Source: Bacteroidota bacterium (GTDB taxonomy: Bacteria; Bacteroidota; Bacteroidia; Bacteroidales; F082). From it: DNA of 64,000 nt. How positions within the stretch are numbered: position 1 is the first letter of the stretch; each line of letters begins with the position of its first letter. The translations under genes were made by a program, and so were the position numbers. Below the pieces are notes generated by a model that saw only the letters and a list, made by a program, of their open reading frames with translations, was not told where the DNA came from and searched no databases. Shown piece after piece: positions 1 to 64,000 of the stretch. The stretch is from NCBI GenBank assembly GCA_014382445.1, contig JACNJS010000035.1, positions 158,985 through 222,984 on the forward strand. The letters run 5' to 3'.

Positions 1-161
1 TATGCTTTAAGTTCTTTCTGAAGCGAATCTGTTTCAGGCATTATTGTTAATATTTCATTTGAATCAATGTATCCGAATTTTGCACCGGATTGTCCAATTC
101 CAACGTTTGAAATAAGAACAACAAGAGTTAATAATGCAATTACTTTTTTAGTTGATTTCAT
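1..161 (-). CDS. OmpH/Skp-like periplasmic chaperone, N-terminal part (runs off window)
   Basis: This gene is cut by the left edge, so only its first 53 codons are present. The reverse strand from the ATG at 161 reads a hydrophobic signal peptide ending in SNVGIGQS, followed by AKFGYIDSNEILTIMPETDS, which is the start of the OmpH/Skp fold. It is too short to appear in the ORF track. It lies directly downstream of a complete OmpH homologue (423..998) on the same strand, the tandem pair usual behind bamA in Bacteroidota. Skp-family proteins hold unfolded outer-membrane proteins in the periplasm and deliver them to the BAM machinery. The family assignment rests on the YIDS..I...P motif and context. 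The C-terminal coiled-coil tentacles cannot be checked. Confidence 0.8.
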   Translation of the reverse strand, partial: MKSTKKVIALLTLVVLISNVGIGQSGAKFGYIDSNEILTIMPETDSLQKELKA

Positions 162-291
162 CTTTTTATTTAATAATGTGGTTAAAAATATTCAAATTTA
201 AGGGTTGCAAACTTAGTTAAAAATTGATAATGCCAACGCAAATAAGAAATTATGTGACAATAATTATGAAAAATTAACAATTTTTAAGGTT

Positions 292-321
292 CAATTGTTC
301 GATTGCTCAATTGTTTAATTG
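292..321. repeat. AT-rich CAATTG-type intergenic repeat
   Basis: The gap between the two ompH genes carries three near-repeats of CAATTGTT/CAATTG (CAATTGTTCGATTGCTCAATTG...TTAATTG). Similar words occur in the gaps at 15306-15414 and 31574-31596. It may be a member of a small dispersed intergenic repeat family or simply low-complexity AT sequence. Confidence 0.3.
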
Positions 322-422
322 ATAACTACTTGAAAACACATCGTAGTTATAATATTCTTTTTGGTACTCATAATAAACTCATCAGCTATATCCTCACCAT
401 GATCGGGTTTAGCATCAATTTA

Positions 423-998
423 TTAGTCTCCCCGGTTTCGGCTATCACGCTTAACAGTTTGCATAACATTACCTACTTCATCAAGTACGTCATCGCTAAT
501 GTCGTATTTTGGGTCGGTATATAGCAAAGTCATCCCTCCTGATTTATCAAAAACGAAGGAGTAGTTATGAGTTGCAGCAATGCTTTCAATTGCGTTATAT
601 ACTTTTTCCTGTATTGGTTGCACAAGCTCCTGACGTTTTTTATAGAGTTCACCCTCGGCTCCAAAATACAATCGTTGAAGCTCTTTTACTTCCTTTTCTT
701 TTGTCACGATATCTTCTTCTCTTTTTCGCTTAATGTCTTCAGGTAATAAAACAGATTCTGCCTGATATTTTTGATACATTTCACTTACTTTGGCGTACTT
801 TGTTTCAATTTCTTTTTGCCACTTTGCCGATAATTCATCTAATTCGTCCTGCGCATCCTGAAACTCGGGAATATTATCAAGTATGTATTGGGTGTCGACA
901 TATGCGTACTTTTGCGACTGTCCGGCAACTGAGATACCAGCAAACAAAAAGGCTGTAACTAACAGCGCGAAAACAGAATTAACAACATTATTTTTCAT
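423..998 (-). CDS. OmpH/Skp family periplasmic chaperone
   Basis: This encodes a 191-residue secreted chaperone of the OmpH/Skp family, which binds unfolded outer-membrane proteins in the periplasm. A signal peptide of about 26 residues (ends FAGISVAGQS) precedes the family start motif YAYVDTQYILDNIPEF. Residues about 45-130 are charged and heptad-like (QDELDELSAKWQKEIETKY), as expected for the coiled-coil arms. The C-terminal part (about 131-175) has the usual VYNAIESIAATHNYSFVFDKSG segment that closes the body domain. It lies 53 bp downstream of bamA on the same strand, so it is probably cotranscribed with its client-assembly machine. Family membership is firm. Its precise division of labour with the second copy at 1..161 is not knowable from sequence. 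Confidence 0.92.
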   Translation of the reverse strand: MKNNVVNSVFALLVTAFLFAGISVAGQSQKYAYVDTQYILDNIPEFQDAQDELDELSAKWQKEIETKYAKVSEMYQKYQAESVLLPEDIKRKREEDIVTKEKEVKELQRLYFGAEGELYKKRQELVQPIQEKVYNAIESIAATHNYSFVFDKSGGMTLLYTDPKYDISDDVLDEVGNVMQTVKRDSRNRGD

Positions 999-1051
999 GA
1001 TTTTAAGATTTTATTTAATCTGATTATAGCAAAAACATTGCCAAAGTTAAA

Positions 1052-3700
1052 TTAATCCAACGATTGGTTTAGTGAAAAATGGAAATGACTACCATTAGCA
1101 CTAGGAATTCCATAAATTGGGTCGAACCCATAAGCCCAGTCGAGACCAAGCATTCCAAACATAGGTAGAAATACTCTAACTCCAAAACCAGCAGATCTTT
1201 TCATGTCAAATGGATTAAAACCCTGTGAACCAAGCCATGAATTTCCAGCTTCAACAAATGTAAGTGCATAAATTGTAGAACTCGGATTTAACGACAATGG
1301 ATATCTTAATTCAAGAGTATAACGTGTAAAAACGGTACCGCCAATATTTCTGTTTTCATAAAAGAAAGGTGTTATTGACTCATTTGTGTAACCTCGCATA
1401 CTTATAATTTCGCGGCCATCAAAATTTTGGGTTCCCGATAAACCATCACCTCCAAGGTAAAACCTGTCAAAAGGTGTTACTCCCAGATCATAATTGTAAT
1501 AGCCCAGGTAACCAAACCGGAATTTTGTAGCTAAAACAAGTTTTTCCATTAATTCAAAATACCAATATGCTTTTAGCTTCCATTTATGATATTCAATCCA
1601 TTTATATTTTTCAGTATCGTCAATTTGAGAATAGTCCTTCTCGGGGCTAAATAATGAATAGGGTGGAGTTAACTCAAGCCCCAATGAAATGTCAGAACCC
1701 CGACGGGGGTATATTGGCTGGTCAATTGAGTTCCTTCCAAAAATAATTTCATAATTTAGGTTATTATATGTGCCACTTCCGCTTCCAATATAAAATATTT
1801 TGGCATAATTTTGCAAATTATATAACTGGATATTAATCCCGTGGTATAGTGTAAAAAAGTCGTCGGGCCATGTAAGTCGTTTACCAATACCGGCGCTTAT
1901 TCCATTAATTACAAACGAAGCCCTTAGAGTATCTGATTTTGGCAAGCCGTTTGAATAAATCGAGTAATAGTATGAAACTGTTAACGCATTAGGTTTTCGC
2001 CCGCCTAACCAAGGTTCGGTAAACGACACACTCCAACTCATGTAATCGGCACCATATGTTTGAAACCGCAACGATAGCTTTTGTCCATCGCCGGAAGGAA
2101 TTGGTCTCCATGCATTAGCATTAAAGAAATTTTTAAAAGAAAAATTATTAAAGCTCAACCCCAAAGTTCCAATTATTCGGCCATAACCCCATCCACCCGA
2201 AAGTTCAATCTGGTCTGCCGATGTTTCTTCTACTACGTATTCAATGTCAACGGTTCCGTCGATGGGGTTTGGGTTTATGTTTGGAGCAATCGATTCGGGG
2301 TCGAAATACCTTAAGTTAGCTAATTCGCGTGTGGTTCTTATAACATCTTCGCGGCTAAATAATTGACCAGGCCTTGTGCGTAATTCACGTATTACAACAT
2401 GGTCGTTTGTTTTGGTATTACCTTTTACCGATATGTTTTTAATACGTGCTTGTTTCCCTTCAAATATTCTTATCTCCAGGTCAATAGAATCATTTTCAAC
2501 ATAAGTTTCAACAGGAGTGGCATTAAAAAAAAGATAGCCATTATTCATATAAAGTGAACTTACATCAAAGCCTGCAGGATTGTATTGAAGATTAGTTTCA
2601 AGAAGTTCGAGATTGTAAACATCTCCCGGCTGAATACCTAGTATTGTGCTTAAAAATAAGGATGAATAAACAGTATTTCCAACCCAGCTAATATTACGGA
2701 AATAATATTTATTTCCTTCATCGATGGTAATATCAATAGCTATATTTTCATTATCAAGTTTGTACACCGAATCAGAAACAATATGTGCATCGCGGTAACC
2801 TTTCTTATTATACTTTGCTATAATGAGGTCAAGGTCATCTTTATAATTAGATTTAATATACTTGGAGCCTTTGAAAATATTTACTTTAAAATTGTTTTTA
2901 ACATAAGCGATAGCATTATCGCGCATAGATTTAAATTTAAGAGTAATCACATCACTGGCAATATCAATAATAAAAGGGCCGAGGCTATCCAGAGGTGTAA
3001 AACTACCCCGCGCTTTTGTTTCTTTCATGCTTGACTTTACCACATCATACGAAAAGTTCTTAATACCGTAAATATTTATTTCCTGTATTTTAACTTTCCC
3101 GTGTTTTTTAATTTTAATTAACAGATCAACAAAGTTTAAATCTCGTTTATCTGGGGTTTCTTCTATATTTACCTCACTGTTAAGATATCCTTTATCAGCA
3201 TAAAAGTCTTTTATAATATTTTTTGTGCGGATAAGGAGGTGATCGGTAACCACATCACCACGAGTAAGATTTATTTTCTCACGGATATCATCAGCTTCTG
3301 TTTTTCGGATACCTTCAAAAGAAAATTTGCTCAACCTGGGGCGTTCATGCAAGATTATTTTCAGGAATATACTGTTTGATTTAATATCGGAAGCAACAAT
3401 GCTAATATTATCAAAAAGGCCTTGATCCCAAAGTTTTCGGATTGCCCCCGTAATTTCATCACCCGGTATTTTGATTCGATCACCAATTTCGAGATCAGAA
3501 AGCATAACTATAACATTCTTATCAAGATACTCTACGCCTTCAACTTCGATACCCCCTATGATATATTCGGTTGGTGCATTGTAACTAATCCTTGATAAAT
3601 CGCTGCCGATATTAATTTGGGCAGATGATACGTTAGTAAACAGTACAAAGCTAATTACTATAAAAAATCCTACTAGTTTTTTTCTTACCACTTTAATCAT
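1052..3700 (-). CDS. bamA: Outer membrane protein assembly factor BamA
   Basis: BamA is the outer-membrane core of the machinery that folds and inserts beta-barrel proteins. The 882-residue product has a signal peptide (ends FTNVSSAQ), a run of POTRA repeats over roughly residues 45-480 (for example GGIEVEGVEYLDKNVIV and ARIKNISVKGNTKTNDHVVIREL), then a membrane barrel to the C-terminus with the typical ELSGGWGYGRIIGTLGLSFNNFS opening strand and a GLSGTQNFDGREIISMRGY region. It starts 8 bp after uppS and is followed by ompH, an arrangement common in Bacteroidota. The last residues (HFHFSLNQSLD) do not end in the terminal aromatic residue usual for barrel proteins, although the F-x-F pattern of a final strand is present. 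Length is slightly above the 780-880 typical of the phylum. Confidence 0.95.
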   Translation of the reverse strand: MIKVVRKKLVGFFIVISFVLFTNVSSAQINIGSDLSRISYNAPTEYIIGGIEVEGVEYLDKNVIVMLSDLEIGDRIKIPGDEITGAIRKLWDQGLFDNISIVASDIKSNSIFLKIILHERPRLSKFSFEGIRKTEADDIREKINLTRGDVVTDHLLIRTKNIIKDFYADKGYLNSEVNIEETPDKRDLNFVDLLIKIKKHGKVKIQEINIYGIKNFSYDVVKSSMKETKARGSFTPLDSLGPFIIDIASDVITLKFKSMRDNAIAYVKNNFKVNIFKGSKYIKSNYKDDLDLIIAKYNKKGYRDAHIVSDSVYKLDNENIAIDITIDEGNKYYFRNISWVGNTVYSSLFLSTILGIQPGDVYNLELLETNLQYNPAGFDVSSLYMNNGYLFFNATPVETYVENDSIDLEIRIFEGKQARIKNISVKGNTKTNDHVVIRELRTRPGQLFSREDVIRTTRELANLRYFDPESIAPNINPNPIDGTVDIEYVVEETSADQIELSGGWGYGRIIGTLGLSFNNFSFKNFFNANAWRPIPSGDGQKLSLRFQTYGADYMSWSVSFTEPWLGGRKPNALTVSYYYSIYSNGLPKSDTLRASFVINGISAGIGKRLTWPDDFFTLYHGINIQLYNLQNYAKIFYIGSGSGTYNNLNYEIIFGRNSIDQPIYPRRGSDISLGLELTPPYSLFSPEKDYSQIDDTEKYKWIEYHKWKLKAYWYFELMEKLVLATKFRFGYLGYYNYDLGVTPFDRFYLGGDGLSGTQNFDGREIISMRGYTNESITPFFYENRNIGGTVFTRYTLELRYPLSLNPSSTIYALTFVEAGNSWLGSQGFNPFDMKRSAGFGVRVFLPMFGMLGLDWAYGFDPIYGIPSANGSHFHFSLNQSLD

Positions 3701-3708
3701 AAAATAAA

Positions 3709-4455
3709 TTAGCTTAATAATTGTTCACTTGTTAAACCAAACCTCCGCTCCCTGTACTGATATTCCACAATTGCTTTGTATAGCTCTTCTTCACGAAAAT
3801 CAGGCCATAGTACATTTGTAAAATAAAGCTCGGCATAAGCTATTTGCCATAACAGGTAATTGCTTATCCTTAATTCCCCACTCGTCCTTATTAGCAGTTC
3901 CGGATCGGGTATACCAAAGGTTGACAAATATTTTTCAAAAACATCTTCGGTTATATCTTTACTCTTTAACTTACCCAATTCAACATCAGATGATACTTTT
4001 TTTACAGCATCAATTATTTCCCAACGTGAGCTATAACTCATTGCGAGGGTTAGTGTCATCCTGTTATTTTTGGAAGTTCTTTCTATCGTTTCAATGAGCT
4101 TCCTGTAATTTTCATCCGGCAAGCTACTAAGATCACCAATGGCATTAAGCCGAATGTTATTTTTGTTTAATGTATCCAGCTCTTTAGCAATAGTTTCAAC
4201 AAACAACGACATCAAAGCATCAACTTCATCTTTGGGCCTGTTCCAGTTTTCGGTTGAAAAGGTATAAAGAGTAAGATATTTAATCCCAAGTTTTGCAGCA
4301 GTTTCGGCAATATTCCGCACTGAATCAACACCCTCATGATGACCACCAACGCGATCAAGGCCATGTTGAATTGCCCATCTGCCATTGCCATCCATTATAA
4401 TAGCAATGTGCTTAGGAAGTTTCTCAATATTTATTTTTTCTTTATAGCTTTTCAT
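3709..4455 (-). CDS. uppS: Isoprenyl transferase (undecaprenyl diphosphate synthase)
   Basis: This cis-prenyltransferase condenses farnesyl diphosphate with isopentenyl diphosphate units to give the C55 lipid carrier used for peptidoglycan and O-antigen synthesis. The 248-residue length is standard. The N-terminal signature HIAIIMDGNGRWA contains the catalytic Asp. It is followed by GLDRVGGHHEGVDSVR, the TLYTFSTENWNRP motif, and the C-terminal PDLLIRTSGE-type motif seen here as PDPELLIRTSGELRISN, then LWQIAYAELYFT. It lies between the DUF6089 gene and bamA with very short gaps (18 and 8 bp), consistent with a single envelope-biogenesis transcript. Confidence 0.97.
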   Translation of the reverse strand: MKSYKEKINIEKLPKHIAIIMDGNGRWAIQHGLDRVGGHHEGVDSVRNIAETAAKLGIKYLTLYTFSTENWNRPKDEVDALMSLFVETIAKELDTLNKNNIRLNAIGDLSSLPDENYRKLIETIERTSKNNRMTLTLAMSYSSRWEIIDAVKKVSSDVELGKLKSKDITEDVFEKYLSTFGIPDPELLIRTSGELRISNYLLWQIAYAELYFTNVLWPDFREEELYKAIVEYQYRERRFGLTSEQLLS

Positions 4456-4473
4456 TAAAAAATTTGATGAAAA

Positions 4474-5358
4474 TTATTTCCATTCTACATTATTACATCT
4501 TTTATTATTCTGCAAATCAAATTTATATGTAACAGTAATCCCTGTATAATTATACCAATCTTTAGTTTGGTCATCACCACGTTGCATAAAAGGATCGTGA
4601 GTCATCGAAGGGTCGCTTAAAATCTCTGCAGGATAATCAGGGTTTATATTTGATCCGGTTAAATAATATGTTGTGCTTACATCATCAATATAATCAGTTA
4701 AAGTTTTACGCATTCCCCATTCAAAGGTAAGCCCAAATCTTTCTGATATACTGTATTTAAAACCAAAACCAAATGGGAAGGCAACACTATACAGGTTATA
4801 TGGATTGCGGTTGGCAAAACCAATATTTTGCCCCTCAGTTCCAATTGGTTGCAGAGCAACACCACTAGATGATGTAGGTTTAAATGTAAAAAATGAGATT
4901 CCTCCAAAAATAAAAGGAGTAAAAAAGTTTTTTTTACTTCCTGTAAAATATTCCCAGAAATTAAATTCGGCAACTAAAGAGAAATCGTTGATTTTTGATT
5001 TAAAATTGAGATCACGGTTAATTACAGAACCTCCTGTGGCATCACTCCCCTGCACGTTACCACGATAATAAGAAAACTTTGCTGCCCATCGAGGGTTAAT
5101 ATTATACCGGGCAAGTGCGCCATATGCTAACTGTGTTTGATTATATGGCAGGGCAGGATTTAACTCTCCCAAATAATATGATGTTCCGCCAAACCCTCCA
5201 ATTTCAATAGTTTGAGCGTTAGAGGCATATGCAAACAAAATAATAGTTAAGCCAATCAAGGCCTTTATTACTATACGTATGAAACTATATTTCAGGGTTT
5301 TTTCTATCATTATAATTTTGACCGGCAAAAATATCACTTTTTTAGTTATGCTTAACAT
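4474..5358 (-). CDS. DUF6089 family outer-membrane beta-barrel protein
   Basis: This is a predicted outer-membrane barrel of the DUF6089 type, found in Bacteroidota between nadK and uppS. The mature part starts after a signal peptide ending AYASNAQ and shows the family opening IEIGGFGGTSYYLGELNP, then alternating beta strands typical of an OmpA-like or 8-strand barrel (PRWAAKFSYYRGNV, FTPFIFGGISFF, FGLTFEWGMRKTLTDYIDDV). The ORF opens at 5358, but the internal Met at residue 17 (5310) gives a more normal signal peptide and may be the true start. The function is not established. Placement in the bamA cluster suggests an envelope role, possibly linked to secretion or surface structure. Confidence 0.85.
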   Translation of the reverse strand: MLSITKKVIFLPVKIIMIEKTLKYSFIRIVIKALIGLTIILFAYASNAQTIEIGGFGGTSYYLGELNPALPYNQTQLAYGALARYNINPRWAAKFSYYRGNVQGSDATGGSVINRDLNFKSKINDFSLVAEFNFWEYFTGSKKNFFTPFIFGGISFFTFKPTSSSGVALQPIGTEGQNIGFANRNPYNLYSVAFPFGFGFKYSISERFGLTFEWGMRKTLTDYIDDVSTTYYLTGSNINPDYPAEILSDPSMTHDPFMQRGDDQTKDWYNYTGITVTYKFDLQNNKRCNNVEWK

Positions 5359-5438
5359 GAATTAGTTGGTATAAATCAATACACAACAAACTATTTTTTT
5401 TATGATATATTATTTCGTAAAGTCCTTATTAATTGTAA

Positions 5439-6317
5439 TTAATTCCTATAATCAACACCCCAATGCAGTTTATCGCGAATTGTAGAATAGAAGTTTTGAT
5501 TATTCATTTGAATAAGATTAACGCTGAATTTGCAACGCTTAATAATTATTTCATCATCTTTGCTAATTGCTGAGTGCCTTGAGTCCATTGTCATTAAATA
5601 CTTCTCTTCCCTGCCTTCGATCTTGATTTTAATAACACTCGAATCCTCAAGAATTATAGGACGAACCGTAAGATTGTGAGAGGCAATAGGTGCTACTATA
5701 AAGTTCTTCGACCCAGGTGTTACTATCGGGCCACCAACACTTAGTGAATAGGCTGTTGAGCCTGTAGGAGTTGATACTATTAGTCCATCACCCCAATATG
5801 AGTTTAAAAATGTGTCATCAACAAATACATGAACAACAATTAATGCCGTGGTGTTATTTCTATAAATAGTAAGATCATTTAATGCATAATTAATTTCGCC
5901 AAATAACCTCTTTGGTTGAACAAGCTGGAGAAGTGATCTTTTATCAATGGAATAATCTCCCTTGAAAACATTGTTAACAGCATCTGCAATATCGTTTTTT
6001 GAAATACTTGACAAAAATCCAAGACGCCCGAGATTTATTCCCAGTATTGGAATTCCGGAATCTCTAACGATTGATACTGTATCTAATATTGTACCATCGC
6101 CTCCAATCGAAAATAGTATATCAGCATTCTTCTTAATATCTTTATTTGTTTTGAAAAAAGAAATATTCGGCCCGAAATCCACTGCCGAGGCAATAGCTTT
6201 ATAATATGGCTCATAAATACTAATTTCGGAGTTTCTTTTTATCAGCTCATTGATCAATAGCTGTAAGTAACCTCTCTGATTGTCAGCATATACCTTTCCA
6301 AATAATGCTACTTTCAT
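5439..6317 (-). CDS. nadK: NAD kinase
   Basis: NAD kinase phosphorylates NAD to NADP in the cytoplasm, the only route to NADP. The 292-residue product has the diagnostic GGDGT motif (FSIGGDGTILDTV, near residue 72) for the catalytic Asp, the LGINLGRLGFLSS segment that follows it, ALNDLTIYR in the second domain, and the glycine-rich DGLIVSTPTGSTAYSLSVGGPIV that builds the NAD-binding region. It heads the nadK-DUF6089-uppS-bamA-ompH series. A Bacteroidota-type -7 element (TACATTTG on the minus strand, 6338..6345) lies about 20 bp upstream of its start. Confidence 0.97.
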   Translation of the reverse strand: MKVALFGKVYADNQRGYLQLLINELIKRNSEISIYEPYYKAIASAVDFGPNISFFKTNKDIKKNADILFSIGGDGTILDTVSIVRDSGIPILGINLGRLGFLSSISKNDIADAVNNVFKGDYSIDKRSLLQLVQPKRLFGEINYALNDLTIYRNNTTALIVVHVFVDDTFLNSYWGDGLIVSTPTGSTAYSLSVGGPIVTPGSKNFIVAPIASHNLTVRPIILEDSSVIKIKIEGREEKYLMTMDSRHSAISKDDEIIIKRCKFSVNLIQMNNQNFYSTIRDKLHWGVDYRN

Positions 6318-6337
6318 ATTAAAGGAATTTTTAACGG

Positions 6338-6345
6338 CAAATGTA
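6338..6345 (-). promoter_or_regulatory. Candidate -7 promoter element for nadK operon
   Basis: On the minus strand this reads TACATTTG, a match to the Bacteroidota -7 consensus TAnnTTTG, 20 bp upstream of the nadK ATG. No convincing TTTG -33 box was found at the expected spacing, so this is only a candidate. Confidence 0.35.
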
Positions 6346-6539
6346 ACTTAAAAACCCTATGTAAATATTACAGAGGGATGTTATCACTAATCAAAATTAC
6401 TATGGAAAGCTTAACAAATTTCAAAATTTGATATTATTTGAACGATAACAAATATATTATCGGGCTAATATTTAGCAATTTAAGCCGGATTTTATGATGT
6501 GTATTATTTGTAATCCTTAGCTTTCCAACGAAAATCCAA

Positions 6540-6656
6540 TTAACTTTTTTTAACAGCTTTAAGCAGTGCGCTTTTCGATTGAACACCAACCAGCTTGTTA
6601 ACTACTTTACCGTTTTTAAATATGATAATCGTAGGAATGCTTCTGTATGGTGGTTC
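6540..6656 (-). pseudogene. Thioredoxin C-terminal remnant
   Basis: The minus strand of the nadK-mutS2 gap encodes an open 38-codon stretch, RSIPTIIIFKNGKVVNKLVG followed by VQSKSALLKAVKKS and a stop. This is the C-terminal third of a thioredoxin, including the cis-proline loop (R-S-I-P-T) and the final beta strand and helix. An in-frame TAA lies just five codons before RSIP, and the region further upstream belongs to the end of mutS2, so the WCGPC half is missing. It has no plausible start codon. I read it as the stump of a deleted trxA that once followed mutS2. It is not in the ORF track because it lacks a start. Confidence 0.72.
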
Positions 6657-6675
6657 TTACATTCTACATCTTTTC

Positions 6676-9117
6676 TTAAAAATAAACTCTTGTAATACCG
6701 GATCCTCCAAATTCGATCGGAGCATCCCCAAACGTTTTAATTTCATCAACACTTTTCAGGTATTTGCGAATTATTTCACGAAGTATTCCATATCCCTTAC
6801 CATGAAGAATGCTAATTTCTTTCATGTTCAACAGTATGGCCTCATCAATGTATTTTTGTAACATCGACAGCGCTTCATCGGCGCGTTTGCCGCGTAAGTC
6901 GATAGTAAGTTTAAAATTGACCATTTTTTCATTAATATCGCTCACAATATCATTGTAGCCTTTTCTTTTTACAATATTGAATTTTGGTGCGACCGATTTA
7001 ATAAGCTTTGAAACTTTCGTTTTAATTTTTACATCATTAACATTTAAAAGAGCATCCGTTCCATCTATTGTTATTAATTCACCAATTATATCGGTGTTTT
7101 TTATCATTACAAAATCACCTTCATTAATTTGTTCATCCTTTATAATTTCCGACTCCTTTAAATGATTTTTTTTCTTTTTGTTTTTATTAACAGTGTTTAG
7201 TTCCTTTGTTTTTGGGGATTCCTTTTTTTGCTTAACCTTTAATTTTTCTTTTTTATTATCCAGTACTTTTCTTATTTCCTGTGTAACTATTTTATCAGCA
7301 CCAGCTTCTTTAATATCACGAATGGTTTTTTCAACATCTTTATTAGAAGTTTCAATTATAATTAATGCCTGCTCGTTGGCATCCTTTATTATTTGTTTTT
7401 TCGACTTCTCAAGACTATTGAGCAGATCAGTGTATTTTTCAATCATCCGACTCAAATTAATATCTGCAGACTCAGCTTTTTTCTGTTGCTTCAGTAATTT
7501 TATTTTGTCAATTTCCAGTTGCTGAAGCTGATGGTCGAAGCGGACATGCTTTCCTCCGCTTTTCTTTTTTGCTCTGTTTAGTACATGTGCCGGAAAGCCT
7601 ATTTTTTTTGCTATCTCGAAGGCAAAGGAGCTACCTGGTTTTCCGATTTGTAGTCTGTACAAAGGTTGCATTTCCTCAGAGTCGAACAGCATTGCCCCAT
7701 TAATCAATCCCGGCATTCGTTCGGCGGCAAGTTTTAAGTTAGTATAATGAGTCGTAATTAACCCATAGGTTTCTTTTTTATTTAGTTGCTCAAGAGTAGC
7801 TTCGGCAATCGATCCTCCAAGCTGTGGTTCAGTTCCGGTACCAAACTCGTCGATCAAAACAAGTGTGCTTTTATTTGCATTACGTAAAAAATATTTCATG
7901 TTTAACAAATGCGAGCTATAAGTACTCAAATCGTTCTCAAGCGATTGTTCGTCACCGATATCAATGAAAATATTATCAAATAACCGGAATTCACTATCGG
8001 GAGAAGCAGAAACTAATAATCCGCATTGCAGCATATATTGCAATATTCCAAAAGTTTTTAAGCAAACCGACTTTCCTCCTGCGTTTGGCCCCGATATGAT
8101 TAGTATCCTGTTTTCAGGAGAAAGTTCTAAGTTTAAAGGTACTACATTCTTTTTTTGTTCTTTGTGCGATAAATACAAAAGTGGATGTATGGCATCTCTT
8201 ATATCTACGGGTTTATTATGCGTAATAATTGGTTGTTTAGCTACAATTTTAATTGAAAACAACGCTTTTGCACAGATAAAATCAATTAATCCAAGAATAC
8301 GGTAAGCCTCAACTAGTTCATTTATTGAAGGACGTAACTCATCAGTAAAGTTTAATAGTATTTTAATAATTTCTCTGCGCTCTTCACTTTCCAGTTCCTT
8401 TATTTCATTGTTGATTTCGAATGACATAGGTGCTTCAACAAATACTGTTTGACCTGATGATGATTCATCGTGAATAATACCACCGATTGCCCTTTTATCA
8501 GATACTTTTAAAGGGATTACTGATCGGCCGTTACGGATTGTTATTTCTGCATTTTCAGGAACCCAGCCCGATTTTTGTGCCTTTTCAAATGCTTTTTTTG
8601 TTTCTTGAAATACCTGCTTTAATTTGCTGGTAATTGCCTGACGAATTATACGCAGGTTGTCAGATGCGTCGTCTCTGATTTCTCCTTTATCGTCAATTAT
8701 CTTTACAGCATTTTTCAGCAAATCCCCAGGAAAATTTACTTTATCAATTATGTTTTTTAACTCAGGATAGGCTTCTTTTTCGGTTTCTTTAAAATAATTG
8801 AGAATTTCCTCTATAGTGAATAATGATGTTTTTAAATTGAAAAGGGTATGCTGTTCAATATAGCTGCCCGGTGTTTTTAATTGAGTAATATCGTGAGTGA
8901 CATCGATATAGTCATGTGCTGGAAATGATTTTCCAATGGTGAGTATTTTTGTGAACTCGCTTGTTTGATTAAGCAATTTTTGAATTACACTAATATTTGA
9001 TGAAAACCGAATTTTATCTACAAAATTCTGCCCCATTGTACTAATACACAAGCTGCTTATTAGTTCCTTTATCTGGTCGAAGCCAATTTTTTGCTCGAAG
9101 TTAACCGGGTAGTTCAT
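6676..9117 (-). CDS. mutS2: Endonuclease MutS2
   Basis: MutS2 is a MutS-family ATPase without the mismatch-recognition domain. It acts on branched DNA and, in some species, on collided ribosomes. The 813-residue protein shows a core and lever region (residues about 1-300), the Walker A motif ISGPNAGGKSVCLKT (about 345), Walker B LVLIDEFGTGTEP, and the switch THYTNLKLAAE. A charged coiled-coil linker rich in Lys follows (about 520-690). A C-terminal Smr nuclease domain begins IDLRGKRADEALSMLQKY and contains LHGKGYGILREIIRKYL. Length and order are normal for the family. A -7-like element (TACCTTTG at 9123..9130) sits only about 5 bp upstream of the ATG, so the mRNA could be almost leaderless. 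Confidence 0.95.
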   Translation of the reverse strand: MNYPVNFEQKIGFDQIKELISSLCISTMGQNFVDKIRFSSNISVIQKLLNQTSEFTKILTIGKSFPAHDYIDVTHDITQLKTPGSYIEQHTLFNLKTSLFTIEEILNYFKETEKEAYPELKNIIDKVNFPGDLLKNAVKIIDDKGEIRDDASDNLRIIRQAITSKLKQVFQETKKAFEKAQKSGWVPENAEITIRNGRSVIPLKVSDKRAIGGIIHDESSSGQTVFVEAPMSFEINNEIKELESEERREIIKILLNFTDELRPSINELVEAYRILGLIDFICAKALFSIKIVAKQPIITHNKPVDIRDAIHPLLYLSHKEQKKNVVPLNLELSPENRILIISGPNAGGKSVCLKTFGILQYMLQCGLLVSASPDSEFRLFDNIFIDIGDEQSLENDLSTYSSHLLNMKYFLRNANKSTLVLIDEFGTGTEPQLGGSIAEATLEQLNKKETYGLITTHYTNLKLAAERMPGLINGAMLFDSEEMQPLYRLQIGKPGSSFAFEIAKKIGFPAHVLNRAKKKSGGKHVRFDHQLQQLEIDKIKLLKQQKKAESADINLSRMIEKYTDLLNSLEKSKKQIIKDANEQALIIIETSNKDVEKTIRDIKEAGADKIVTQEIRKVLDNKKEKLKVKQKKESPKTKELNTVNKNKKKKNHLKESEIIKDEQINEGDFVMIKNTDIIGELITIDGTDALLNVNDVKIKTKVSKLIKSVAPKFNIVKRKGYNDIVSDINEKMVNFKLTIDLRGKRADEALSMLQKYIDEAILLNMKEISILHGKGYGILREIIRKYLKSVDEIKTFGDAPIEFGGSGITRVYF

Positions 9118-9166
9118 GCAGGCAAAGGTAGGGAAAGGAAGGATTGAATTTAGAGATTAACTTATA

Positions 9167-9259
9167 TTAAAACTCCTCAGCATGTATTCCTCCCGGGCTG
9201 GTCTTTTTATGGTCTTTAAATCCATCAGTATAAAGTAACTCCTTCATTCCGTCAACCAT
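9167..9259 (-). CDS. Small ORF of unknown nature (30 aa)
   Basis: In the 337-bp gap between mutS2 and the next gene, the minus strand encodes a 30-residue ORF beginning MVDGMKELLYTDGFKDHKK and ending GIHAEEF. It is not a shadow of another gene and its composition looks protein-like, but I do not recognise it. A TATTTTTG promoter-like element lies upstream at 9367..9374 and a hairpin (9282..9304) sits in between. It may be a real small protein or the end of a decayed gene: the frame stays open for only four more codons upstream. Confidence 0.25.
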   Translation of the reverse strand: MVDGMKELLYTDGFKDHKKTSPGGIHAEEF

Positions 9260-9281
9260 TTTAGGATTTAATTATTTTCAT

Positions 9282-9304
9282 AATCGGTGATATTTGTACC
9301 GATT
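9282..9304. repeat. Short inverted repeat in mutS2 upstream gap
   Basis: AATCGGT and ACCGATT form perfect 7-bp arms around a 9-base loop. No T-run follows on either strand, so it is not a standard terminator. It could be a protein-binding dyad or an RNA hairpin in the leader of the small ORF at 9167..9259. The rest of 9118-9454 shows nothing else I can name. Confidence 0.3.
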
Positions 9305-9454
9305 GTGTTATTACGCAGTTTAGTTAATCTACTAAGTTCATGTTAATTATGTATGTTTATGAGTCGCAAAAATACGAATATCAATAATTTGAAAAAATAA
9401 AATGGAAGGTTAATTAAAGTTAAATAAGTCAAATTAACTCTGGAATTATCTATA

Positions 9455-10129
9455 CTAAAAGCTCAATCCAATAGTTGTGTTAAACCCATTCATTGGTGTT
9501 CGGTTGCTGCTCGGGTTGGAATGGTTTGGCCAGTATTCACTATTTTGATTGTTTTTTAATTTCAACCCGCCAATATCATATTCAAAACCAAGCATAAAAA
9601 CGGCGAGTCGTACATTTATACCAAACGAATACATAAACTGAGTATATGCATAATACATATCAATACCATTGTCAAAATTTTGGTGGTTATAATAAATTGC
9701 TCCTACCCACACCGGATTAAGTTTTGCAAATACATCGAATGACACAGCTCGGGCTGGTGAATACGTTAAAGATGGGCCAATTTTTGACCCCACAAAAAAA
9801 TTATAAAGATTTTCGCTTCCCTGGAGATTAAATACCTGGCTTTTAAGAGATATAAAATCCACATTAATACCCAATCGGAGTCCATCACCTAAATTAATAC
9901 CATTGAGTATAAATATGGTTCCAATTTCAAAGATGCCGCCTATCTTTGATTCTGCATTCAATCCCGTTTTTAGATCGTTTATGTTGCTATAGCCATAATA
10001 TGTCCATGTTGGTGTTGATAAACCAGCTCTAATGTAAAATCGTTTATTCAGGTCGCCTGATTCAAAGTCTTGTGAAAATACAGATGATGAGATAATTGCG
10101 GCTAAAATGAAGATAATAATATTTTTCAT
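9455..10129 (-). CDS. Hypothetical outer-membrane beta-barrel protein
   Basis: This 224-residue exported protein has no clear named family. Residues 1-19 form a signal peptide (ends ISSSVFSQ). The rest alternates polar and hydrophobic residues with many aromatic and Gly residues (RFYIRAGLSTPTWTYYGY, VSFDVFAKLNPVWVGAIYY, AVFMLGFEYDIGGLKLKNN) and ends in TTIGLSF, a C-terminal strand finishing in Phe as is usual for proteins inserted by BamA. I therefore call it a small outer-membrane barrel. It is separated from tsf by a strong terminator and from the small ORF upstream by about 200 bp, so it is probably its own transcript. The function is unknown. Confidence 0.7.
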   Translation of the reverse strand: MKNIIIFILAAIISSSVFSQDFESGDLNKRFYIRAGLSTPTWTYYGYSNINDLKTGLNAESKIGGIFEIGTIFILNGINLGDGLRLGINVDFISLKSQVFNLQGSENLYNFFVGSKIGPSLTYSPARAVSFDVFAKLNPVWVGAIYYNHQNFDNGIDMYYAYTQFMYSFGINVRLAVFMLGFEYDIGGLKLKNNQNSEYWPNHSNPSSNRTPMNGFNTTIGLSF

Positions 10130-10208
10130 TTTATGAGATTTTAGTTTACAATAATTGGGTTTAAATTAAAATCCTCAACTATTATATCATGTTTTGCTAA
10201 AGTACAAA

Positions 10209-10238
10209 AAAAAGCCGAATCATTCGAATCGGCTTTTT
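10209..10238 (-). terminator. Intrinsic terminator of the rplM-rpsI-rpsB-tsf operon
   Basis: AAAAAGCCGA and TCGGCTTTTT form perfect 10-bp arms around a 10-base loop. On the minus strand the stem is followed by a run of eight T. It begins about 20 bp after the tsf stop codon. The T-rich flank on the other side means it could act in both directions. Confidence 0.85.
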
Positions 10239-10258
10239 AAATAATTTTTGAAGAACTT

Positions 10259-11086
10259 TTAGGCAAGTGCTAATCGTTTAAAATCAGTTACAGTTAATCC
10301 GTTTTCAACATCTTGCAAATATTGACTAACGCTTTTTTTACTGTCTTTAATAAAAGTTTGATTTAACAAAGTGCTTTCTTTGTAAAACTTATTTAATTTT
10401 CCCATTGCAATTTTTTCAAGCATATCCTCTGGTTTCCCTTCCTGACGAGCCTGGTCCATTCCAATTTCAATTTCGCGTTTAATCATATCTTCCGAAACGC
10501 TGTCTTTATCCAAAGCAACCGGGTCCATAGCAGCAATTTGCATAACAACGTCTTTTCCTGCGTTGAGCAGTTCATCACCCGATTTGTTAAACCCGGCGAT
10601 AGTTGCAATACGATTTCCGGGATGGATATATGCATATGTACTTTCAGCTTCAACAACTTCAAAACGACCAATCTGAATTTTCTCACCAATAACCCCAGTC
10701 TGGTCTGTAATCGATTCGTCAACTGTACGACCACCGAGCTGCAAAGCTTTCAGATCATCAATATTTTTAGCCCCATTTGATACAGCAAGGTCAATAATAG
10801 TTTGTGCATAAGCAATAAAATCTTCATTTTTTGCAACAAAATCTGTTTCACAATTTATCATTGCTACAGCAGCGTATTTTCTGTCGGCACTTACTTTTGA
10901 TAGTACTACACCATCGGCAGCATTGCGATCAGCACGTTTTGCAGCTACTTTTTGACCTTTTTTTCTGAGTACATCAATGGCTTTTTCTATGTCACCTTCA
11001 GTTTCAACCAAGGCATTTTTGCAGTCCATCATACCTGCTCCGGTACTTTTTCTCAGTTCATTAACCTGTTGGGCTGTTATCTTCAT
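10259..11086 (-). CDS. tsf: Translation elongation factor Ts
   Basis: EF-Ts regenerates EF-Tu-GTP by releasing GDP during protein synthesis. The 275-residue protein has the N-terminal UBA-like domain with STGAGMMDCKNALVETEGDI, the basic helix KAIDVLRKKGQKVAAKRADR, and the core signature ALVxxxCETDFVAKN seen as AAVAMINCETDFVAKNEDF. It is the last gene of the ribosomal operon, 36 bp after rpsB, and is followed by a strong intrinsic terminator. The length is normal for Bacteroidota. Confidence 0.98.
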   Translation of the reverse strand: MKITAQQVNELRKSTGAGMMDCKNALVETEGDIEKAIDVLRKKGQKVAAKRADRNAADGVVLSKVSADRKYAAVAMINCETDFVAKNEDFIAYAQTIIDLAVSNGAKNIDDLKALQLGGRTVDESITDQTGVIGEKIQIGRFEVVEAESTYAYIHPGNRIATIAGFNKSGDELLNAGKDVVMQIAAMDPVALDKDSVSEDMIKREIEIGMDQARQEGKPEDMLEKIAMGKLNKFYKESTLLNQTFIKDSKKSVSQYLQDVENGLTVTDFKRLALA

Positions 11087-11122
11087 TTCTTATAAGTATT
11101 AAATGTCGGTAAGTAATACCTG

Positions 11123-11998
11123 TTAATTCTTTTTGGCGATAGTTTTTCTTTTGCGTTTTGGTTTTCCGTCAGATGTTGTAGCAATTCCTTTTTCCGCCGA
11201 TTTATCAGCAGCTTCCTCAGCAATAACGATCGCTTCTGATTTGGATTTAATATCTACATCACCAACTTCTGCATTAGCTTCTTCTTCAGTATCCTCTTTT
11301 TCTTTAGCCAATTTACGTTCATTTAATCCTTCGGCAATAGCCTGAACAGCTGCGTTTACGATTAAATAAATTGATTTTGAAGCATCGTCGTTTGCCGGAA
11401 TTGCAAAATCAATTAAAGTTGGGTCGGTATTAGTATCAACCATTGCAAATATTGGGATATTTAATTTCCTTGCTTCTGCAACTGCAATTTTTTCTTTGTT
11501 GATATCGATAACAAATAAAGCAGCAGGAAGTCTACTCATGTCAGAAATACTGCCAAGGTTTTTTTCAAGTTTGGCACGTTCGCGGGTAATCTGCAGTCGT
11601 TCTCTTTTCGACAGGTTTTGCCATGAATTGGTTGTTGACATTTTGTCGATATTAGCCATTTTTCGCACAGCTTTCCGTATTGTTGCAAAATTAGTGAGCA
11701 TGCCACCCGGCCAACGCTCAGTAACGTATGGCATATTTATTTTTTTTACAAGGTCAGCTACAATCGATTTTGCCTGTTTTTTGGTAGCTACAAATAATAT
11801 TCTGCGACCAGATTTTGCTATTTGTTTAATAGCTTTTTGAGTTTCTTCAAGTTTAGCCTGTGTTTTATACAGGTCAATAATGTGGATACCATTACGCTCC
11901 ATAAATATATAAGGAGCCATGTTTGGATTCCATTTCCTGCGCAAATGACCAAAATGTACACCTGCATCAAGCAATTCGTCAAAACTAACTTTTGCCAT
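11123..11998 (-). CDS. rpsB: 30S ribosomal protein S2
   Basis: S2 is a component of the small ribosomal subunit. The 291-residue product starts with the standard SFDELLDAGVHFGHLRRKWNP and contains FVATKKQAKSIVADL, YVTERWPGGMLTNFATIRK, ALFVIDINKEKIAVAEA, and PIFAMVDTNTDPTLIDFAIPANDDASKSI. The conserved core ends near residue 230. The last 60 residues are an acidic then Lys-rich tail (KEKEDTEEEANAEV, DGKPKRKRKTIAKKN), an extension seen in some Bacteroidota S2 proteins. It sits between rpsI and tsf, the usual order here. Confidence 0.98.
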   Translation of the reverse strand: MAKVSFDELLDAGVHFGHLRRKWNPNMAPYIFMERNGIHIIDLYKTQAKLEETQKAIKQIAKSGRRILFVATKKQAKSIVADLVKKINMPYVTERWPGGMLTNFATIRKAVRKMANIDKMSTTNSWQNLSKRERLQITRERAKLEKNLGSISDMSRLPAALFVIDINKEKIAVAEARKLNIPIFAMVDTNTDPTLIDFAIPANDDASKSIYLIVNAAVQAIAEGLNERKLAKEKEDTEEEANAEVGDVDIKSKSEAIVIAEEAADKSAEKGIATTSDGKPKRKRKTIAKKN

Positions 11999-12108
11999 TT
12001 TTTTAATTTTTTTAATTTGTTTACATTCTCTTTTTCAATTACTGAATAGCTCTTGTTATTGAGGTTACAGTAATTTGGATACTAAACTCATTCCAATGTA
12101 TGTGAAAA

Positions 12109-12495
12109 TTATCGTTTACTGAACTGGAATTTTTTGCGAGCCTTAGGTTGTCCTGGTTTTTTACGCTCAACCATACGCGGATCTCTCTTCATTAAGCCTT
12201 TTTCTTTAAGAACAGGACGGTATTCAGGGTCGATTTTAACTAATGCACGGGCGATGCCTAATCGCAGTGCTTCTGCCTGACCTGTATAACCTCCTCCTTT
12301 TAGATTTACTTTTATGTTGTATTTGCCCAGGTTGTTGGTAAGCTGTAAGGGCTGTTCTACAACATAATGTAAGATGGCTGTTGGAAAATACTCTTTATAA
12401 TCGCGATTGTTAATAATAATTTTTCCATCGCCATCATGAAGATAAACCCTGGCTACTGCAGTTTTTCTTCTGCCTAATGCATTCACTACTTCCAT
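12109..12495 (-). CDS. rpsI: 30S ribosomal protein S9
   Basis: S9 lies in the head of the small ribosomal subunit, and its C-terminal tail reaches the P-site tRNA. The 128-residue sequence shows NALGRRKTAVARVYL at the start, VNLKGGGYTGQAEALRLGIARAL in the core, and the basic tail RDPRMVERKKPGQPKARKKFQFSKR ending in the conserved SKR. It starts 7 bp after rplM, the universal L13-S9 pairing. Confidence 0.98.
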   Translation of the reverse strand: MEVVNALGRRKTAVARVYLHDGDGKIIINNRDYKEYFPTAILHYVVEQPLQLTNNLGKYNIKVNLKGGGYTGQAEALRLGIARALVKIDPEYRPVLKEKGLMKRDPRMVERKKPGQPKARKKFQFSKR

Positions 12496-12502
12496 AGGTA
12501 TA

Positions 12503-12958
12503 TTATCTTATTGATTTTAAATTTATTGTCTTTGGTTTTTGTGCTTCCTGTTTGTGCTCAGTTCCTGCGTATACGTATAAGTTACGAAAAAGATCAGCCC
12601 CAAGCTTATTTTTTGGAAGCATGCCTTTAATAGCTTTTTCAACCATTGCAGTTGGTTTCTTAGCCATTAATTCTCTGGCCGTAGTAGACTTTTGTCCACC
12701 TGGATATCCACTATGGCGAATATAATTCTTAGCATCCCATTTGTCACCAGTAAGTCTTATCTTGTCAGCATTAATAATAATTACATTATCACCACAATCA
12801 ACATGGGGTGTGTAATTAGGCTTATGCTTGCCACGAAGAAGTTTAGCAGCAGCTGAGGCCATTCTTCCTAATATTTCATTCTCAGCATCAATCAGCACCC
12901 ACTCCTTAGTTACGGTGTTTGCATTTGCGCTAACTGTTTTATAACTCAGTGTATTCAT
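12503..12958 (-). CDS. rplM: 50S ribosomal protein L13
   Basis: L13 is an early-assembling protein of the large subunit. The 151-residue product has the conserved [45 protein letters not shown] region and the typical [17 protein letters not shown] and [15 protein letters not shown] segments. It is the first gene of the rplM-rpsI-rpsB-tsf operon and has a good Bacteroidota promoter about 50 bp upstream (13010..13041). Confidence 0.98.
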
Positions 12959-13009
12959 CTATCTTATTGTTTCTTAAGCAGTTTACTAAATACCCCTTAA
13001 AATCGGGCT

Positions 13010-13041
13010 GCAAAAATAGAAACATTTTTCTGATTAAACAA
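13010..13041 (-). promoter_or_regulatory. Promoter of the rplM ribosomal operon
   Basis: Read on the minus strand, TTTG (13041..13038), a 20-bp spacer and TATTTTTG (13017..13010) match the Bacteroidota consensus TTTG-N19-21-TAnnTTTG. It is placed about 52 bp upstream of the rplM ATG. This is one of the two best promoter matches found in the window. Confidence 0.7.
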
Positions 13042-13106
13042 ATTTGAAACAACTAATTGTGAATAATGTTTTAGAGAATTAAAAAAGCAATGTTAATATA
13101 TTTATC

Positions 13107-13114
13107 TATTTTTG
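13107..13114 (+). promoter_or_regulatory. Candidate -7 promoter element for the DUF4290 gene
   Basis: TATTTTTG matches TAnnTTTG, 51 bp upstream of the DUF4290 start, in a divergent gap shared with the rplM promoter. No clear -33 TTTG lies at the expected distance. Confidence 0.45.
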
Positions 13115-13165
13115 CAAAATATTTAACTATCCTAATTTAAGAATTCTCAAATACAATTCTAACTA

Positions 13166-13828
13166 ATGGAATATAATACTGCACGAGGTCACCTGATTAT
13201 ACCTGAATATGGTAGAAATATTCAGAAAATGGTTGATTACGCAATCACAATCGAAGACCGTGAAAAAAGAACAAAAACAGCACATACAATAATAGTATCG
13301 ATGGCACAGATGAACCCTTCGATTAAAGAAACTATTGATTATAATCATGTTCTCTGGGATCACCTTTATGTTATTTCGGGCTTTAAACTCGATGTAGATG
13401 GCCCATACCCCCCGCCTTCTCAGGAAATTTTAAACCGGAAGCCGGATCTCTTAAGTTATAGTGTTAGTAACATAACTCTTAGACATTACGGCAAGCATAT
13501 AATCAATATTATTAAGAAAGCTACGGAGTATGAAGAGGGGGAGGAAAAACAGGCACTTATTTTGGCTATAGCCAACCAGATGAAAAAGTCCTATTTGAAA
13601 TGGAACCGTGAATCAGTAAATGATCAAACTATAGGTAAGCATCTTGAAGGAATATCAGATGGGAAATTGAAACTGCCTGAAGATGCAAAGTTAATAGCTA
13701 TTAGTGAAGTTATTCAAAAACCAAAAAAAAATACGAAGAAGCAATTCTCTCATAAATCTAATCCAAAGAATGGTAAAGATAATTATGGAAAACGGAGAAA
13801 GAGTAATTACAGTTCAAAAAACAATTAG
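13166..13828 (+). CDS. DUF4290 domain-containing protein
   Basis: This is a 220-residue cytoplasmic protein of the DUF4290 family, known mainly from Bacteroidota and of unknown function. The family opening is clear: YNTARGHLIIPEYGRNIQ, then AITIEDREKRTKTAHTII and LWDHLYVISGFKLDVDGPYP. The domain covers residues 1-170 and is helical. The remaining 50 residues are a Lys/Asn-rich low-complexity tail (KKNTKKQFSHKSNPKNGKDN) that may bind nucleic acid, though that is inference. It is divergent from rplM and sits directly upstream of murA, the usual neighbour in this phylum, with a small terminator between the two. Confidence 0.88.
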   Translation: MEYNTARGHLIIPEYGRNIQKMVDYAITIEDREKRTKTAHTIIVSMAQMNPSIKETIDYNHVLWDHLYVISGFKLDVDGPYPPPSQEILNRKPDLLSYSVSNITLRHYGKHIINIIKKATEYEEGEEKQALILAIANQMKKSYLKWNRESVNDQTIGKHLEGISDGKLKLPEDAKLIAISEVIQKPKKNTKKQFSHKSNPKNGKDNYGKRRKSNYSSKNN

Positions 13829-13929
13829 TTCGTCCTACTACAATTTATTTCTGCAACTAACAATCACAGAACTTTAATAGTTCTGCATGACTTAGCTGAA
13901 TTCCCCATTTTTAAAATATTTTGAGAAAG

Positions 13930-13952
13930 CAACCATAATTTGGTTGTTTTTT
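13930..13952 (+). terminator. Intrinsic terminator between DUF4290 gene and murA
   Basis: CAACCA and TGGTTG form a 6-bp perfect stem with a 5-base loop, followed by TTTTTTCG on the plus strand. It lies about 100 bp after the DUF4290 stop and 30 bp before murA, so some read-through into murA is likely. A second dyad, CAGAAC..GTTCTG, lies upstream at about 13867-13885 without a T-run. Confidence 0.6.
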
Positions 13953-13980
13953 CGTTTATTTTTACAAATAAATAATTGTA

Positions 13981-15288
13981 ATGGGAGCTTTTAAAATATT
14001 GGGAGGGAAATCTCTTAGCGGAGAAATAATTCCTCAGGGAGCTAAAAATGAAGCACTTCAGGTAATTTGCGCAACTTTGCTTACCAAAAAGGAAGTAGTA
14101 ATTAGTAATGTTCCTGACATCAGAGATGTTAATAAACTTATTGAGTTACTTGAAGGGTTGGGTGTAATTATTAAAAACACCAGCGAAAGCCAATATTCTT
14201 TCCGAGCATCAAATATCGACCTAGAGTATCTGGAAACAGACGACTTCTATAAAAAGGCTACAAGCATACGCGGCAGCGTGATGATACTAGGGCCGCTGTT
14301 AGCACGATTTGGCAGAGGCTATCTGCCACAACCCGGTGGGGATAAAATTGGAAGAAGAAGGCTTGATACTCATTTTATCGGGTTACAAAAACTCGGCGTT
14401 GATTTTACTTACGATGCTAATAAAAAAAGTTACCGTGTTGTGGCAAACAATTTGAGAGGAAGTTATATGTTGCTGGAAGAAGCATCGGTAACGGGAACCG
14501 CAAATATTTTGATGGCAGCGGTTATGGCCAAAGGATCCACAACAATTTTTAATGCCGCATGTGAGCCCTATATTGTTCAGCTGAACAAAATGCTTGTAAG
14601 TATGGGTGCTAAAATTTCGGGTATTGGTTCTAACTTGCTTATTGTTGAAGGTGTGACTTCTATGAATGGCACATCACATACAATGCTGGCTGATATGATT
14701 GAAGTTGGTAGCTTTATCGGGCTGGCAGCAATGACTAAATCTGAAATAAAAATTAAAAATGTAAATCTGTTTGATTTAGGGTTAATACCTGAGGTTTTCA
14801 AACGTATTGGTATTTCAGTATTTCAAGATGGAGCAGATATTGTTGTTCCCAAATATGAGAATTATTCTATTGAAACATTTATCGATGGATCGATAATGAA
14901 TATTGCTGATGCACCATGGCCAGGATTTACTCCCGATTTGATTAGTATTGTGCTGGTAACCGCTGTTCAGGCTGAAGGTAGTGTGCTGATCCATCAAAAG
15001 ATGTTTGAAAGCCGTTTATTCTTCGTCGACAAATTAATTGATATGGGTGCACGTATTATATTATGCGACCCGCATCGCGCAACGGTTATTGGTTTAAATC
15101 ACAAATATCAGCTAAAAGGTATTAAGATGAGCTCGCCCGATATTAGGGCTGGAGTTGCATTGTTAATTGCTGCTTTATCTGCTCAGGGCACAAGCATAAT
15201 TGAGAATATTGAACAAATCGACAGGGGTTATCAGAATATCGACAAACGATTGCAACAGCTTGGCGCAGAAATTCAAAGGATAAATTGA
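13981..15288 (+). CDS. murA: UDP-N-acetylglucosamine 1-carboxyvinyltransferase
   Basis: MurA transfers enolpyruvate from PEP to UDP-GlcNAc, the first committed step of peptidoglycan synthesis. The 435-residue protein has the inside-out alpha/beta barrel signatures: GGKSLSGEIIPQGAKNEALQ with the substrate-binding Lys-Asn pair, SIRGSVMILGPLLARFGRGYLPQPGGDKIGRR (loop region), VTGTANILMAAVMAKG, and DIRAGVALLIAALSAQG near the C-terminus. At the loop position where E. coli has Cys115, this protein has Gly-Arg-Gly-Tyr-Leu-Pro-Gln-Pro with no Cys. Enzymes with Asp or other residues there are known to be less sensitive to fosfomycin, so the site is worth checking by alignment. Length is normal. Confidence 0.96.
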   Translation: MGAFKILGGKSLSGEIIPQGAKNEALQVICATLLTKKEVVISNVPDIRDVNKLIELLEGLGVIIKNTSESQYSFRASNIDLEYLETDDFYKKATSIRGSVMILGPLLARFGRGYLPQPGGDKIGRRRLDTHFIGLQKLGVDFTYDANKKSYRVVANNLRGSYMLLEEASVTGTANILMAAVMAKGSTTIFNAACEPYIVQLNKMLVSMGAKISGIGSNLLIVEGVTSMNGTSHTMLADMIEVGSFIGLAAMTKSEIKIKNVNLFDLGLIPEVFKRIGISVFQDGADIVVPKYENYSIETFIDGSIMNIADAPWPGFTPDLISIVLVTAVQAEGSVLIHQKMFESRLFFVDKLIDMGARIILCDPHRATVIGLNHKYQLKGIKMSSPDIRAGVALLIAALSAQGTSIIENIEQIDRGYQNIDKRLQQLGAEIQRIN

Positions 15289-15305
15289 ATTAATTTCTAA
15301 TTGCT

Positions 15306-15414
15306 CTAATTGACCTAACAAATCAAAAATCCAAAACTCTAATTTGTTCATTTACAACATTTGGGATTTTAAGCATTAGAAATTTATTAGCAAATTAGAC
15401 ATTAGGTCAATTAG
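15306..15414. repeat. Inverted repeat in the murA-dsbD convergent gap
   Basis: CTAATTGACCTAA (15306..15318) and TTAGGTCAATTAG (15402..15414) are perfect 13-bp inverted copies enclosing 83 bp of AT-rich sequence between two convergent genes. Nearby imperfect copies of ATTAATTTCTAA extend the arms. The same word (TTGACCTAATTG) recurs at 31574-31596. It may serve as a bidirectional transcription end or be part of a dispersed intergenic repeat. Confidence 0.5.
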
Positions 15415-15418
15415 AAAT

Positions 15419-17425
15419 TTAATAATCCAATTTTTCCTTACTGAAGTTCTTTAATCCTGTTTTTAAAAACTTAACAAATTCATTAATATCGAGGTCGTAA
15501 GCTCTGGGTGATGTTAGCATTTTCCCATCAGGGCTTAACAGTACATAGTATGGCTGCGCGTTTACACCAAACATCGCTTTCTGAAGGTCAGCATATTTTT
15601 TTCCGATGGTTTTCTTTTGTTTACCATCATATTCACTTATATACCAATCCTCCTCAGGCAGAGTTGTTTTATCATCTACATAAAGTGCTGTTACAATATA
15701 ATCGTTATTAAGAATGCTTAACACTTTTGGATCGGCCCAAACGTTTGCTTCCATTTCACGACAGTTTACACATCCATGCCCTGTAAAATCAATAAATAAC
15801 GGTTTGTTTTGTTCCCTAGCACATGCCAGAGCTTGTTCGTAATCAAAGTAACCTTCTAATCCGTGAGGTAGATGCAGGAACTCACTATACATAGGAAGTT
15901 CACATAATTCTTTGTCCTCTACCGAATTTGTTGAAGTACCATATACTTTAACATTTTCGCGAATAACATTATTCAAATCAAAATCATGTGTGCTTTGAGG
16001 GGGCAAATATCCCGACAGTGCTTTTAACGGAGCACCCACCATTCCCGGAATCAGATAAGCTACAAAAGTAAATGTTATTACTGCCAGCATTAGCCTCGGT
16101 ACAGAAACAAAGGGCAGATCAGAATCGTGAGCAAATTTTATTTTGCCAAGTAAATAAAGTCCAAGAAGAAAGAAAATAACAATCCACGAGGCAAGATATA
16201 CTTCTCTGTCGAGAATACCCCAATGATAAGTTTGGTCGGCAATGCTGAGAAATTTAAGCCCCAGAGCAAGCTCCAGAAAACCAAGTACTACCTTAACTGA
16301 ATTTAACCATCCTCCCGACTTTGGAAGTCCTTGTAATAAGGTTGGAAAAAATGCAAACAAAGTGAAAGGCAATGCGAAAGCCAACGAAAATCCTAACATA
16401 CCAATAATGGGCTTTATTATCTGACCACCGGCCGATTCCACAAGAATTGTCCCAACAATAGGCCCTGTACAGCTAAACGAAACAAGAACCAAAGTCAGAG
16501 CCATGAAAAAAGGTCCTAAAAATCCGCCTTTGTCGGCACTCTGATCCGATTTATTTATCATCCATGAAGGTAATGTTATTTCAAACATTCCGAAAAATGA
16601 AGCAGCGAAGATTACAAAAATCAGGAAGAACAGAATATTAGGCAGCCAATGTGTGCTAAGCCAGTTAGCAATGTCGGGGCCGGCAATAACTGCAAGTACC
16701 GATCCGATAAATACATATATACCAATAATACTAAGGCCATAAATTATTGCTTGAATTTTTCCTTTAGCCTTATCTTCCCCGTCTTTCATGAAAAATGCAA
16801 CTGTCATCGGTATCATTGGAAAAACGCATGGGGTTAGTATGGCAGCAAGTCCACCCAGAAAAGCTAATATAAAGAATCCCCAATATGAGGCCTTCCTACC
16901 CTGTATGTCATCTTTTTCTTCTACAATATTTTCGTTGGTAACCTGAGCCGTTTGAGTTTGCAGTTCCCCTGATATTTTATTTAAATTCAAATCAAAATCA
17001 ACTTCAGCGGGAGGCAAACATTTTGTATCGTCGCACGACATAAATTCAACAAATCCGCTTACAGTTGCTCCATCACTTAGTAGTTGTATTTTTTGTTTAA
17101 AAATGGCTTCATTAGAATAATATTTAAGCACCATCTCAAAGTTTGGATCATATTCTTCAACAACCGGGCTTACTTCAGTAACATCGCCAAGAAGTTTAAA
17201 TTCATCGGTTTGGTTGAAAACAAATCTGGTTGCAGGGGGCGACATCGGAATGTCTTGCGAATAAAGATGCCAGTGAAGGTCGATGTCGGCTTTGAATATA
17301 AGCTCATATTCTTTTTCACCTGTTTTAATCGATGAGAAATTCCATCTAACCGGTTCCAGGATTTGTGCATCTAATCCAAAAGTAGTTAATAGTAAAAGTA
17401 CTATAGTTGCTAAACTGTGCTTCAT
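15419..17425 (-). CDS. dsbD: DsbD-like thiol:disulfide interchange protein
   Basis: DsbD-type proteins carry electrons from cytoplasmic thioredoxin across the inner membrane to periplasmic disulfide reductases and cytochrome c maturation. The 668-residue product has a signal peptide (ends FGLDAQ). An N-terminal periplasmic immunoglobulin-like domain with CDDTKCLPP (about residue 130) follows. The central membrane domain of about eight helices contains the paired cysteines GGLAAILTPCVFPMIPM and VSFSCTGPIVGT. The C-terminal thioredoxin-like domain has the CxxC motif FTGHGCVNCREMEANVW. All three redox pairs are present. In this genome, rich in c-type cytochromes, it may help keep haem-binding cysteines reduced, which is inference. 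Confidence 0.93.
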   Translation of the reverse strand: MKHSLATIVLLLLTTFGLDAQILEPVRWNFSSIKTGEKEYELIFKADIDLHWHLYSQDIPMSPPATRFVFNQTDEFKLLGDVTEVSPVVEEYDPNFEMVLKYYSNEAIFKQKIQLLSDGATVSGFVEFMSCDDTKCLPPAEVDFDLNLNKISGELQTQTAQVTNENIVEEKDDIQGRKASYWGFFILAFLGGLAAILTPCVFPMIPMTVAFFMKDGEDKAKGKIQAIIYGLSIIGIYVFIGSVLAVIAGPDIANWLSTHWLPNILFFLIFVIFAASFFGMFEITLPSWMINKSDQSADKGGFLGPFFMALTLVLVSFSCTGPIVGTILVESAGGQIIKPIIGMLGFSLAFALPFTLFAFFPTLLQGLPKSGGWLNSVKVVLGFLELALGLKFLSIADQTYHWGILDREVYLASWIVIFFLLGLYLLGKIKFAHDSDLPFVSVPRLMLAVITFTFVAYLIPGMVGAPLKALSGYLPPQSTHDFDLNNVIRENVKVYGTSTNSVEDKELCELPMYSEFLHLPHGLEGYFDYEQALACAREQNKPLFIDFTGHGCVNCREMEANVWADPKVLSILNNDYIVTALYVDDKTTLPEEDWYISEYDGKQKKTIGKKYADLQKAMFGVNAQPYYVLLSPDGKMLTSPRAYDLDINEFVKFLKTGLKNFSKEKLDY

Positions 17426-17455
17426 ATAAATAATATGTGTTTAAAAAATAGTTTG

Positions 17456-17463
17456 CAAAAATA
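17456..17463 (-). promoter_or_regulatory. Candidate -7 promoter element for dsbD
   Basis: On the minus strand this reads TATTTTTG (TAnnTTTG), about 30 bp upstream of the dsbD ATG. No -33 TTTG was found at the right spacing. Confidence 0.4.
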
Positions 17464-17579
17464 AATAAATATTACGGCTAGTATTTTCTGGCATCTTAAA
17501 AAGTGTTAATGTTGCATTAATTGATTAGTAGCGAGCCTTAGTTTAGGGTTTTTAATCCCAGTAAGAGGTTGATATTAAG

Positions 17580-18932
17580 TTAGCCCGGACTAAAAAGCAA
17601 ACGAAGCTCCATCATAAAAATATGTTTTGTTGATTTAGTTACCTTGAATTCGTTCGATGATCTATGTCCAACAAGCCAAATTACTTTTTCCCCTGATAGT
17701 ACAACATATGTATTCTCCTTTTCAAATAAGTCAACCTTACTATCAATAAGTATATCGCTTATAAGCTTACTCCCTGTCATTCCGAAAGGGATTATGCGGT
17801 CGCCAACTTCCCAATGGCGTATAGTTAACGGAAAAATTAATTTGGCGAAGTCGAAATATGCGATGTTATTATTTTTACTGAAAATGAATTCCGGGGCATT
17901 TTTATGATTCTCAAATATAATATTAACAGGTGCTGCTATCTCGTTTTGCTCCTTTGTAATTTTGTATTTATTTGAGGATGACTTTTTACGATGTTTCCTG
18001 ATCAGTAGATAATTCCGGTCGATCAATAACTCGTAATCAGGGGAAGAGAACTTTAGCCCTGTTCTGTTTTCCTCTAATAATGATACGCAAATTGAATCTG
18101 TTATTTGTCGGTTAAACCCAAATTTATTTAGAAGATAATACATCCAGACTTCAAATGGAGACAGTTTTAGAAGTTCTGGTATGGATACATTTATTGTGCC
18201 TGTGGAATTTGCAATAAATAGGTGCTTAATTTTTTCGTTAATAGCAGATTGCAATATTAAATCTGAATCTTTTAAATTATCAATACTTTTCTCAATTGCA
18301 GAAGAAAATCCTGGAGATATTTCTTCAATTTTCGGGATGAGGTGATGACGGATTTTATTACGTAAATAATAGTCGGATTTGTTGGAGCTGTCCTCCCTGA
18401 ATTCAAGATTATGTTTATTGGCGTATTCCTCAATCTGGTTACGGGTAGCAAACATTAATGGTCTGATGATATTTTGTCGTTTAGCTGGAATACTTTTTAA
18501 ACCCTTTAAACCGGCTCCTCTAAATAAATTGATAAAAAAAGTTTCAATTGTATCATCATGATTATGTGCTACCGCAACCAATGAATAATTATTATGCAAA
18601 CACACCTTGTTAAACCATGCATATCGAAGTTCACGAGCAGCTTCCTGCATTGATAAATTTTTCTTTTTTGAATAATCAGTTGCATTACACAAACCCGAAA
18701 ATACTTCAACATTATAATTATGAGCGAGTAGCCTGACAAACTTTTCATCTACATCCGATTCAGCACCCCGCAATTTGAAATTACAATGTGCAATTGCATA
18801 TTTAATTCCGGTTTTGTGGAATAAATTGAGCATGACCACTGAGTCGACACCACCACTTACAGCTAAAAGTACTCTGTCGCCGGGCTTAATCAAATTATTT
18901 TGACCGATGTATTTTTCAAATCGATTAATCAC
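17580..18932 (-). CDS. tilS: tRNA(Ile)-lysidine synthase
   Basis: TilS converts the wobble cytidine of the tRNA-Ile CAU anticodon to lysidine, switching its identity from Met to Ile. It is essential in most bacteria. The 450-residue protein has the PP-loop ATP site LLAVSGGVDSVVMLNLF near residue 25, the downstream VAVAHNHDDTIETFFINLFRGAGLKGL motif, and an extended C-terminal domain with RHWEVGDRIIPFGMTGSKLISD, typical of the long TilS form. It overlaps the following delta-prime gene by 4 bp (shared ATGA), so the two are translationally coupled. Confidence 0.96.
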   Translation of the reverse strand: MINRFEKYIGQNNLIKPGDRVLLAVSGGVDSVVMLNLFHKTGIKYAIAHCNFKLRGAESDVDEKFVRLLAHNYNVEVFSGLCNATDYSKKKNLSMQEAARELRYAWFNKVCLHNNYSLVAVAHNHDDTIETFFINLFRGAGLKGLKSIPAKRQNIIRPLMFATRNQIEEYANKHNLEFREDSSNKSDYYLRNKIRHHLIPKIEEISPGFSSAIEKSIDNLKDSDLILQSAINEKIKHLFIANSTGTINVSIPELLKLSPFEVWMYYLLNKFGFNRQITDSICVSLLEENRTGLKFSSPDYELLIDRNYLLIRKHRKKSSSNKYKITKEQNEIAAPVNIIFENHKNAPEFIFSKNNNIAYFDFAKLIFPLTIRHWEVGDRIIPFGMTGSKLISDILIDSKVDLFEKENTYVVLSGEKVIWLVGHRSSNEFKVTKSTKHIFMMELRLLFSPG

Positions 18933-20077
18933 TTTGCAAATTTACTGCCTTTGGCTATTAAGTCGACCATTGTAAAGCTCAGGTCGGAGAATAATATTCC
19001 TGCGTGGGCATTTCGTTCAACATGGTAGTTGGCCTGGTTTAAAGCCGAATACATATCTGTTTGGTTAGCTTCATTGATAAACTGAGAAAGCTTTTTCGAG
19101 AAATCAAGTTCTTCTCCTGCTTTTTTTACTTTGCTTCCGTTGTTATGATTATGCAGTATTGAGTTATGTATAACTTCTAATCCATAATTTAAAAAACTCT
19201 TTTGCTTTTCACGACCAATTTTTGAAATTTCCTGATTAAACTTTATTAATTCAGAATAATCCTTGGGCTGAAAACATAATCTTAACCATTTTCGAAAATT
19301 GATAAAATTTGATTGAGTTTCCTCAGCGTTATTTAATATTTCTTTGGCAAGATTCCAGTTGCCATTTGAAAGTAATGCGATATCTCTGGCAACCAAAGCT
19401 TCAGTTCCTTCTTTAATAAGTTGACTCGCAATATCATTATCAGTAAGCTTGGCAACTTTAAAAAGCTGTGCCCTCGACCTTACAGTTGGAAGTAACTGTT
19501 CATACTTTTCACCAATTAGAATTATGACTGTATTATCGGGTGGTTCTTCAAGAGTTTTTAACAGCTTATTGGAAGCAGACTCATTCATTCTGTCAACCAT
19601 CCAAAAAATAACAGTTTTAAACTTTGATTCGTAAGCTTTTAACGAAATTCTGCCAATTAATTCGTTAGCATCATCTTTACGGATGTAACCCTGTTTATTT
19701 CCTATTCCAAGGTGTTCATACCAACCGTTTTGGGAGATATAGGCATTGTTATCAGACAAATATTCGCGCCACTCGTTTAAAAACAAGCTTGATTTGGGGT
19801 CCTTTTTTATTGATTGGTTGGTGGCTGTGGGGAAATAAAAGTGTAAGTCGGGGTGAGCAAACTTTTCATACTTAATACATGATGGACACTCACCACAGCT
19901 ATCATTATTTATTTTGTGAGCACAATTTAAAAACTGAGCAAATGCAATACCCACGGCTAAAGCTCCCGATCCCTCATTACCTAATAACAGCAGTGTATGA
20001 GCCACACGATTCTCGTTGTAACCTGTTACCAGTTTATCGATTAAAGTTTGTTGTCCGATTATTGACTTGAATTGCAT
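18929..20077 (-). CDS. holB: DNA polymerase III delta-prime subunit
   Basis: This is the delta-prime subunit of the clamp loader, which with DnaX and HolA opens the sliding clamp at primer ends. The 382-residue product has an AAA+ fold: HTLLLLGNEGSGALAVGIAFAQFLNC replaces a canonical P-loop (GxxGxGK is absent, as is usual for delta-prime). A zinc-binding cluster CGECPSCIKYEKFAHPD follows, and then the SRC-like region TVIILIGEKYEQLLPTVRSRAQLFKV. The clamp-loader C-terminal helices follow. It is the upstream partner of tilS in a two-gene unit. The first part was recognised by HxDLHxxxP (HPDLHFYFP). Confidence 0.92.
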   Translation of the reverse strand: MQFKSIIGQQTLIDKLVTGYNENRVAHTLLLLGNEGSGALAVGIAFAQFLNCAHKINNDSCGECPSCIKYEKFAHPDLHFYFPTATNQSIKKDPKSSLFLNEWREYLSDNNAYISQNGWYEHLGIGNKQGYIRKDDANELIGRISLKAYESKFKTVIFWMVDRMNESASNKLLKTLEEPPDNTVIILIGEKYEQLLPTVRSRAQLFKVAKLTDNDIASQLIKEGTEALVARDIALLSNGNWNLAKEILNNAEETQSNFINFRKWLRLCFQPKDYSELIKFNQEISKIGREKQKSFLNYGLEVIHNSILHNHNNGSKVKKAGEELDFSKKLSQFINEANQTDMYSALNQANYHVERNAHAGILFSDLSFTMVDLIAKGSKFAK

Positions 20078-20149
20078 TAAGATTAATTATTAGGGTTCAA
20101 AAGTAATGAATTTTAAAAAGGGCTTTTCTGCTCATTCATAAATGTAAAT

Positions 20150-20184
20150 AAAAAAAGAAGACGGCAGCTGATAGAGCCACCGTC
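20150..20184 (-). terminator. Intrinsic terminator after sdhCAB
   Basis: On the minus strand GACGGTGGC and GCTGCCGTC form a 9-bp stem (with G-T wobble) and a 7-base loop, followed by TTCTTTTTTT. It is about 50 bp after the sdhB stop and ends the sdhCAB transcript. It also separates it from holB on the same strand. Confidence 0.8.
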
Positions 20185-20233
20185 AATATTTCGTTTATAC
20201 CGAAATGGAGGTAAACTATTAAATTTAGTAATG

Positions 20234-20974
20234 TTATGAAACCTTAGCTGCTAAAAATTCCCTGTTCATCCTTGCAATATTGGCAACGCTAATATCCTTT
20301 GGGCATTCAGCTTCACAGGCGTAGGTGTTGGTGCAATTGCCAAAACCAAGATCATCCATTTTAGCAACCATATTTTCAACCCGTTGCTTTGCTTCAATTT
20401 TACCCTGCGGAAGGAGTGCAAACTGACTTACCTTAGCAGAAACAAACAACATGGCTGATGCATTTTTACAAGCTGCAACACATGCACCACAGCCTATACA
20501 GGCAGCGGCATCCATCGCCAGGTCGGCATTTTCTTTCTTTATTGGGATGGCATTTGCATCGGGTACCCCTCCTGTGTTTATTGACACATAACCACCTGCC
20601 TGAATAATTAGATCGAAGGCCGAACGGTCAACCATAAGGTCTTTTATAATCGGGAAAGGTCGTGCACGCCATGGTTCGATAACTATTGTTTCGCCATCTT
20701 TAAATTTGCGCATATGAAGCTGGCATGTAGTTATTGAATCGTCGGGGCCATGAGCATGACCATTAATAAACAGGCTACACATGCCACAAATACCTTCGCG
20801 GCAATCGTGGTCGAATGCTACGGGCTCCTCGCCGTTAGCAACAAGCTCTTCGTTGAGGATGTCCATCATTTCAAGGAATGAAGCATCTTTGGATATATTA
20901 TGAACGGGGTAATGTACAAATTTACCTTCGACATCCGGTCCGGTCTGCCTCCATATTTTAAGTTTTAAATCCAT
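20234..20974 (-). CDS. sdhB: Succinate dehydrogenase / fumarate reductase iron-sulfur subunit
   Basis: This is the electron-transfer subunit of complex II, which links the flavin of SdhA to the quinone. The 246-residue protein has all three clusters: a [2Fe-2S] ferredoxin-like domain ([16 protein letters not shown] with the fourth Cys in TTCQLHM), a [4Fe-4S] motif [15 protein letters not shown], and the C-terminal set [15 protein letters not shown]. It is the last gene of sdhCAB, 27 bp after sdhA, with a strong terminator downstream. The enzyme may run as succinate dehydrogenase or as fumarate reductase. Sequence alone does not decide, but the presence of a single large SdhC favours the di-haem type B class. 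Confidence 0.97.
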
Positions 20975-21001
20975 TGTTCCGTTTTTTAACTTTTTGTTAG
21001 T

Positions 21002-22948
21002 TTATGCTGTTTTGTAATTACGTTGTTTAACCTCAATGTTTTCGTAAACAAGTGGTTCTTTATGTAGCACAGGTTCCTGATCGTCACCCTTGTATTCCCA
21101 TGCTGAAACGTACATATAATTTTCATCATCGCGCATGGCTTCGCCTTCTTCGGTTTTATATTCTTCACGGAAGTGCCCACCGCACGATTCATTCCTATCC
21201 AAAGCATCCCGCGCCATTAGTTCTCCCAGTTCAAGGAAATCAACCAGGCGTAATGCTTTTTCAAGCTCTACATTCATGCCTGTTTTTTCACCCGGAACAT
21301 TAACATTTCCCCAAAACTCTTTTCGCAATTCTTTAATTTCAACAATTGCCTTTTCGAGCCCTTCTTTGTTACGTGCCATACCAACATAATCCCACATAAT
21401 TAACCCCAATCTTTTGTGGAACGAATCAACAGTTTTATTTCCTTTAACAACGAATAATCTGTCGATAATATCCTGAACATCCTTTTCAGTTTGCTCAAAC
21501 TCGGCACTATCGGTTGCCAAATGAGGAACATTTATTTGATCGGCAAGATAATTTTGCATCGTATATGGAAGAACGAAATATCCGTCGGAAAGTCCCTGCA
21601 TTAATGCAGATGCACCCAATCGGTTTGCACCGTGGTCGGAGAAATTAGCTTCACCACCTACAAATAATCCAGGAATAGTACTCTGCAGCTCATAATCAAC
21701 CCAGGTTCCACCCATAGTGTAATGGATTGCGGGATATATCATCATTGGTGTTTCATATGGATTTTCATCAACAATTTTTTCATACATCTGAAAAAGATTA
21801 CCATACCTTGCTTCAATAACATTTTTACCCAACCGGTTGATGGCATCTTTAAAGTCGAGATAAACAGCAAGTCCAGTATTTCCAACACCATATCCTTCAT
21901 CACAACGCTCTTTAGCTGCGCGTGACGCAACATCCCGTGGTACAAGGTTCCCAAAAGCAGGGTATCTTCTTTCAAGATAATAATCTCTGTCTTCTTCAGG
22001 GATTTTTACCGGCGACAATTCTCCTTTTTGTATTTTTTGGGCATCTACTTTCTTTTTAGGCACCCAAATTCTACCATCATTTCGTAAACTTTCACTCATT
22101 AATGTTAGTTTACTTTGGTAGTCGCCGTGAACCGGAATACATGTAGGGTGAATTTGAACAAAGCTTGGGTCAGCAAAGTAAGCACCTCTTTTGTATGCTT
22201 TCCACGCGGCACTGCCATTTGACGTCATTGCATTTGTTGAAAGGAAAAATACATTTCCGTATCCACCTGTTGCAAGCAGAACAGCATGTGCTCCATGTCG
22301 TTCAAGCTTTCCTGTTACAAGGTCTCTTACAATAATACCCCTTGCTTTGCCATCAATTTTAACAATATCCATCATCTCACGACGAGTATACATTTTCACA
22401 GCACCCTTGTTAATTTCTTTGCTTAAGGCGCTATATGCACCAAGTAAAAGCTGCTGACCGGTTTGTCCACGGGCATAAAAAGTCCGCGAAACAAGTGCGC
22501 CACCAAACGATCGGTTATCTAGCAGCCCCCCGTATTCGCGGGCAAAGGGAACTCCCTGTGCAACGCACTGATCGATTATGTTGTTGCTTACTTCAGCAAG
22601 TCGATATACGTTTGCTTCGCGAGCGCGGTAATCGCCACCTTTCACAGTATCATAAAATAATCGGTAAATACTATCGCCATCGTTGGGATAGTTTTTAGCT
22701 GCATTAATTCCGCCCTGAGCGGCAATACTATGGGCACGACGTGGGCTATCCTGAATGCAGAATACTTTTACGTTAAATCCAAGCTCACTTAAACTGGCTG
22801 CTGCTGCTCCACCGGCAAGTCCCGTTCCTACTATTATTACATCAATCTTACGTTTGTTGGCAGGGTTAACGAGATTTTGGTGTGCTTTATAATTTGTCCA
22901 TTTCTCGGCTATTGGACCGGATGGAACTTTAGAGTCTAGCTTTGTCAT
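21002..22948 (-). CDS. sdhA: Succinate dehydrogenase / fumarate reductase flavoprotein subunit
   Basis: This is the catalytic subunit of complex II, carrying covalent FAD and interconverting succinate and fumarate at the cytoplasmic face. The track's ORF runs to 23041, overlapping sdhC, but the Met at residue 32 (22948) starts the conserved protein and lies 5 bp after the sdhC stop, giving 648 residues. Motifs include the dinucleotide fold [20 protein letters not shown], the FAD-linking His in [15 protein letters not shown], the substrate region [10 protein letters not shown], and [20 protein letters not shown]. The 650-residue length is typical of the Bacteroidota SdhA type. Confidence 0.97.
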
Positions 22949-22953
22949 ATCTT

Positions 22954-23628
22954 CTATTTTGTAAAGTAAATAACCAGAGGAATTAGTATATAGCCAAGCG
23001 AAATTACAATCGCATATACATGACCAAACCCTTTTATACATGGGGTATATTTAGGGTGATTTAAACCAAGCGACTGAAATGCCGATTGAAAAGCATGATC
23101 GAGATGAAAGCCAAGTAATAGTAATACAATTATATAACCAATTACATATTCAGGTAATTCAAATAATTTTACCACCAGTAAACCCATGTCTTCCATTCCG
23201 GTATTAACACCAGCTAAAATGAAATCGTCTACTCCATGAAATACTTTTACTTTGATAAAGAAATTAGCAAAATGGATAACCAGAAAAATCAGGATTATAA
23301 TCCCGGTGTGGATCATAAATTTTGAGAAGAAAGAATCTTCGGAAATAGCCTTTACTTTATACCTTTTCGGGCGTGCTATCCAGTTCTGGATTTGTAGTAT
23401 AACCCCAAGAGCAATGTGGATGGCAAAGCCGGCAAAAAGCACCCATTGAAAAATCTGGATGATTGGGTTTGTCCCCATGAAATGGGCAACTTCATTGAAC
23501 AGTTCCCGCGTGGGATCGAACAGGAGCAATAAATTTATGCCCAAATGAACCACCAAAAATATCATCAGGAATAAGCCCATCAACGACATCCATATTTTTT
23601 TGGTGATTGAGGAATACGAAAGATTCAT
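22954..23628 (-). CDS. sdhC: Succinate dehydrogenase / fumarate reductase cytochrome b subunit
   Basis: This is the membrane anchor of complex II. The 224-residue protein has five predicted membrane helices (starting [28 protein letters not shown]) with several conserved His residues in helices ([41 protein letters not shown]) for two haem b groups. One large subunit instead of separate SdhC and SdhD makes this a type B complex II, as in Wolinella and Bacteroides. It is the first gene of sdhCAB. A -7-like element (TATATTTG) is located about 60 bp upstream. Confidence 0.95.
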
Positions 23629-23686
23629 AATATTAGCAGTTTACACGTTTTTAATTCAGAAAATATTCTTGATAAAGAAGAACTGA

Positions 23687-23694
23687 CAAATATA
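23687..23694 (-). promoter_or_regulatory. Candidate -7 promoter element for sdhCAB
   Basis: On the minus strand this reads TATATTTG, matching TAnnTTTG, 58 bp upstream of sdhC. No -33 box was found at the usual spacing. Confidence 0.4.
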
Positions 23695-23796
23695 TAAAAG
23701 TATTCTATGTGTTTTTTTGCCCGAAGGCAATTTAGAATAAGACTAAGTTATGGGGAGTGATGAAAGGAATGTTGTCGGGTTATCAGCTTTCTTAAT

Positions 23797-23843
23797 CCGC
23801 TAAGTGTTTTCTTTTCGTGCCTTAAAGAAAATCCACTTAACGG
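23797..23843 (+). terminator. Long hairpin in the sdhC upstream gap
   Basis: CCGCTAAGTG pairs with CACTTAACGG (one mismatch), and directly inside TTTTCTTT pairs with AAAGAAAA, giving an 18-bp two-part stem with a loop of about 9. The plus strand continues GTTTTTAG, so it resembles a terminator, yet no plus-strand gene lies upstream of it. It may be the relic of a lost gene or a regulatory structure. Of the 379-bp gap 23629-24007, the other contents are the tandem repeat at 23886 and two promoter-like elements. Confidence 0.45.
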
Positions 23844-23885
23844 GTTTTTAGTTTTGTCTGCAGCTCTCAATGGACAGCCTCAACA

Positions 23886-23906
23886 ACGACAACCACGACA
23901 ACCACG
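23886..23906. repeat. Short tandem repeat ACGACAACC
   Basis: Two and one-third copies of ACGACAACC are followed by a C7-TT-C5 run, a G+C-rich island very unlike the surrounding AT-rich gap. No coding sense was found. Confidence 0.5.
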
Positions 23907-23972
23907 CCCCCCCTTCCCCCAAGCCCGTAATTAAACTTTTAGCTTAATAAACCATACTCAAACATTTTCCAT

Positions 23973-23980
23973 TAACTTTG
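23973..23980 (+). promoter_or_regulatory. Candidate -7 promoter element for the DUF4468 / mevalonate genes
   Basis: TAACTTTG matches TAnnTTTG, 27 bp upstream of the ATG at 24008. The -33 box is not evident. Confidence 0.4.
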
Positions 23981-24007
23981 CTTCATCTTAACTGAAAATT
24001 ATAGATC

Positions 24008-24550
24008 ATGAAGAACTTCATTATAATATTACTCGTTTTTTCAGGCATACATCTTTCGGCTCAGGTAAAAGAAGATTTATTTATACCTATTGATACCGAG
24101 ACAAATAAAATAAAATTTCAGGGAGTTATTGATGAGAAGGGTGATCAATATGATTTGTTTAAAAGGAGTATTTATTGGCTGAACAGTACTTATAAGGATC
24201 CTGTGCGCGTTACGTCAGTAAGAGATAAAGAAACTGGCAAAATAGTTGGGAGGCACAGGTTTCGAATTTATTATTGGGATAAGGACAGTTCAAAACATGT
24301 GGGCGGAATGATAAATTATTCGTTTACCATTGAGATGAAAGAGAATCGGTATAGATATACTATAGATGAAATAGTGCTTAAATCAGCTACGGATATTCCG
24401 GTTGAAAAATGGCTTGATAAAAATGATCCGGCATATGATCCGAGGTGGGATGAATATTTAAGACAAATTGCCGATTTTGTTAACAATTGGAGTAGTACAC
24501 TCGAAGAAAAAATGAAACCTGAACCTGAAAAGGTTGAGGACGTTTGGTAA
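24008..24550 (+). CDS. DUF4468 domain-containing secreted protein
   Basis: This 180-residue exported protein has a signal peptide (ends SGIHLSAQ) and a body resembling the DUF4468 family with TBP-like fold, common in Bacteroidota and of unknown role. Family-like features are the start PIDTETNKIKFQGVIDEKG, the KRSIYWLN pattern typical of this group, then RHRFRIYYW and SFTIEMKENRYRYTIDEIVL. It ends in an acidic, proline-containing tail (EEKMKPEPEKVEDVW). It stands 16 bp ahead of the HMG-CoA reductase gene and is probably cotranscribed with it, although I see no functional link. Confidence 0.7.
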   Translation: MKNFIIILLVFSGIHLSAQVKEDLFIPIDTETNKIKFQGVIDEKGDQYDLFKRSIYWLNSTYKDPVRVTSVRDKETGKIVGRHRFRIYYWDKDSSKHVGGMINYSFTIEMKENRYRYTIDEIVLKSATDIPVEKWLDKNDPAYDPRWDEYLRQIADFVNNWSSTLEEKMKPEPEKVEDVW

Positions 24551-24566
24551 ATGAATTATTAATCAA

Positions 24567-25904
24567 ATGCCTAGAAGAAGAAAACGTGATTTTTTAATCA
24601 GAGGTTTTTCAAAACTTCTGAAAGAGGACAAGCTAAAGATTGTTTCTGAGTTGATGGACAACCAGGTTGAAGCCATGGAGTTGATGAAAAGCTTTTGGCT
24701 ATCTGATAAATCGAAGCAAAAAGTATTTGATGAGTTCAGTGAGAATACCCTTTCAAACTTTTATATACCGTATGGTGTAGCTCCCAATGTTGTTGTAAAC
24801 GGTCGCACTTATCACGTTCCGGTGGTTATTGAAGAAAGCTCAGTTGTAGCTGCAGCTTCATCCAGCTCCAGATTTTGGTCGGAACGGGGAGGGTTTAAGG
24901 CCAGAGTGATTGGTGTGGAGAAAATAGGGCAAGTTCATTTTTTATGGAATGGCAAAAAGAGTAAACTTGTAAAAGTACTTGACAGTCTAAAGTTATATTT
25001 AAGAGAGGCTGCCATGGATATCAGTAAAAACATGGAGGAAAGAGGTGGTGGAATTACCGACTTTGAGTTGCTTGACTTTACAAAGAAAATGGATAATTAT
25101 TATCAGCTCAAAGTATCTTTCAATACTGTCGACTCGATGGGTGCCAACTTTATTAATTCATGTCTTGAAGAATTTGCATCGGCCCTGAAAGAGTTTTTCA
25201 AAACCCATGAAATTTTTAGTGATAACGAAAGAGAGTGCGAGATAATAATGTCAATTTTATCTAATTATACACCAAACAATATTGTTAAAGCATGGGTGGA
25301 GTGTGATTATAATGACCTTAATGGTATTTTCAACGAAATGACCGGTGAGCAATTTGCTCGTAAATTTCAGATGGCTGTAAAAATTGCTGAAACTGATATT
25401 TATCGGGCAACAACTCATAACAAAGGAGTTTTTAATGGAGTTGATGCTGTTGCAATAGCAACCGGAAACGACTTTAGGGCAATTGAAGCAGCCGGACATG
25501 CTTATGCCACAAAAGATGGCAGCTATAAAAGTTTAACCAAAGTATTTTTAACCGAAAATAAGTTCAGGTATGAGCTAACAATGCCAATGTCACTTGGAAC
25601 GGTTGGTGGACTAACGTCGTTGCATCCACTTGCCAAACACTCTTTGGAAATGCTTGGCAACCCTAAAGCCAAAGAGCTTATGATGATAGTGGCTTCAGTA
25701 GGCCTGGCAAGCAATTTTGCTGCAATCCGATCGCTGGTAACTAAAGGAATACAGATTGGTCATATGAAAATGCACCTTTTTAATATCCTGAATCATGTTG
25801 AAGCTACAAAAGACGAGAAAGAAAAGGCAATTGAGCATTTTGTTACCCATAGAGTTTCGCATGGTGCCGTTAAGAAGTTTATACAAACCCTACGTGAAAA
25901 TTGA
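24567..25904 (+). CDS. Hydroxymethylglutaryl-CoA reductase (class II)
   Basis: HMG-CoA reductase makes (or in catabolic enzymes consumes) mevalonate using NAD(P)H and CoA. The 445-residue length and lack of membrane segments fit the bacterial class II enzyme. Motifs: ENTLSNFYIPYGVAPN and VPVVIEESSVVAAASSSSRF for the HMG-CoA loop with catalytic Glu, DAVAIATGNDFRAIEAAGHAYA with the catalytic Asp and substrate contacts, GTVGGLTSLHPLAK for the cofactor Gly-rich turn, and a C-terminal HRVSHG for the mobile catalytic His. It overlaps the next gene, a GHMP kinase, by 4 bp. That pairing suggests biosynthetic mevalonate use for isoprenoids, such as the precursors for uppS and menaquinone. Confidence 0.93.
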   Translation: MPRRRKRDFLIRGFSKLLKEDKLKIVSELMDNQVEAMELMKSFWLSDKSKQKVFDEFSENTLSNFYIPYGVAPNVVVNGRTYHVPVVIEESSVVAAASSSSRFWSERGGFKARVIGVEKIGQVHFLWNGKKSKLVKVLDSLKLYLREAAMDISKNMEERGGGITDFELLDFTKKMDNYYQLKVSFNTVDSMGANFINSCLEEFASALKEFFKTHEIFSDNERECEIIMSILSNYTPNNIVKAWVECDYNDLNGIFNEMTGEQFARKFQMAVKIAETDIYRATTHNKGVFNGVDAVAIATGNDFRAIEAAGHAYATKDGSYKSLTKVFLTENKFRYELTMPMSLGTVGGLTSLHPLAKHSLEMLGNPKAKELMMIVASVGLASNFAAIRSLVTKGIQIGHMKMHLFNILNHVEATKDEKEKAIEHFVTHRVSHGAVKKFIQTLREN

Positions 25905-26824
25905 GTTCTGAAAAACAAACATGGTCGTCAAAAGGGAAGCTCCTGATTACAGGCGAATATCTTGTAATGGAAGGTGCATTATCCCTGGCACTACCCCTTC
26001 GCGTCGGACAATCACTCAGTTTAAAAAAAAACAATTCCAAAATTTTGCATTGGCAGGCAAACAAAACTGATGGCAGCTGGTTTACTGCTGAATATGAATT
26101 GCCTTCACTTAATATTAAGAGTGCAGATGATGCGGCCCTTTCCCAAAAATTAAAAAAGATTTTGACTGTTGCAAAGGAAATGTCGGGTGATTTTCTTGCT
26201 GATAATTTCGGATTTGATGTAACCACTTTGTTAGAATTTAATCCTGAGTTTGGCCTCGGATCCAGTTCTACGTTAATTAATAATATTGCAAGATGGGCAA
26301 ACATAAATCCGTATCATCTGCTTCAGAACACATTTGGAGGATCGGGATTTGATATTGCTTGTGCGCGAAGTAATAATCCAATTCTTTTTCAGGTGGTTCA
26401 TGGAGATAACCATGTGACTAATGTAAATTTTAACCCCCCCGAAAAAGACAGGTTGTATTTTATTTATCTCGGCAAAAAGCAGAGCTCATCAGATAGCATT
26501 TCTGCATTTAAAAAACACGGTAAATTTACTTCCAAAGATATTGATAGTATTTCTGATATTACAGAAGATTTAATACTAACCAATAATTTGACGGAATTTG
26601 AAAAACTACTGACTGAACATGAACGAATTATGGCAATCGTGTTAAAGTTACCTACTGCCAAATCTTTGTATTTTAATGATTATCCGGGTGTAGTAAAATC
26701 ACTCGGGGCCTGGGGAGGTGACTTTGTTTTGGTAACAAACCATGATTTCGAGATCAACCTAAGAAGTTATATGAAAAGCAAAGGATTTGATACGATTTTC
26801 AGGTATGATGGGTTGGTTCTATGA
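25901..26824 (+). CDS. GHMP kinase of the mevalonate pathway (GYDIA-like)
   Basis: This is a small-molecule kinase of the GHMP family, probably phosphorylating mevalonate or phosphomevalonate. The 307-residue protein starts with a TTG codon that overlaps the HMG-CoA reductase stop (TTGA), so translation is coupled. It shows the family entry KGKLLITGEYLVMEGALSLALPL, the ATP-binding loop EFGLGSSSTLINNI (G-L-G-S-S-S), and FGGSGFDIACARSN, which corresponds to the GYDIA signature of a Bacteroidota subfamily. The usual third motif near the C-terminus is seen as SLGAWGGDFVLVTN. Substrate identity is inferred from the neighbouring reductase. Confidence 0.85.
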   Translation: MSSEKQTWSSKGKLLITGEYLVMEGALSLALPLRVGQSLSLKKNNSKILHWQANKTDGSWFTAEYELPSLNIKSADDAALSQKLKKILTVAKEMSGDFLADNFGFDVTTLLEFNPEFGLGSSSTLINNIARWANINPYHLLQNTFGGSGFDIACARSNNPILFQVVHGDNHVTNVNFNPPEKDRLYFIYLGKKQSSSDSISAFKKHGKFTSKDIDSISDITEDLILTNNLTEFEKLLTEHERIMAIVLKLPTAKSLYFNDYPGVVKSLGAWGGDFVLVTNHDFEINLRSYMKSKGFDTIFRYDGLVL

Positions 26825-26943
26825 TAAGGATTTTGGTGTGGCCTGGTCTCATTATAACCCAGTTGAATTTTATGTTTTTCTAACCAAAAACAGTTAAGTC
26901 AGAAACTTAAGATTGTTGGGCTGTTAAGCTATCAGAAATTACC

Positions 26944-26951
26944 TAAATTTG
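26944..26951 (+). promoter_or_regulatory. Candidate -7 promoter element for adenine deaminase
   Basis: TAAATTTG matches TAnnTTTG, 26 bp upstream of the ATG. The identical octamer occurs in the ArsR-gene promoter. Confidence 0.45.
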
Positions 26952-26977
26952 TATAATTATTCATAACCTGAAAAATC

Positions 26978-28639
26978 ATGAAATCAAAAAATAAATTTAC
27001 TCTATCAGGTAATATTGTTGATATCAGGGCAAACTCGATTTATCAAGGAACCGTTTATGTTGAAAATGGAACAATTACCAATATAGTTAAAGAAGACCCG
27101 CTTGCCGGAGGGACAGGTGTGAAAGAAGACCAATACATATTGCCCGGTCTTATTGATTCGCATATTCATATCGAAAGTTCAATGCTTATTCCGTCGGAGT
27201 TTGCTAAGCTCGCTGTTGTTCACGGTACTGTAGCTACGGTATCCGACCCACATGAAATAGCTAACGTGTTGGGGATTGATGGAATAAAATACATGATTGC
27301 AAATGGTAGTAAGGTGCCCTTTAAATTTTATTTTGGTGCATCAGCATGTGTGCCGGCAACTCCATTCGAAACTTCGGGTTTTCAGTTTCATGAAAAGGAA
27401 ATGGAAGAGCTCCTTGGTATGAAAGAGATCAAATATCTTTCCGAGATGATGAATTTTCCGGGTGTAATAAATCGTGATCCCTGGGAAATGAAAAAAATTG
27501 GGATAGCGAAAAAGTACAATAAACCCGTTGACGGTCATGCTCCGGGAGTTAGCGGTGTTGATGCTAAGAAGTATGCAGAGGCTGGCATAACCACCGATCA
27601 TGAATGCTTTACAATGCATGAAGCTTTAGATAAAATTGCCTATGGAATGAAAATTCAAATACGTGAAGGTAGCGCCGCCCAAAACTTCGATTCACTTATT
27701 GATTTGATGAAAGATCATTCAGACAAGGTTCTATTCTGTTCGGATGACAAACACCCCAACGATCTTGTTAAGGGACACATTAATCAATTGATAATTAGAG
27801 CGATAAAAAAGGGCTATGAACCTTTAAAAGTTCTTCGAAGTGCGATACTAAACCCAATAGAACATTACGGACTTGATGTTGGAACATTACAGGTAAACGA
27901 CCCCGCAGATATGATCGTAGTTAACAATCTTGAAGATTTTACTATACTACAAACATATGTAAATGGAATTATGGTAGCTGAAAATGGTAAAAGTTACATC
28001 AACTCCGTACCCGAAGATCATCCAAATAATTTTCATGCAACGATCATTTCTGCCGACAAATTGAGAGTTTCTCCCAAAGGAGATAAGTTAAAAGTAATAG
28101 AAGCATACGATGGCCAGCTTATAACGGGCTTTTTATCCGAAGCTTATAAGGTGGAAAATGACAATGTTGTAAGTGATGTAGAAAGCGATATACTTAAAAT
28201 TGTTGTTCTTAACAGATATGAAAAAGCGGAACCAGCAATTGGTTTTATTAAAAATTTCAATCTTAAAAATGGTGCCATTGCATCAAGTGTAGCCCACGAC
28301 AGTCATAATATTGTTGCGGTTGGCACCAGCGATAAAGCTATTACTGAAGCTATTAATCTTATAATTAAAGAAGGTGGAGGTATCTCGCTGGTTAACGGAA
28401 CTGATAAGAAAACATTACCTCTCCCTGTGGCAGGCCTTATGTCGACCTGCGATGGTTACAGGGTGGCAGGTAGCTATCAAATACTTGATGATGAGGTTCA
28501 TAAAATGGGATCGAAACTTCGTGCTCCTTATATGACATTATCATTTATGGCATTGCTCGTTATTCCTGAGCTAAAACTGAGTGATAAAGGGCTTTTTGAT
28601 GGCATTAAGTTCAGTTTTACTGAATTGTTTTCGTCATAA
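26978..28639 (+). CDS. ade: Adenine deaminase
   Basis: This deaminates adenine to hypoxanthine for purine salvage. The 553-residue protein is an amidohydrolase: the metal-site motif LPGLIDSHIHIESSMLIPSEFA, then VSDPHEIANVLGIDG, DGHAPGVSG, the catalytic-region FCSDDKHPNDLVKGH, and a C-terminal adenine deaminase domain with VAHDSHNIVAVGTSDKAI and the ISLVNG and LPVAGLMS motifs. Length matches the Bacillus-type enzyme. It appears to be monocistronic. Confidence 0.96.
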   Translation: MKSKNKFTLSGNIVDIRANSIYQGTVYVENGTITNIVKEDPLAGGTGVKEDQYILPGLIDSHIHIESSMLIPSEFAKLAVVHGTVATVSDPHEIANVLGIDGIKYMIANGSKVPFKFYFGASACVPATPFETSGFQFHEKEMEELLGMKEIKYLSEMMNFPGVINRDPWEMKKIGIAKKYNKPVDGHAPGVSGVDAKKYAEAGITTDHECFTMHEALDKIAYGMKIQIREGSAAQNFDSLIDLMKDHSDKVLFCSDDKHPNDLVKGHINQLIIRAIKKGYEPLKVLRSAILNPIEHYGLDVGTLQVNDPADMIVVNNLEDFTILQTYVNGIMVAENGKSYINSVPEDHPNNFHATIISADKLRVSPKGDKLKVIEAYDGQLITGFLSEAYKVENDNVVSDVESDILKIVVLNRYEKAEPAIGFIKNFNLKNGAIASSVAHDSHNIVAVGTSDKAITEAINLIIKEGGGISLVNGTDKKTLPLPVAGLMSTCDGYRVAGSYQILDDEVHKMGSKLRAPYMTLSFMALLVIPELKLSDKGLFDGIKFSFTELFSS

Positions 28640-28678
28640 GCATTATTTAGAATAAATATAAATATTATAAATAATTAT

Positions 28679-28690
28679 ATATGTACATAT
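28679..28690. promoter_or_regulatory. Palindrome ATATGTACATAT, candidate ArsR-family operator
   Basis: This is a perfect 12-bp palindrome 4 bp upstream of the -33 box of the ArsR-family gene. Winged-helix ArsR repressors often bind such dyads at their own promoters. The assignment is by position only. Confidence 0.45.
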
Positions 28691-28693
28691 TTG

Positions 28694-28726
28694 TTTGCCT
28701 TCCATATTTTTTGTTTTCTAAATTTG
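28694..28726 (+). promoter_or_regulatory. Promoter of the ArsR-family regulator gene
   Basis: TTTG (28694..28697), a 21-bp spacer and TAAATTTG (28719..28726) match the full Bacteroidota promoter consensus. It ends 15 bp before the ATG. Confidence 0.65.
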
Positions 28727-28741
28727 TAAAAAATTACTGAG

Positions 28742-29041
28742 ATGAATAAAATTGATATTGACGTACAAAAACTCGAAATGGCGGCAAGTAAATTGCGGGC
28801 AATTTCACACCCCATGCGAATTGCTATAATTGATTTATTATCTAAAGGTGAAAAGTTAAGCGTTACTGATATTTACCTTGCACTTAATATTGAACAGGCT
28901 ACGGCATCTCATCATCTTAGTATACTTAAAAACAAGGGCGTACTTGTATCGAAGCGCGATGGGAAGAAGATTTATTATGCATTACGCAACCTTATACTTA
29001 CCGAAATTATTGATTGCGTGAACAGATGTAACGAGTACTAG
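28742..29041 (+). CDS. ArsR/SmtB family winged-helix regulator
   Basis: This 99-residue DNA-binding protein has the ArsR fold: KLRAISHPMRIAIIDLLSKGEKLSVTDIY for the first helices, EQATASHHLSILKNKGVLVSKRDGKKIYYAL for the recognition helix and wing. The HHL recognition sequence is typical. The classical metal motif ELCVCDL is absent (the position reads KLSVTDIYLAL, without cysteines), so a metal-sensing role of that type is unlikely. A C-terminal Cys (DCVNRCNEY) pair remains. The gene has its own promoter with an adjacent palindrome and appears autoregulated. Its regulon is unknown, with ade upstream and no cotranscribed target. Confidence 0.9.
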   Translation: MNKIDIDVQKLEMAASKLRAISHPMRIAIIDLLSKGEKLSVTDIYLALNIEQATASHHLSILKNKGVLVSKRDGKKIYYALRNLILTEIIDCVNRCNEY

Positions 29042-29115
29042 CAATATGATTAAGTTTAACGAGCACCCTCTCATTTAACCAGCACCATGCTGAATCTTCT
29101 ATCCTGCATTTTCAT

Positions 29116-30882
29116 TTACCACTTCCAATCTTCTTCAATTTCCCAATTGGCTCTGACTTTTATTTCTTTTGGGAAATAAATTACTTTTTCCGGTTGAGAT
29201 TTTTGACCATAATTACCTGGATCCCAAATGTTGTTTTTGTTATTGTCGTAAATTATTTTTGTTAAGTATTGCGCTGGTTTAAGGTAGGAAAAGGTGACAG
29301 TTGTATCGTTATTAAAATAAAAATCCCTTAACGTTATTTTATCTTCATTTAATAGTTGAAGAATGTAATTCTGTTTATTTTCGGGGTGCAGTTTAAAAGT
29401 TAAAATCCCGTAATCGTTCAATGGCAATGTGCTAAAACTTAAATCAATAGCTGTAGTGTGAATATTATTCCAACTTGAAAAGGATGAATCGGGGAAGTAA
29501 ATGTGATATTTAGTTTCTTCCAACAAATCAAATGGGAATACAATTTTCATATGTAAACTATCAACAAAATTAAACTCCGGATCCCAAATACTGTCTTTGC
29601 CAATAATTAATAATGATGAGTCGATATCATTTACCTTAACATAGGGTTGATTAAACTGAATTTCAACATGCTTGTTAAGGTCAAGTTTTTTACCTTTTAT
29701 ATTTGATGTCCATTCAAGTTTTTCTTTTTCCTCAACCTTGTCTTTTTTTCGTGACTTGGATGATTTTTTTTCAGGATCGAGTTTGAGATATACTGTTCTC
29801 AGAGTATCATCAAATAGTATTACCACTAATTCAAGTGAGTCGATGGGTGGATTAAATAGATACCAGTATATTGTATCTTTTTCTGCCGAAAAATCCTCTA
29901 CATACCAGATGCTATCCGGTGAAAATTTGAGCGATTGAATTTTTATGTTAGTGGACGGTTGAGAAAATGAAAAACAAATTTTATTTTTTTCAACTACTTC
30001 TGCTTTCAATAATCTTTGTGTGCTATCGGGTGTTAAAAACATAAACAGGTCAACAATGGCATGACTCACATTATAAATCGAATCAGATATTAAAGAATCT
30101 GTAGTAACAATAATCGAATCATTTGTCATCAACACATTGGTTATACTGTCATTAAGAGTTGTGCCGATTTTAGGTTTTTCGATGTATATTGGTTTAATTA
30201 ACGAATCAAGAAAAGCAATTTTTTCACCCGGCTGATCGAAGATATAATTGCTGTTTTGATCACCTATTGCAAATATCAAGTAATTATCGTTGGATAAACC
30301 ATTAAATTGAAACCTGCCGTCAACATCTGTTTTACTAAGGTAATAGGGTACCACAAAATAAGGTAAAGAGTCGAAAACAATGGTGTCGTTGTTATCTTTA
30401 TAAAGCATTACATATGCTCCTTCCATTGGTGCTAAATCAAATGCGTTATAAACATGTCCAGCCAGGCTTAGAGAATCAACATAATCGCCGGTAGAAAAAA
30501 TATACGTATAATTAAACAAAGGGTTTTTCTCAGTTATGTCAACAATTGCATCTCCAAAATAAACCGAGTAAGTTGTTATTGGTTTCAAATCTTCATTAAA
30601 TTTAACAACAACCGATTTGCCCTTTACCCTAAAATCAGGTATGTTGAGCATGGGAGGCGATATTAATGCTGTTTGCTGTATATTTTCAAGAGATACAAAT
30701 TCTTCAAACTTAATTGTAAACTTATCAGTTTTAAAATTAGGACTCCCGTTTTCAGGTATGGTTTCGATAACCGCTGGTGGCGTAACATCTTTAGCACCCC
30801 CTGAAGGAGAAACTGGATGAGCACATTGCAGAATAATTGCACTTGTTAAAACCAGTAAAAGAAACCACAAAAATCTAACCAC
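29116..30882 (-). CDS. Ig-like (Big_5) domain lipoprotein
   Basis: This 588-residue exported lipoprotein starts with a signal ending TSAIILQCAHP, where the Cys is the lipid attachment site. The first domain has the phrase GGAKDVTPPAVIETIPENGSPNFK and KFTIKFEEFVSLENI, the mark of Big_5-type bacterial Ig-like domains. A carboxypeptidase-regulatory-like region follows (AGHVYNAFDLAPMEGAYVML, about 155-230), then a second Ig-like segment (GKKLDLNKHVEIQFNQPYV), and a C-terminal part LKPAQYLTKIIYDNNKNNIWDPGNYG. Proteins of this type are widespread in Bacteroidota. A structural or envelope-tethered role is likely, but no specific function is known. Confidence 0.85.
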   Translation of the reverse strand: MVRFLWFLLLVLTSAIILQCAHPVSPSGGAKDVTPPAVIETIPENGSPNFKTDKFTIKFEEFVSLENIQQTALISPPMLNIPDFRVKGKSVVVKFNEDLKPITTYSVYFGDAIVDITEKNPLFNYTYIFSTGDYVDSLSLAGHVYNAFDLAPMEGAYVMLYKDNNDTIVFDSLPYFVVPYYLSKTDVDGRFQFNGLSNDNYLIFAIGDQNSNYIFDQPGEKIAFLDSLIKPIYIEKPKIGTTLNDSITNVLMTNDSIIVTTDSLISDSIYNVSHAIVDLFMFLTPDSTQRLLKAEVVEKNKICFSFSQPSTNIKIQSLKFSPDSIWYVEDFSAEKDTIYWYLFNPPIDSLELVVILFDDTLRTVYLKLDPEKKSSKSRKKDKVEEKEKLEWTSNIKGKKLDLNKHVEIQFNQPYVKVNDIDSSLLIIGKDSIWDPEFNFVDSLHMKIVFPFDLLEETKYHIYFPDSSFSSWNNIHTTAIDLSFSTLPLNDYGILTFKLHPENKQNYILQLLNEDKITLRDFYFNNDTTVTFSYLKPAQYLTKIIYDNNKNNIWDPGNYGQKSQPEKVIYFPKEIKVRANWEIEEDWKW

Positions 30883-30950
30883 AAGTATTTAATTTATTTA
30901 AACTACAAAGATGCGAAATAGTTTAATTTCTAACGGCATTAAATTTTGAA

Positions 30951-31565
30951 TTATAACAACTTAAAAGCAAACCCTTTATCATAGAAGTGTTGTAAAAACA
31001 CAGGAAGAGCATAAAGCAGATTTTTTTCAGCTTTCTTGCTATCGTGAAAAATAATAATTGAACCTGGTTTTGTTGCTCTAATCGAATTTTTCAGACATTT
31101 TTCCTGATTCACTTTCATGTCGAAATCGTAAGTAAGAACCGACCACATTATAATAGAGTACTTTTCTTTCAGTGCTTTTATTTGTGATGGCATTATTCTC
31201 CCAAAAGGCGGCCTGAATAAATGAGAGTTAATAAGTTGGTCAGCTTTTTCAATATTTTCGAAATAATCATGATTTGAAACCTTCCAGCCGTTAATATGAT
31301 TATAACTGTGATTCCCAGCCTGATGTCCATTACCGATAATAAGCTTAAAAGTATTCGGATAATTCATCACATTTTCGCCAACACAGAAAAAAGTTGCTTT
31401 TGCATCATATTTATCAAGTAATTCGATTACTTTGCGAGTAATTTCGGGATGAGGACCATCATCAAAAGTGAGGTAAATTTCCTTTTCACTTGTTTTGATA
31501 TCCCATACTAAATCCGGAAATACTTTTTTAATTATGGCAGGCGATTTTACAAACATGGTTAACAA
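30951..31565 (-). CDS. Polysaccharide deacetylase family protein
   Basis: This is a carbohydrate esterase 4 (NodB-fold) protein, which removes acetyl groups from N-acetylated sugars such as those in peptidoglycan or chitin. The 204-residue product shows motif 1 YLTFDDGPHPE (catalytic Asp pair), motif 2 GNHSYNHINGWKVS (metal His residues), and motif 3 FRPPFGRIMPSQ. Motif 4 is SIIMWSVLTYDFDM and motif 5 is GSIIIFHDSKKAEKN. No signal peptide is evident; the N-terminus is short and only mildly hydrophobic. It is divergent from gpmA across a gap with the AATTGACCTAATTG repeat. Confidence 0.93.
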   Translation of the reverse strand: MLTMFVKSPAIIKKVFPDLVWDIKTSEKEIYLTFDDGPHPEITRKVIELLDKYDAKATFFCVGENVMNYPNTFKLIIGNGHQAGNHSYNHINGWKVSNHDYFENIEKADQLINSHLFRPPFGRIMPSQIKALKEKYSIIMWSVLTYDFDMKVNQEKCLKNSIRATKPGSIIIFHDSKKAEKNLLYALPVFLQHFYDKGFAFKLL

Positions 31566-31573
31566 AAATAGTA

Positions 31574-31596
31574 CAATTGACCTAATTGCCCAATCG
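31574..31596. repeat. AATTGACCTAATTG-type intergenic repeat
   Basis: CAATTGACCTAATTGCCCAATCG resembles the arms of the inverted repeat at 15306-15414 and the CAATTG cluster at 292-321, all in intergenic DNA. Confidence 0.3.
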
Positions 31597-31646
31597 AAAT
31601 ATTTAACTTAATATTAAATTGAATGGAATAATAGATAACATTTTGT

Positions 31647-31654
31647 TAGTTTTG
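31647..31654 (+). promoter_or_regulatory. Candidate -7 promoter element for gpmA
   Basis: TAGTTTTG matches TAnnTTTG, 35 bp upstream of gpmA. No well-spaced -33 TTTG is seen. Confidence 0.4.
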
Positions 31655-31689
31655 TTAAAAATTCTTAAAGCGATTATACCCCTTAAACA

Positions 31690-32436
31690 ATGAAAAGATT
31701 AGTACTTGTTCGCCACGGACAGAGCATATGGAATAAAGAAAACAGATTTACAGGATGGACAGATGTAACTCTTTCTGAAAAAGGAGTTGCTGAAGCAATA
31801 CAGGCAGGAAAGATTCTTAAAGAAGAAGGCTATAGGTTCAAGCTCGCTTTTACATCATATCTTACCAGAGCAATTAAAACGCTGTGGCTCATGCTGGAAG
31901 AAATGGATTTGATGTGGATTGAAGTTAGAAAAAGCTGGAGACTGAACGAAAAGCATTACGGTACGTTGCAGGGTCTTAACAAAGTTGAAATTGCTGAAAA
32001 ATATGGCGCCGATATGGTTCAGTTATGGAGACGAAGCTTCGACACACCTCCCATGCCTTTAGCTGCCGATGACGAAAGAAATCCTAAATTTGATCTGAGA
32101 TATGCAGAATTAACTGCCGGAGAACTTCCACTTACTGAATCGTTGAAGGAAGTAATTGAAAGATTTATCCCCTACTGGGAAACAGAAATAAAGCCTGCGC
32201 TACACGAGAACAACGACTTGCTGATAACAGCCCACGGCAACAGTTTAAGGGCCCTGGTTATGCACCTAAAAAATATGAGTCGTGAAGAAATATTAGAGTT
32301 TAATATTCCAACTGGTGTTCCTTATGTTTTTGAGTTTGATGATGACCTTAATTTTATTAAAGATTATTTTCTGGGCGATCCCGAAGATATTAAAAAACTA
32401 ATGGAGCAGGTGGCCAATCAGGCAAAAGGAAAATAA
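31690..32436 (+). CDS. gpmA: 2,3-bisphosphoglycerate-dependent phosphoglycerate mutase
   Basis: This interconverts 3- and 2-phosphoglycerate in glycolysis. The 248-residue protein has the phosphohistidine motif [29 protein letters not shown], with RHGQS instead of the more common [30 protein letters not shown] and [18 protein letters not shown] provide the second catalytic His region. Length equals the E. coli-type enzyme. It starts a small plus-strand group with the phosphatase 14 bp downstream. Confidence 0.95.
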
Positions 32437-32450
32437 AATACCAAATCATA

Positions 32451-33188
32451 ATGATAAAGAAGTGGGTTATACCTGATATACATGGTTGTGTTGATACTTT
32501 GAAGATCTTAATGGAAAATCAAATTAAACCCAACAAAAATGATCATCTGATCTTTTTAGGGGATTATATTGATCGCGGGCCGGATAGCAAAGGTGTTATC
32601 GATTACATTATGGAGATGCAGCGAAATGAATATCATATTACTGCATTGTTGGGTAATCATGAAGATTATTGTGTGAAAGCATTTGATGAGGATGTGAAAC
32701 ACAAAGGATTTTTGGGATTTAGAGCAAAAACAAAAATTCAGCGTGAGTGGGAAATATATGGCGGTGCTGAGGCCCTCCAGAGCTTTGATGCTGAATCACC
32801 TAAGGATATTCCTGAGAAATATATTGAGTGGATGAGGAATCTTGATTATTATACAGAAGTTGATAATTTTATTATAGTTCATGCCGGCCTTAATTTTAAA
32901 GAGGATAACCCTTTTTCTGATAAACGTGCTATGATATGGATCAGGGATTTTAAAGTGGACCCGGATAAAATTTCTAACAAAAAGGTAATTCATGGACATG
33001 TTCCAGTAAACCTGGAGTTTATCGACCTTTCGATCAACAACCCCGATTATAGATTTATCGATCTGGATAATGGAGTTTATTTTAACGACCGAGCTGGATA
33101 TGGTAATCTAATAGCTCTTGAACTCACTGAGATGAAATATGCCATACAATCATTAATGGACGATGTTACCTACCGCCAACAGCGATAA
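32451..33188 (+). CDS. PPP-family serine/threonine (bis-tetraphosphate-like) phosphatase
   Basis: This 245-residue metallophosphoesterase has all core metal motifs of the PPP group: DIHGCVDTLKILM, LIFLGDYIDRGPDSKGVIDYI, ALLGNHEDYC, VHAGLNF and IHGHVP. Such small bacterial enzymes dephosphorylate proteins or hydrolyse diadenosine tetraphosphate, and the substrate cannot be chosen from sequence. It starts 14 bp after gpmA and is likely cotranscribed with it. Confidence 0.9.
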   Translation: MIKKWVIPDIHGCVDTLKILMENQIKPNKNDHLIFLGDYIDRGPDSKGVIDYIMEMQRNEYHITALLGNHEDYCVKAFDEDVKHKGFLGFRAKTKIQREWEIYGGAEALQSFDAESPKDIPEKYIEWMRNLDYYTEVDNFIIVHAGLNFKEDNPFSDKRAMIWIRDFKVDPDKISNKKVIHGHVPVNLEFIDLSINNPDYRFIDLDNGVYFNDRAGYGNLIALELTEMKYAIQSLMDDVTYRQQR

Positions 33189-33266
33189 TTAATAACCCTT
33201 TTTTTGCTTGCCATGAATAAACTATAAATAAGCGGAATTATACTTGCGGGAGAAGTAAACAACTGA

Positions 33267-34463
33267 ATGAAAAATAATGATGACTTATGGCTTAAAGCAG
33301 CAGTAGTAGGTGGTTTGTGGGCAGCTTTAGAAATTATTATAGGTAGTTTTTTGCATAATACCCGACTACCTATGGCCGGCACAACGCTAGCTTTTGCAGG
33401 TACTGTATTATTGATTGGATATTACCAGCTTTGGCCACAAAAAGGACTTATTATCAGAGCAGGACTAATAACTGCTATTATGAAATCTGTTTCTCCCTCT
33501 GCCGTAATCCTTGGCCCCATGACCGGAATTTTACTCGAAGCCATGCTTATCGAGCTGGTGATATTAATAGCCGGTAATAATATTTTCAGCTATGTAATGG
33601 CAGGAATCTTAAGTGTATCTACTGCCTTATTTCATAAAATAGTAAGCCTGCTAATTTTTTATGGATTTGATTTGATCAAAGTATATTTAAATATTATAAA
33701 TTTTGCTCTAAAGCAATTGAAAATGAGCGAGACCGCGCCAAAGCAAGTATTACTGGTACTGTTATTATTTTACTTTGTGTTAGGTTTTACTGCCGCAATA
33801 TTAGGGTATTACATTGGCAAAAAAGCAGTTGCAATAAAATCGTCATCACGTAATTTTGTTCTTGATAATAAAATTAATAACAGAAGTGATTTTTTTGACA
33901 TAAACAAAAATTACCGCACATCAATTGGTTTACTAATATTTCATTTGATTGCAATACCAATGGGTTTGTATTTATTGAATTTTCATGATCTTATTTTCGG
34001 GTTGTCGTTTATTATCTTCTACTTGTTGATTTTTGGTTATATGTATCGATATGCTCTACGCCGTTTGCGCAAACCAGTTTTTTGGTCCCAGTTAATTATA
34101 ATAGTTCTTTTATCGGCATTGTTTTGGGATACAGGGAGCTATAACCCAACATGGTTTAATTTAGTAGGGCTTTACAAAGGCATGGAAATGGTTATTCGTG
34201 CATTATTTATCGTTGTGGCGTTTTCGTCCATTAGTGTTGAACTAAAAAATGAAAAAGTAAGAAATTTTTTAATGAAGGTTGGCTTTGGAAAATATTACCA
34301 GTCGATAGGTTTGGCATTTAGTGCTTTACCAACAATGATTTCTTTATTGCCTAAATCAAAGCAAATTATTGCACATCCTGTACGTTCGTTATTGCTACCC
34401 CTTACAATGGCCAATCAGTGGCTTGAGTTGTTTAAGGAAAAGCAAGAAAAATCACCAGATTAA
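33267..34463 (+). CDS. Two-part integral membrane protein of unknown function
   Basis: This is a 398-residue protein with about ten predicted membrane helices. The N-terminal half (residues 1-190) opens KAAVVGGLWAALEIIIGSFLHN and holds five or six helices in a layout recalling the substrate-binding S component of ECF vitamin transporters. A charged, Ser/Asn-rich linker (about 193-215) follows. The C-terminal half has four helices and a conserved-looking end, NFLMKVGFGKYYQSIGLAFSALP and SLLLPLTMANQWLELFKEK, reminiscent of an ECF T component. The likeness to transporters is impression only. No ATPase gene is nearby. Its last 12 bp overlap the 3' end of the convergent PLP enzyme gene, so the two genes share their terminal codons in opposite strands. 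Confidence 0.6.
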   Translation: MKNNDDLWLKAAVVGGLWAALEIIIGSFLHNTRLPMAGTTLAFAGTVLLIGYYQLWPQKGLIIRAGLITAIMKSVSPSAVILGPMTGILLEAMLIELVILIAGNNIFSYVMAGILSVSTALFHKIVSLLIFYGFDLIKVYLNIINFALKQLKMSETAPKQVLLVLLLFYFVLGFTAAILGYYIGKKAVAIKSSSRNFVLDNKINNRSDFFDINKNYRTSIGLLIFHLIAIPMGLYLLNFHDLIFGLSFIIFYLLIFGYMYRYALRRLRKPVFWSQLIIIVLLSALFWDTGSYNPTWFNLVGLYKGMEMVIRALFIVVAFSSISVELKNEKVRNFLMKVGFGKYYQSIGLAFSALPTMISLLPKSKQIIAHPVRSLLLPLTMANQWLELFKEKQEKSPD

Positions 34464-35747
34464 TTTTCCAATCTGTTCCTTAACATCCCTCTCATTTGGA
34501 TTAACATCGAAATAAAGAAGTGGTTTCAGATAATGTAATTCATTATCATTTTTAAACCTGTCTTCACCGCCTCCGGTAATGTTAAGCATAATAATACTAT
34601 CGGTTTTCACCACATTATTTTTCACGGCAGTTATTAATGTTGCTGTGGCCACGGCTGCTGCCGGATGAATATCTATACGTTCGGTTTCAAGGAAAATGTT
34701 TCCTGCAGTTTTTGCTTCCTCGTTGGTAGCAAGCAATACATCACCTCCTGCATCTTTCATAGCATCATACAATCCTCCCGAAAGTGAGTATGGAGGCCTT
34801 CTGTTTGAAAGTACTTTTGCATCAATAATTTCAACCTGCTTACGTGCTTCAGCATCATCAAATGGTAGCAGCGATCTTGAGTCTGCTTTCCATGCATCAT
34901 AAATAGGGTGGAAGGGAAAATTTTGACTTACTATAAGTTTCATCTTTCTATTTCCGAAACGGCCATCTTCAATTAACCTAAGATTTGCTTCCCATGCAGC
35001 AATGGCTCCTGTTCCACTTCCTACAGCCTGAAAATAATGCTCAGGGATTTCACCAATTGTTGTAGTTGCCGACAACATTGTTGTTCCCATACCATCACGT
35101 CGTGCCACATTCTTTGCGCCACCTTCTGTTACAAAACCATCTAATTCGGCAGCAATGTTTGAAAGATGAATTGCATCAAAATAATCACCTCCTTTTTTAC
35201 TTGAAATAAGCTTAACGCAATCGTCAAGTGGTGCATCAAACCATAGTGCATCAAGATTATCTTCGGGAACACAAAGCAGTAGTGGAATTTTGTTGTCCGA
35301 GCACACCTGGGCAAATGCACGAGCTGTATTCCCTGCCGATGCAACCACCAATATTTTTTCTTCATCACTATCCATACGAGCACAAACCGAGTACGATTCG
35401 GTTTCCTTAAACGAGCATGTTTTCATAAGGATATTGCGTTCAGGCCAGTAACCGCTAAACGTAATGTAGAGATTAGAAAGCCCTAACTTTTTACTAAGTC
35501 CTTCACTTTTAAAGGTGACTGGTGCAAATGAGCCCACCAACATTTTATGTATTGGTAGCCAGTCGGCAAATTTGTAAATACCATAGGAATCATCTTTAAT
35601 TTTCAGTTGTTTCTTCTCATAAATGGCGCGCACTAGTCCGGGTTGTGATTCATCCGGAGCCTCAAGTACCCATCCTGTATCGTTAAAAAATTTTCCGGAT
35701 GCAACCGACATTAATTGATATTTGGTTTCAGGGATTGAATGATACAT
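34452..35747 (-). CDS. Cysteate synthase-like PLP enzyme (threonine synthase fold)
   Basis: This 431-residue fold-type II PLP enzyme is related to threonine synthase. Its features are TCSFKETESYSV carrying the presumed Schiff-base Lys, LVVASAGNTARAFAQVCSD for phosphate binding, AVGSGTGAIAAWEA and LNITGGGEDRFKNDNE near the end. The N-terminal section lacks the long domain of ordinary ThrC. I read it as the cysteate synthase group, which makes L-cysteate from O-phosphoserine and sulfite. It is known from methanogens (coenzyme M) and present in Bacteroidota, where cysteate feeds capnine-type sulfonolipids. A plain threonine synthase is the alternative. A TATTTTTG element (35771..35778) lies 24 bp upstream. 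Confidence 0.75.
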   Translation of the reverse strand: MYHSIPETKYQLMSVASGKFFNDTGWVLEAPDESQPGLVRAIYEKKQLKIKDDSYGIYKFADWLPIHKMLVGSFAPVTFKSEGLSKKLGLSNLYITFSGYWPERNILMKTCSFKETESYSVCARMDSDEEKILVVASAGNTARAFAQVCSDNKIPLLLCVPEDNLDALWFDAPLDDCVKLISSKKGGDYFDAIHLSNIAAELDGFVTEGGAKNVARRDGMGTTMLSATTTIGEIPEHYFQAVGSGTGAIAAWEANLRLIEDGRFGNRKMKLIVSQNFPFHPIYDAWKADSRSLLPFDDAEARKQVEIIDAKVLSNRRPPYSLSGGLYDAMKDAGGDVLLATNEEAKTAGNIFLETERIDIHPAAAVATATLITAVKNNVVKTDSIIMLNITGGGEDRFKNDNELHYLKPLLYFDVNPNERDVKEQIGKLIW

Positions 35748-35833
35748 ATGTATTTAGTTATTATGTTGGGCAAAAATATAAAATATGAATGATGCAGATG
35801 AATTAATAGGGCTACAACATCTATAATCAGACA

Positions 35834-37198
35834 TTATAAATTTAAATCTTGTACTAACTTATCTTTTTTGTGCTCAAATACTAAGTTATGATAATGAAGG
35901 TTTGAATTATACGACCATGTTGCCGAAATTGGGTTTCTTGTTGCCTTCAAAGCATCTATGAATTTCCTTTTCAATCGTTTTTCATCATATAGGGTTTTCC
36001 ATGCTGAATCTATTGATTTAGTGAGTTCTCTAGCAGTCATAAGCCTTGGCTTATAAACTACTTCTACAAAATCGTAACGAGCCCAGTCATCAGGGAAATT
36101 GTTGCAAATTAGTCTATGCTCATCCACCAAGCGATCAAATAACGGTGTACCGGGAAGAGGAGTAAGAATTGTAGCCTGCATTGCATCAATATTAGAATTG
36201 AGCATATACTTTGTTCGATTCTCAATTGTTTCTGGGGTGTCAGTATCTAAACCATAAATAAATGCACCAAGAACAGCAATTCCATACTCGTGTATTTTAT
36301 CGTAAACTTTTGAAAAGTTGTTGATACCAATTTTTACATTCAGCTTTTTATTTGCCGATTCAAGTTGGTCGATAAGCTCCGACTCAATACCGAGAAATAT
36401 CATCCTGCATCCTGCTTCAGCAGCATATTTTAACACTTCGTCGTGATCGGCAATATTCATCGAAGCTGCGCAAAACCAATCTTTTTTAATGCTGCGCCTA
36501 ATAATTTCTTTGCAAATCTCAACAACTCTTTTGGCCGATTTTTTTGAATATCCGATGAAGTTATCATCAACAAAATACACTTTATCTTGTGGTATTTTTT
36601 CAAATTCATCTACCACATTTTTAACCGGACGGGCGCGGTATTGTTTTCCGTTAAAAGTATGAACCGAGCAAAAATCACAACTCATTGGACACCCCCTGGT
36701 GGTTTGTACACTACCAAATGCATATCCGGAATGATAAAGGTCGATCCTTGGCTGTGGTGAATCAACCAGAGGTTTCAGCTCGCCTTTATATAACCGTTTT
36801 AATGATTTGTTTTCAAAATCCAGTATTACATTTTTCCAAACACTTTCAGCCTCTCCAATCACAACTGTGTCGGCGTAAGTTAATGCTTCTTCCTGCATCA
36901 TCGAAACATGAATCCCGCCAATCACGGTTGGAATATTTTTCTTTTTATAAATTTCAGATATTTCATAAGCACGTGTTACCTGGGATGTTAGTGCAGTTAA
37001 TCCAACAAGGTCGGCTTTTTTAAATTCAAAGCGTTCAAAATTTTCGTCGAGTAATTCAATATCCCAATGTTCGGGAGTTAAAGCAGCAATTATCGCGAGG
37101 CTCATTGGAGGGTATATTGACTTTTGATCTCTTATCAGGCCAATTCGCTTTGTGCTTAACGGATTTATGAGTAGAAGCTTGTATTTTTTTTTCGTCAT
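35834..37198 (-). CDS. B12-binding radical SAM protein, copy 2
   Basis: This radical SAM enzyme has an N-terminal cobalamin-binding domain (residues about 5-130: KLLLINPLSTKRIGL and VIGGIHVSMMQEEALTYADT) and a radical SAM core with the cluster motif RGCPMSCDFCSVHTFNG, then VYFVDDNFIGYSKKS and GIAVLGAFIYGLDTD. The ORF opens at 37234, inside the upstream gene, but the Met at residue 13 (37198) begins the conserved part and leaves a 13-bp gap, so I use that start. It is a close paralogue of the next gene upstream, sharing long identical stretches and its final NLVFEH. Reaction unknown: relatives methylate unreactive carbons or rearrange lipid, hopanoid or cofactor skeletons. Confidence 0.9.
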   Translation of the reverse strand: MTKKKYKLLLINPLSTKRIGLIRDQKSIYPPMSLAIIAALTPEHWDIELLDENFERFEFKKADLVGLTALTSQVTRAYEISEIYKKKNIPTVIGGIHVSMMQEEALTYADTVVIGEAESVWKNVILDFENKSLKRLYKGELKPLVDSPQPRIDLYHSGYAFGSVQTTRGCPMSCDFCSVHTFNGKQYRARPVKNVVDEFEKIPQDKVYFVDDNFIGYSKKSAKRVVEICKEIIRRSIKKDWFCAASMNIADHDEVLKYAAEAGCRMIFLGIESELIDQLESANKKLNVKIGINNFSKVYDKIHEYGIAVLGAFIYGLDTDTPETIENRTKYMLNSNIDAMQATILTPLPGTPLFDRLVDEHRLICNNFPDDWARYDFVEVVYKPRLMTARELTKSIDSAWKTLYDEKRLKRKFIDALKATRNPISATWSYNSNLHYHNLVFEHKKDKLVQDLNL

Positions 37199-37211
37199 GA
37201 TTGAATAGTTC

Positions 37212-38615
37212 CTACAAAAACGGGTTTGATTCAAATTCTTTCAATCCGAAAATATCAACAAGATCAAGCTGAGGCCTGCTTTCATCATGTTCAAAAACAA
37301 GATTGTAGTACTGCAAATTTGAACCATACGACCATATTCCCGCAATAGGGCTTTTTGTTTGTTTAAGCGTTCGGATAAATTTCTTTTTCAATATTTTCTC
37401 ATTATATAACTTATCCCAGTTTTTGGCTATTTCGCTGGTTATAACCTCATACTGCATAGTGTCGTGCTTAAAAACAACTTTACCAAAATGGTAATGTTGC
37501 CAGTTGTTTGGGTAATCGTTCATAGTTATTTTGCCCTCCTCAGTCATTCGATTAAATAGACCGGTTCCGGGAAGTGGAGTTAGAATAGTAGCCTGAACAG
37601 CATCAATTGATGCGTTATTTATGTATTCGGTACGGGCAACCATCGACTCCGGTGTGTCGGTTTGCAATCCGTAAATAAAGGCTCCAAGAACAGCAATTCC
37701 ATGTTTATGTATCTTATTAAATACTACTTCATAGCTGTCGATGCCCATACTAACATTCAGCTTTTTGTTCATATCCTGCAACTGGTCGATGCGTTCCGAC
37801 TCAATACCCAATAAAACCATCCTGCAACCACTTGCTGATGCTAAACGTAATACTTCTTCATTATCGGCAAAGTTCATCGATGCCGAGCAAAACCATTCAA
37901 TCTTTATTCCGCGCTCGATAATCCCTTTGAATAATTCGATGGCTCTTTGCTGCGATCTTTTCCCATAACCAATAAGGTTGTCGTCAACAAAATAAACCAG
38001 ATTGTGCTCAAGAGTTTCAAGCTCGTCAAGTACTTCAGCTACAGGCCTCAACCTGTATGAGTTGCCATTAAAAGTATGAACCGAACAAAAATCACAACTC
38101 ATTGGGCAGCCGCGGGTTGTTTGGATGCTGGCAAAATTATAGTCCTTGTGAAAAAGATCGCGCCTGGGCTTTACAGCATTTTCCATCGACAATAGTTTTC
38201 CTGTGTAACTTTTCCTTAGTTCACCGTTTTCGAAGTCTTCAATCAGGGTGGGCCATACACTTTCAACTTCACCAATAACAACCGAGTCAACAAGTTTCAT
38301 GGCTTCCCCTGGCATCATCGATGCGTGTATGCCTCCCAGTACTGAAGCAATACCCTTTTTACGATAAATATCTGCAATTTCATATGCCCGAGTAACGCTG
38401 GAGGTAAGAGCTGTTAATGCTACAAGGTCAGCATCTTTGAATTCAAAACTATCAAAATTCTCATCTAATAATTCTACATCCCAATCATCGGGTGTAAGAG
38501 TAGCAATTATTCCCAATCCCAAAGGTGGGTAAATAACTTGTTTGTGAATTATAAGACCCTTAGTGCCTGTGTTTAACGGATTTATTAGTAATAGTTTTTT
38601 CCTTTTTGTCGACAT
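37212..38615 (-). CDS. B12-binding radical SAM protein, copy 1
   Basis: This 467-residue enzyme has a B12-binding domain (LLLINPLNTGTKGLII, DADLVALTALTSSVTRAYEIAD) and a radical SAM core (RGCPMSCDFCSVHTFNGNSYRLRP with CxxxCxxC, NLVYFVDDNLIGYGKRSQQR, GCRMVLLGIESERIDQL, GIAVLGAFIYGLQTD). The C-terminal domain includes ILTPLPGTGLFNRMTEEG and ends with a 20-residue tail not shared with copy 2. It is the first of a tandem pair. A TATCTTTG element (38638..38645) stands about 25 bp upstream. The classic B12 motif DxHxxG is not obvious, so cobalamin binding may be of the His-off type or absent. Confidence 0.9.
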   Translation of the reverse strand: MSTKRKKLLLINPLNTGTKGLIIHKQVIYPPLGLGIIATLTPDDWDVELLDENFDSFEFKDADLVALTALTSSVTRAYEIADIYRKKGIASVLGGIHASMMPGEAMKLVDSVVIGEVESVWPTLIEDFENGELRKSYTGKLLSMENAVKPRRDLFHKDYNFASIQTTRGCPMSCDFCSVHTFNGNSYRLRPVAEVLDELETLEHNLVYFVDDNLIGYGKRSQQRAIELFKGIIERGIKIEWFCSASMNFADNEEVLRLASASGCRMVLLGIESERIDQLQDMNKKLNVSMGIDSYEVVFNKIHKHGIAVLGAFIYGLQTDTPESMVARTEYINNASIDAVQATILTPLPGTGLFNRMTEEGKITMNDYPNNWQHYHFGKVVFKHDTMQYEVITSEIAKNWDKLYNEKILKKKFIRTLKQTKSPIAGIWSYGSNLQYYNLVFEHDESRPQLDLVDIFGLKEFESNPFL

Positions 38616-38750
38616 AAATTTGTTTGATTCTTGAAGACAAAGATAATTATTAAAATAGATGTTTGGTTTTAAAGGCTACACTAAAAAATTCGTAACTAAT
38701 AGTGTAACGAAAAGTAATGATGACTAGAGTTTCTAAAAATCCTTAATTTT

Positions 38751-38882
38751 CTTTGTGTCACTTGAGCTTCTTTGAGCTACTTTGTGCAATAGCCCTGCCT
38801 GCCGGTTTACCTGCCGGAAGCATGGCAGACAAGTGTTTCACAGAGGATCACAGAGAAGACACAGAGTTTCACAGAGTTTATT
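38751..38882. repeat. Long imperfect inverted repeat of CTTTGTG / CACAGAG units
   Basis: The left arm is built of CTTTGTG-, CTTTGAG- and CTTTGTGC-type units (CTTTGTGTCACTTGAGCTTC...). The right arm has four CACAGAG units (TTTCACAGAGGATCACAGAG...). They are imperfect reverse complements. The centre has a G+C-rich hairpin (CTGCCTGCCGG...CCGGAAGCATGGCAG). There is no coding content. It lies between the radical SAM pair and the hpd operon in a 396-bp gap and looks like a mobile non-coding palindromic repeat. The rest of that gap shows nothing I can name. Confidence 0.65.
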
Positions 38883-39011
38883 GAAAGATTATCCTGTATT
38901 TTAATACTGATTAGTTACAAAAATTCTACGCGCTTTACTCTCATCGCGAAAAATATGTACATTTATCGACCCTAACTGGTCAAAGTTTTTGTTTATACAA
39001 ATTTGTTAATT

Positions 39012-41693
39012 ATGTCCTTCCCTGATGAATTTCTCGAGTGTTCAGCAATTAATTATTATGGTAATGCCCCGCAAGGGCACATCTTAGAGAGAGAAATAGT
39101 TAAAAATCCTACTCAAAGGGTGGAGAAAATACGAAATCAGTATTTTGAAACGAAGTCTTCTGCATCTATTGAATTTCCATATTGGTATACACGTAAGTGG
39201 GAAGAACTAGAGGGCGAAGTGCCAATCGTAAGAAGAGCCGAAGCACTCAAAACAGGTTTTGAGCATCTTACACCTGTAATTTACCCCGGCGAATTACTTG
39301 TTATGGGAAAAGCTAACTACCTAAGGGGTTCATATCCAATGCCATGGCTGTCGGAAGCATTTTTTCTCGCCAAGGAAGATGAAATGTATAAAGAAGCTCT
39401 TGAGGCAGGAAAGGTCAGTTCGGATGAAGTTACTACAATGGGACAGGGAGGAGGTAACGTTACTAAAAGTATTGGCAATGTAATATCGATTGCCGGAAAG
39501 TTCGGGATGAGGAAGGAAGAAATGCCAATGCTTCTGAGAATTGCAAAAAAATGGCATAACAAATCTGTCGATGACATTGGTCACAAATATGAGCAGCTGG
39601 TTCCTGGATACAGCACTAAAGAAGAGATAATGAGGGCTGTTATTTGTATGTTCGATTCGGGCTATACTCTCCCTCAGGGCCGTGAAGTCATGAATTATTA
39701 CTATCCGCTGCAATATGGCATTAATGGAATATTAAAAATCTGTAAAGAAAAGATTGATGCATCAGCCGGTTATCCGAATATGGACAGGAAATATTTTTAC
39801 AAATCAATTGAAACAGTTCTTTTAGGAATTCAAAAATGGATAAAAAACCATGCTGATGAAGCAAGGTTTATGGCAAGCCTGGAGAAAGATAACAACCAAC
39901 TTCACGAATATTTGGATATTGCAGAAAGACTCGACTGGCTATCACATAATCCTCCCCGGGATTTTCACGATGCATTGCAGTTGACATGGATTTTCCATGT
40001 TGCTGTACTAAACGAAGATGCAATTTCGGGACTTTCGCCCGGAAGGCTGGGACAGGTACTATATCCCTACTGGAAACAAGACATGGACGAAGGTAAATTG
40101 GATAAGGAGAAAACTATCGAACTACTCGAAACTATGCGCATGAAGTTCACTCAGCTGGATTGCTTTGCATCAATGGGTGTTGTTGGAGGTGTACTAAGTG
40201 GTAACACTTTTAACAATCTGTGTGTGGGAGGATTAACCAAGGATGGCAATAGCGCGGCTAACGAGCTTGAAATACTTATCATGGAATCATCAATCACTTG
40301 CGACACTCCTCAACCAACTTTAAGTTTACTGTATGATGAAAAGTTGCCTGAAGAGTTCTTGCTTAAAGGTATCGAAACTACAAAGGTAGGAACCGGATAT
40401 CCGGCATGGGTTAACAACCGCGTAGCGATGGAGTTTATAATGGAGAATTTCAAAAATGAAGGAATGGAGATGGAAGAGGCAAGAGCATGGTCGATAGGTG
40501 GCTGCCTTGAAACTTCAGCCGGAAGCTGGATGCCTCTTGAGTTTAATGGGGAGATTCATTATATTCCCGGTGGCTCAGCACCGGCCACAAGTGTTGGGGT
40601 TCACTTTATATCTGTGCCAAAAGTGCTTGAAGCTGTGCTTTACAATGGAATTGATCGAAGAACCGGAAGAAGAGTTTATCCCGCTCACGGCAAAAAACTT
40701 AGTACTTATGAGGAACTTTGGGAAACATTCAAAGAGTATTTCAGCCTTACGGTAGAAGTTCTTACGCTTACAAATAATATTCAGCACGACATTTGGGGTA
40801 AGATTTCGCCATCAATTGTAAATAGCATGCTTAAACCCGACTGTTTGGAAACCGGCAAAGATATCAGCCACAAAGGAAGCCGCTATAACCGTACATTTAA
40901 TGTTGAAGTTTGCGGAGGGGTTAACCTTGTAAACTCGCTGGCATCAGTAAAGAAAAATGTTTACGTAGAAAAGAACTTTTCGTTAGCAAATCTGAAAGAT
41001 GCCATTGATTCTAATTTTGGATATTTCACTGCACAGGAAACAGGTTCATATAGTTTGATTGAACAGAAGAGAACTGAAAAATACGAAGATTGGTTAAAAA
41101 TTCATAGCCAATGCCTCGATGCTCCTAAGTATGGTAATGATGAAAGTTTTGTGGATAATATTTTCCGCGACTGGCAAATCTGGTTCAGCAAAATGTGCGA
41201 AAATTATCTTTCACTATATAATGAACCACTTTATTCATGTCAGATATCTGTATCAACCCATGCACCAATGGGAGCCGTAACATTGGCAACTCCTGACGGG
41301 AGATTGAGCGGTACAACATTTGCCGATGGCTCTGTTTCGGCCTATCCCGGAACTGATCAAAACGGCCCATATGCACTTTTTAATTCCGCAACATGTTACA
41401 ACCATGCGCTTTCGCAGAATTCGCAGCTGAATATGAAAATCCATCCTTCGGTTGTAGCCGGCAGGGAAGGCTCAAAGAAATTTTTAGAGATGATCAAGGC
41501 ATATTTGAGGAAAGGTGCGTTTCACGCACAATTTAATATTGTTGATTCGCGCATGTTAAAAGATGCACAAAACAACCCCGATAATTACCGGGGACTAATG
41601 GTTAGAGTAGCAGGGTTTACACAATATTGGGTTGAACTTGGTAAGCAAATCCAGGATGAGGTAATTGCCAGAACAGAATATGAAGAAATTTAA
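39012..41693 (+). CDS. hpdB: Glycyl radical 4-hydroxyphenylacetate decarboxylase, large subunit
   Basis: This glycyl radical enzyme is predicted to decarboxylate 4-hydroxyphenylacetate to p-cresol, a late step of tyrosine fermentation. The ORF track opens at a TTG (39003), but the ATG at 39012 is better, giving 893 residues. In that numbering the thiyl Cys is 498 and the partner Glu is 500 (SIGGCLETSAGSW), with Ser339, His531, Glu632 and the radical Gly868 (MVRVAGFTQYW). All lie exactly five positions before the residues I recall for the C. difficile enzyme (Ser344, Cys503, Glu505, His536, Glu637, Gly873), which hold the phenolic substrate. The Cys-rich small subunit and the activase follow at once. 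The alternatives, indoleacetate or phenylacetate decarboxylase, are less likely because the small subunit is characteristic of this enzyme. Confidence 0.9.
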   Translation: MSFPDEFLECSAINYYGNAPQGHILEREIVKNPTQRVEKIRNQYFETKSSASIEFPYWYTRKWEELEGEVPIVRRAEALKTGFEHLTPVIYPGELLVMGKANYLRGSYPMPWLSEAFFLAKEDEMYKEALEAGKVSSDEVTTMGQGGGNVTKSIGNVISIAGKFGMRKEEMPMLLRIAKKWHNKSVDDIGHKYEQLVPGYSTKEEIMRAVICMFDSGYTLPQGREVMNYYYPLQYGINGILKICKEKIDASAGYPNMDRKYFYKSIETVLLGIQKWIKNHADEARFMASLEKDNNQLHEYLDIAERLDWLSHNPPRDFHDALQLTWIFHVAVLNEDAISGLSPGRLGQVLYPYWKQDMDEGKLDKEKTIELLETMRMKFTQLDCFASMGVVGGVLSGNTFNNLCVGGLTKDGNSAANELEILIMESSITCDTPQPTLSLLYDEKLPEEFLLKGIETTKVGTGYPAWVNNRVAMEFIMENFKNEGMEMEEARAWSIGGCLETSAGSWMPLEFNGEIHYIPGGSAPATSVGVHFISVPKVLEAVLYNGIDRRTGRRVYPAHGKKLSTYEELWETFKEYFSLTVEVLTLTNNIQHDIWGKISPSIVNSMLKPDCLETGKDISHKGSRYNRTFNVEVCGGVNLVNSLASVKKNVYVEKNFSLANLKDAIDSNFGYFTAQETGSYSLIEQKRTEKYEDWLKIHSQCLDAPKYGNDESFVDNIFRDWQIWFSKMCENYLSLYNEPLYSCQISVSTHAPMGAVTLATPDGRLSGTTFADGSVSAYPGTDQNGPYALFNSATCYNHALSQNSQLNMKIHPSVVAGREGSKKFLEMIKAYLRKGAFHAQFNIVDSRMLKDAQNNPDNYRGLMVRVAGFTQYWVELGKQIQDEVIARTEYEEI

Positions 41694-41747
41694 GGGTTTG
41701 GAGTTTGGAGTTAAAGTTTTAATTTAATAGTCAATAATCAATTAGTA

Positions 41748-41987
41748 ATGAAACATATAGATTGTAAATATTATCTTCCTGTTGATGCGTTTAAAGGATT
41801 GTGCAAAAGAGACAAAAACAATATAGCTGCCGATGATGAGTCGTGTGAACATTTCGAAAAAGCCCAAAAGTGCAAACATTGCTTTAATTTTCAGTTAACA
41901 ACGGATGATATGGGTAACTGCATGAAAAAATATGATGCCTACCCACAGTTGAATGCTCTAACCTGCACTGATTTTCATTGGAATTAA
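41748..41987 (+). CDS. hpdC: 4-hydroxyphenylacetate decarboxylase small iron-sulfur subunit
   Basis: This 79-residue Cys-rich protein forms a hetero-oligomer with HpdB and binds two [4Fe-4S] clusters, thought to regulate the complex. The ligand pattern is complete: His3, Cys6, Cys19 and Cys33 for the N-terminal cluster and Cys42, Cys45, Cys58 and Cys73 for the C-terminal cluster, seen in KHIDCKYY, GLCKRD, ESCEHF, CKHCFNF, GNCMKK and LTCTDFHW. Length and pattern agree with the C. difficile small subunit (85 residues). It sits 54 bp after hpdB and 1 bp before the activase gene. Confidence 0.9.
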   Translation: MKHIDCKYYLPVDAFKGLCKRDKNNIAADDESCEHFEKAQKCKHCFNFQLTTDDMGNCMKKYDAYPQLNALTCTDFHWN

Positions 41988-41988
41988 G

Positions 41989-42912
41989 GTGGAGCCCAAA
42001 GCATATATTTTCGACATTCAAGGACTATCTGTTCATGATGGTCCCGGATGCCGAACTCTTGTGTTTATGCAAGGCTGCACATTAAACTGTAACTGGTGCT
42101 CAAATCCGGAAGGTATAAACCATAGTCCTATATTACTTTACAACATCTTAAAATGCCGCCTTGATGGCAATTGTGTAAAGGATTGTAATTTCGGAGCAAT
42201 TGAAATAAAAAATGAACAACTTTTAATTAATCGTAATTTTTGTAACGACTGTTTTGAACACTCATGTTTAAACAATTGCTATACTAAAGCACTAAGTGTA
42301 AGTGCGAAAGAAATGACCGTAGGAGAACTTATGAAAACTATAAACCGCGACAGGCAGTTTTGGGGGCTCGATGGAGGCATAACCTTGTCGGGAGGTGAAC
42401 CGCTCCTTCAAATTGATTTTGCTGAAGAGCTCTTAAAGCAATGTTACGATTCATATATACATACTGCCATCGAAACATGTGGCAATCTCCCATGGAAACA
42501 TTTTGAAAGGGTAATGCCTTTTCTCGACTGGATATTCTATGATTTAAAAAATCCCGATACCTTATTGCACAAAAAGAAAACCGGCTCAGGAAACGAACTC
42601 ATACTAAGCAATGCTGCAAAATTATCAAAGGAATTCAGCGGCCGTTTGATTATCAGGGTGCCGGTAATTCCGGGATTTAATAACTCCGATGAAATATTGG
42701 AAAAATACATCAACTTCTTCAGAGAAAACAATATCTCAGAAGTCAATCTGCTTCCTTTGCATCACCTTGGCAGGGAAAAGTACAAATTGTTGGAACGTGA
42801 GGACACGATGGACATAGATAACATTCCAACACAAAATGAAATGAAGCAAGTATCAGAAGCATTTATTAATTCGGGAATAAAGAGTTATACAGGTAGTTAT
42901 ACGCCGTTTTGA
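41989..42912 (+). CDS. hpdA: Glycyl radical enzyme activase (radical SAM) for HpdB
   Basis: This radical SAM enzyme abstracts a hydrogen from Gly868 of HpdB to install the radical. The 307-residue protein starts with GTG immediately after the small-subunit stop. Motifs are FDIQGLSVHDGPGCRTLVF, the SAM cluster MQGCTLNCNWCSNPEG (CxxxCxxC), and a ferredoxin-like insert with a second cysteine set (CRLDGNCVKDCNFG, CNDCFEHSCLNNC). GGITLSGGEPLLQ and PVIPGFNNSDE complete the fold. The Cys insert with extra clusters is usual for this activase group. Confidence 0.93.
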   Translation: MEPKAYIFDIQGLSVHDGPGCRTLVFMQGCTLNCNWCSNPEGINHSPILLYNILKCRLDGNCVKDCNFGAIEIKNEQLLINRNFCNDCFEHSCLNNCYTKALSVSAKEMTVGELMKTINRDRQFWGLDGGITLSGGEPLLQIDFAEELLKQCYDSYIHTAIETCGNLPWKHFERVMPFLDWIFYDLKNPDTLLHKKKTGSGNELILSNAAKLSKEFSGRLIIRVPVIPGFNNSDEILEKYINFFRENNISEVNLLPLHHLGREKYKLLEREDTMDIDNIPTQNEMKQVSEAFINSGIKSYTGSYTPF

Positions 42913-43072
42913 GAAGGTATCTTTTTATAAAACTGACTCAATGTTGGTGCTTAAGGAATTAGAGGGAGTTGAAGCAGATTTATTTGAATAATACGACGAC
43001 GAACCATATCCATAAAACAGTTAAAAATCCTTAAACATTGTTAAATTTAGTGCCATCTGCCTCTTGATATAG

Positions 43073-43088
43073 TATTTTTGTACTTTTG
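43073..43088 (+). promoter_or_regulatory. Promoter -7 elements before the 43186 operon
   Basis: Two adjacent TAnnTTTG octamers, TATTTTTG (43073..43080) and TACTTTTG (43081..43088), lie about 100 bp upstream of the gene at 43186. No ideal -33 box was seen. Initiation here would give a leader of about 90 nt. Confidence 0.5.
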
Positions 43089-43106
43089 CAGTACCAATTA
43101 ATAAAT

Positions 43107-43177
43107 GTGAGAAGCACGATTTCTGCACGGATCGGCTCACCAAAACCAACAACTGCGGGAAAGTTTAGTTCAAACTT
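43107..43177 (+). promoter_or_regulatory. Candidate structured 5' leader of the 43186 operon
   Basis: The leader holds GTGAG (43107..43111) pairing with CTCAC (43136..43140), and a 3' hairpin AAGTTT (43161..43166) with AAACTT (43172..43177) ending 8 bp before the start codon. Its base composition is richer in G+C than the rest of the gap. It does not match the riboswitch consensus sequences I can recall (TPP, cobalamin, SAM-I, SAM-II, glycine, fluoride). Confidence 0.35.
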
Positions 43178-43185
43178 ATTAAAAT

Positions 43186-45012
43186 ATGAGCAAAAAACAC
43201 ACATTTCATATTCCTGTTATGGGAATTGGTTTTACCATTGATACCCCATTAAAAGTTTCTCAGTACGGAATTGATTCTGCGGTATCCCTGGTTGATGATA
43301 CTCTTCTTGAAAAATTAAGAAAAATGTACAGCGAGAAATTTGAAATCCCTTTTCAGGAAATTTCGGAAAAAATTGACGATTTCAGAGCAAAAAGGATTAC
43401 CTCTTATCTTAATTTTTTAAACGATCAGGTAGAAAAGAAATTTGAGGAATTAAAAAATGCTACTTTTGAAAAAGGTAATGAAATAAAGGAATATTTCAAT
43501 ATGTTGCCCGATAGCTCTACCCTAAAGCAAGAATTCAATAGTTTAACCGAAAAATATTTTAATTTAACTGAAATAAAAAACTGGCTAAAAAATAACTTGT
43601 CATTGGGCAGCATTGATGTAAATATTATGACCAAAATTGATAAGGATAATTATTCAAATAATGAAAAATTACCTATCGAATATAATGATGCCCATGCTGC
43701 GTTAAGAGGATTTGCTAATAGCGAACTAAATTCTTCCGTTGTATTATCGGCAGGAATGAATCCCAGATTATACAGTTATATTGAGCAGTTTAAAGATTTT
43801 TTTCCTGATGAAAGTGGTGAAATAAAAAAGAAAATTATACTAAAAGTAAGCGACTACAGATCCGCATTGATACAAGGCAAATTTTTAGCAAAAAAAGGTC
43901 TATGGGTAAGTGAGTACAGAATTGAATCAGGTCTTAATTGTGGTGGCCATGCTTTTGCTACTGATGGATATTTAATGGGGCCGATACTTGCCGAATTTAA
44001 AGAAAATCGGAAAGAATTAATTAAATCAGTTCACGATATCCTTATCACAGCACTTTCTCAAAAAAATCTTCAGATACCAAAAACAGTATTACCTCTTAAA
44101 ATTACCGCTCAGGGAGGTGTTGGCACAGCCGAGGAACATCAATTTCTAATTGATCATTATCAAATCGATTCGGTTGGTTGGGGAACGCCCTTTCTCTTAG
44201 TGCCTGAAGCTACAACGGTTGATGATTATACTCTTAATGAATTAATCGATTCCCGGGAGAATGATCTGTATTTAAGTAATATATCCCCGTTAGGTGTACC
44301 ATTTAATAGTTTGAAAGGTAATACTAAAGATATTGAAAAACTATCACTGGTTGAGAAAGGAATACCGGGCAGTACATGTCCAAAAAAATATCTTGTTTCT
44401 AACAAAGAGTTTACTGAAAAGCCAATTTGTACAGCCTCAATTCGATATCAACGATTAAAAATAAAGGAATTGGAAAATGAAGGATTATCACATGATGAAT
44501 ACCAGGTAAAATATGATAGTATCGTTGACAAATCATGCATTTGCGTGGGATTAGGCACATCTGCTTTGTTAGTTAATAAACTGGACACTACGATTGAAGG
44601 CGAGGGGGTTTCAGTTTGTCCGGGTCCAAATATGGCGTATTTCTCAAAAATATCAAGCTTAAAGGAAATGATAGATCATATTTATGGAAGGGCAAATATT
44701 ATTACCAGAACCGATCGCCCAAATATGTTTTTAAAAGAGTTAAAGATTTACATTGATTATCTGAAAAATAAAATTGATGAATCAAAGGTTTCCAAAACAG
44801 ATAAACAACATAAGTATCTGCTAACCTTTGCTGATAATCTAAAAGAAGGGATTAACTATTATTCCGGATTATTTAGCGAGTTGAAAGACAAATTTGAAGA
44901 TACTAAATTGAGTATTCTAGTTGATTTGGATGAGTGTCGTACAGCGTTAAATATATTAAAATTAAAAATATACAAACAATCCTTAATACCTGTTGTAGCT
45001 CAAACAGCCTAA
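43186..45012 (+). CDS. Uncharacterised protein with a probable FMN-type TIM barrel
   Basis: This 608-residue cytoplasmic protein belongs to no family I can name with certainty. Residues about 200-400 look like a nitronate-monooxygenase or glutamate-synthase-type barrel: KIILKVSDYRSALIQGKFLAKKG, SGLNCGGHAFATDGYLMGPI, ITAQGGVGTAEEHQFLIDHY and WGTPFLLVPEATTV. The glycine-rich GGVGTAEEH would sit where FMN phosphate binds. An N-terminal helical region (residues 30-150) and a C-terminal part with several cysteines (PGSTCPKKYL, PICTASIRY, KSCICVGLG, GVSVCPGPNM) flank it. These cysteines could hold an Fe-S cluster. It opens a unit with the FAD enzyme downstream. No signal peptide. Confidence 0.55.
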   Translation: MSKKHTFHIPVMGIGFTIDTPLKVSQYGIDSAVSLVDDTLLEKLRKMYSEKFEIPFQEISEKIDDFRAKRITSYLNFLNDQVEKKFEELKNATFEKGNEIKEYFNMLPDSSTLKQEFNSLTEKYFNLTEIKNWLKNNLSLGSIDVNIMTKIDKDNYSNNEKLPIEYNDAHAALRGFANSELNSSVVLSAGMNPRLYSYIEQFKDFFPDESGEIKKKIILKVSDYRSALIQGKFLAKKGLWVSEYRIESGLNCGGHAFATDGYLMGPILAEFKENRKELIKSVHDILITALSQKNLQIPKTVLPLKITAQGGVGTAEEHQFLIDHYQIDSVGWGTPFLLVPEATTVDDYTLNELIDSRENDLYLSNISPLGVPFNSLKGNTKDIEKLSLVEKGIPGSTCPKKYLVSNKEFTEKPICTASIRYQRLKIKELENEGLSHDEYQVKYDSIVDKSCICVGLGTSALLVNKLDTTIEGEGVSVCPGPNMAYFSKISSLKEMIDHIYGRANIITRTDRPNMFLKELKIYIDYLKNKIDESKVSKTDKQHKYLLTFADNLKEGINYYSGLFSELKDKFEDTKLSILVDLDECRTALNILKLKIYKQSLIPVVAQTA

Positions 45013-45092
45013 TGGAGATGACTTTTTAAACAAGTTTAAGTTCTTTCCCATCAAAAAACGTCCGTTCAATCTTTTTGTTATTTTTGGCGGAT

Positions 45093-46448
45093 ATGGAGAT
45101 TAATAATCTTAAAATAAAAGATGGTTCCAATATTGCCATTGTTGGAGGAGGTCCTTCAGGCAGTTTTTTTACATATTTTACTTTCGAACTTGCCGAACAA
45201 CTTGACCTTCATATTAATATTGACATAATTGAAGGGAAGGACTTTAATAGCTGTGGCCCATCAGGTTGCAACCAATGTGGGGGTATTGTTTCTGAATCAC
45301 TAATCCAAATGTTATCTGGTGATGGGATTATTTTACCTGCAGAAGTAATCCGGCAAGGAATTGAATCCTATACGTTTCATCTTGAGCAGGGAAATGTAGT
45401 AATTGAAGCTTCTGCTGACGAACAAAAAATCGCTTCTATGTTCAGAGGGCTTGGCCCCTTAGGATGTATCCCTGATGATCGCAAAAGTTTCGACAATCAC
45501 CTGATGGAATTATGTGCAGCGAAAGGGGCAAATATTATCCGTGACAGGGTTATTGAGATGGAAAGAAAAAAGGATGGAATAATCCTTAGGGCCAAAAATA
45601 ATTTTGAAAAAGAATATGATCTTGTTGTAGGAGCTGTTGGGCTTAACAAAACGACGTTGGAATTGTTTAGTGATCTTTGTCCGTCTTTTATACTTCCAAA
45701 AACAACCCGAACATTTATTTGTGAAATTCAAATAGATGAAAACCAGATTAATAAATATTTTGGTAATTCAATGCATGTTTTTCTTCTTAATTTACCCAAT
45801 ATCAAGTTTGGAGCATTAATACCGAAAGCCAGGTATGTTACCCTCGTATTATTAGGAGCAGATATCAACACCGAAATTGTAGCAAGTTTTCTTGAGTCGG
45901 AACCAGTTAAAAAGTGTTTTCCTCCAAACACCGATCTTAAAAGTATTATAACATGCCAGTGCTATCCTAATATTAACATTAAGGGTGCAAAATCTGCATA
46001 CGCCGACAGGGTGGTACTTATTGGTGATTCATCCACTTCAAAACTGTATAAAAATGGCATTGGAGCAGCTTATTTAACAGCTAAGGCTGCAGCTAATACT
46101 GTATTATTTCAAGGAATATCGTCGGTACACTTTAAAAAGCATTTTCAACCCACGTGTAATAAACTAGAGAAGGATAATAATATCGGCAAGTTTATTTTCA
46201 AAATTACATCTAGTGTTCAACAATCGGTAATATTGAAAAGTGCACTACTTAGGATGGTTGTTAATGAGAAACAAAAAGAAAGATATAAACGAAAAATGAG
46301 CTCCATCCTTTGGGATATATTTACGGGTAGCGCTCCATATAAAAATATTTTTGTGAGGTTTTTAAATCCGGGAACTATCTTTACATTTGTATGGAATACT
46401 ATTGGTGCAATGGCTCGGATGGTAAAGTATAATAAATATGAACTTTAA
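45093..46448 (+). CDS. FAD-dependent oxidoreductase (geranylgeranyl reductase-like)
   Basis: This flavoprotein belongs to the geranylgeranyl-reductase-like branch of the para-hydroxybenzoate hydroxylase fold. The ORF track starts at a TTG at 45075, but the ATG at 45093 is the better start, giving 451 residues. It has the FAD motif NIAIVGGGPSGSFFTYF, a cysteine cluster CGPSGCNQCGGIVSES unusual for the family, LVVGAVGLNKTTLELF, and VVLIGDSSTSKLYKNGIGAAYLTAK for the second FAD site. No membrane segments. The C-terminal 60 residues carry a basic stretch (KEKQKERYKRKMSS). A TATTTTTG element ends 6 bp before the ATG, so transcripts might be leaderless. It probably acts with its neighbours in reducing an isoprenoid or related lipid, which is inference. 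Confidence 0.75.
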   Translation: MEINNLKIKDGSNIAIVGGGPSGSFFTYFTFELAEQLDLHINIDIIEGKDFNSCGPSGCNQCGGIVSESLIQMLSGDGIILPAEVIRQGIESYTFHLEQGNVVIEASADEQKIASMFRGLGPLGCIPDDRKSFDNHLMELCAAKGANIIRDRVIEMERKKDGIILRAKNNFEKEYDLVVGAVGLNKTTLELFSDLCPSFILPKTTRTFICEIQIDENQINKYFGNSMHVFLLNLPNIKFGALIPKARYVTLVLLGADINTEIVASFLESEPVKKCFPPNTDLKSIITCQCYPNINIKGAKSAYADRVVLIGDSSTSKLYKNGIGAAYLTAKAAANTVLFQGISSVHFKKHFQPTCNKLEKDNNIGKFIFKITSSVQQSVILKSALLRMVVNEKQKERYKRKMSSILWDIFTGSAPYKNIFVRFLNPGTIFTFVWNTIGAMARMVKYNKYEL

Positions 46449-46472
46449 ATATTATTGCATTTTTGAAGAATC

Positions 46473-47228
46473 ATGACCGGTATACCTGAGATTCATAAGG
46501 CAGAAGATAACCAGAAGCAACCCCCAACAAGGAGCAGGAATATATTAACTGATATCAAGTATTTTTTGCTGAATAAACCAACAGTACATACTCTTATTAA
46601 ATTCAACTCCGAAGAAGAAAGAAGGAACTATTGTGAAAGTATTCTGCAACGAACAGGCATTGAAGTTGATAACTTTAAAATACTCAACATTCATAGAATT
46701 GGAATTGAAGCCCCAGCTAGTTATGTGTTTGATGAACTGCTTAAATGGAATGGTGATTCTTCATGCTGGCCTAATCATATCGCTAAGGTTAACCTTCAAG
46801 ACAAAAAACTGGAAAAAATTCAAATTTTTCTATTCGGTTGTTCTCCACATATTTTCGGACTGAAAAATGGAATATTTGGATTTAAATTGATGCATTTATT
46901 TGACTTGAATGCGATTACCATCCAGCGAACACCTGCTCCATTCGATTTTGACAATGCCCGGTTTCTTCTTTACCGATGTAAGGGAGGATACCCTATTGGA
47001 GTATTTTCAATATATGTTAGAACCTCTATCCCTGAACGAGGTGAAAATGAAATGACGCAATTGTTTATGATGGTTGGATTTGATTTTTATGGTAATAAAA
47101 CTTTATCAAAAATGAAATTTATTCGTCGAATTTGGGAATCTCTTCATGATCGTGTAACTGCAAATGTAACAAGCAGGTTTAAGCAATTATGCGAGTGGCA
47201 ATTTGATAAATTTGTAGATGGTAAATAA
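46473..47228 (+). CDS. Hypothetical protein downstream of the FAD oxidoreductase
   Basis: This 251-residue protein is not recognised. It has no signal peptide or membrane segment. After a polar N-terminal tail (about 40 residues, GIPEIHKAEDNQKQPPTRS) there is an alpha/beta body: NILNIHRIGIEAPASYVFDELLKWNGDSSCWPN resembles the start of an SRPBCC-type lipid-binding fold, and it ends with strands SIYVRTSIPERG and MMVGFDFYGNKTLSKMK and a C-terminal helix DRVTANVTSRFKQLCEWQ. The lipid-binding resemblance fits an FAD reductase acting on a hydrophobic substrate, but this is speculation. It follows that gene by 24 bp on the same strand. Confidence 0.5.
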   Translation: MTGIPEIHKAEDNQKQPPTRSRNILTDIKYFLLNKPTVHTLIKFNSEEERRNYCESILQRTGIEVDNFKILNIHRIGIEAPASYVFDELLKWNGDSSCWPNHIAKVNLQDKKLEKIQIFLFGCSPHIFGLKNGIFGFKLMHLFDLNAITIQRTPAPFDFDNARFLLYRCKGGYPIGVFSIYVRTSIPERGENEMTQLFMMVGFDFYGNKTLSKMKFIRRIWESLHDRVTANVTSRFKQLCEWQFDKFVDGK

Positions 47229-47488
47229 TTGATAAGATTGGTAAGTGTTAAAATCATCTTTTTTAAAAGTTATTTTATAATCTTTTCAACATAACTCCTG
47301 AATTTTTAACCAAGTGTACAATCAAAACTAACTCTACAATTTTGGTTTTCATAACAAGCTGAATTATTAACTGATGCTAGTATATATATATGTAATTATG
47401 TGTATAACAGTAAGATGGTGAAATAATCCAAAATCCTAACATATCTAACAGGCAGTATATGAGATATATAGCCAAATATTCAAAATAG

Positions 47489-47518
47489 TTGCAAATAATA
47501 AATACTTTTTTATATTTG
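47489..47518 (+). promoter_or_regulatory. Candidate promoter of the rrf2-cytochrome operon
   Basis: TTG (47489..47491), a 19-bp spacer and TATATTTG (47511..47518) give a near-consensus Bacteroidota promoter, 32 bp upstream of the Rrf2-family gene. In the 322-bp gap 47229-47550, the only other notable content is a short TATATATA run near 47380. Confidence 0.5.
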
Positions 47519-47550
47519 CATCCTATAAGTTTAGTAGCATTGATGGGATT

Positions 47551-47961
47551 ATGAAAATTCACACCAAAGTAAGGTATGGTTTGAGGGCAATGATTGAGAT
47601 TGCCAATAATAAATCACTAAACGGTCTTTTTCAAAAGCAAATTTCTGCAAATCAAAAAATTCCGTTAAAATATTTGGATTCAATAATCATGGGGTTAAAA
47701 AATACAGGATTAATAGTAAATTTTGCAGGTAAAAGTAGCGGGTATGTACTGTCGAAACAACCAAATGAAATTTCGGTTTATGATATTTATCGAGCATTTG
47801 AACCTGAGTTAACATTGGTGAATTGTTCATATGAAGGTACACAATGTGAGCAATTTGATATTTGCCCTTCCAAAGATTATTGGTACGAACTGAATAATGA
47901 AATAAAAAATAAAATGAAATCATCGAAGCTTCTCGAATTTATAAATGAAAACGCACAATGA
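47551..47961 (+). CDS. Rrf2 family transcriptional regulator (probable Fe-S sensor)
   Basis: This winged-helix regulator of the Rrf2 family is 136 residues long. The N-terminal helix-turn-helix reads KVRYGLRAMIEIANNKSLNGLFQ and ISANQKIPLKYLDSIIMGLKNTGLIVNFAGKSSGYVLSK. It carries three cysteines in the C-terminal region (VNCSYEGTQCEQFDICPSKDYW), the pattern that holds a [2Fe-2S] or [4Fe-4S] cluster in IscR and NsrR. Such proteins sense iron-sulfur status, nitric oxide or redox state. It is the first gene of the cytochrome operon and overlaps the next gene by 4 bp (ATGA), so it probably controls its own operon. Confidence 0.9.
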   Translation: MKIHTKVRYGLRAMIEIANNKSLNGLFQKQISANQKIPLKYLDSIIMGLKNTGLIVNFAGKSSGYVLSKQPNEISVYDIYRAFEPELTLVNCSYEGTQCEQFDICPSKDYWYELNNEIKNKMKSSKLLEFINENAQ

Positions 47962-48515
47962 AAGACTTTAACAACAAATTTCTAAAAATATTTTTTGTAC
48001 TATTAGTATTATTATATGGATGTAGCGAAAGCCATTTTTTTAAGCAGGACATGGTAAATGCTGAAGCATTGACAAGCTCTGATGAACAGAAGAACAATAT
48101 AGCAGTTGCTAAACCACCATTTAGTGAAGATATTTTCCCATGTTCCGAATGCCATGCTGAGCAGGAAACGAATCCTGAAAGAAGATTATTGGATATGCAT
48201 GAAGAGATTGTCGACTCTTTCCATCATGATAGTGAAAACCGTTGGTGTCTTGATTGTCATGACGCCGATAACAGGGATTTCTTGAGACTTGCAAGTGGCA
48301 GTTTATTAAAATTTGAAGAATCATATAAGCTATGCGGACAATGTCATGGTGATAAACTTCGTGATTGGAAGGTTGGAGTTCATGGTAAACGTACTGGTGA
48401 TTGGAATGGAAATAAACAATATCTACTTTGCGTACATTGCCACAATCCGCATTCGCCTAAATTTGAATCATTACAACCGTTGCCCCCTCCTGTTCGACAA
48501 GAGGATATTTATTGA
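47958..48515 (+). CDS. Four-haem cytochrome c lipoprotein (module A)
   Basis: This 185-residue exported protein has a signal ending LLVLLYGCSESHF, where the Cys looks like a lipid-attachment site. It contains four CxxCH haem sites: CSECH, CLDCH, CGQCH and CVHCH, with further His residues for axial ligation. The C-terminus is rich in proline. It starts module A, being followed by the small Tat protein, an iron-sulfur protein and an NrfD protein. It would act in the periplasm or on the outer leaflet as electron acceptor or donor for that membrane complex. Confidence 0.9.
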   Translation: MKDFNNKFLKIFFVLLVLLYGCSESHFFKQDMVNAEALTSSDEQKNNIAVAKPPFSEDIFPCSECHAEQETNPERRLLDMHEEIVDSFHHDSENRWCLDCHDADNRDFLRLASGSLLKFEESYKLCGQCHGDKLRDWKVGVHGKRTGDWNGNKQYLLCVHCHNPHSPKFESLQPLPPPVRQEDIY

Positions 48516-48541
48516 TATATTTTTTAAAATACAGAATAATC

Positions 48542-48781
48542 ATGCAAAAAACTGATAATAGTCCGAGAAGAGATTTTTTAAAAAAGATACCTATAGCAAT
48601 TGTTTCGATTAGTGCTTTTTCTTTTTTGAATCGAAAAAAATCTAATAATCATTCTGAACTGAAATTTAATACTCTGTCGAAGGCTGAAGCGGATGAAATT
48701 ATTAATAATGATAGTTCATCTGGTTCAATGCAACTTAAACCTGCACCGGCCCCTGTTGCACAAAAAAACATAAAGGGATAA
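48542..48781 (+). CDS. Small Tat-exported protein resembling the N-terminus of its neighbour
   Basis: The ORF track opens at 48512, but the Met at residue 11 (48542) starts a twin-arginine signal (NSPRRDFLKKIPIAIVSISA), giving 79 residues. After the signal comes LKFNTLSKAEADEIINND, close to QNFRTLSKAEKNDIVKNLEK in the iron-sulfur protein that follows. It has no cysteine clusters and ends in a Pro/Ala-rich tail. It looks like a truncated duplicate of the neighbour's leader region, kept in frame, and may be a small accessory subunit that rides the Tat pathway. No family is known to me. Confidence 0.7.
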   Translation: MQKTDNSPRRDFLKKIPIAIVSISAFSFLNRKKSNNHSELKFNTLSKAEADEIINNDSSSGSMQLKPAPAPVAQKNIKG

Positions 48782-48813
48782 TTTTATAAATATTGATAAC
48801 GATTTTGTAAAGT

Positions 48814-49713
48814 ATGCAGAAAAAAGAAAAAAATAATTCACGACGGAATTTCTTGAAAAAATTACCTGTTTTGGCTTTGGGAACTGTTGCATTAGCAGGT
48901 TGTAGTTCAGAAGAGTTAGATGAATTTTTTCAACAAAATTTCAGAACATTATCAAAAGCAGAAAAAAATGATATTGTAAAGAATCTTGAGAAAAAGTATT
49001 CTGAAAAATATGGTAAGGAGTTTGTAGTATCAGATAAGCCTGCTACTGAAGGAATTTTATTTGGATATGCTCTCGATTTATCCCGATGTATAGGATGCCG
49101 AAAATGTGTTTATGCTTGTGTTGAGGAAAATAATCAATCTCGTGAACCTCAGGTTCACTGGATACAGGTGCTTCGGATGGAAAATGAAAAGGGTATCGAT
49201 GTGCATTATGCCAATGTTCATTATAATCCTGATTTGGTTCCGGAAAAGGGTCATTTCTACATGCCAGTTGCTTGTCAGCAATGTAGAAATCCTCAATGTA
49301 CTACTGTTTGTCCAACTAAAGCAACCTGGCAAACCGAAGATGGAATTGTTGTAGTTGATTATAACTGGTGTATTGGTTGCCGATATTGTATGGCTGCCTG
49401 TCCTTATGGCGCCAGGCATTTTAATTGGGGTGAGCCAAATATTCCAGATGAAGAGGTTAATCCAATAACTCATTATTTAGGGAATCGGCCAAGAACTAAA
49501 GGTGTTGTCGAGAAATGCACTTTCTGCATTCAACGTGTTCGAGATGGAAAATACCCTTCTTGTGTTGAAATATGCCCTACAGGTTCACGAAAATTTGGAA
49601 ACTTGCTAGACCCTGATAGCGAAATAAGATACATATTAGAAAATAAGCGTGTTCTTGTTTTTAAAGAAGAGCTTAACACACAACCTAAATTCTATTATTT
49701 CTTCGGTGTCTAA
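48814..49713 (+). CDS. Tat-exported 4x[4Fe-4S] electron-transfer subunit (module A)
   Basis: This 299-residue periplasmic ferredoxin is of the NrfC/HybA/PsrB type. It has a twin-arginine signal (SRRNFLKKLPVLALGTVALAG) followed by a Cys (LAGCSSEE) that could be lipidated, then the TLSKAEKNDIV segment. Four cluster sets follow: CIGCRKCVYACVEEN, CQQCRNPQCTTVCPTKA, CIGCRYCMAACPYGARH, and CTFCIQRVRDGKYPSCVEICPTGSRKFG. This is the usual electron wire between an NrfD quinone site and a catalytic or cytochrome partner. No molybdopterin partner is encoded nearby, so the tetrahaem lipoprotein (47958) is the probable partner. Confidence 0.93.
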   Translation: MQKKEKNNSRRNFLKKLPVLALGTVALAGCSSEELDEFFQQNFRTLSKAEKNDIVKNLEKKYSEKYGKEFVVSDKPATEGILFGYALDLSRCIGCRKCVYACVEENNQSREPQVHWIQVLRMENEKGIDVHYANVHYNPDLVPEKGHFYMPVACQQCRNPQCTTVCPTKATWQTEDGIVVVDYNWCIGCRYCMAACPYGARHFNWGEPNIPDEEVNPITHYLGNRPRTKGVVEKCTFCIQRVRDGKYPSCVEICPTGSRKFGNLLDPDSEIRYILENKRVLVFKEELNTQPKFYYFFGV

Positions 49714-49749
49714 TTTTATCTTTTTTAATCATTTGATAAATTAATAATT

Positions 49750-50994
49750 ATGAGTTTTTTACGATTTATAAACGGATCATTTAAAATTATTGTCAATGGA
49801 GGAAGAGTTTATTATTCCTGTATATTTTTTCTGCTTGTATTAATTGTGTGGGGAGCACTTGGGTATTATGATCAACTGCAAGAAGGTCTGATTGTGACAA
49901 ATATGAGAGATTCTGTTTCATGGGGTTTCTATATTGGAAATTTTACTTTTTTAGTAGGGGTTGCAGCAGCTGCAGTTATGCTTGTAATTCCCGCATATAT
50001 ATACGACTGGAAACCAATTAAAGAAATTGTAATTTTTGGCGAAATATTAGCCATTTGCGCTGTTATTATGTGCATAGCTTTTATTGTGGTTGATATTGGA
50101 GAACCACTTCGTTTTTGGCATATGCTTCCTATTGTTGGAACAATGAATTTCCCATCTTCGATTTTGTCGTGGGACTTTTTTGCTCTCTTCACTTATTTTA
50201 TATTAAATTTAGTAATTGTTACACACTTATTATATAAACAATTTCATAAAAAAGAATATAACAAATCCTTCATATTGCCATTGGTATTATTAAGTATTCC
50301 AGCCGCAATAGCAATTCATACTGTAACTGCATTTCTTTTTAATGCTCTTCCTGCCCGACCTTTTTGGAATAGCGCTTTACTTGCTCCCCGGTTTTTAGCT
50401 TCTGCTTTTTGTTCGGGTCCTGCAATACTAATACTACTCTTTCAGGTTCTTCGAAAAACAACAAAATTTGAAATTAAGGATGAAGTTATTTTTACAATTG
50501 CCGAACTAATGGTTTACGCAATGTTTATCTATCTATTCTTTACGGTTTCTGAATTATTTAAAGAATTCTACTCTGATACTGAACATCTTGTTTATTGGGA
50601 ATATTTATTATTAGGAGTTGAGAAAAACAGGGAGATTGTATTTTACAGTTGGTCGTCGATTGCAATGGGCTTCACTGCATTTCTACTATTTTTAATTCCA
50701 AAAACCCGAAAAAACCTTCTCACATTAAATATTGGAGCAGTTTTAATTTATTTCAGTGTTTATATGGAAAAAGGAATAACTTTAATTATACCAGGGTTTA
50801 CTCCCGATTCACTAGGGCAGTATTTATTTTATGTTCCTTCTGATATTGAAATACGTACAGCTGTTATGATTTTCTCAGGTGGTGCATTGCTCTTTACTTT
50901 TATTTCAAAAATATCTATTGCAATTTTATTTGAGGGATTTAGTATTGATAGTTTACAAAAGAAGAGCGTTGAATCGAATACTCAAACCGTTTGA
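49750..50994 (+). CDS. NrfD/PsrC-like membrane subunit (module A)
   Basis: This 414-residue inner-membrane protein has about ten helices and belongs to the NrfD/PsrC group, which oxidises menaquinol or reduces menaquinone next to an iron-sulfur subunit. Features are SWGFYIGNFTFLVGVAAAAVML in the first helices, GEPLRFWHMLPIVGTMNFPSSILSWDFFALF, and PARPFWNSALLAPRFLASAFCSGPA. No haem ligand pattern was noted. It follows the iron-sulfur gene by 36 bp, completing module A (cytochrome / small Tat / Fe-S / NrfD). Confidence 0.9.
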   Translation: MSFLRFINGSFKIIVNGGRVYYSCIFFLLVLIVWGALGYYDQLQEGLIVTNMRDSVSWGFYIGNFTFLVGVAAAAVMLVIPAYIYDWKPIKEIVIFGEILAICAVIMCIAFIVVDIGEPLRFWHMLPIVGTMNFPSSILSWDFFALFTYFILNLVIVTHLLYKQFHKKEYNKSFILPLVLLSIPAAIAIHTVTAFLFNALPARPFWNSALLAPRFLASAFCSGPAILILLFQVLRKTTKFEIKDEVIFTIAELMVYAMFIYLFFTVSELFKEFYSDTEHLVYWEYLLLGVEKNREIVFYSWSSIAMGFTAFLLFLIPKTRKNLLTLNIGAVLIYFSVYMEKGITLIIPGFTPDSLGQYLFYVPSDIEIRTAVMIFSGGALLFTFISKISIAILFEGFSIDSLQKKSVESNTQTV

Positions 50995-51094
50995 TTAATA
51001 AGCACACTAGATTTTTAATAAGTAATATTGTTTGTAATCATAAAATAAATATAATGATCAAAAAACAACTTAACCAACTAACATTTAAATTATT

Positions 51095-51535
51095 ATGCCA
51101 CTTCAAGTAAAACGATTATTGATAGTTTTTGTCCTATTTATTGGGATAATGTTAGGTCTTAAATATTTTCTAACTCCTGAATCATGGAGAGAATATGGAG
51201 CCTATCGCGGAAACGCTCTTACAGAAATTTCAGATAAAGAGGCCAAATATGTTCAAACTGAAACATGTGCTATGTGTCATGATTCCATCGCCGAATTAAA
51301 AACTCAAGGTGCGCATAAGTCAATTCAATGTGAAATTTGTCACGGTCCCGGATATAAGCATATTGATGATGAAAATATTGATATGAACATACCCGACGAC
51401 AATCAATTTTGTATGAGATGTCATTCAAAAAATGCTGCCAGTCCGCAAAGTATAATTAAACAAATTGATGCTGTTGAACACAGTGAAGGTGAAGAATGTA
51501 TAAATTGTCATAATCCACATCAGCCATGGCTATAA
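51095..51535 (+). CDS. Four-haem cytochrome c, membrane-anchored (module B)
   Basis: This 146-residue cytochrome has an N-terminal membrane anchor (VKRLLIVFVLFIGIMLGLKYFL) and four CxxCH sites: CAMCH, CEICH, CMRCH and CINCH. It is shorter than the module A cytochrome and not lipidated. Its last 10 bp overlap the start of the next gene, so translation is coupled. It would receive or deliver electrons at the periplasmic face of the second NrfD module. Confidence 0.9.
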   Translation: MPLQVKRLLIVFVLFIGIMLGLKYFLTPESWREYGAYRGNALTEISDKEAKYVQTETCAMCHDSIAELKTQGAHKSIQCEICHGPGYKHIDDENIDMNIPDDNQFCMRCHSKNAASPQSIIKQIDAVEHSEGEECINCHNPHQPWL

Positions 51536-52290
51536 AAAAAGAAAATTCATCAAGACGCGATTTCATAAAGAACTCCAGCATGTTTGCAGGAGGCATAGTA
51601 TTGGTTTCATTATTGAATCCATTAAAAATGGTTTATGCAACAAAAAAACCTAAAGGTAAGGGTAAGTGGTACGGAATAGGTATTGATATCGAAAAATGTA
51701 TTGGCTGTGCCAGTTGTGCAAGAGCCTGTAAAGTTGAAAACGATGTTCCTAATGAGCCATTTTTCTTTCGAAATTGGGTTGAACAATATACCATCACTAA
51801 TGACGACGAGATTAAAGTTTCATCGCCAAACGGTGGTATTGATGGCTTTAAACAGCCGGTACCTGATGATGAAATTTATAAAACATTTTTTGTACCAAAA
51901 ATGTGTAACCATTGTGCAAAATCACCTTGTACTCAGGTTTGCCCGGTAGGTGCCTCCTTCGAATCTCCCGAGGGTATTGCTTTAGTCGATAAGAGTTATT
52001 GTATAGGTTGCGGATATTGTGTTCAGTCTTGTCCTTACGGTTGTCGCTATATTGATATGGAAAATGGGGTAGTTGATAAATGTACACTTTGCTACCATCG
52101 CTTACAAAAAGGTTTGGATCCTGCATGTATGATGGCTTGCCCAACAGGAGCCAGAATATATGGTGATTTAAATGATAAAGAAAGTGCAGTGTCAGTATTT
52201 ATCAAAGAAAATAATTGTGCCGTATTAAAACCACAATTAAATACAGAGTCTAAATTATTTTATAACGATTTAAGTCAGGAGGTACACTAA
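51526..52290 (+). CDS. Tat-exported 4x[4Fe-4S] electron-transfer subunit (module B)
   Basis: This 254-residue ferredoxin has a twin-arginine signal (NSSRRDFIKNSSMFAGGIVLVSLL) and four cluster motifs: CIGCASCARACKVEN, CNHCAKSPCTQVCPVGASF, CIGCGYCVQSCPYGCRYI and CTLCYHRLQKGLDPACMMACPTGARIYG. It is of the DsrO/NrfC type and smaller than the module A copy. The start codon lies within the last 10 bp of the cytochrome gene, and its stop overlaps the next ATG by one base (TAATG). The tight coupling implies a stoichiometric complex. Confidence 0.93.
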   Translation: MAIKKENSSRRDFIKNSSMFAGGIVLVSLLNPLKMVYATKKPKGKGKWYGIGIDIEKCIGCASCARACKVENDVPNEPFFFRNWVEQYTITNDDEIKVSSPNGGIDGFKQPVPDDEIYKTFFVPKMCNHCAKSPCTQVCPVGASFESPEGIALVDKSYCIGCGYCVQSCPYGCRYIDMENGVVDKCTLCYHRLQKGLDPACMMACPTGARIYGDLNDKESAVSVFIKENNCAVLKPQLNTESKLFYNDLSQEVH

Positions 52291-53486
52291 TGAATAAATA
52301 TGAAACTCTATACGAAGCATTAGCCAACCTCGACGGCTATATTTATCCTAATGAAATTGCCTTAAACTGGGATTTACTAATTGTAATGTATCCCTACGTT
52401 ACCGGACTTGTTGCCGGAGCATTTATCCTTGCATCTTTAAACAGAGTATTTGATATAAAAGCATTACGACCAACGTATGAAATTTCGTTGCTAACAGCGT
52501 TATCTTTTATGTTAGTAGCCACAATGCCGTTAATTACCCATCTTGGTCAGCCCTGGCGCTTCTACGAAATGCTAGTTACACCTCATTTAACTTCTGCAAT
52601 GGCCATTTTTGGTTTTGTGTATTTATGGTATCTAATGGTAGTATTATTACTCGAAATATGGTTTGATTACAGATACGATATGGTTATATGGTCGCAACAA
52701 AAAAAAGGCTTTGTGAAGTTTGTTTATAAAGCACTTACTTTATGGGTTAGTGAAACTTCACCGGAATCGAGAAAAACAGATGAGAAAATCGGCTATTTTA
52801 TTACCGTAGTTGGTATCCCTTCAGCATTTTTACTACATGGATACGTAGGATTTATATTTGGCTCTATTAAAGCAAATCCATGGTGGTCAACCGTTATGAT
52901 GCCTGTAATTTTTATTTTCTCTGCTATGGTTTCAGGAATTGCTCTGGTAATGTTTATTTATATGGGAGTTTCCTATTTGCGTAAACAGAAACCAGATATG
53001 ATGGCATTGGATACAATTGCAAAATATTTATTTTATATACTTATAATAGATTTTACTCTGGAAAGTTTAGACCAAATCCATAGAATTTATGAAGCAGATG
53101 AATCATTTGATATTCTAAAAATACTGGTTCGCGGTAAATTATTCTTTACTTTCTTTATTATGCAAATTGGAGTTGGCGTATTAATTCCACTAACTACTTT
53201 AGGTTTTCTGCAATTTAAAAAACCTAGAGAAAGAATCAGGAAGATTATATATTTAATAATAAGCATTTGTGTGTTGGTTGGTATCTTCTATATGAGATGG
53301 AATGTTGTTATTGGAGGTCAACTTTTCTCAAAAAGTTTCTATGGGTTTACCAGCTACAAGGTTGATTTAATTGGAGGTGCGGATGTTTGGTTATCTGTGT
53401 TATGGTTTATTGTGCCATTTTTTATTTTAGCGTTTCTGTTATGGCTTCTGCCACCCTGGAAAAAAAATCATGAAGCAATGCATTGA
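52290..53486 (+). CDS. NrfD/DsrP-like membrane subunit (module B)
   Basis: This 398-residue polytopic protein of the NrfD family resembles the DsrP/HybB branch. About ten helices, with LNWDLLIVMYPYVTGLVAGAFILAS at the first, ATMPLITHLGQPWRFYEMLVTPHLTSAMAIFG (conserved loop), and GIPSAFLLHGYVGFIFGSIKANPWWSTVMMPVIF. It differs clearly from the module A NrfD, so the two modules probably use different partners or redox potentials. Likely function is quinone-to-periplasm electron transfer. Confidence 0.9.
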   Translation: MNKYETLYEALANLDGYIYPNEIALNWDLLIVMYPYVTGLVAGAFILASLNRVFDIKALRPTYEISLLTALSFMLVATMPLITHLGQPWRFYEMLVTPHLTSAMAIFGFVYLWYLMVVLLLEIWFDYRYDMVIWSQQKKGFVKFVYKALTLWVSETSPESRKTDEKIGYFITVVGIPSAFLLHGYVGFIFGSIKANPWWSTVMMPVIFIFSAMVSGIALVMFIYMGVSYLRKQKPDMMALDTIAKYLFYILIIDFTLESLDQIHRIYEADESFDILKILVRGKLFFTFFIMQIGVGVLIPLTTLGFLQFKKPRERIRKIIYLIISICVLVGIFYMRWNVVIGGQLFSKSFYGFTSYKVDLIGGADVWLSVLWFIVPFFILAFLLWLLPPWKKNHEAMH

Positions 53487-53561
53487 TGCGATTTAATCGT
53501 AAAGCATATTGACTATAGTTGATATTTATCTTTAAATATTTGAATATATTAAAACTACGGT

Positions 53562-55202
53562 ATGGATGCAAATCATGATGAATTGAGTAATACTGAAATA
53601 TTTGACAGACTTACAGCTCTTGAATCAAGAGTTGCTAAACTTGAGACGATTCGACAAGGTTTACCGACTCAGACTTTAGATATTGATGAGCCAGAATTTT
53701 TAGATCAGTTTAAAAATATTTCAGTTGGATCTGTACTTGAGTCGAAAGTGGGCGAATACGGACTTTCCTGGCTTGGGAATATTGTCCTATTCTTTGGTAT
53801 TATTCTTATTGTTGAATATATTCAAAGTTCAGGTTACCAAATAGCATCTTCTGTTTTTGGATATATTTCTGTTGCTGGAATTTTCATTTTAGCACGTTTC
53901 CTAAAATCGATTTATCCCAAAATAGCCACCACATTTAGCTGGAATGCCTATTTACTTCTTTTTTATGTTACTCTTAGCTTACATTTTTTCACATCCACTC
54001 CGCTTATTGGCAACAAATCGTTAGGGTTATTATTAATTGCACTTGTAGCTTTTACCCAATTAGTAATCTCAATCAGAAAGAAATCACCCATATTAGTTGG
54101 TATTGCACTGGTACTTTTAAGCATTGTTGCCATCGTAAGTGATTCACCCCATTTTATGTTGTCGATTGCAATTGTAATAGCTGCTACTGCTGTTTACTGT
54201 ACTTTTATGTCAGGATGGAGTCGGTTGCTTACTTTTTCAATATTTCTGGTTTATTTGATCAATTTATTTTATTTTTTGAATAACCCTATTATGGGTCACC
54301 AGATACAGGCTATTAAAATACATAGCTATGGGTTTATTTATCTTTTTGTAATTGCGGCCATTTATTCGTTAATTTCTTTGGTTAAGAAATCAGAATCGTT
54401 AACCAATAATGGAATAGTGGGTTCAATTGTATTAAACGGAATGGGGTTTTCAATGCTACTATCGTTGTATGTAATATCTTTTTTTAAGTCAGATTATGTT
54501 AATATGATGGGCTCTATTTCTGCATTTTGTTTGCTTTATTCCGTCGTGCTGAAAATAAAATCAGATTGGAAAATAACATCATCGCTCTATGCCTTATTTG
54601 GTTTTGTAACCATGAGTGTGATGATACATGGTATTTATGATTTCCCCCTTGCCTATTTTATGCTGGCAATTCAAAGCCTTCTTGTGGTGTCGATGGCCAT
54701 TTGGTTTCGCAGTAAGTTTATTGTTGTTATGAATACTATGCTTTTTATATTCTTGTTAATTTTTTATTTGAGCACATCATCACTTATAGATGGAGTAAAT
54801 ATTTCTTTTTCGATGGTGGCATTAGTAACAGCAAGAATCTTGAATTGGAAAAAAGACAAGTTGACTATTAAAACGGATATATTAAGAAACATTTACCTGA
54901 TTATCGGGTTTATCATGGTTCTGATCACTCTTTTTTATTTAATTCCTGCCAGGTATGTTACGTTATCATGGACAGTTGCAGCCCTTCTTTACTTTATTCT
55001 AAGTTTGGTGTTAAAAAATATAAAATACCGATATTTAGCACTAGGTACAATGATAGCTGCCGCACTTTACTTATTCATTGTTGATCTTGCCCGTATTGAG
55101 TTAGCATATCGCATCATTGCATTAATGTTTCTTGCACTTATTTCCATAGGGCTGTCTATTTATTATTCAAAAAAATCAAAGCACAAAGCTGATAAAGAAT
55201 AA
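53562..55202 (+). CDS. DUF2339-like polytopic membrane protein
   Basis: This 546-residue protein has about 16 predicted membrane helices. The first 60 residues are cytoplasmic with a heptad-like stretch (NTEIFDRLTALESRVAKLETIRQG), then a VGEYGLSWLGNIVLFFGIILIVEYI segment typical of DUF2339 proteins. The helices continue to the C-terminus, ending in a short basic tail. The function of the family is unknown. It closes the plus-strand operon and ends just before a terminator. A link to the electron-transfer genes is not evident. Confidence 0.75.
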   Translation: MDANHDELSNTEIFDRLTALESRVAKLETIRQGLPTQTLDIDEPEFLDQFKNISVGSVLESKVGEYGLSWLGNIVLFFGIILIVEYIQSSGYQIASSVFGYISVAGIFILARFLKSIYPKIATTFSWNAYLLLFYVTLSLHFFTSTPLIGNKSLGLLLIALVAFTQLVISIRKKSPILVGIALVLLSIVAIVSDSPHFMLSIAIVIAATAVYCTFMSGWSRLLTFSIFLVYLINLFYFLNNPIMGHQIQAIKIHSYGFIYLFVIAAIYSLISLVKKSESLTNNGIVGSIVLNGMGFSMLLSLYVISFFKSDYVNMMGSISAFCLLYSVVLKIKSDWKITSSLYALFGFVTMSVMIHGIYDFPLAYFMLAIQSLLVVSMAIWFRSKFIVVMNTMLFIFLLIFYLSTSSLIDGVNISFSMVALVTARILNWKKDKLTIKTDILRNIYLIIGFIMVLITLFYLIPARYVTLSWTVAALLYFILSLVLKNIKYRYLALGTMIAAALYLFIVDLARIELAYRIIALMFLALISIGLSIYYSKKSKHKADKE

Positions 55203-55236
55203 AAAAGCTCCACTACTATCTAGTAATGGAGCTTTT
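55203..55236. terminator. Bidirectional intrinsic terminator between convergent operons
   Basis: AAAAGCTCCACTACTA (55203..55218) pairs with TAGTAATGGAGCTTTT (55221..55236), 15 of 16 positions, with a 2-base loop and A/T tracts on both sides. It separates the plus-strand NrfD operon from the minus-strand cytochrome operon and could end both transcripts. Confidence 0.88.
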
Positions 55237-55256
55237 AAATGTTTTATAATTCAAGC

Positions 55257-55748
55257 TTATTCAGCTGGAGGAATTGGGTGCGAAATCTGCACAAGGTATT
55301 CACTATAGTTGAACCCTTTGTAATGAGGACTTTGATCGTTATGACATTCTAAACATAATTTTTCGGTTGGCATAATCATACCCATTGCTAATGCTTTATC
55401 ACGATCCTTCATAATTGTGTTTGATTTGTAGCCACTGCCCGGTCCATGGCATGTTTCGCAAGATACACCTTCGCTTACTGTTAAGGTTGCAATTAGATCT
55501 TCGTTAACGCTTCCCGCAGTTGAGTGACATTTCAGGCATTTTGGATTATTTACTTCATCGCCTTTAAGTGATTCCATAGCTTTGGCGTGTTTTGTTTCAG
55601 CCCATTGTTTATATTGTGCACCGGTTGCTGGTTTATTATGACACATTTTACATTTAGCAGCTCCAATGTATTCAAATTCCTGAGCTGTAAGGTAATTTCC
55701 CCCTAAAAACAGAAGAAAACTAGCGATTAAAAGAGTTTTAATGTACAT
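55257..55748 (-). CDS. Four-haem cytochrome c554-like protein
   Basis: This 163-residue exported cytochrome has a signal peptide ending NYLTAQEF and four CxxCH motifs: CKMCH, CLKCH, CETCH and CLECH. The pattern YIGAAKCKMCHNKPATGAQYKQWAETKHAKAMESL and VSCETCHGPGSGY matches the cytochrome c554 family, which serves as a soluble periplasmic electron carrier. It is the last gene of the minus-strand operon, 126 bp after the fusion protein. A -7-like element (TACTTTTG, 55807..55814) lies about 60 bp upstream, so it may also have its own promoter. Confidence 0.9.
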   Translation of the reverse strand: MYIKTLLIASFLLFLGGNYLTAQEFEYIGAAKCKMCHNKPATGAQYKQWAETKHAKAMESLKGDEVNNPKCLKCHSTAGSVNEDLIATLTVSEGVSCETCHGPGSGYKSNTIMKDRDKALAMGMIMPTEKLCLECHNDQSPHYKGFNYSEYLVQISHPIPPAE

Positions 55749-55874
55749 GATATTGATTTTTTTGGTTATTAAATAATTTCTTTTAGTAATAATTCAATAG
55801 TATTGTCAAAAGTAATAAATTAAATAGATAATTGGATAATCATATTCTTAAATATTTTCAGCATCATTATATTT

Positions 55875-58682
55875 TTAATAAACTCCTGCAATTAATGAAT
55901 ATATAATTAGTCCCACCATAATTATGCCAAGTGATAAAAATAGGTATCCGAAAAATTTAACTATTTTAATATAAGTAGATGATATTTCCTTTTCAACAGT
56001 TACACTATCTAATCTTCCTGATTCAACCAACTCTTTATATTCTCGTGGCCTGTCTTTCATATATTCATCAAAAGGAACATGGCCGGTAAAAATAACGGTG
56101 TCCATAGGGAATGATTCTGGACGCAGATGCGTATTAAAAAAGTGAATAGTGAATATGAAACCGGTAGCTAACAATGCTTCATCACTATGAATGATTTGAG
56201 CTACGTTAATCGCCCAACCCGGAATGAAATGAGTGAAAAATTCAGGGAACCAAAGTATCAAACCCGATAAGCCAATAACGGCTACTCCCCAAAAAACAGC
56301 CATATAGTCAAATTTCTCCCAATAAGTCCATCTTCCATACTCAGGTCGTGGTCCTTTACCTAAAAACCACTTGATTGATGCTCCAAGATCCTTTATATCC
56401 TGTTTATTAAACATTAATGAATTCTTTCCGAAAAGAAAATCTTTCCCACTTAAACCTTCCTTAGCCCTTAACTGAAACAAAGTTGAAAGGTGGAATGCAA
56501 AATAGACAAATGTAACAATTGCGGCAAACCTGTGTATAGTTCCAGCAGATTTTACTCCGCCTAGCATGTGAGCAATCCATGAAGCCCATTCCATGTGAGC
56601 AAACTTTAATGTCATGCCGGTTAAAGCGAGTAATAAAAAACTCAGAATAACCATAATATGTGTAAATCTCTGGCGTTTATTGAACCTGCGGTAGTATTTG
56701 GTTTTGCCTACCGGAGTATGATGTTTATTTATTTTGCGCTGTTTTAGTGAACGTGGTAACCAAATTAAAGTGTGGAGGCCAAAGAATCCAAAAACAAATA
56801 TAAGCAATGATGTCATGCCCCAAAATGACCAAAATAAAATCGGGTTGTCGTTGTGGGTCGCATGTGTAAGGTATCCTGTAAATTCAAGGGTTACATTGTT
56901 GTGACATTTTGAGCACGTATTTACAATATTCTTATAGCCGACCATTGAATTTGGATTCTCCACTTTGAGAATCTTATGTGCTCCATGACAATCAGAACAT
57001 CTTGCAGCGTCCAAATCTCCCAACATATATGCCTTACCATGATATGTTTCTTTATATGTTCCAGAAAGTTTTTCATGGCACAATCCACATTGAACTGTGA
57101 TTTCGGTCATGAATTTATCCTTATCAATTTCACTAATCACATGTGCTGAGTGACATGTACCGCAGTTTGGATAGGTTTTACTTTCAGTATTGTTGTAGAT
57201 TGAATGGTCGCTGGCAATATAATCATCATAAATACTTTTGTGGCATTTTGCACAGGTGAGGGATATATTATTAGGATGCACCGAAGAAAGTGTATCACTT
57301 TCCTTCAATTCATGATGTGTAGTATGGCAATCAGTACAAACAGCACTTACAAGTAAACCCTTGTCAGTAAGCCCTTTCCCATGAATGCTTGTTGAGTAGT
57401 CGAGATAAGCGTTTACTTCTTTTAATCCGGCCATCTTGTTTGCATCGCCGTCTTCCTTATGGCAACTTCCACAAAGTGTTGGTATCTCTCCACGGTATGT
57501 CGGTGAGGTATCATCAAACCTGGATTTTGTTTCGTGTGTTCCATGGCAATTAGTGCAGTATGGTGCATCTTCCTCTTTTCGTAAAAAAGCCTGCCCATGA
57601 CCACTGTCAAAATATTCGTTTGAAACCTCAATATGACAATTTGAACAATCGATTTTATCAACGGTTTCACAGGGTCTTTTTAAGTTGTGGGATACGCCAG
57701 TATGACATTTGGCACACTGTATGCTCGAATGTACTGAATTGGCTAGATGAGTTAGATCGAAATGAAGCGTATCACCGGTCTGAGATAATAAATATTCGCT
57801 TTTGGAAGCATCTTTCTGATGACATCCTAAACAGGCTTGATTTGGTATAACGTCTTCAATATTTTGATATTCAACTTTATGTGGTGGGTGACAATCGGAG
57901 CATGAAGGTACAGCACCCGGAGATTTTTCCCATAATTCACTTTTAATTACCTTTTTGTGCACTTCTTCAATACGAACGTGGCACTTCATACACGTACGTG
58001 CGATCCGTTTTGGATTAACTGATGAATTTGGGCTTTCGTGTGGTAGAATTAAGTGACTGTTATGGCAGTCGTTACATGTTGCTGTAACAATTAAACCACT
58101 TTGATAAAGACCTCTACCGTGAATGCCCTGACTATAATTTTCGACAATATTGTGCTCATCGATCTTATAAATTCTGGCAACAGGCGCTCCCTCCTTATGA
58201 CAATTCCCGCATAAGATTGGGATATTCATCTTGTAGGTTTTTGAATCTGAATTCCAACGTGATAGTATATCATGTGTGCCATGACATTCTTTACAATCAG
58301 GAGCATATGGTTCGTTCAGGCTAAGGGCCTGGCCATGTATACCTGCAAAAAACTGCATTTCACTATCCTTATGGCATGTACCGCATTCAACTGGTGCTAA
58401 TTTTTTCAGTTTATCGGCATGCATATATTCGTCAGTATTTACATCCGTATGGCATTTAATGCAACTAACTTTATTGTGGACTGAATGACTTAGGACATTC
58501 GTCTTAACAAACATAGAAACAGTTTCCCCATTTTTTTCAGCAATTAGTTCAGGGTCTTCATGGCACATCATGCAGTCCTCGTCCGATTGTGCAATTACAC
58601 CATTAAAGAAAAAAAGAAGTATAATGAAATAACAAGTAGTTACATAACCAAAAAAAAACTTTTGTCTTTTATACTTTATCAT
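55875..58682 (-). CDS. Nineteen-haem cytochrome c fused to a cytochrome b membrane domain
   Basis: This unusual 935-residue protein joins a large multihaem cytochrome to a quinone-type membrane domain. After a signal (ends FFFNGVIAQ) come 19 CxxCH motifs over residues about 35-600, from DCMMCH to NTCSKCHNN. Two stretches are near repeats, each carrying CHGTH, then CGxCHKE, then C..CH at similar spacing, so the region arose by duplication. From about residue 630 come hydrophobic helices with RFTHIMVILSFLLLALTGMTLKF, AGTIHRFAAIVTFVYFAFHLSTLF and FIFTIHFFNTHLRPESFP, the layout of cytochrome b561 or formate dehydrogenase gamma subunits. It could pass electrons from quinol straight through a haem wire. 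No catalytic site is seen. Confidence 0.88.
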   Translation of the reverse strand: MIKYKRQKFFFGYVTTCYFIILLFFFNGVIAQSDEDCMMCHEDPELIAEKNGETVSMFVKTNVLSHSVHNKVSCIKCHTDVNTDEYMHADKLKKLAPVECGTCHKDSEMQFFAGIHGQALSLNEPYAPDCKECHGTHDILSRWNSDSKTYKMNIPILCGNCHKEGAPVARIYKIDEHNIVENYSQGIHGRGLYQSGLIVTATCNDCHNSHLILPHESPNSSVNPKRIARTCMKCHVRIEEVHKKVIKSELWEKSPGAVPSCSDCHPPHKVEYQNIEDVIPNQACLGCHQKDASKSEYLLSQTGDTLHFDLTHLANSVHSSIQCAKCHTGVSHNLKRPCETVDKIDCSNCHIEVSNEYFDSGHGQAFLRKEEDAPYCTNCHGTHETKSRFDDTSPTYRGEIPTLCGSCHKEDGDANKMAGLKEVNAYLDYSTSIHGKGLTDKGLLVSAVCTDCHTTHHELKESDTLSSVHPNNISLTCAKCHKSIYDDYIASDHSIYNNTESKTYPNCGTCHSAHVISEIDKDKFMTEITVQCGLCHEKLSGTYKETYHGKAYMLGDLDAARCSDCHGAHKILKVENPNSMVGYKNIVNTCSKCHNNVTLEFTGYLTHATHNDNPILFWSFWGMTSLLIFVFGFFGLHTLIWLPRSLKQRKINKHHTPVGKTKYYRRFNKRQRFTHIMVILSFLLLALTGMTLKFAHMEWASWIAHMLGGVKSAGTIHRFAAIVTFVYFAFHLSTLFQLRAKEGLSGKDFLFGKNSLMFNKQDIKDLGASIKWFLGKGPRPEYGRWTYWEKFDYMAVFWGVAVIGLSGLILWFPEFFTHFIPGWAINVAQIIHSDEALLATGFIFTIHFFNTHLRPESFPMDTVIFTGHVPFDEYMKDRPREYKELVESGRLDSVTVEKEISSTYIKIVKFFGYLFLSLGIIMVGLIIYSLIAGVY

Positions 58683-58729
58683 AATAATATTTAATCTATT
58701 AATTTGAACAAATTATCTTCTTTTTAATC

Positions 58730-59338
58730 TTAATGCCACCCATTTATCATACTCTTGAAATTTGCTAATGCTGTTTTTCCAATAGTGCAGAAGTATATAT
58801 GTACAGCCATAAAGATAGAAAGTGCAAATCCTGTTACGATGTGTATCAAATCGACAATATGTATTCCGCTTATGCCAAATAAATCTGTTGGTAATATTTC
58901 AGGGAAGAATAAAGCAGTTCCGGTAATAACGATAATTGGCATAAATACATACATTACAATTACATAGCTTATTTTTTGTAGTGGATTAAATTTTCTGTCA
59001 ATTGATATTGGATAGGGGGCATCTTCATTTTTAAATATTCCAATTGAATAATAACGTAATTGTTTTAAAACACGAACTAACATACCTGTTAAATGAAATT
59101 GGTAATAAGTTCCATTAGAGGTAAACCGGTTGCTAAACAAATAGAATATATATGCAACACACAAAGCAATGCCTGCAATGTCGTGTATTGAAATAGCCCA
59201 ATCAAAACGAATTAAAGAATAATCGTTACTTGAATATTGCAAACTCAATCCGGTAACTATAAGGGTCAGAAATAATAGGGCATTTAACAGATGCCATAAT
59301 CTAACCCAAATTGGATATAGGTAAACTTGATTTTTCAT
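58730..59338 (-). CDS. Cytochrome b561-like membrane protein
   Basis: This 202-residue four-helix membrane protein resembles the b-type subunits of Ni-Fe hydrogenase and formate dehydrogenase. His residues in helices are WVRLWHLLNALLFLTL, WAISIHDIAGIAL, IHIVDLIHIVTGFALSIFMAVHIYF, suitable for two haem b groups. Its start overlaps the stop of the preceding gene by 4 bp, so it is coupled to the 7-haem cytochrome. It probably supplies the quinone-reactive part for that cytochrome. Confidence 0.88.
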   Translation of the reverse strand: MKNQVYLYPIWVRLWHLLNALLFLTLIVTGLSLQYSSNDYSLIRFDWAISIHDIAGIALCVAYIFYLFSNRFTSNGTYYQFHLTGMLVRVLKQLRYYSIGIFKNEDAPYPISIDRKFNPLQKISYVIVMYVFMPIIVITGTALFFPEILPTDLFGISGIHIVDLIHIVTGFALSIFMAVHIYFCTIGKTALANFKSMINGWH

Positions 59339-60273
59339 TTTATAAATATTCTTAAAACGGCGTGAATAAAAATAAGTAGCAACACGAACCCAAATATGAG
59401 TCCGCTCAATACGTTAAGGTAGTAGTTTCTGTTGGCACCTATGATATATGAATCATCCAATGTAGAAGCATTGAAAAAACCATATTTATTTCTTTTTTCT
59501 ATTGCTTGGAATTTATATAAAGAAGACATTAATATCGAATTTTGCGAATGGCATTCAACACATTTTCGAACTGCCTTGTCTTTGGTTTGAACTTTATGAG
59601 CTACCAAAATATTGTTGCTGGTATCTGTATGGCACTCAATACACCTTACATGGGCAAAGTGTGATATTTGATTTGGAAGCCAATCGTGTTTTTCAATAAT
59701 ATTTGGATTTTTATCTGATGAAATAAGCTGATATTTATTTATGTCGGCATGACAGCTTAAACAAATATTATTATCATAAACAATTGTTTCAAGTAAATTT
59801 TGGTTGTTACGTGCGTTTATTTTATAAGTGTGTGGATTGTGGCACATCCAACAAGTAAAATCTTGGCTATGCTTTGTAGAATGAACACTTTCCTGGAATT
59901 GCTGATCTATTTTTGCAAAATTGTAAACTTCATCATCACCTTCATGACAATCGAAACATCCGGGCATGGCTTCCATTTGCAATTCATTGTCGTGAGGGAA
60001 GGTTTTGAAACCATACGAATGACAATCAATACATTCAAACGAACTATGGTTTTGATAATAGTATAATGCAGAATCAATTATCAGATAGGGATTCATTCGA
60101 TTAGTAACATTGCGTTCCAGAATTTCATTGTAAAATGAATAAGTCGGGTTTCCATGGCAATAAAAACACTTGCTGTTTTCGGGAGAATGTTCAACGGATT
60201 CATCTGTTATTTCCTGTGCAATGAGAAATGTGCTAAATAATACTATAAGGTTTATAAATAATAATTTTTTCAT
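59335..60273 (-). CDS. Seven-haem cytochrome c with C-terminal membrane anchor
   Basis: This 312-residue exported protein has a signal ending STFLIAQ and seven CxxCH sites: CFYCH, CIDCH, CFDCH, CWMCH, CLSCH, CIECH and CVECH. A single C-terminal helix (YYLNVLSGLIFGFVLLLIFIHAVLRIFIK) holds it at the membrane. It overlaps the cytochrome b gene by 4 bp. The pair forms a second small quinol-to-haem unit in this operon, parallel to the fused protein at 55875. The terminal acceptor is unknown. Confidence 0.9.
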   Translation of the reverse strand: MKKLLFINLIVLFSTFLIAQEITDESVEHSPENSKCFYCHGNPTYSFYNEILERNVTNRMNPYLIIDSALYYYQNHSSFECIDCHSYGFKTFPHDNELQMEAMPGCFDCHEGDDEVYNFAKIDQQFQESVHSTKHSQDFTCWMCHNPHTYKINARNNQNLLETIVYDNNICLSCHADINKYQLISSDKNPNIIEKHDWLPNQISHFAHVRCIECHTDTSNNILVAHKVQTKDKAVRKCVECHSQNSILMSSLYKFQAIEKRNKYGFFNASTLDDSYIIGANRNYYLNVLSGLIFGFVLLLIFIHAVLRIFIK

Positions 60274-60344
60274 TTGATTGATCTTTACATACTTTATTGC
60301 TTAATTATCAGAATAATATAATTTTCTAATTTGGGTTTAAATAC

Positions 60345-61838
60345 TTAATACAATTCCTTATGGCATTCAAAACAAGTCATCTCTTTCCAATCGTCCATTT
60401 CAAAAGGGTGGTTGAAAACTAATGAGCTATCAGCATTGGCATATTCCATATCACCGGCAGGTCCTTGAGCTTTTATTGAATGACACACGGTGCAATCTCT
60501 TGAAATTACATGTCCATCATCGCTTATGAAGTTATCGTTATGACATCTTATACATCCTAACGTCTCAACATGACCCATATAGTTTGGATACTGACTCCAG
60601 TCGGCTTTCATAGTTGGGAAAATGTTATTCTTATAACCAGTTTGTATAGCTTCAATTGCTTTTGGAATCACCTCTGGGTTAGCAATAACAAAATCTTCAT
60701 AGTTTTCATCGTAATACTTATTTACCTTATTTGATATGTAATTCATAGCACTGTCAGTGGTAGGAAATTCTTCAACAAGAATCCCCATTATATAACTTTT
60801 AATCTCCGGAATATCTAATGATATTTCACCTGAGGCAATTGCAGCATCAATAAATATTGCTGGTGAAAGATAATCATGAGATGGTCGGTTATGACAATCT
60901 AAACAATCCATTGTCCTAGTTTCGCTAGATTGAATAGAATCAGTAATTAGATTGTTCTTAAAAACTCTTACTTTTCCGGTGCTAAGATTTGTGTATTTTA
61001 CTTCTGTTATTGAATCTCTTTTCCAATTTGAAACATAGTCAATTTTAACATCTGGATTAATATGCCAGTGGATTCCTTCTGATTGTCCTAAAGCACTATG
61101 TTCAGGACCTGTTTTCATTAGTAGTTGAATATTCCACTCAGTGTTTTCTTCATCTGATAAAAAGTGTTTTTTTGTAACGAACTTTGGATCATAAAACTTT
61201 TGTGGCCAATGGCATTTTTCACATGTTTCCTGAGCGGGCCTTAAGTTGTGTATTGGAGTTTCGATAGGCGTAGGATATGCTTTTGCAATTACAGAGTAAA
61301 CCTGATACATGCCTGAAAGTTTTGATTTTACATACCAGTTTACTCCAGTACCTACATGGCATTCAACACAACTAACACGTGCATGTGCTGAATTGTGGTA
61401 AGTAACATATTCAGGTTCCATTACTGAGTGGCATAATGTACCGCAAAATTCGTTTGATTCGGTATAATGAAAAACCTCATAACTGCCAAGGGCTGTAAAT
61501 AATAAGAAGATAGCTGTTCCGATAACAAAGATAGCAACAACCATTCGTTGGCTGGCGTCATTTAAGTTAACAATGGGAAATTTAACTTCTCGATGAACTT
61601 CTTTACTCTTGTCTCTTTTCATTTTTCTCACCGTTCCGATTGGGATCAGAATCAGGCCGATAATTAGAAAAACAGGTAGTATTATAAATGTAAATAAACC
61701 CAAATAATTTCCTACATCAGTTGGAAAAATGAATGTGATTGCTAATGTAAAAACAATCAGCAAAAAACTGACAGAAGCCAAAACAGCACCGGAAATTGTT
61801 GTCCAGCTATAAAATGATTTTGGTAGTTTCATTATCAA
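60345..61838 (-). CDS. NapC/NirT-like multihaem cytochrome (seven haem sites)
   Basis: This 497-residue protein has two membrane segments in the N-terminus (SGAVLASVSFLLIVFTLAITF and YLGLFTFIILPVFLIIGLILI), a further helix (RMVVAIFVIGTAIFLLFTALG), and then a periplasmic part with six canonical CxxCH sites (CVECH, CEKCH, CLDCH, CIRCH, CTVCH, CFECH) plus one CX3CH site, FCGTLCHSVMEPE. That first noncanonical site corresponds to the NapC/NrfH quinol-side haem. The NapC family takes electrons from menaquinol and delivers them to periplasmic reductases. Here no reductase gene follows, so the partner may be the cytochromes downstream. The two possible starts (Met1, Met3) are almost identical. Confidence 0.9.
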   Translation of the reverse strand: MIMKLPKSFYSWTTISGAVLASVSFLLIVFTLAITFIFPTDVGNYLGLFTFIILPVFLIIGLILIPIGTVRKMKRDKSKEVHREVKFPIVNLNDASQRMVVAIFVIGTAIFLLFTALGSYEVFHYTESNEFCGTLCHSVMEPEYVTYHNSAHARVSCVECHVGTGVNWYVKSKLSGMYQVYSVIAKAYPTPIETPIHNLRPAQETCEKCHWPQKFYDPKFVTKKHFLSDEENTEWNIQLLMKTGPEHSALGQSEGIHWHINPDVKIDYVSNWKRDSITEVKYTNLSTGKVRVFKNNLITDSIQSSETRTMDCLDCHNRPSHDYLSPAIFIDAAIASGEISLDIPEIKSYIMGILVEEFPTTDSAMNYISNKVNKYYDENYEDFVIANPEVIPKAIEAIQTGYKNNIFPTMKADWSQYPNYMGHVETLGCIRCHNDNFISDDGHVISRDCTVCHSIKAQGPAGDMEYANADSSLVFNHPFEMDDWKEMTCFECHKELY

Positions 61839-61914
61839 TAAAATTTGAAGAAGCCAAGAAGAATTTAAAGTAATAAGTGCTACTTTAGTGCAGCACCGTT
61901 GAATAATTCATTAA

Positions 61915-62826
61915 CTAAAATCCCCATAACCTTGTAATGTTGAACCCTATACGGAATTCGCCATCAGTCCAGTCGCTTTTATTCCACAAATAATTATCCT
62001 GAGGGAGAATTCCGTTTGAAGTCGTAATAAATATCTCAAAAGCATGAGTGGCAGTACCAACCTGATAGCCGATACCGAAATTTGGTAATGGACGATTTGT
62101 TACTGTAGTGTTTTCAGATATTGACTCAATTTCCAATGGTATTGAATAGTGGAAAACTAAAGATGATTGTGGTGAGAATTTTACTCTTCCCATAACCCCG
62201 ATACCTATTACATCATGGTCCATTCCTTTTACGCCGGCAATATCTGCTGGTACTGAATTATAATGTGTAAAACTTCCATTAACTGCAAATGAGAACCAAT
62301 CATTAAATTTACGACTAACAATTAATTGTGTAAAGTACGATAACCTGTTTGTAAATTTAAAAGCCGAGTCGGCAGTAGCAGTAGTAAATATCTCTTTGTT
62401 TCTGCCATCGATTGCCATATTTCCGTATAATGTAACACTAACCGGAATTGTATTTTTTCGGGTTTGTTGAAGAATGTTGTATTTAATCTGGAAATCACTA
62501 TACATGTTCTTTCTGGTGATACCATATCCCACCATCAGGTTATCAAGTATAGCATAATTTAATCCCATTCGTGTGTTGGCTGAAGGAGCATAAATTCCCC
62601 ACAAATCAGAAATACCATTGTTTTTAATTAAACCAAACCTGTGCTGAATTTGCAATTCAAGTGTTTTCTGTTCGGGAATAACCGAAGTTTGTTCGTCAAT
62701 TATTAGTCCACCGGTAAACATTTCACTTACTGGTTTGTCTTTTTTCTTTTTAGCTTCTTCATCTTGTGCTAGAATAACCCCAACACCGAAGATCATTACA
62801 AGGAAAAATATTAAATGTTTTTTCAT
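61915..62826 (-). CDS. DUF5777 family outer-membrane beta-barrel protein
   Basis: This 303-residue protein has a signal peptide (ends GVGVILAQDEE), then a charged stretch (EEAKKKKDKPVSEMF), then the barrel: GGLIIDEQTSVIPEQKTLELQIQHRFG, a family-like opening with alternating residues to the C-terminus, which ends LWGF in a terminal aromatic. It matches the DUF5777 barrel family of Bacteroidota, of unknown function. As it lies inside the multihaem operon, between the NapC-like gene and a monohaem lipoprotein, it may form the outer-membrane sleeve for a cytochrome, in the manner of a porin-cytochrome conduit. That role is inference. Confidence 0.8.
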   Translation of the reverse strand: MKKHLIFFLVMIFGVGVILAQDEEAKKKKDKPVSEMFTGGLIIDEQTSVIPEQKTLELQIQHRFGLIKNNGISDLWGIYAPSANTRMGLNYAILDNLMVGYGITRKNMYSDFQIKYNILQQTRKNTIPVSVTLYGNMAIDGRNKEIFTTATADSAFKFTNRLSYFTQLIVSRKFNDWFSFAVNGSFTHYNSVPADIAGVKGMDHDVIGIGVMGRVKFSPQSSLVFHYSIPLEIESISENTTVTNRPLPNFGIGYQVGTATHAFEIFITTSNGILPQDNYLWNKSDWTDGEFRIGFNITRLWGF

Positions 62827-62848
62827 TTTCTTACAGTTTTAAGGTTTA

Positions 62849-63232
62849 TTAATTGTTACGAGCTCCTTCTTCTATCCAATATAGTAAAAGAGTTGCCTGT
62901 GCTGCTGTGTATTTTTTGTAATGATTCCCATCAGGCAGAGGGTGAGTATATATCCTGCTTAACGGAGGATCATCTGTATTTACAAGTCCCATTCCGGTAA
63001 TGCTACTGTAAGCATTATCAGCAGTAAGATCAGGTTGAGTTCCTCCTGTGCCGTGACATCCGGTACAGTTTTGAGCAACCCAAATAGGTACAATCTCTAA
63101 AGAAAAGCTAGTTGTGTCACCTGGTGGCGGCGGCGGAATAATGGGTTCTACAAGGAATTTATACTGGCATGAGGCCACCATAATCATTATAAATGCTACC
63201 ATTACAATCCCAACAAAATGTAATTTATTCAT
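62849..63232 (-). CDS. Monohaem cytochrome c lipoprotein
   Basis: This is a 127-residue exported protein with a lipobox (IMVASCQYKF, Cys22), a proline-rich linker (IIPPPPPGDTT) and one haem site, QNCTGCHGTGG. The haem domain resembles small cytochrome c (DUF1588/PSD-type) folds with a C-terminal helix TLLLYWIEEGARNN. It is the first gene of the minus-strand operon, 22 bp before the DUF5777 gene. It could be a surface-exposed haem protein or haem carrier for the barrel. The FNR-like site at 63353..63366 lies about 120 bp upstream. Confidence 0.85.
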   Translation of the reverse strand: MNKLHFVGIVMVAFIMIMVASCQYKFLVEPIIPPPPPGDTTSFSLEIVPIWVAQNCTGCHGTGGTQPDLTADNAYSSITGMGLVNTDDPPLSRIYTHPLPDGNHYKKYTAAQATLLLYWIEEGARNN

Positions 63233-63352
63233 CTTTTATAATTTTATTTTGTTACTTATTTAACATTACAAGATTAATGGTTTATTAGAGAATTTTGGTT
63301 TTACATACATTGATATATATCCTGATAGAAATGATAAATTCACGTATTAGTA

Positions 63353-63366
63353 TTGATAGATGTCAA
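63353..63366. promoter_or_regulatory. FNR/CRP-type binding site upstream of the cytochrome operon
   Basis: TTGATAGATGTCAA matches the FNR consensus TTGAT-N4-ATCAA at 9 of 10 fixed positions. It lies about 120 bp upstream of the minus-strand cytochrome operon and 73 bp before the Crp/Fnr remnant. It suggests control by oxygen or nitric oxide via a Crp/Fnr protein encoded elsewhere. Confidence 0.5.
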
Positions 63367-63438
63367 TAAATTTAAGATATTTGTCCCCTGTAAAGATCAT
63401 GAATAAAATAAAATTCCAAAATAGTAACTGAGTATTAA

Positions 63439-63648
63439 AGTATTAATTTAAATGGCAAAGTTTATAATAGTGATTCTTTTCACACGCAACTTACACGACA
63501 GGATATTGGTGATATGTCGGCAATGACCAAGGAGAGTGCTACAAGGGCATTAAAAGAATTTGAAAGTGAAGGAATAATTAATTTCAATTCGTACAATATC
63601 AGAATCTTAAATAAAGAATCGCTTAAAAAAATTAGTAAAACCGGGTAA
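63439..63648 (+). pseudogene. Crp/Fnr family regulator, DNA-binding C-terminal remnant
   Basis: An open stretch of 69 codons, starting after an in-frame stop (63436), encodes the helix-turn-helix end of a Crp/Fnr regulator: LTRQDIGDMSAMTKESATRA then LKEFESEGIINFNSYNIRIL and a short tail to the stop at 63646..63648. No ATG lies at a sensible position, and the cNMP-binding sensor domain is absent. The upstream 200 bp carry no trace of it in any frame. It therefore looks like the leftover of a deleted regulator. It is not in the ORF track. The remainder of the 641-bp gap 63233-63873 holds only the FNR-like site. Confidence 0.72.
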
Positions 63649-63873
63649 TTATATTTCCTTTAGAGAGTATTGTCATTAATTCATTTTGCTATTTAATCCT
63701 TTTCAAAACCAAGCGTGATTTGTGTTTTTGGAACGCAGTAGGGACTCGCTATAAGTACTATTCCACAACAACATTTTACTTGACAGCATTGAGTTTCCTT
63801 TTTCTAATTTTAAGTTAAAAATGTTAAAACAAAATTTTTATTATCTTTATCCCTCATTAATGAACATTGTAAA

Positions 63874-64000
63874 ATGAGTTCCGCAACCAACAAAATTTTA
63901 CTATTGTTTTTGTGTGTGATGAATTTTCAATCAGTTGCCCAGATAGAATTTACTACATACACAAAAGACAACGGCCTTCCTTCCTCAAATGTACTTTTTA
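63874..64000 (+). CDS. Probable two-component sensor with propeller repeats, N-terminal part (runs off window)
   Basis: The last 127 bp encode the first 42 residues of an exported protein: a signal peptide (MSSATNKILLLFLCVMNFQSV) followed by QIEFTTYTKDNGLPSSNVLF. The motif Y-x-x-x-x-GLPS-S-x-V is the typical opening of the periplasmic propeller (Reg_prop) in Bacteroidota hybrid or other two-component sensors. The histidine kinase part cannot be seen. It is separated from the cytochrome region by the Crp/Fnr remnant. Confidence 0.65.
   Translation, partial: MSSATNKILLLFLCVMNFQSVAQIEFTTYTKDNGLPSSNVLF

Follow-up and report, generated by a model that had tools for sequence, protein, structure and literature searches.

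A DUF5777 outer-membrane barrel is linked to a monohaem lipoprotein in multihaem cytochrome operons of Bacteroidota

Introduction

The conduits of Geobacter are recognised by three elements, among them an outer-membrane beta protein and a redox lipoprotein (PMC6148476). At the inner membrane, Geobacter-type ImcH is a protein of 495-519 residues with three N-terminal transmembrane (TM) segments, an adjacent CX3CH motif and six CX2CH motifs, while CbcL, MtrH and MtoC combine a multihaem cytochrome c half (3-23 motifs) with a C-terminal FdnI/HydC-like cytochrome b (PMC6295460). OcwA, a surface terminal reductase of the NrfA family, acts on both soluble and insoluble acceptors (PMC6703420). Our literature search for a Bacteroidota counterpart of such a system returned nothing useful, and DUF5777 gave no match by name among 5.39 million open papers. 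Here we analysed a stretch of 64,000 nucleotides (the window) from a Bacteroidota bacterium (assembly GCA_014382445.1, contig JACNJS010000035.1, positions 158,985-222,984). An earlier note on this DNA had placed a DUF5777 barrel beside a monohaem lipoprotein inside a multihaem operon, and had likened it, though made of unrelated parts, to a porin-cytochrome conduit.

Results

Seven genes on the minus strand form one run, from position 63232 down to 55257, which comprises LCYT, DUF5777 and five further cytochrome genes. LCYT (62849-63232) encodes a lipid-anchored monohaem cytochrome c of 127 residues with a VASC lipobox, a CTGCH motif and a Pro-rich linker, and is followed after 22 bp by the gene for the DUF5777 protein (61915-62826; 303 residues), a predicted 12-stranded outer-membrane beta-barrel. 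Then come an ImcH-type inner-membrane quinol oxidase (60345-61838; 497 residues), a seven-haem cytochrome c with a C-terminal TM helix (59335-60273; 312 residues), a cytochrome b561-type subunit (58730-59338; 202 residues; PF01292, E=2.3e-23), a 19-haem cytochrome c with a C-terminal FdnI-like cytochrome b domain (55875-58682; 935 residues) and, as the last gene, a four-haem c554-type periplasmic cytochrome (55257-55748; 163 residues; PF13435, E=5.1e-14); the seven-haem and cytochrome b561 genes overlap by 4 bp. A terminator-like hairpin of 15 pairs with a T tail (55203-55236, minus strand) closes the run. The hairpin search also returned a small hairpin between the DUF5777 and ImcH-type genes (61876-61897, minus strand), which could reduce expression downstream of DUF5777; Rfam found no RNA elements near the operon. 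The end of the window is also that of the contig (222984), and the view of the locus stops at 64000 on the upstream side of the run. The gene content described by the earlier note is thus borne out by the PF19089 match (E=1.2e-72), by the lipobox and CXXCH motif of the lipoprotein and by the seven-gene run.

Two neighbouring regions lie on the plus strand. At 63439-63648 we found the remnant of a Crp/FNR-type regulator, consisting of the DNA-binding end only, with no start and with stops upstream; relatives carry at this position an intact, divergent Crp-type gene of 231 residues. Convergent with the operon, 47551-53486 encodes a regulator judged Rrf2-like on visual inspection, a pair of small tetrahaem cytochromes and, in tandem, two FeS/NrfD-like modules, of the same FeS/NrfD kind as used by the type C operons described below.

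We searched for DUF5777 with the Pfam profile in 41 relatives, 29 of which were positive, and among named genomes with an alignment built for type A, which gave 80 DUF5777 loci; 69 named type A loci were read for neighbours, and a simple ORF caller served to define the genes around DUF5777. Phylum-wide, 154 of 395 sampled Bacteroidota genomes carry DUF5777. Type A, the arrangement of the window, reads monohaem lipoprotein, DUF5777, class I monohaem cytochrome (where present), seven-haem cytochrome with cytochrome b, and ImcH-type oxidase, in variable order; the 19-haem and c554 genes belong to a subset of type A loci only. Type B consists of a monohaem lipoprotein, an OB-fold (tRNA_anti-like) protein, YceI and DUF5777 (by Pfam), with no quinol oxidase. 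Type C, in Cytophagales, runs from a YceI-containing protein through an EB_dh/haem lipoprotein, LCYT and DUF5777 to a DsrO-like FeS protein, NrfD and a class I cytochrome. A tree of 107 DUF5777 proteins, built by a quick method, sets A and C apart from B (branch SH-aLRT 99).

In 89 of 90 type A loci (21 of 21 in relatives and 68 of 69 named loci, two sets that overlap and are partly redundant), a gene with a CXXCH motif is found no further than one gene from DUF5777. In contrast, the control barrel OMP_b-brl_2 of the same genomes has such a neighbour in 0 of 20 cases (Fisher p ~5e-21, a value inflated by related genomes). The neighbourhood survey that the earlier note called for bears out the association across Bacteroidota. 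LCYT is directly upstream of DUF5777 in 67 of the 69 named type A loci; downstream, 44 of these loci have the ImcH-type gene, 63 the seven-haem gene and 17 all three quinol oxidases. In the phylum-wide sample, a monohaem LCYT/LCB gene lies no more than three genes from DUF5777 in 27 of 39 loci, the other 12 showing no monohaem partner within that distance. These observations confirm that the adjacency of DUF5777 and LCYT is a link that is neither local nor due to chance; shared descent can be part of the cause of its conservation.

Some loci carry further genes. A Cyclobacteriaceae locus encodes, directly upstream of LCYT, a single lipoprotein with both an EB_dh (haem b) domain and a CXXCH motif (L144:8240-9517, plus strand). 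Near clade B-like DUF5777 in one lineage lies a two-haem cytochrome of ~345 residues with no clear family (L212:7788-8810, L217, L195). Several type A operons end with a fused ResB/CcsB cytochrome c maturation gene (L131:14819-17941, plus strand), and in one Marinilabiliaceae genome the gene after DUF5777 and the class I cytochrome encodes a methyl-accepting-type sensor with a CXXCH motif (L120:11482-12948, plus strand).

The third gene of the run had been described as NapC-like. Its NapC/NirT match stands (E=1.3e-13), but by the full published signature it appears better named ImcH-type: TM segments are predicted at 19-37, 47-65 and 99-117, followed by CX3CH at 132 and six CX2CH motifs, and this CX3CH and the six CX2CH are kept in 47 of 47 ImcH-type homologues. 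The given start is TTG, with an ATG 6 bases inside. The 935-residue protein, with 19 CX2CH motifs and then a formate dehydrogenase gamma-like region (E=8e-11), fits the CbcL/MtrH/MtoC type by layout. The seven-haem cytochrome and the cytochrome b561 encoded side by side look CbcBA-like, by layout only. For this we take CbcA to have seven haems. ImcH-type and type A DUF5777 proteins co-occur: among the 41 relatives 17 have both, four DUF5777 only, one ImcH only and 19 neither (p=6e-7, which ignores shared descent), and outside the genus the corresponding counts are 12, 4, 0 and 17. The relatives' class I monohaem cytochrome had no match in this genome in one search, run without a positive control.

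LCYT itself has one CXXCH motif and a weak Pfam match to Cytochrome_CBB3. The motif is CX2CH in 79 of 87 LCYTs, and 77 of these 79 have a His among their 45 C-terminal residues, 66 of them with no Met; it is CX4CH in the other eight, which have Met in 8 of 8 and His in none. The C-terminal His is likely to be the distal haem ligand, and the family is likely to contain a ligand switch, from His-His ligation with CX2CH to His-Met ligation with CX4CH, so that the two forms would have different redox potentials. A linker between lipid anchor and haem domain is always present; it has 14-26 residues (median 19), 20% of them Pro, and is net acidic.

The DUF5777 protein, encoded by a single copy in the genome, matches PF19089 over its full length (244.6 bits against a cut-off of 23.1; profile positions 1-247 of 247) and has a signal peptide and a C-terminal Phe. 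AlphaFold, run with 38 sequences, predicted a 12-strand barrel (pLDDT 84, pTM 0.81), for which the best Foldseek matches were FapF (top), NanC, COG4313 and KdgM; phmmer against the PDB gave short matches only, most of them to designed SAKe proteins and none to a barrel. By standard barrel geometry, with the shear number assumed, the backbone diameter is ~21-24 Å for 12 strands as against ~47-48 Å for 26. With side chains counted, the modelled barrel is therefore too narrow for a folded haem domain, an outcome that the earlier note had named as speaking against its reading; it resembles the narrow NanC, KdgM and FapF barrels. By strand parity rather than coordinates, the lumen is polar and the exterior hydrophobic on every strand, with the conserved residues R86, D111, K115, Q167, K173 and R214 facing inward. 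We also considered a haem held in the lumen by invariant His residues; it is unsupported because all three, H62, H188 and H261, fall on the outward side, near the rims.

In genome G017 a natural fusion gene joins a class I cytochrome c to the N-terminal end of the barrel protein (L069:2725-3933, minus strand; cytochrome c E=3e-13, DUF5777 E=6e-48), and a monohaem lipoprotein gene comes next. The fusion was seen once, and it occupies a long branch of the DUF5777 tree. The N-termini of outer-membrane barrels point to the periplasm, hence the fused cytochrome would sit at the periplasmic mouth, and the fusion supports a contact on that side.

Set beside a Geobacter conduit, the operon encodes the integral outer-membrane beta protein, as DUF5777, and, as predicted from sequence, the outer-membrane redox lipoprotein, as LCYT with its lipobox and CXXCH. 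In place of a multihaem periplasmic cytochrome that enters the barrel, we found a four-haem c554-type protein here and a monohaem class I cytochrome in relatives. No MtrB or PioB scored above the family cut-off in the 41 relatives. Literal insertion of a cytochrome into DUF5777, as in a porin-cytochrome complex, was set aside in view of the strand number and barrel geometry. The same genome holds elsewhere (G000:C5:13594-18517; L252:3595-8518), 20-haem and 22-haem cytochromes with a 535-residue protein that has a signal peptide, a long barrel-like C-terminal part and no Pfam match; the cluster adjoins an FAD/4Fe-4S oxidoreductase. Of the 21 type A genomes 13 encode a relative of the 535-residue protein, against 2 of 20 others (p=6e-4; 15 of 41 in total), and some of the eight type A genomes without one are incomplete assemblies. 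This cluster appears to be a better candidate for a trans-membrane conduit than DUF5777, and the DUF5777-LCYT pair is therefore left as a separate outer-membrane station.

Two genes upstream of DUF5777, and upstream of LCYT, 51 of the 69 named type A loci encode a six-haem lipoprotein with a collagen-like stalk. In this genome it lies on another contig (G000:C48), with 40% identity to the query and two flanking Crp-type regulators. Its best match is OcwA both in a profile search (6i5b, E=9e-14) and, for a model of pLDDT 76, in Foldseek (E=1.5e-6, TM 0.47 by query), the next match being the Carboxydothermus S-layer cytochrome. By these matches the protein would combine an NrfA-type haem core with a C-terminal helix bundle, as expected of the OcwA/NrfA family.

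Discussion

Because ImcH-, CbcL- and CbcBA-like genes and an OcwA-like lipoprotein are linked to it, DUF5777 can be placed in a respiratory chain apparently of extracellular type, and we give about an even chance to the reading that it is an outer-membrane channel of this chain on which a cytochrome docks. Menaquinol would be oxidised by exchangeable inner-membrane modules, here the ImcH-type, CbcBA-like and CbcL-like enzymes and in Cytophagales an FeS/NrfD module. Electrons would then pass to small periplasmic cytochromes, of class I monohaem type in many relatives and tetrahaem c554-type here, and from these to LCYT, held at the outer membrane against DUF5777 so that the pair forms the outer-membrane station. 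DUF5777 would most likely anchor and orient LCYT and, as a narrow channel lined with polar residues, pass a small solute (acceptor, shuttle or counter-ions) rather than form a sleeve for a haem protein. The surface six-haem lipoprotein is the probable terminal reductase; since OcwA reduces soluble as well as insoluble acceptors, a soluble acceptor would be equally possible. Clade B, where the companions of DUF5777 include YceI and an OB-fold protein but a quinol oxidase is lacking, suggests that the respiratory role may be neither ancestral nor general.

The first alternative is that DUF5777 is a factor for surface display or stability, which helps to bring LCYT and the six-haem lipoprotein to the outer leaflet, or through which the LCYT linker is threaded, and which itself takes no part in redox chemistry or transport. 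Slam and the RcsF-OMP pairs would be models for such a factor. The Pro-rich linker could indeed thread a narrow barrel, the top fold match, FapF, is a 12-strand exporter, and a second lipoprotein adjoins the pair in most named type A loci; but flexible linkers are common among lipoproteins, clade B keeps the pair without the six-haem lipoprotein, and the natural fusion partner is a periplasmic-type cytochrome and not a lipoprotein. The display role is unlikely.

Still less likely is a general envelope function, in which DUF5777 would be a small-solute channel for YceI-type proteins and the cytochrome operon secondary, its genes being neighbours for regulation only. YceI lies within three genes of DUF5777 in 30 of the 39 phylum-wide loci and recurs in a Cytophagales type C locus, whereas it is the monohaem lipoprotein that clades A, B and C share as a neighbour, type A loci are without YceI, and DUF5777 is found fused to a cytochrome c.

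Least likely, a true trans-outer-membrane conduit, in which DUF5777 and LCYT pass electrons with LCYT partly inserted or a cofactor in the barrel (compare the MtrCAB/OmcB complexes), has for it two of the three Geobacter elements, the lack of MtrB/PioB above the cut-off in the 41 relatives and the eight of 21 type A genomes with no other candidate, and against it a narrow, polar and charged lumen, a single haem unable to span a membrane, invariant His residues that face outward and the 20-/22-haem cluster with its large barrel. It is likewise a long shot that LCYT and DUF5777 take electrons across the outer membrane in a novel manner, the multihaem wire being replaced by a lipoprotein with one haem and a narrow barrel of 12 strands, in whose lumen a cofactor is bound or a shuttle diffuses.

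On the docking-channel reading, DUF5777 gains a first testable role, through the monohaem lipoprotein and, in one clade, through ImcH/CbcL-type oxidases and an OcwA-type surface reductase. The locus points to a little-described respiration of extracellular type in Bacteroidales, some carriers of which are in culture (Draconibacterium, Sunxiuqinia, Maribellus and Carboxylicivirga).

MtrCAB, OmbB-OmaB-OmcB of Geobacter and ExtABCD likewise join a barrel to a redox lipoprotein and are fed by multihaem inner-membrane quinol oxidases. However, porin-cytochrome conduits have 18-26 strands whereas 12 are predicted for DUF5777, LCYT has one haem, and the operon encodes no multihaem protein that could fill the barrel. 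The 12-strand outer-membrane channels NanC, KdgM and FapF share the strand number of DUF5777 (TM by target at most 0.79) without sequence similarity to it. OcwA of Thermincola potens, the best profile and fold match of the relatives' surface lipoprotein, has nine haems against six, and the lipoprotein, encoded outside the window, differs in its lipid anchor and collagen-like stalk and in its Gram-negative host. Compared with ImcH, CbcL and CbcBA of Geobacter, the window holds the complete ImcH signature, a CbcL-type layout and a pair resembling CbcBA; in contrast to Geobacter, all three oxidase types stand in one operon, headed by LCYT and DUF5777, in a member of the Bacteroidota.
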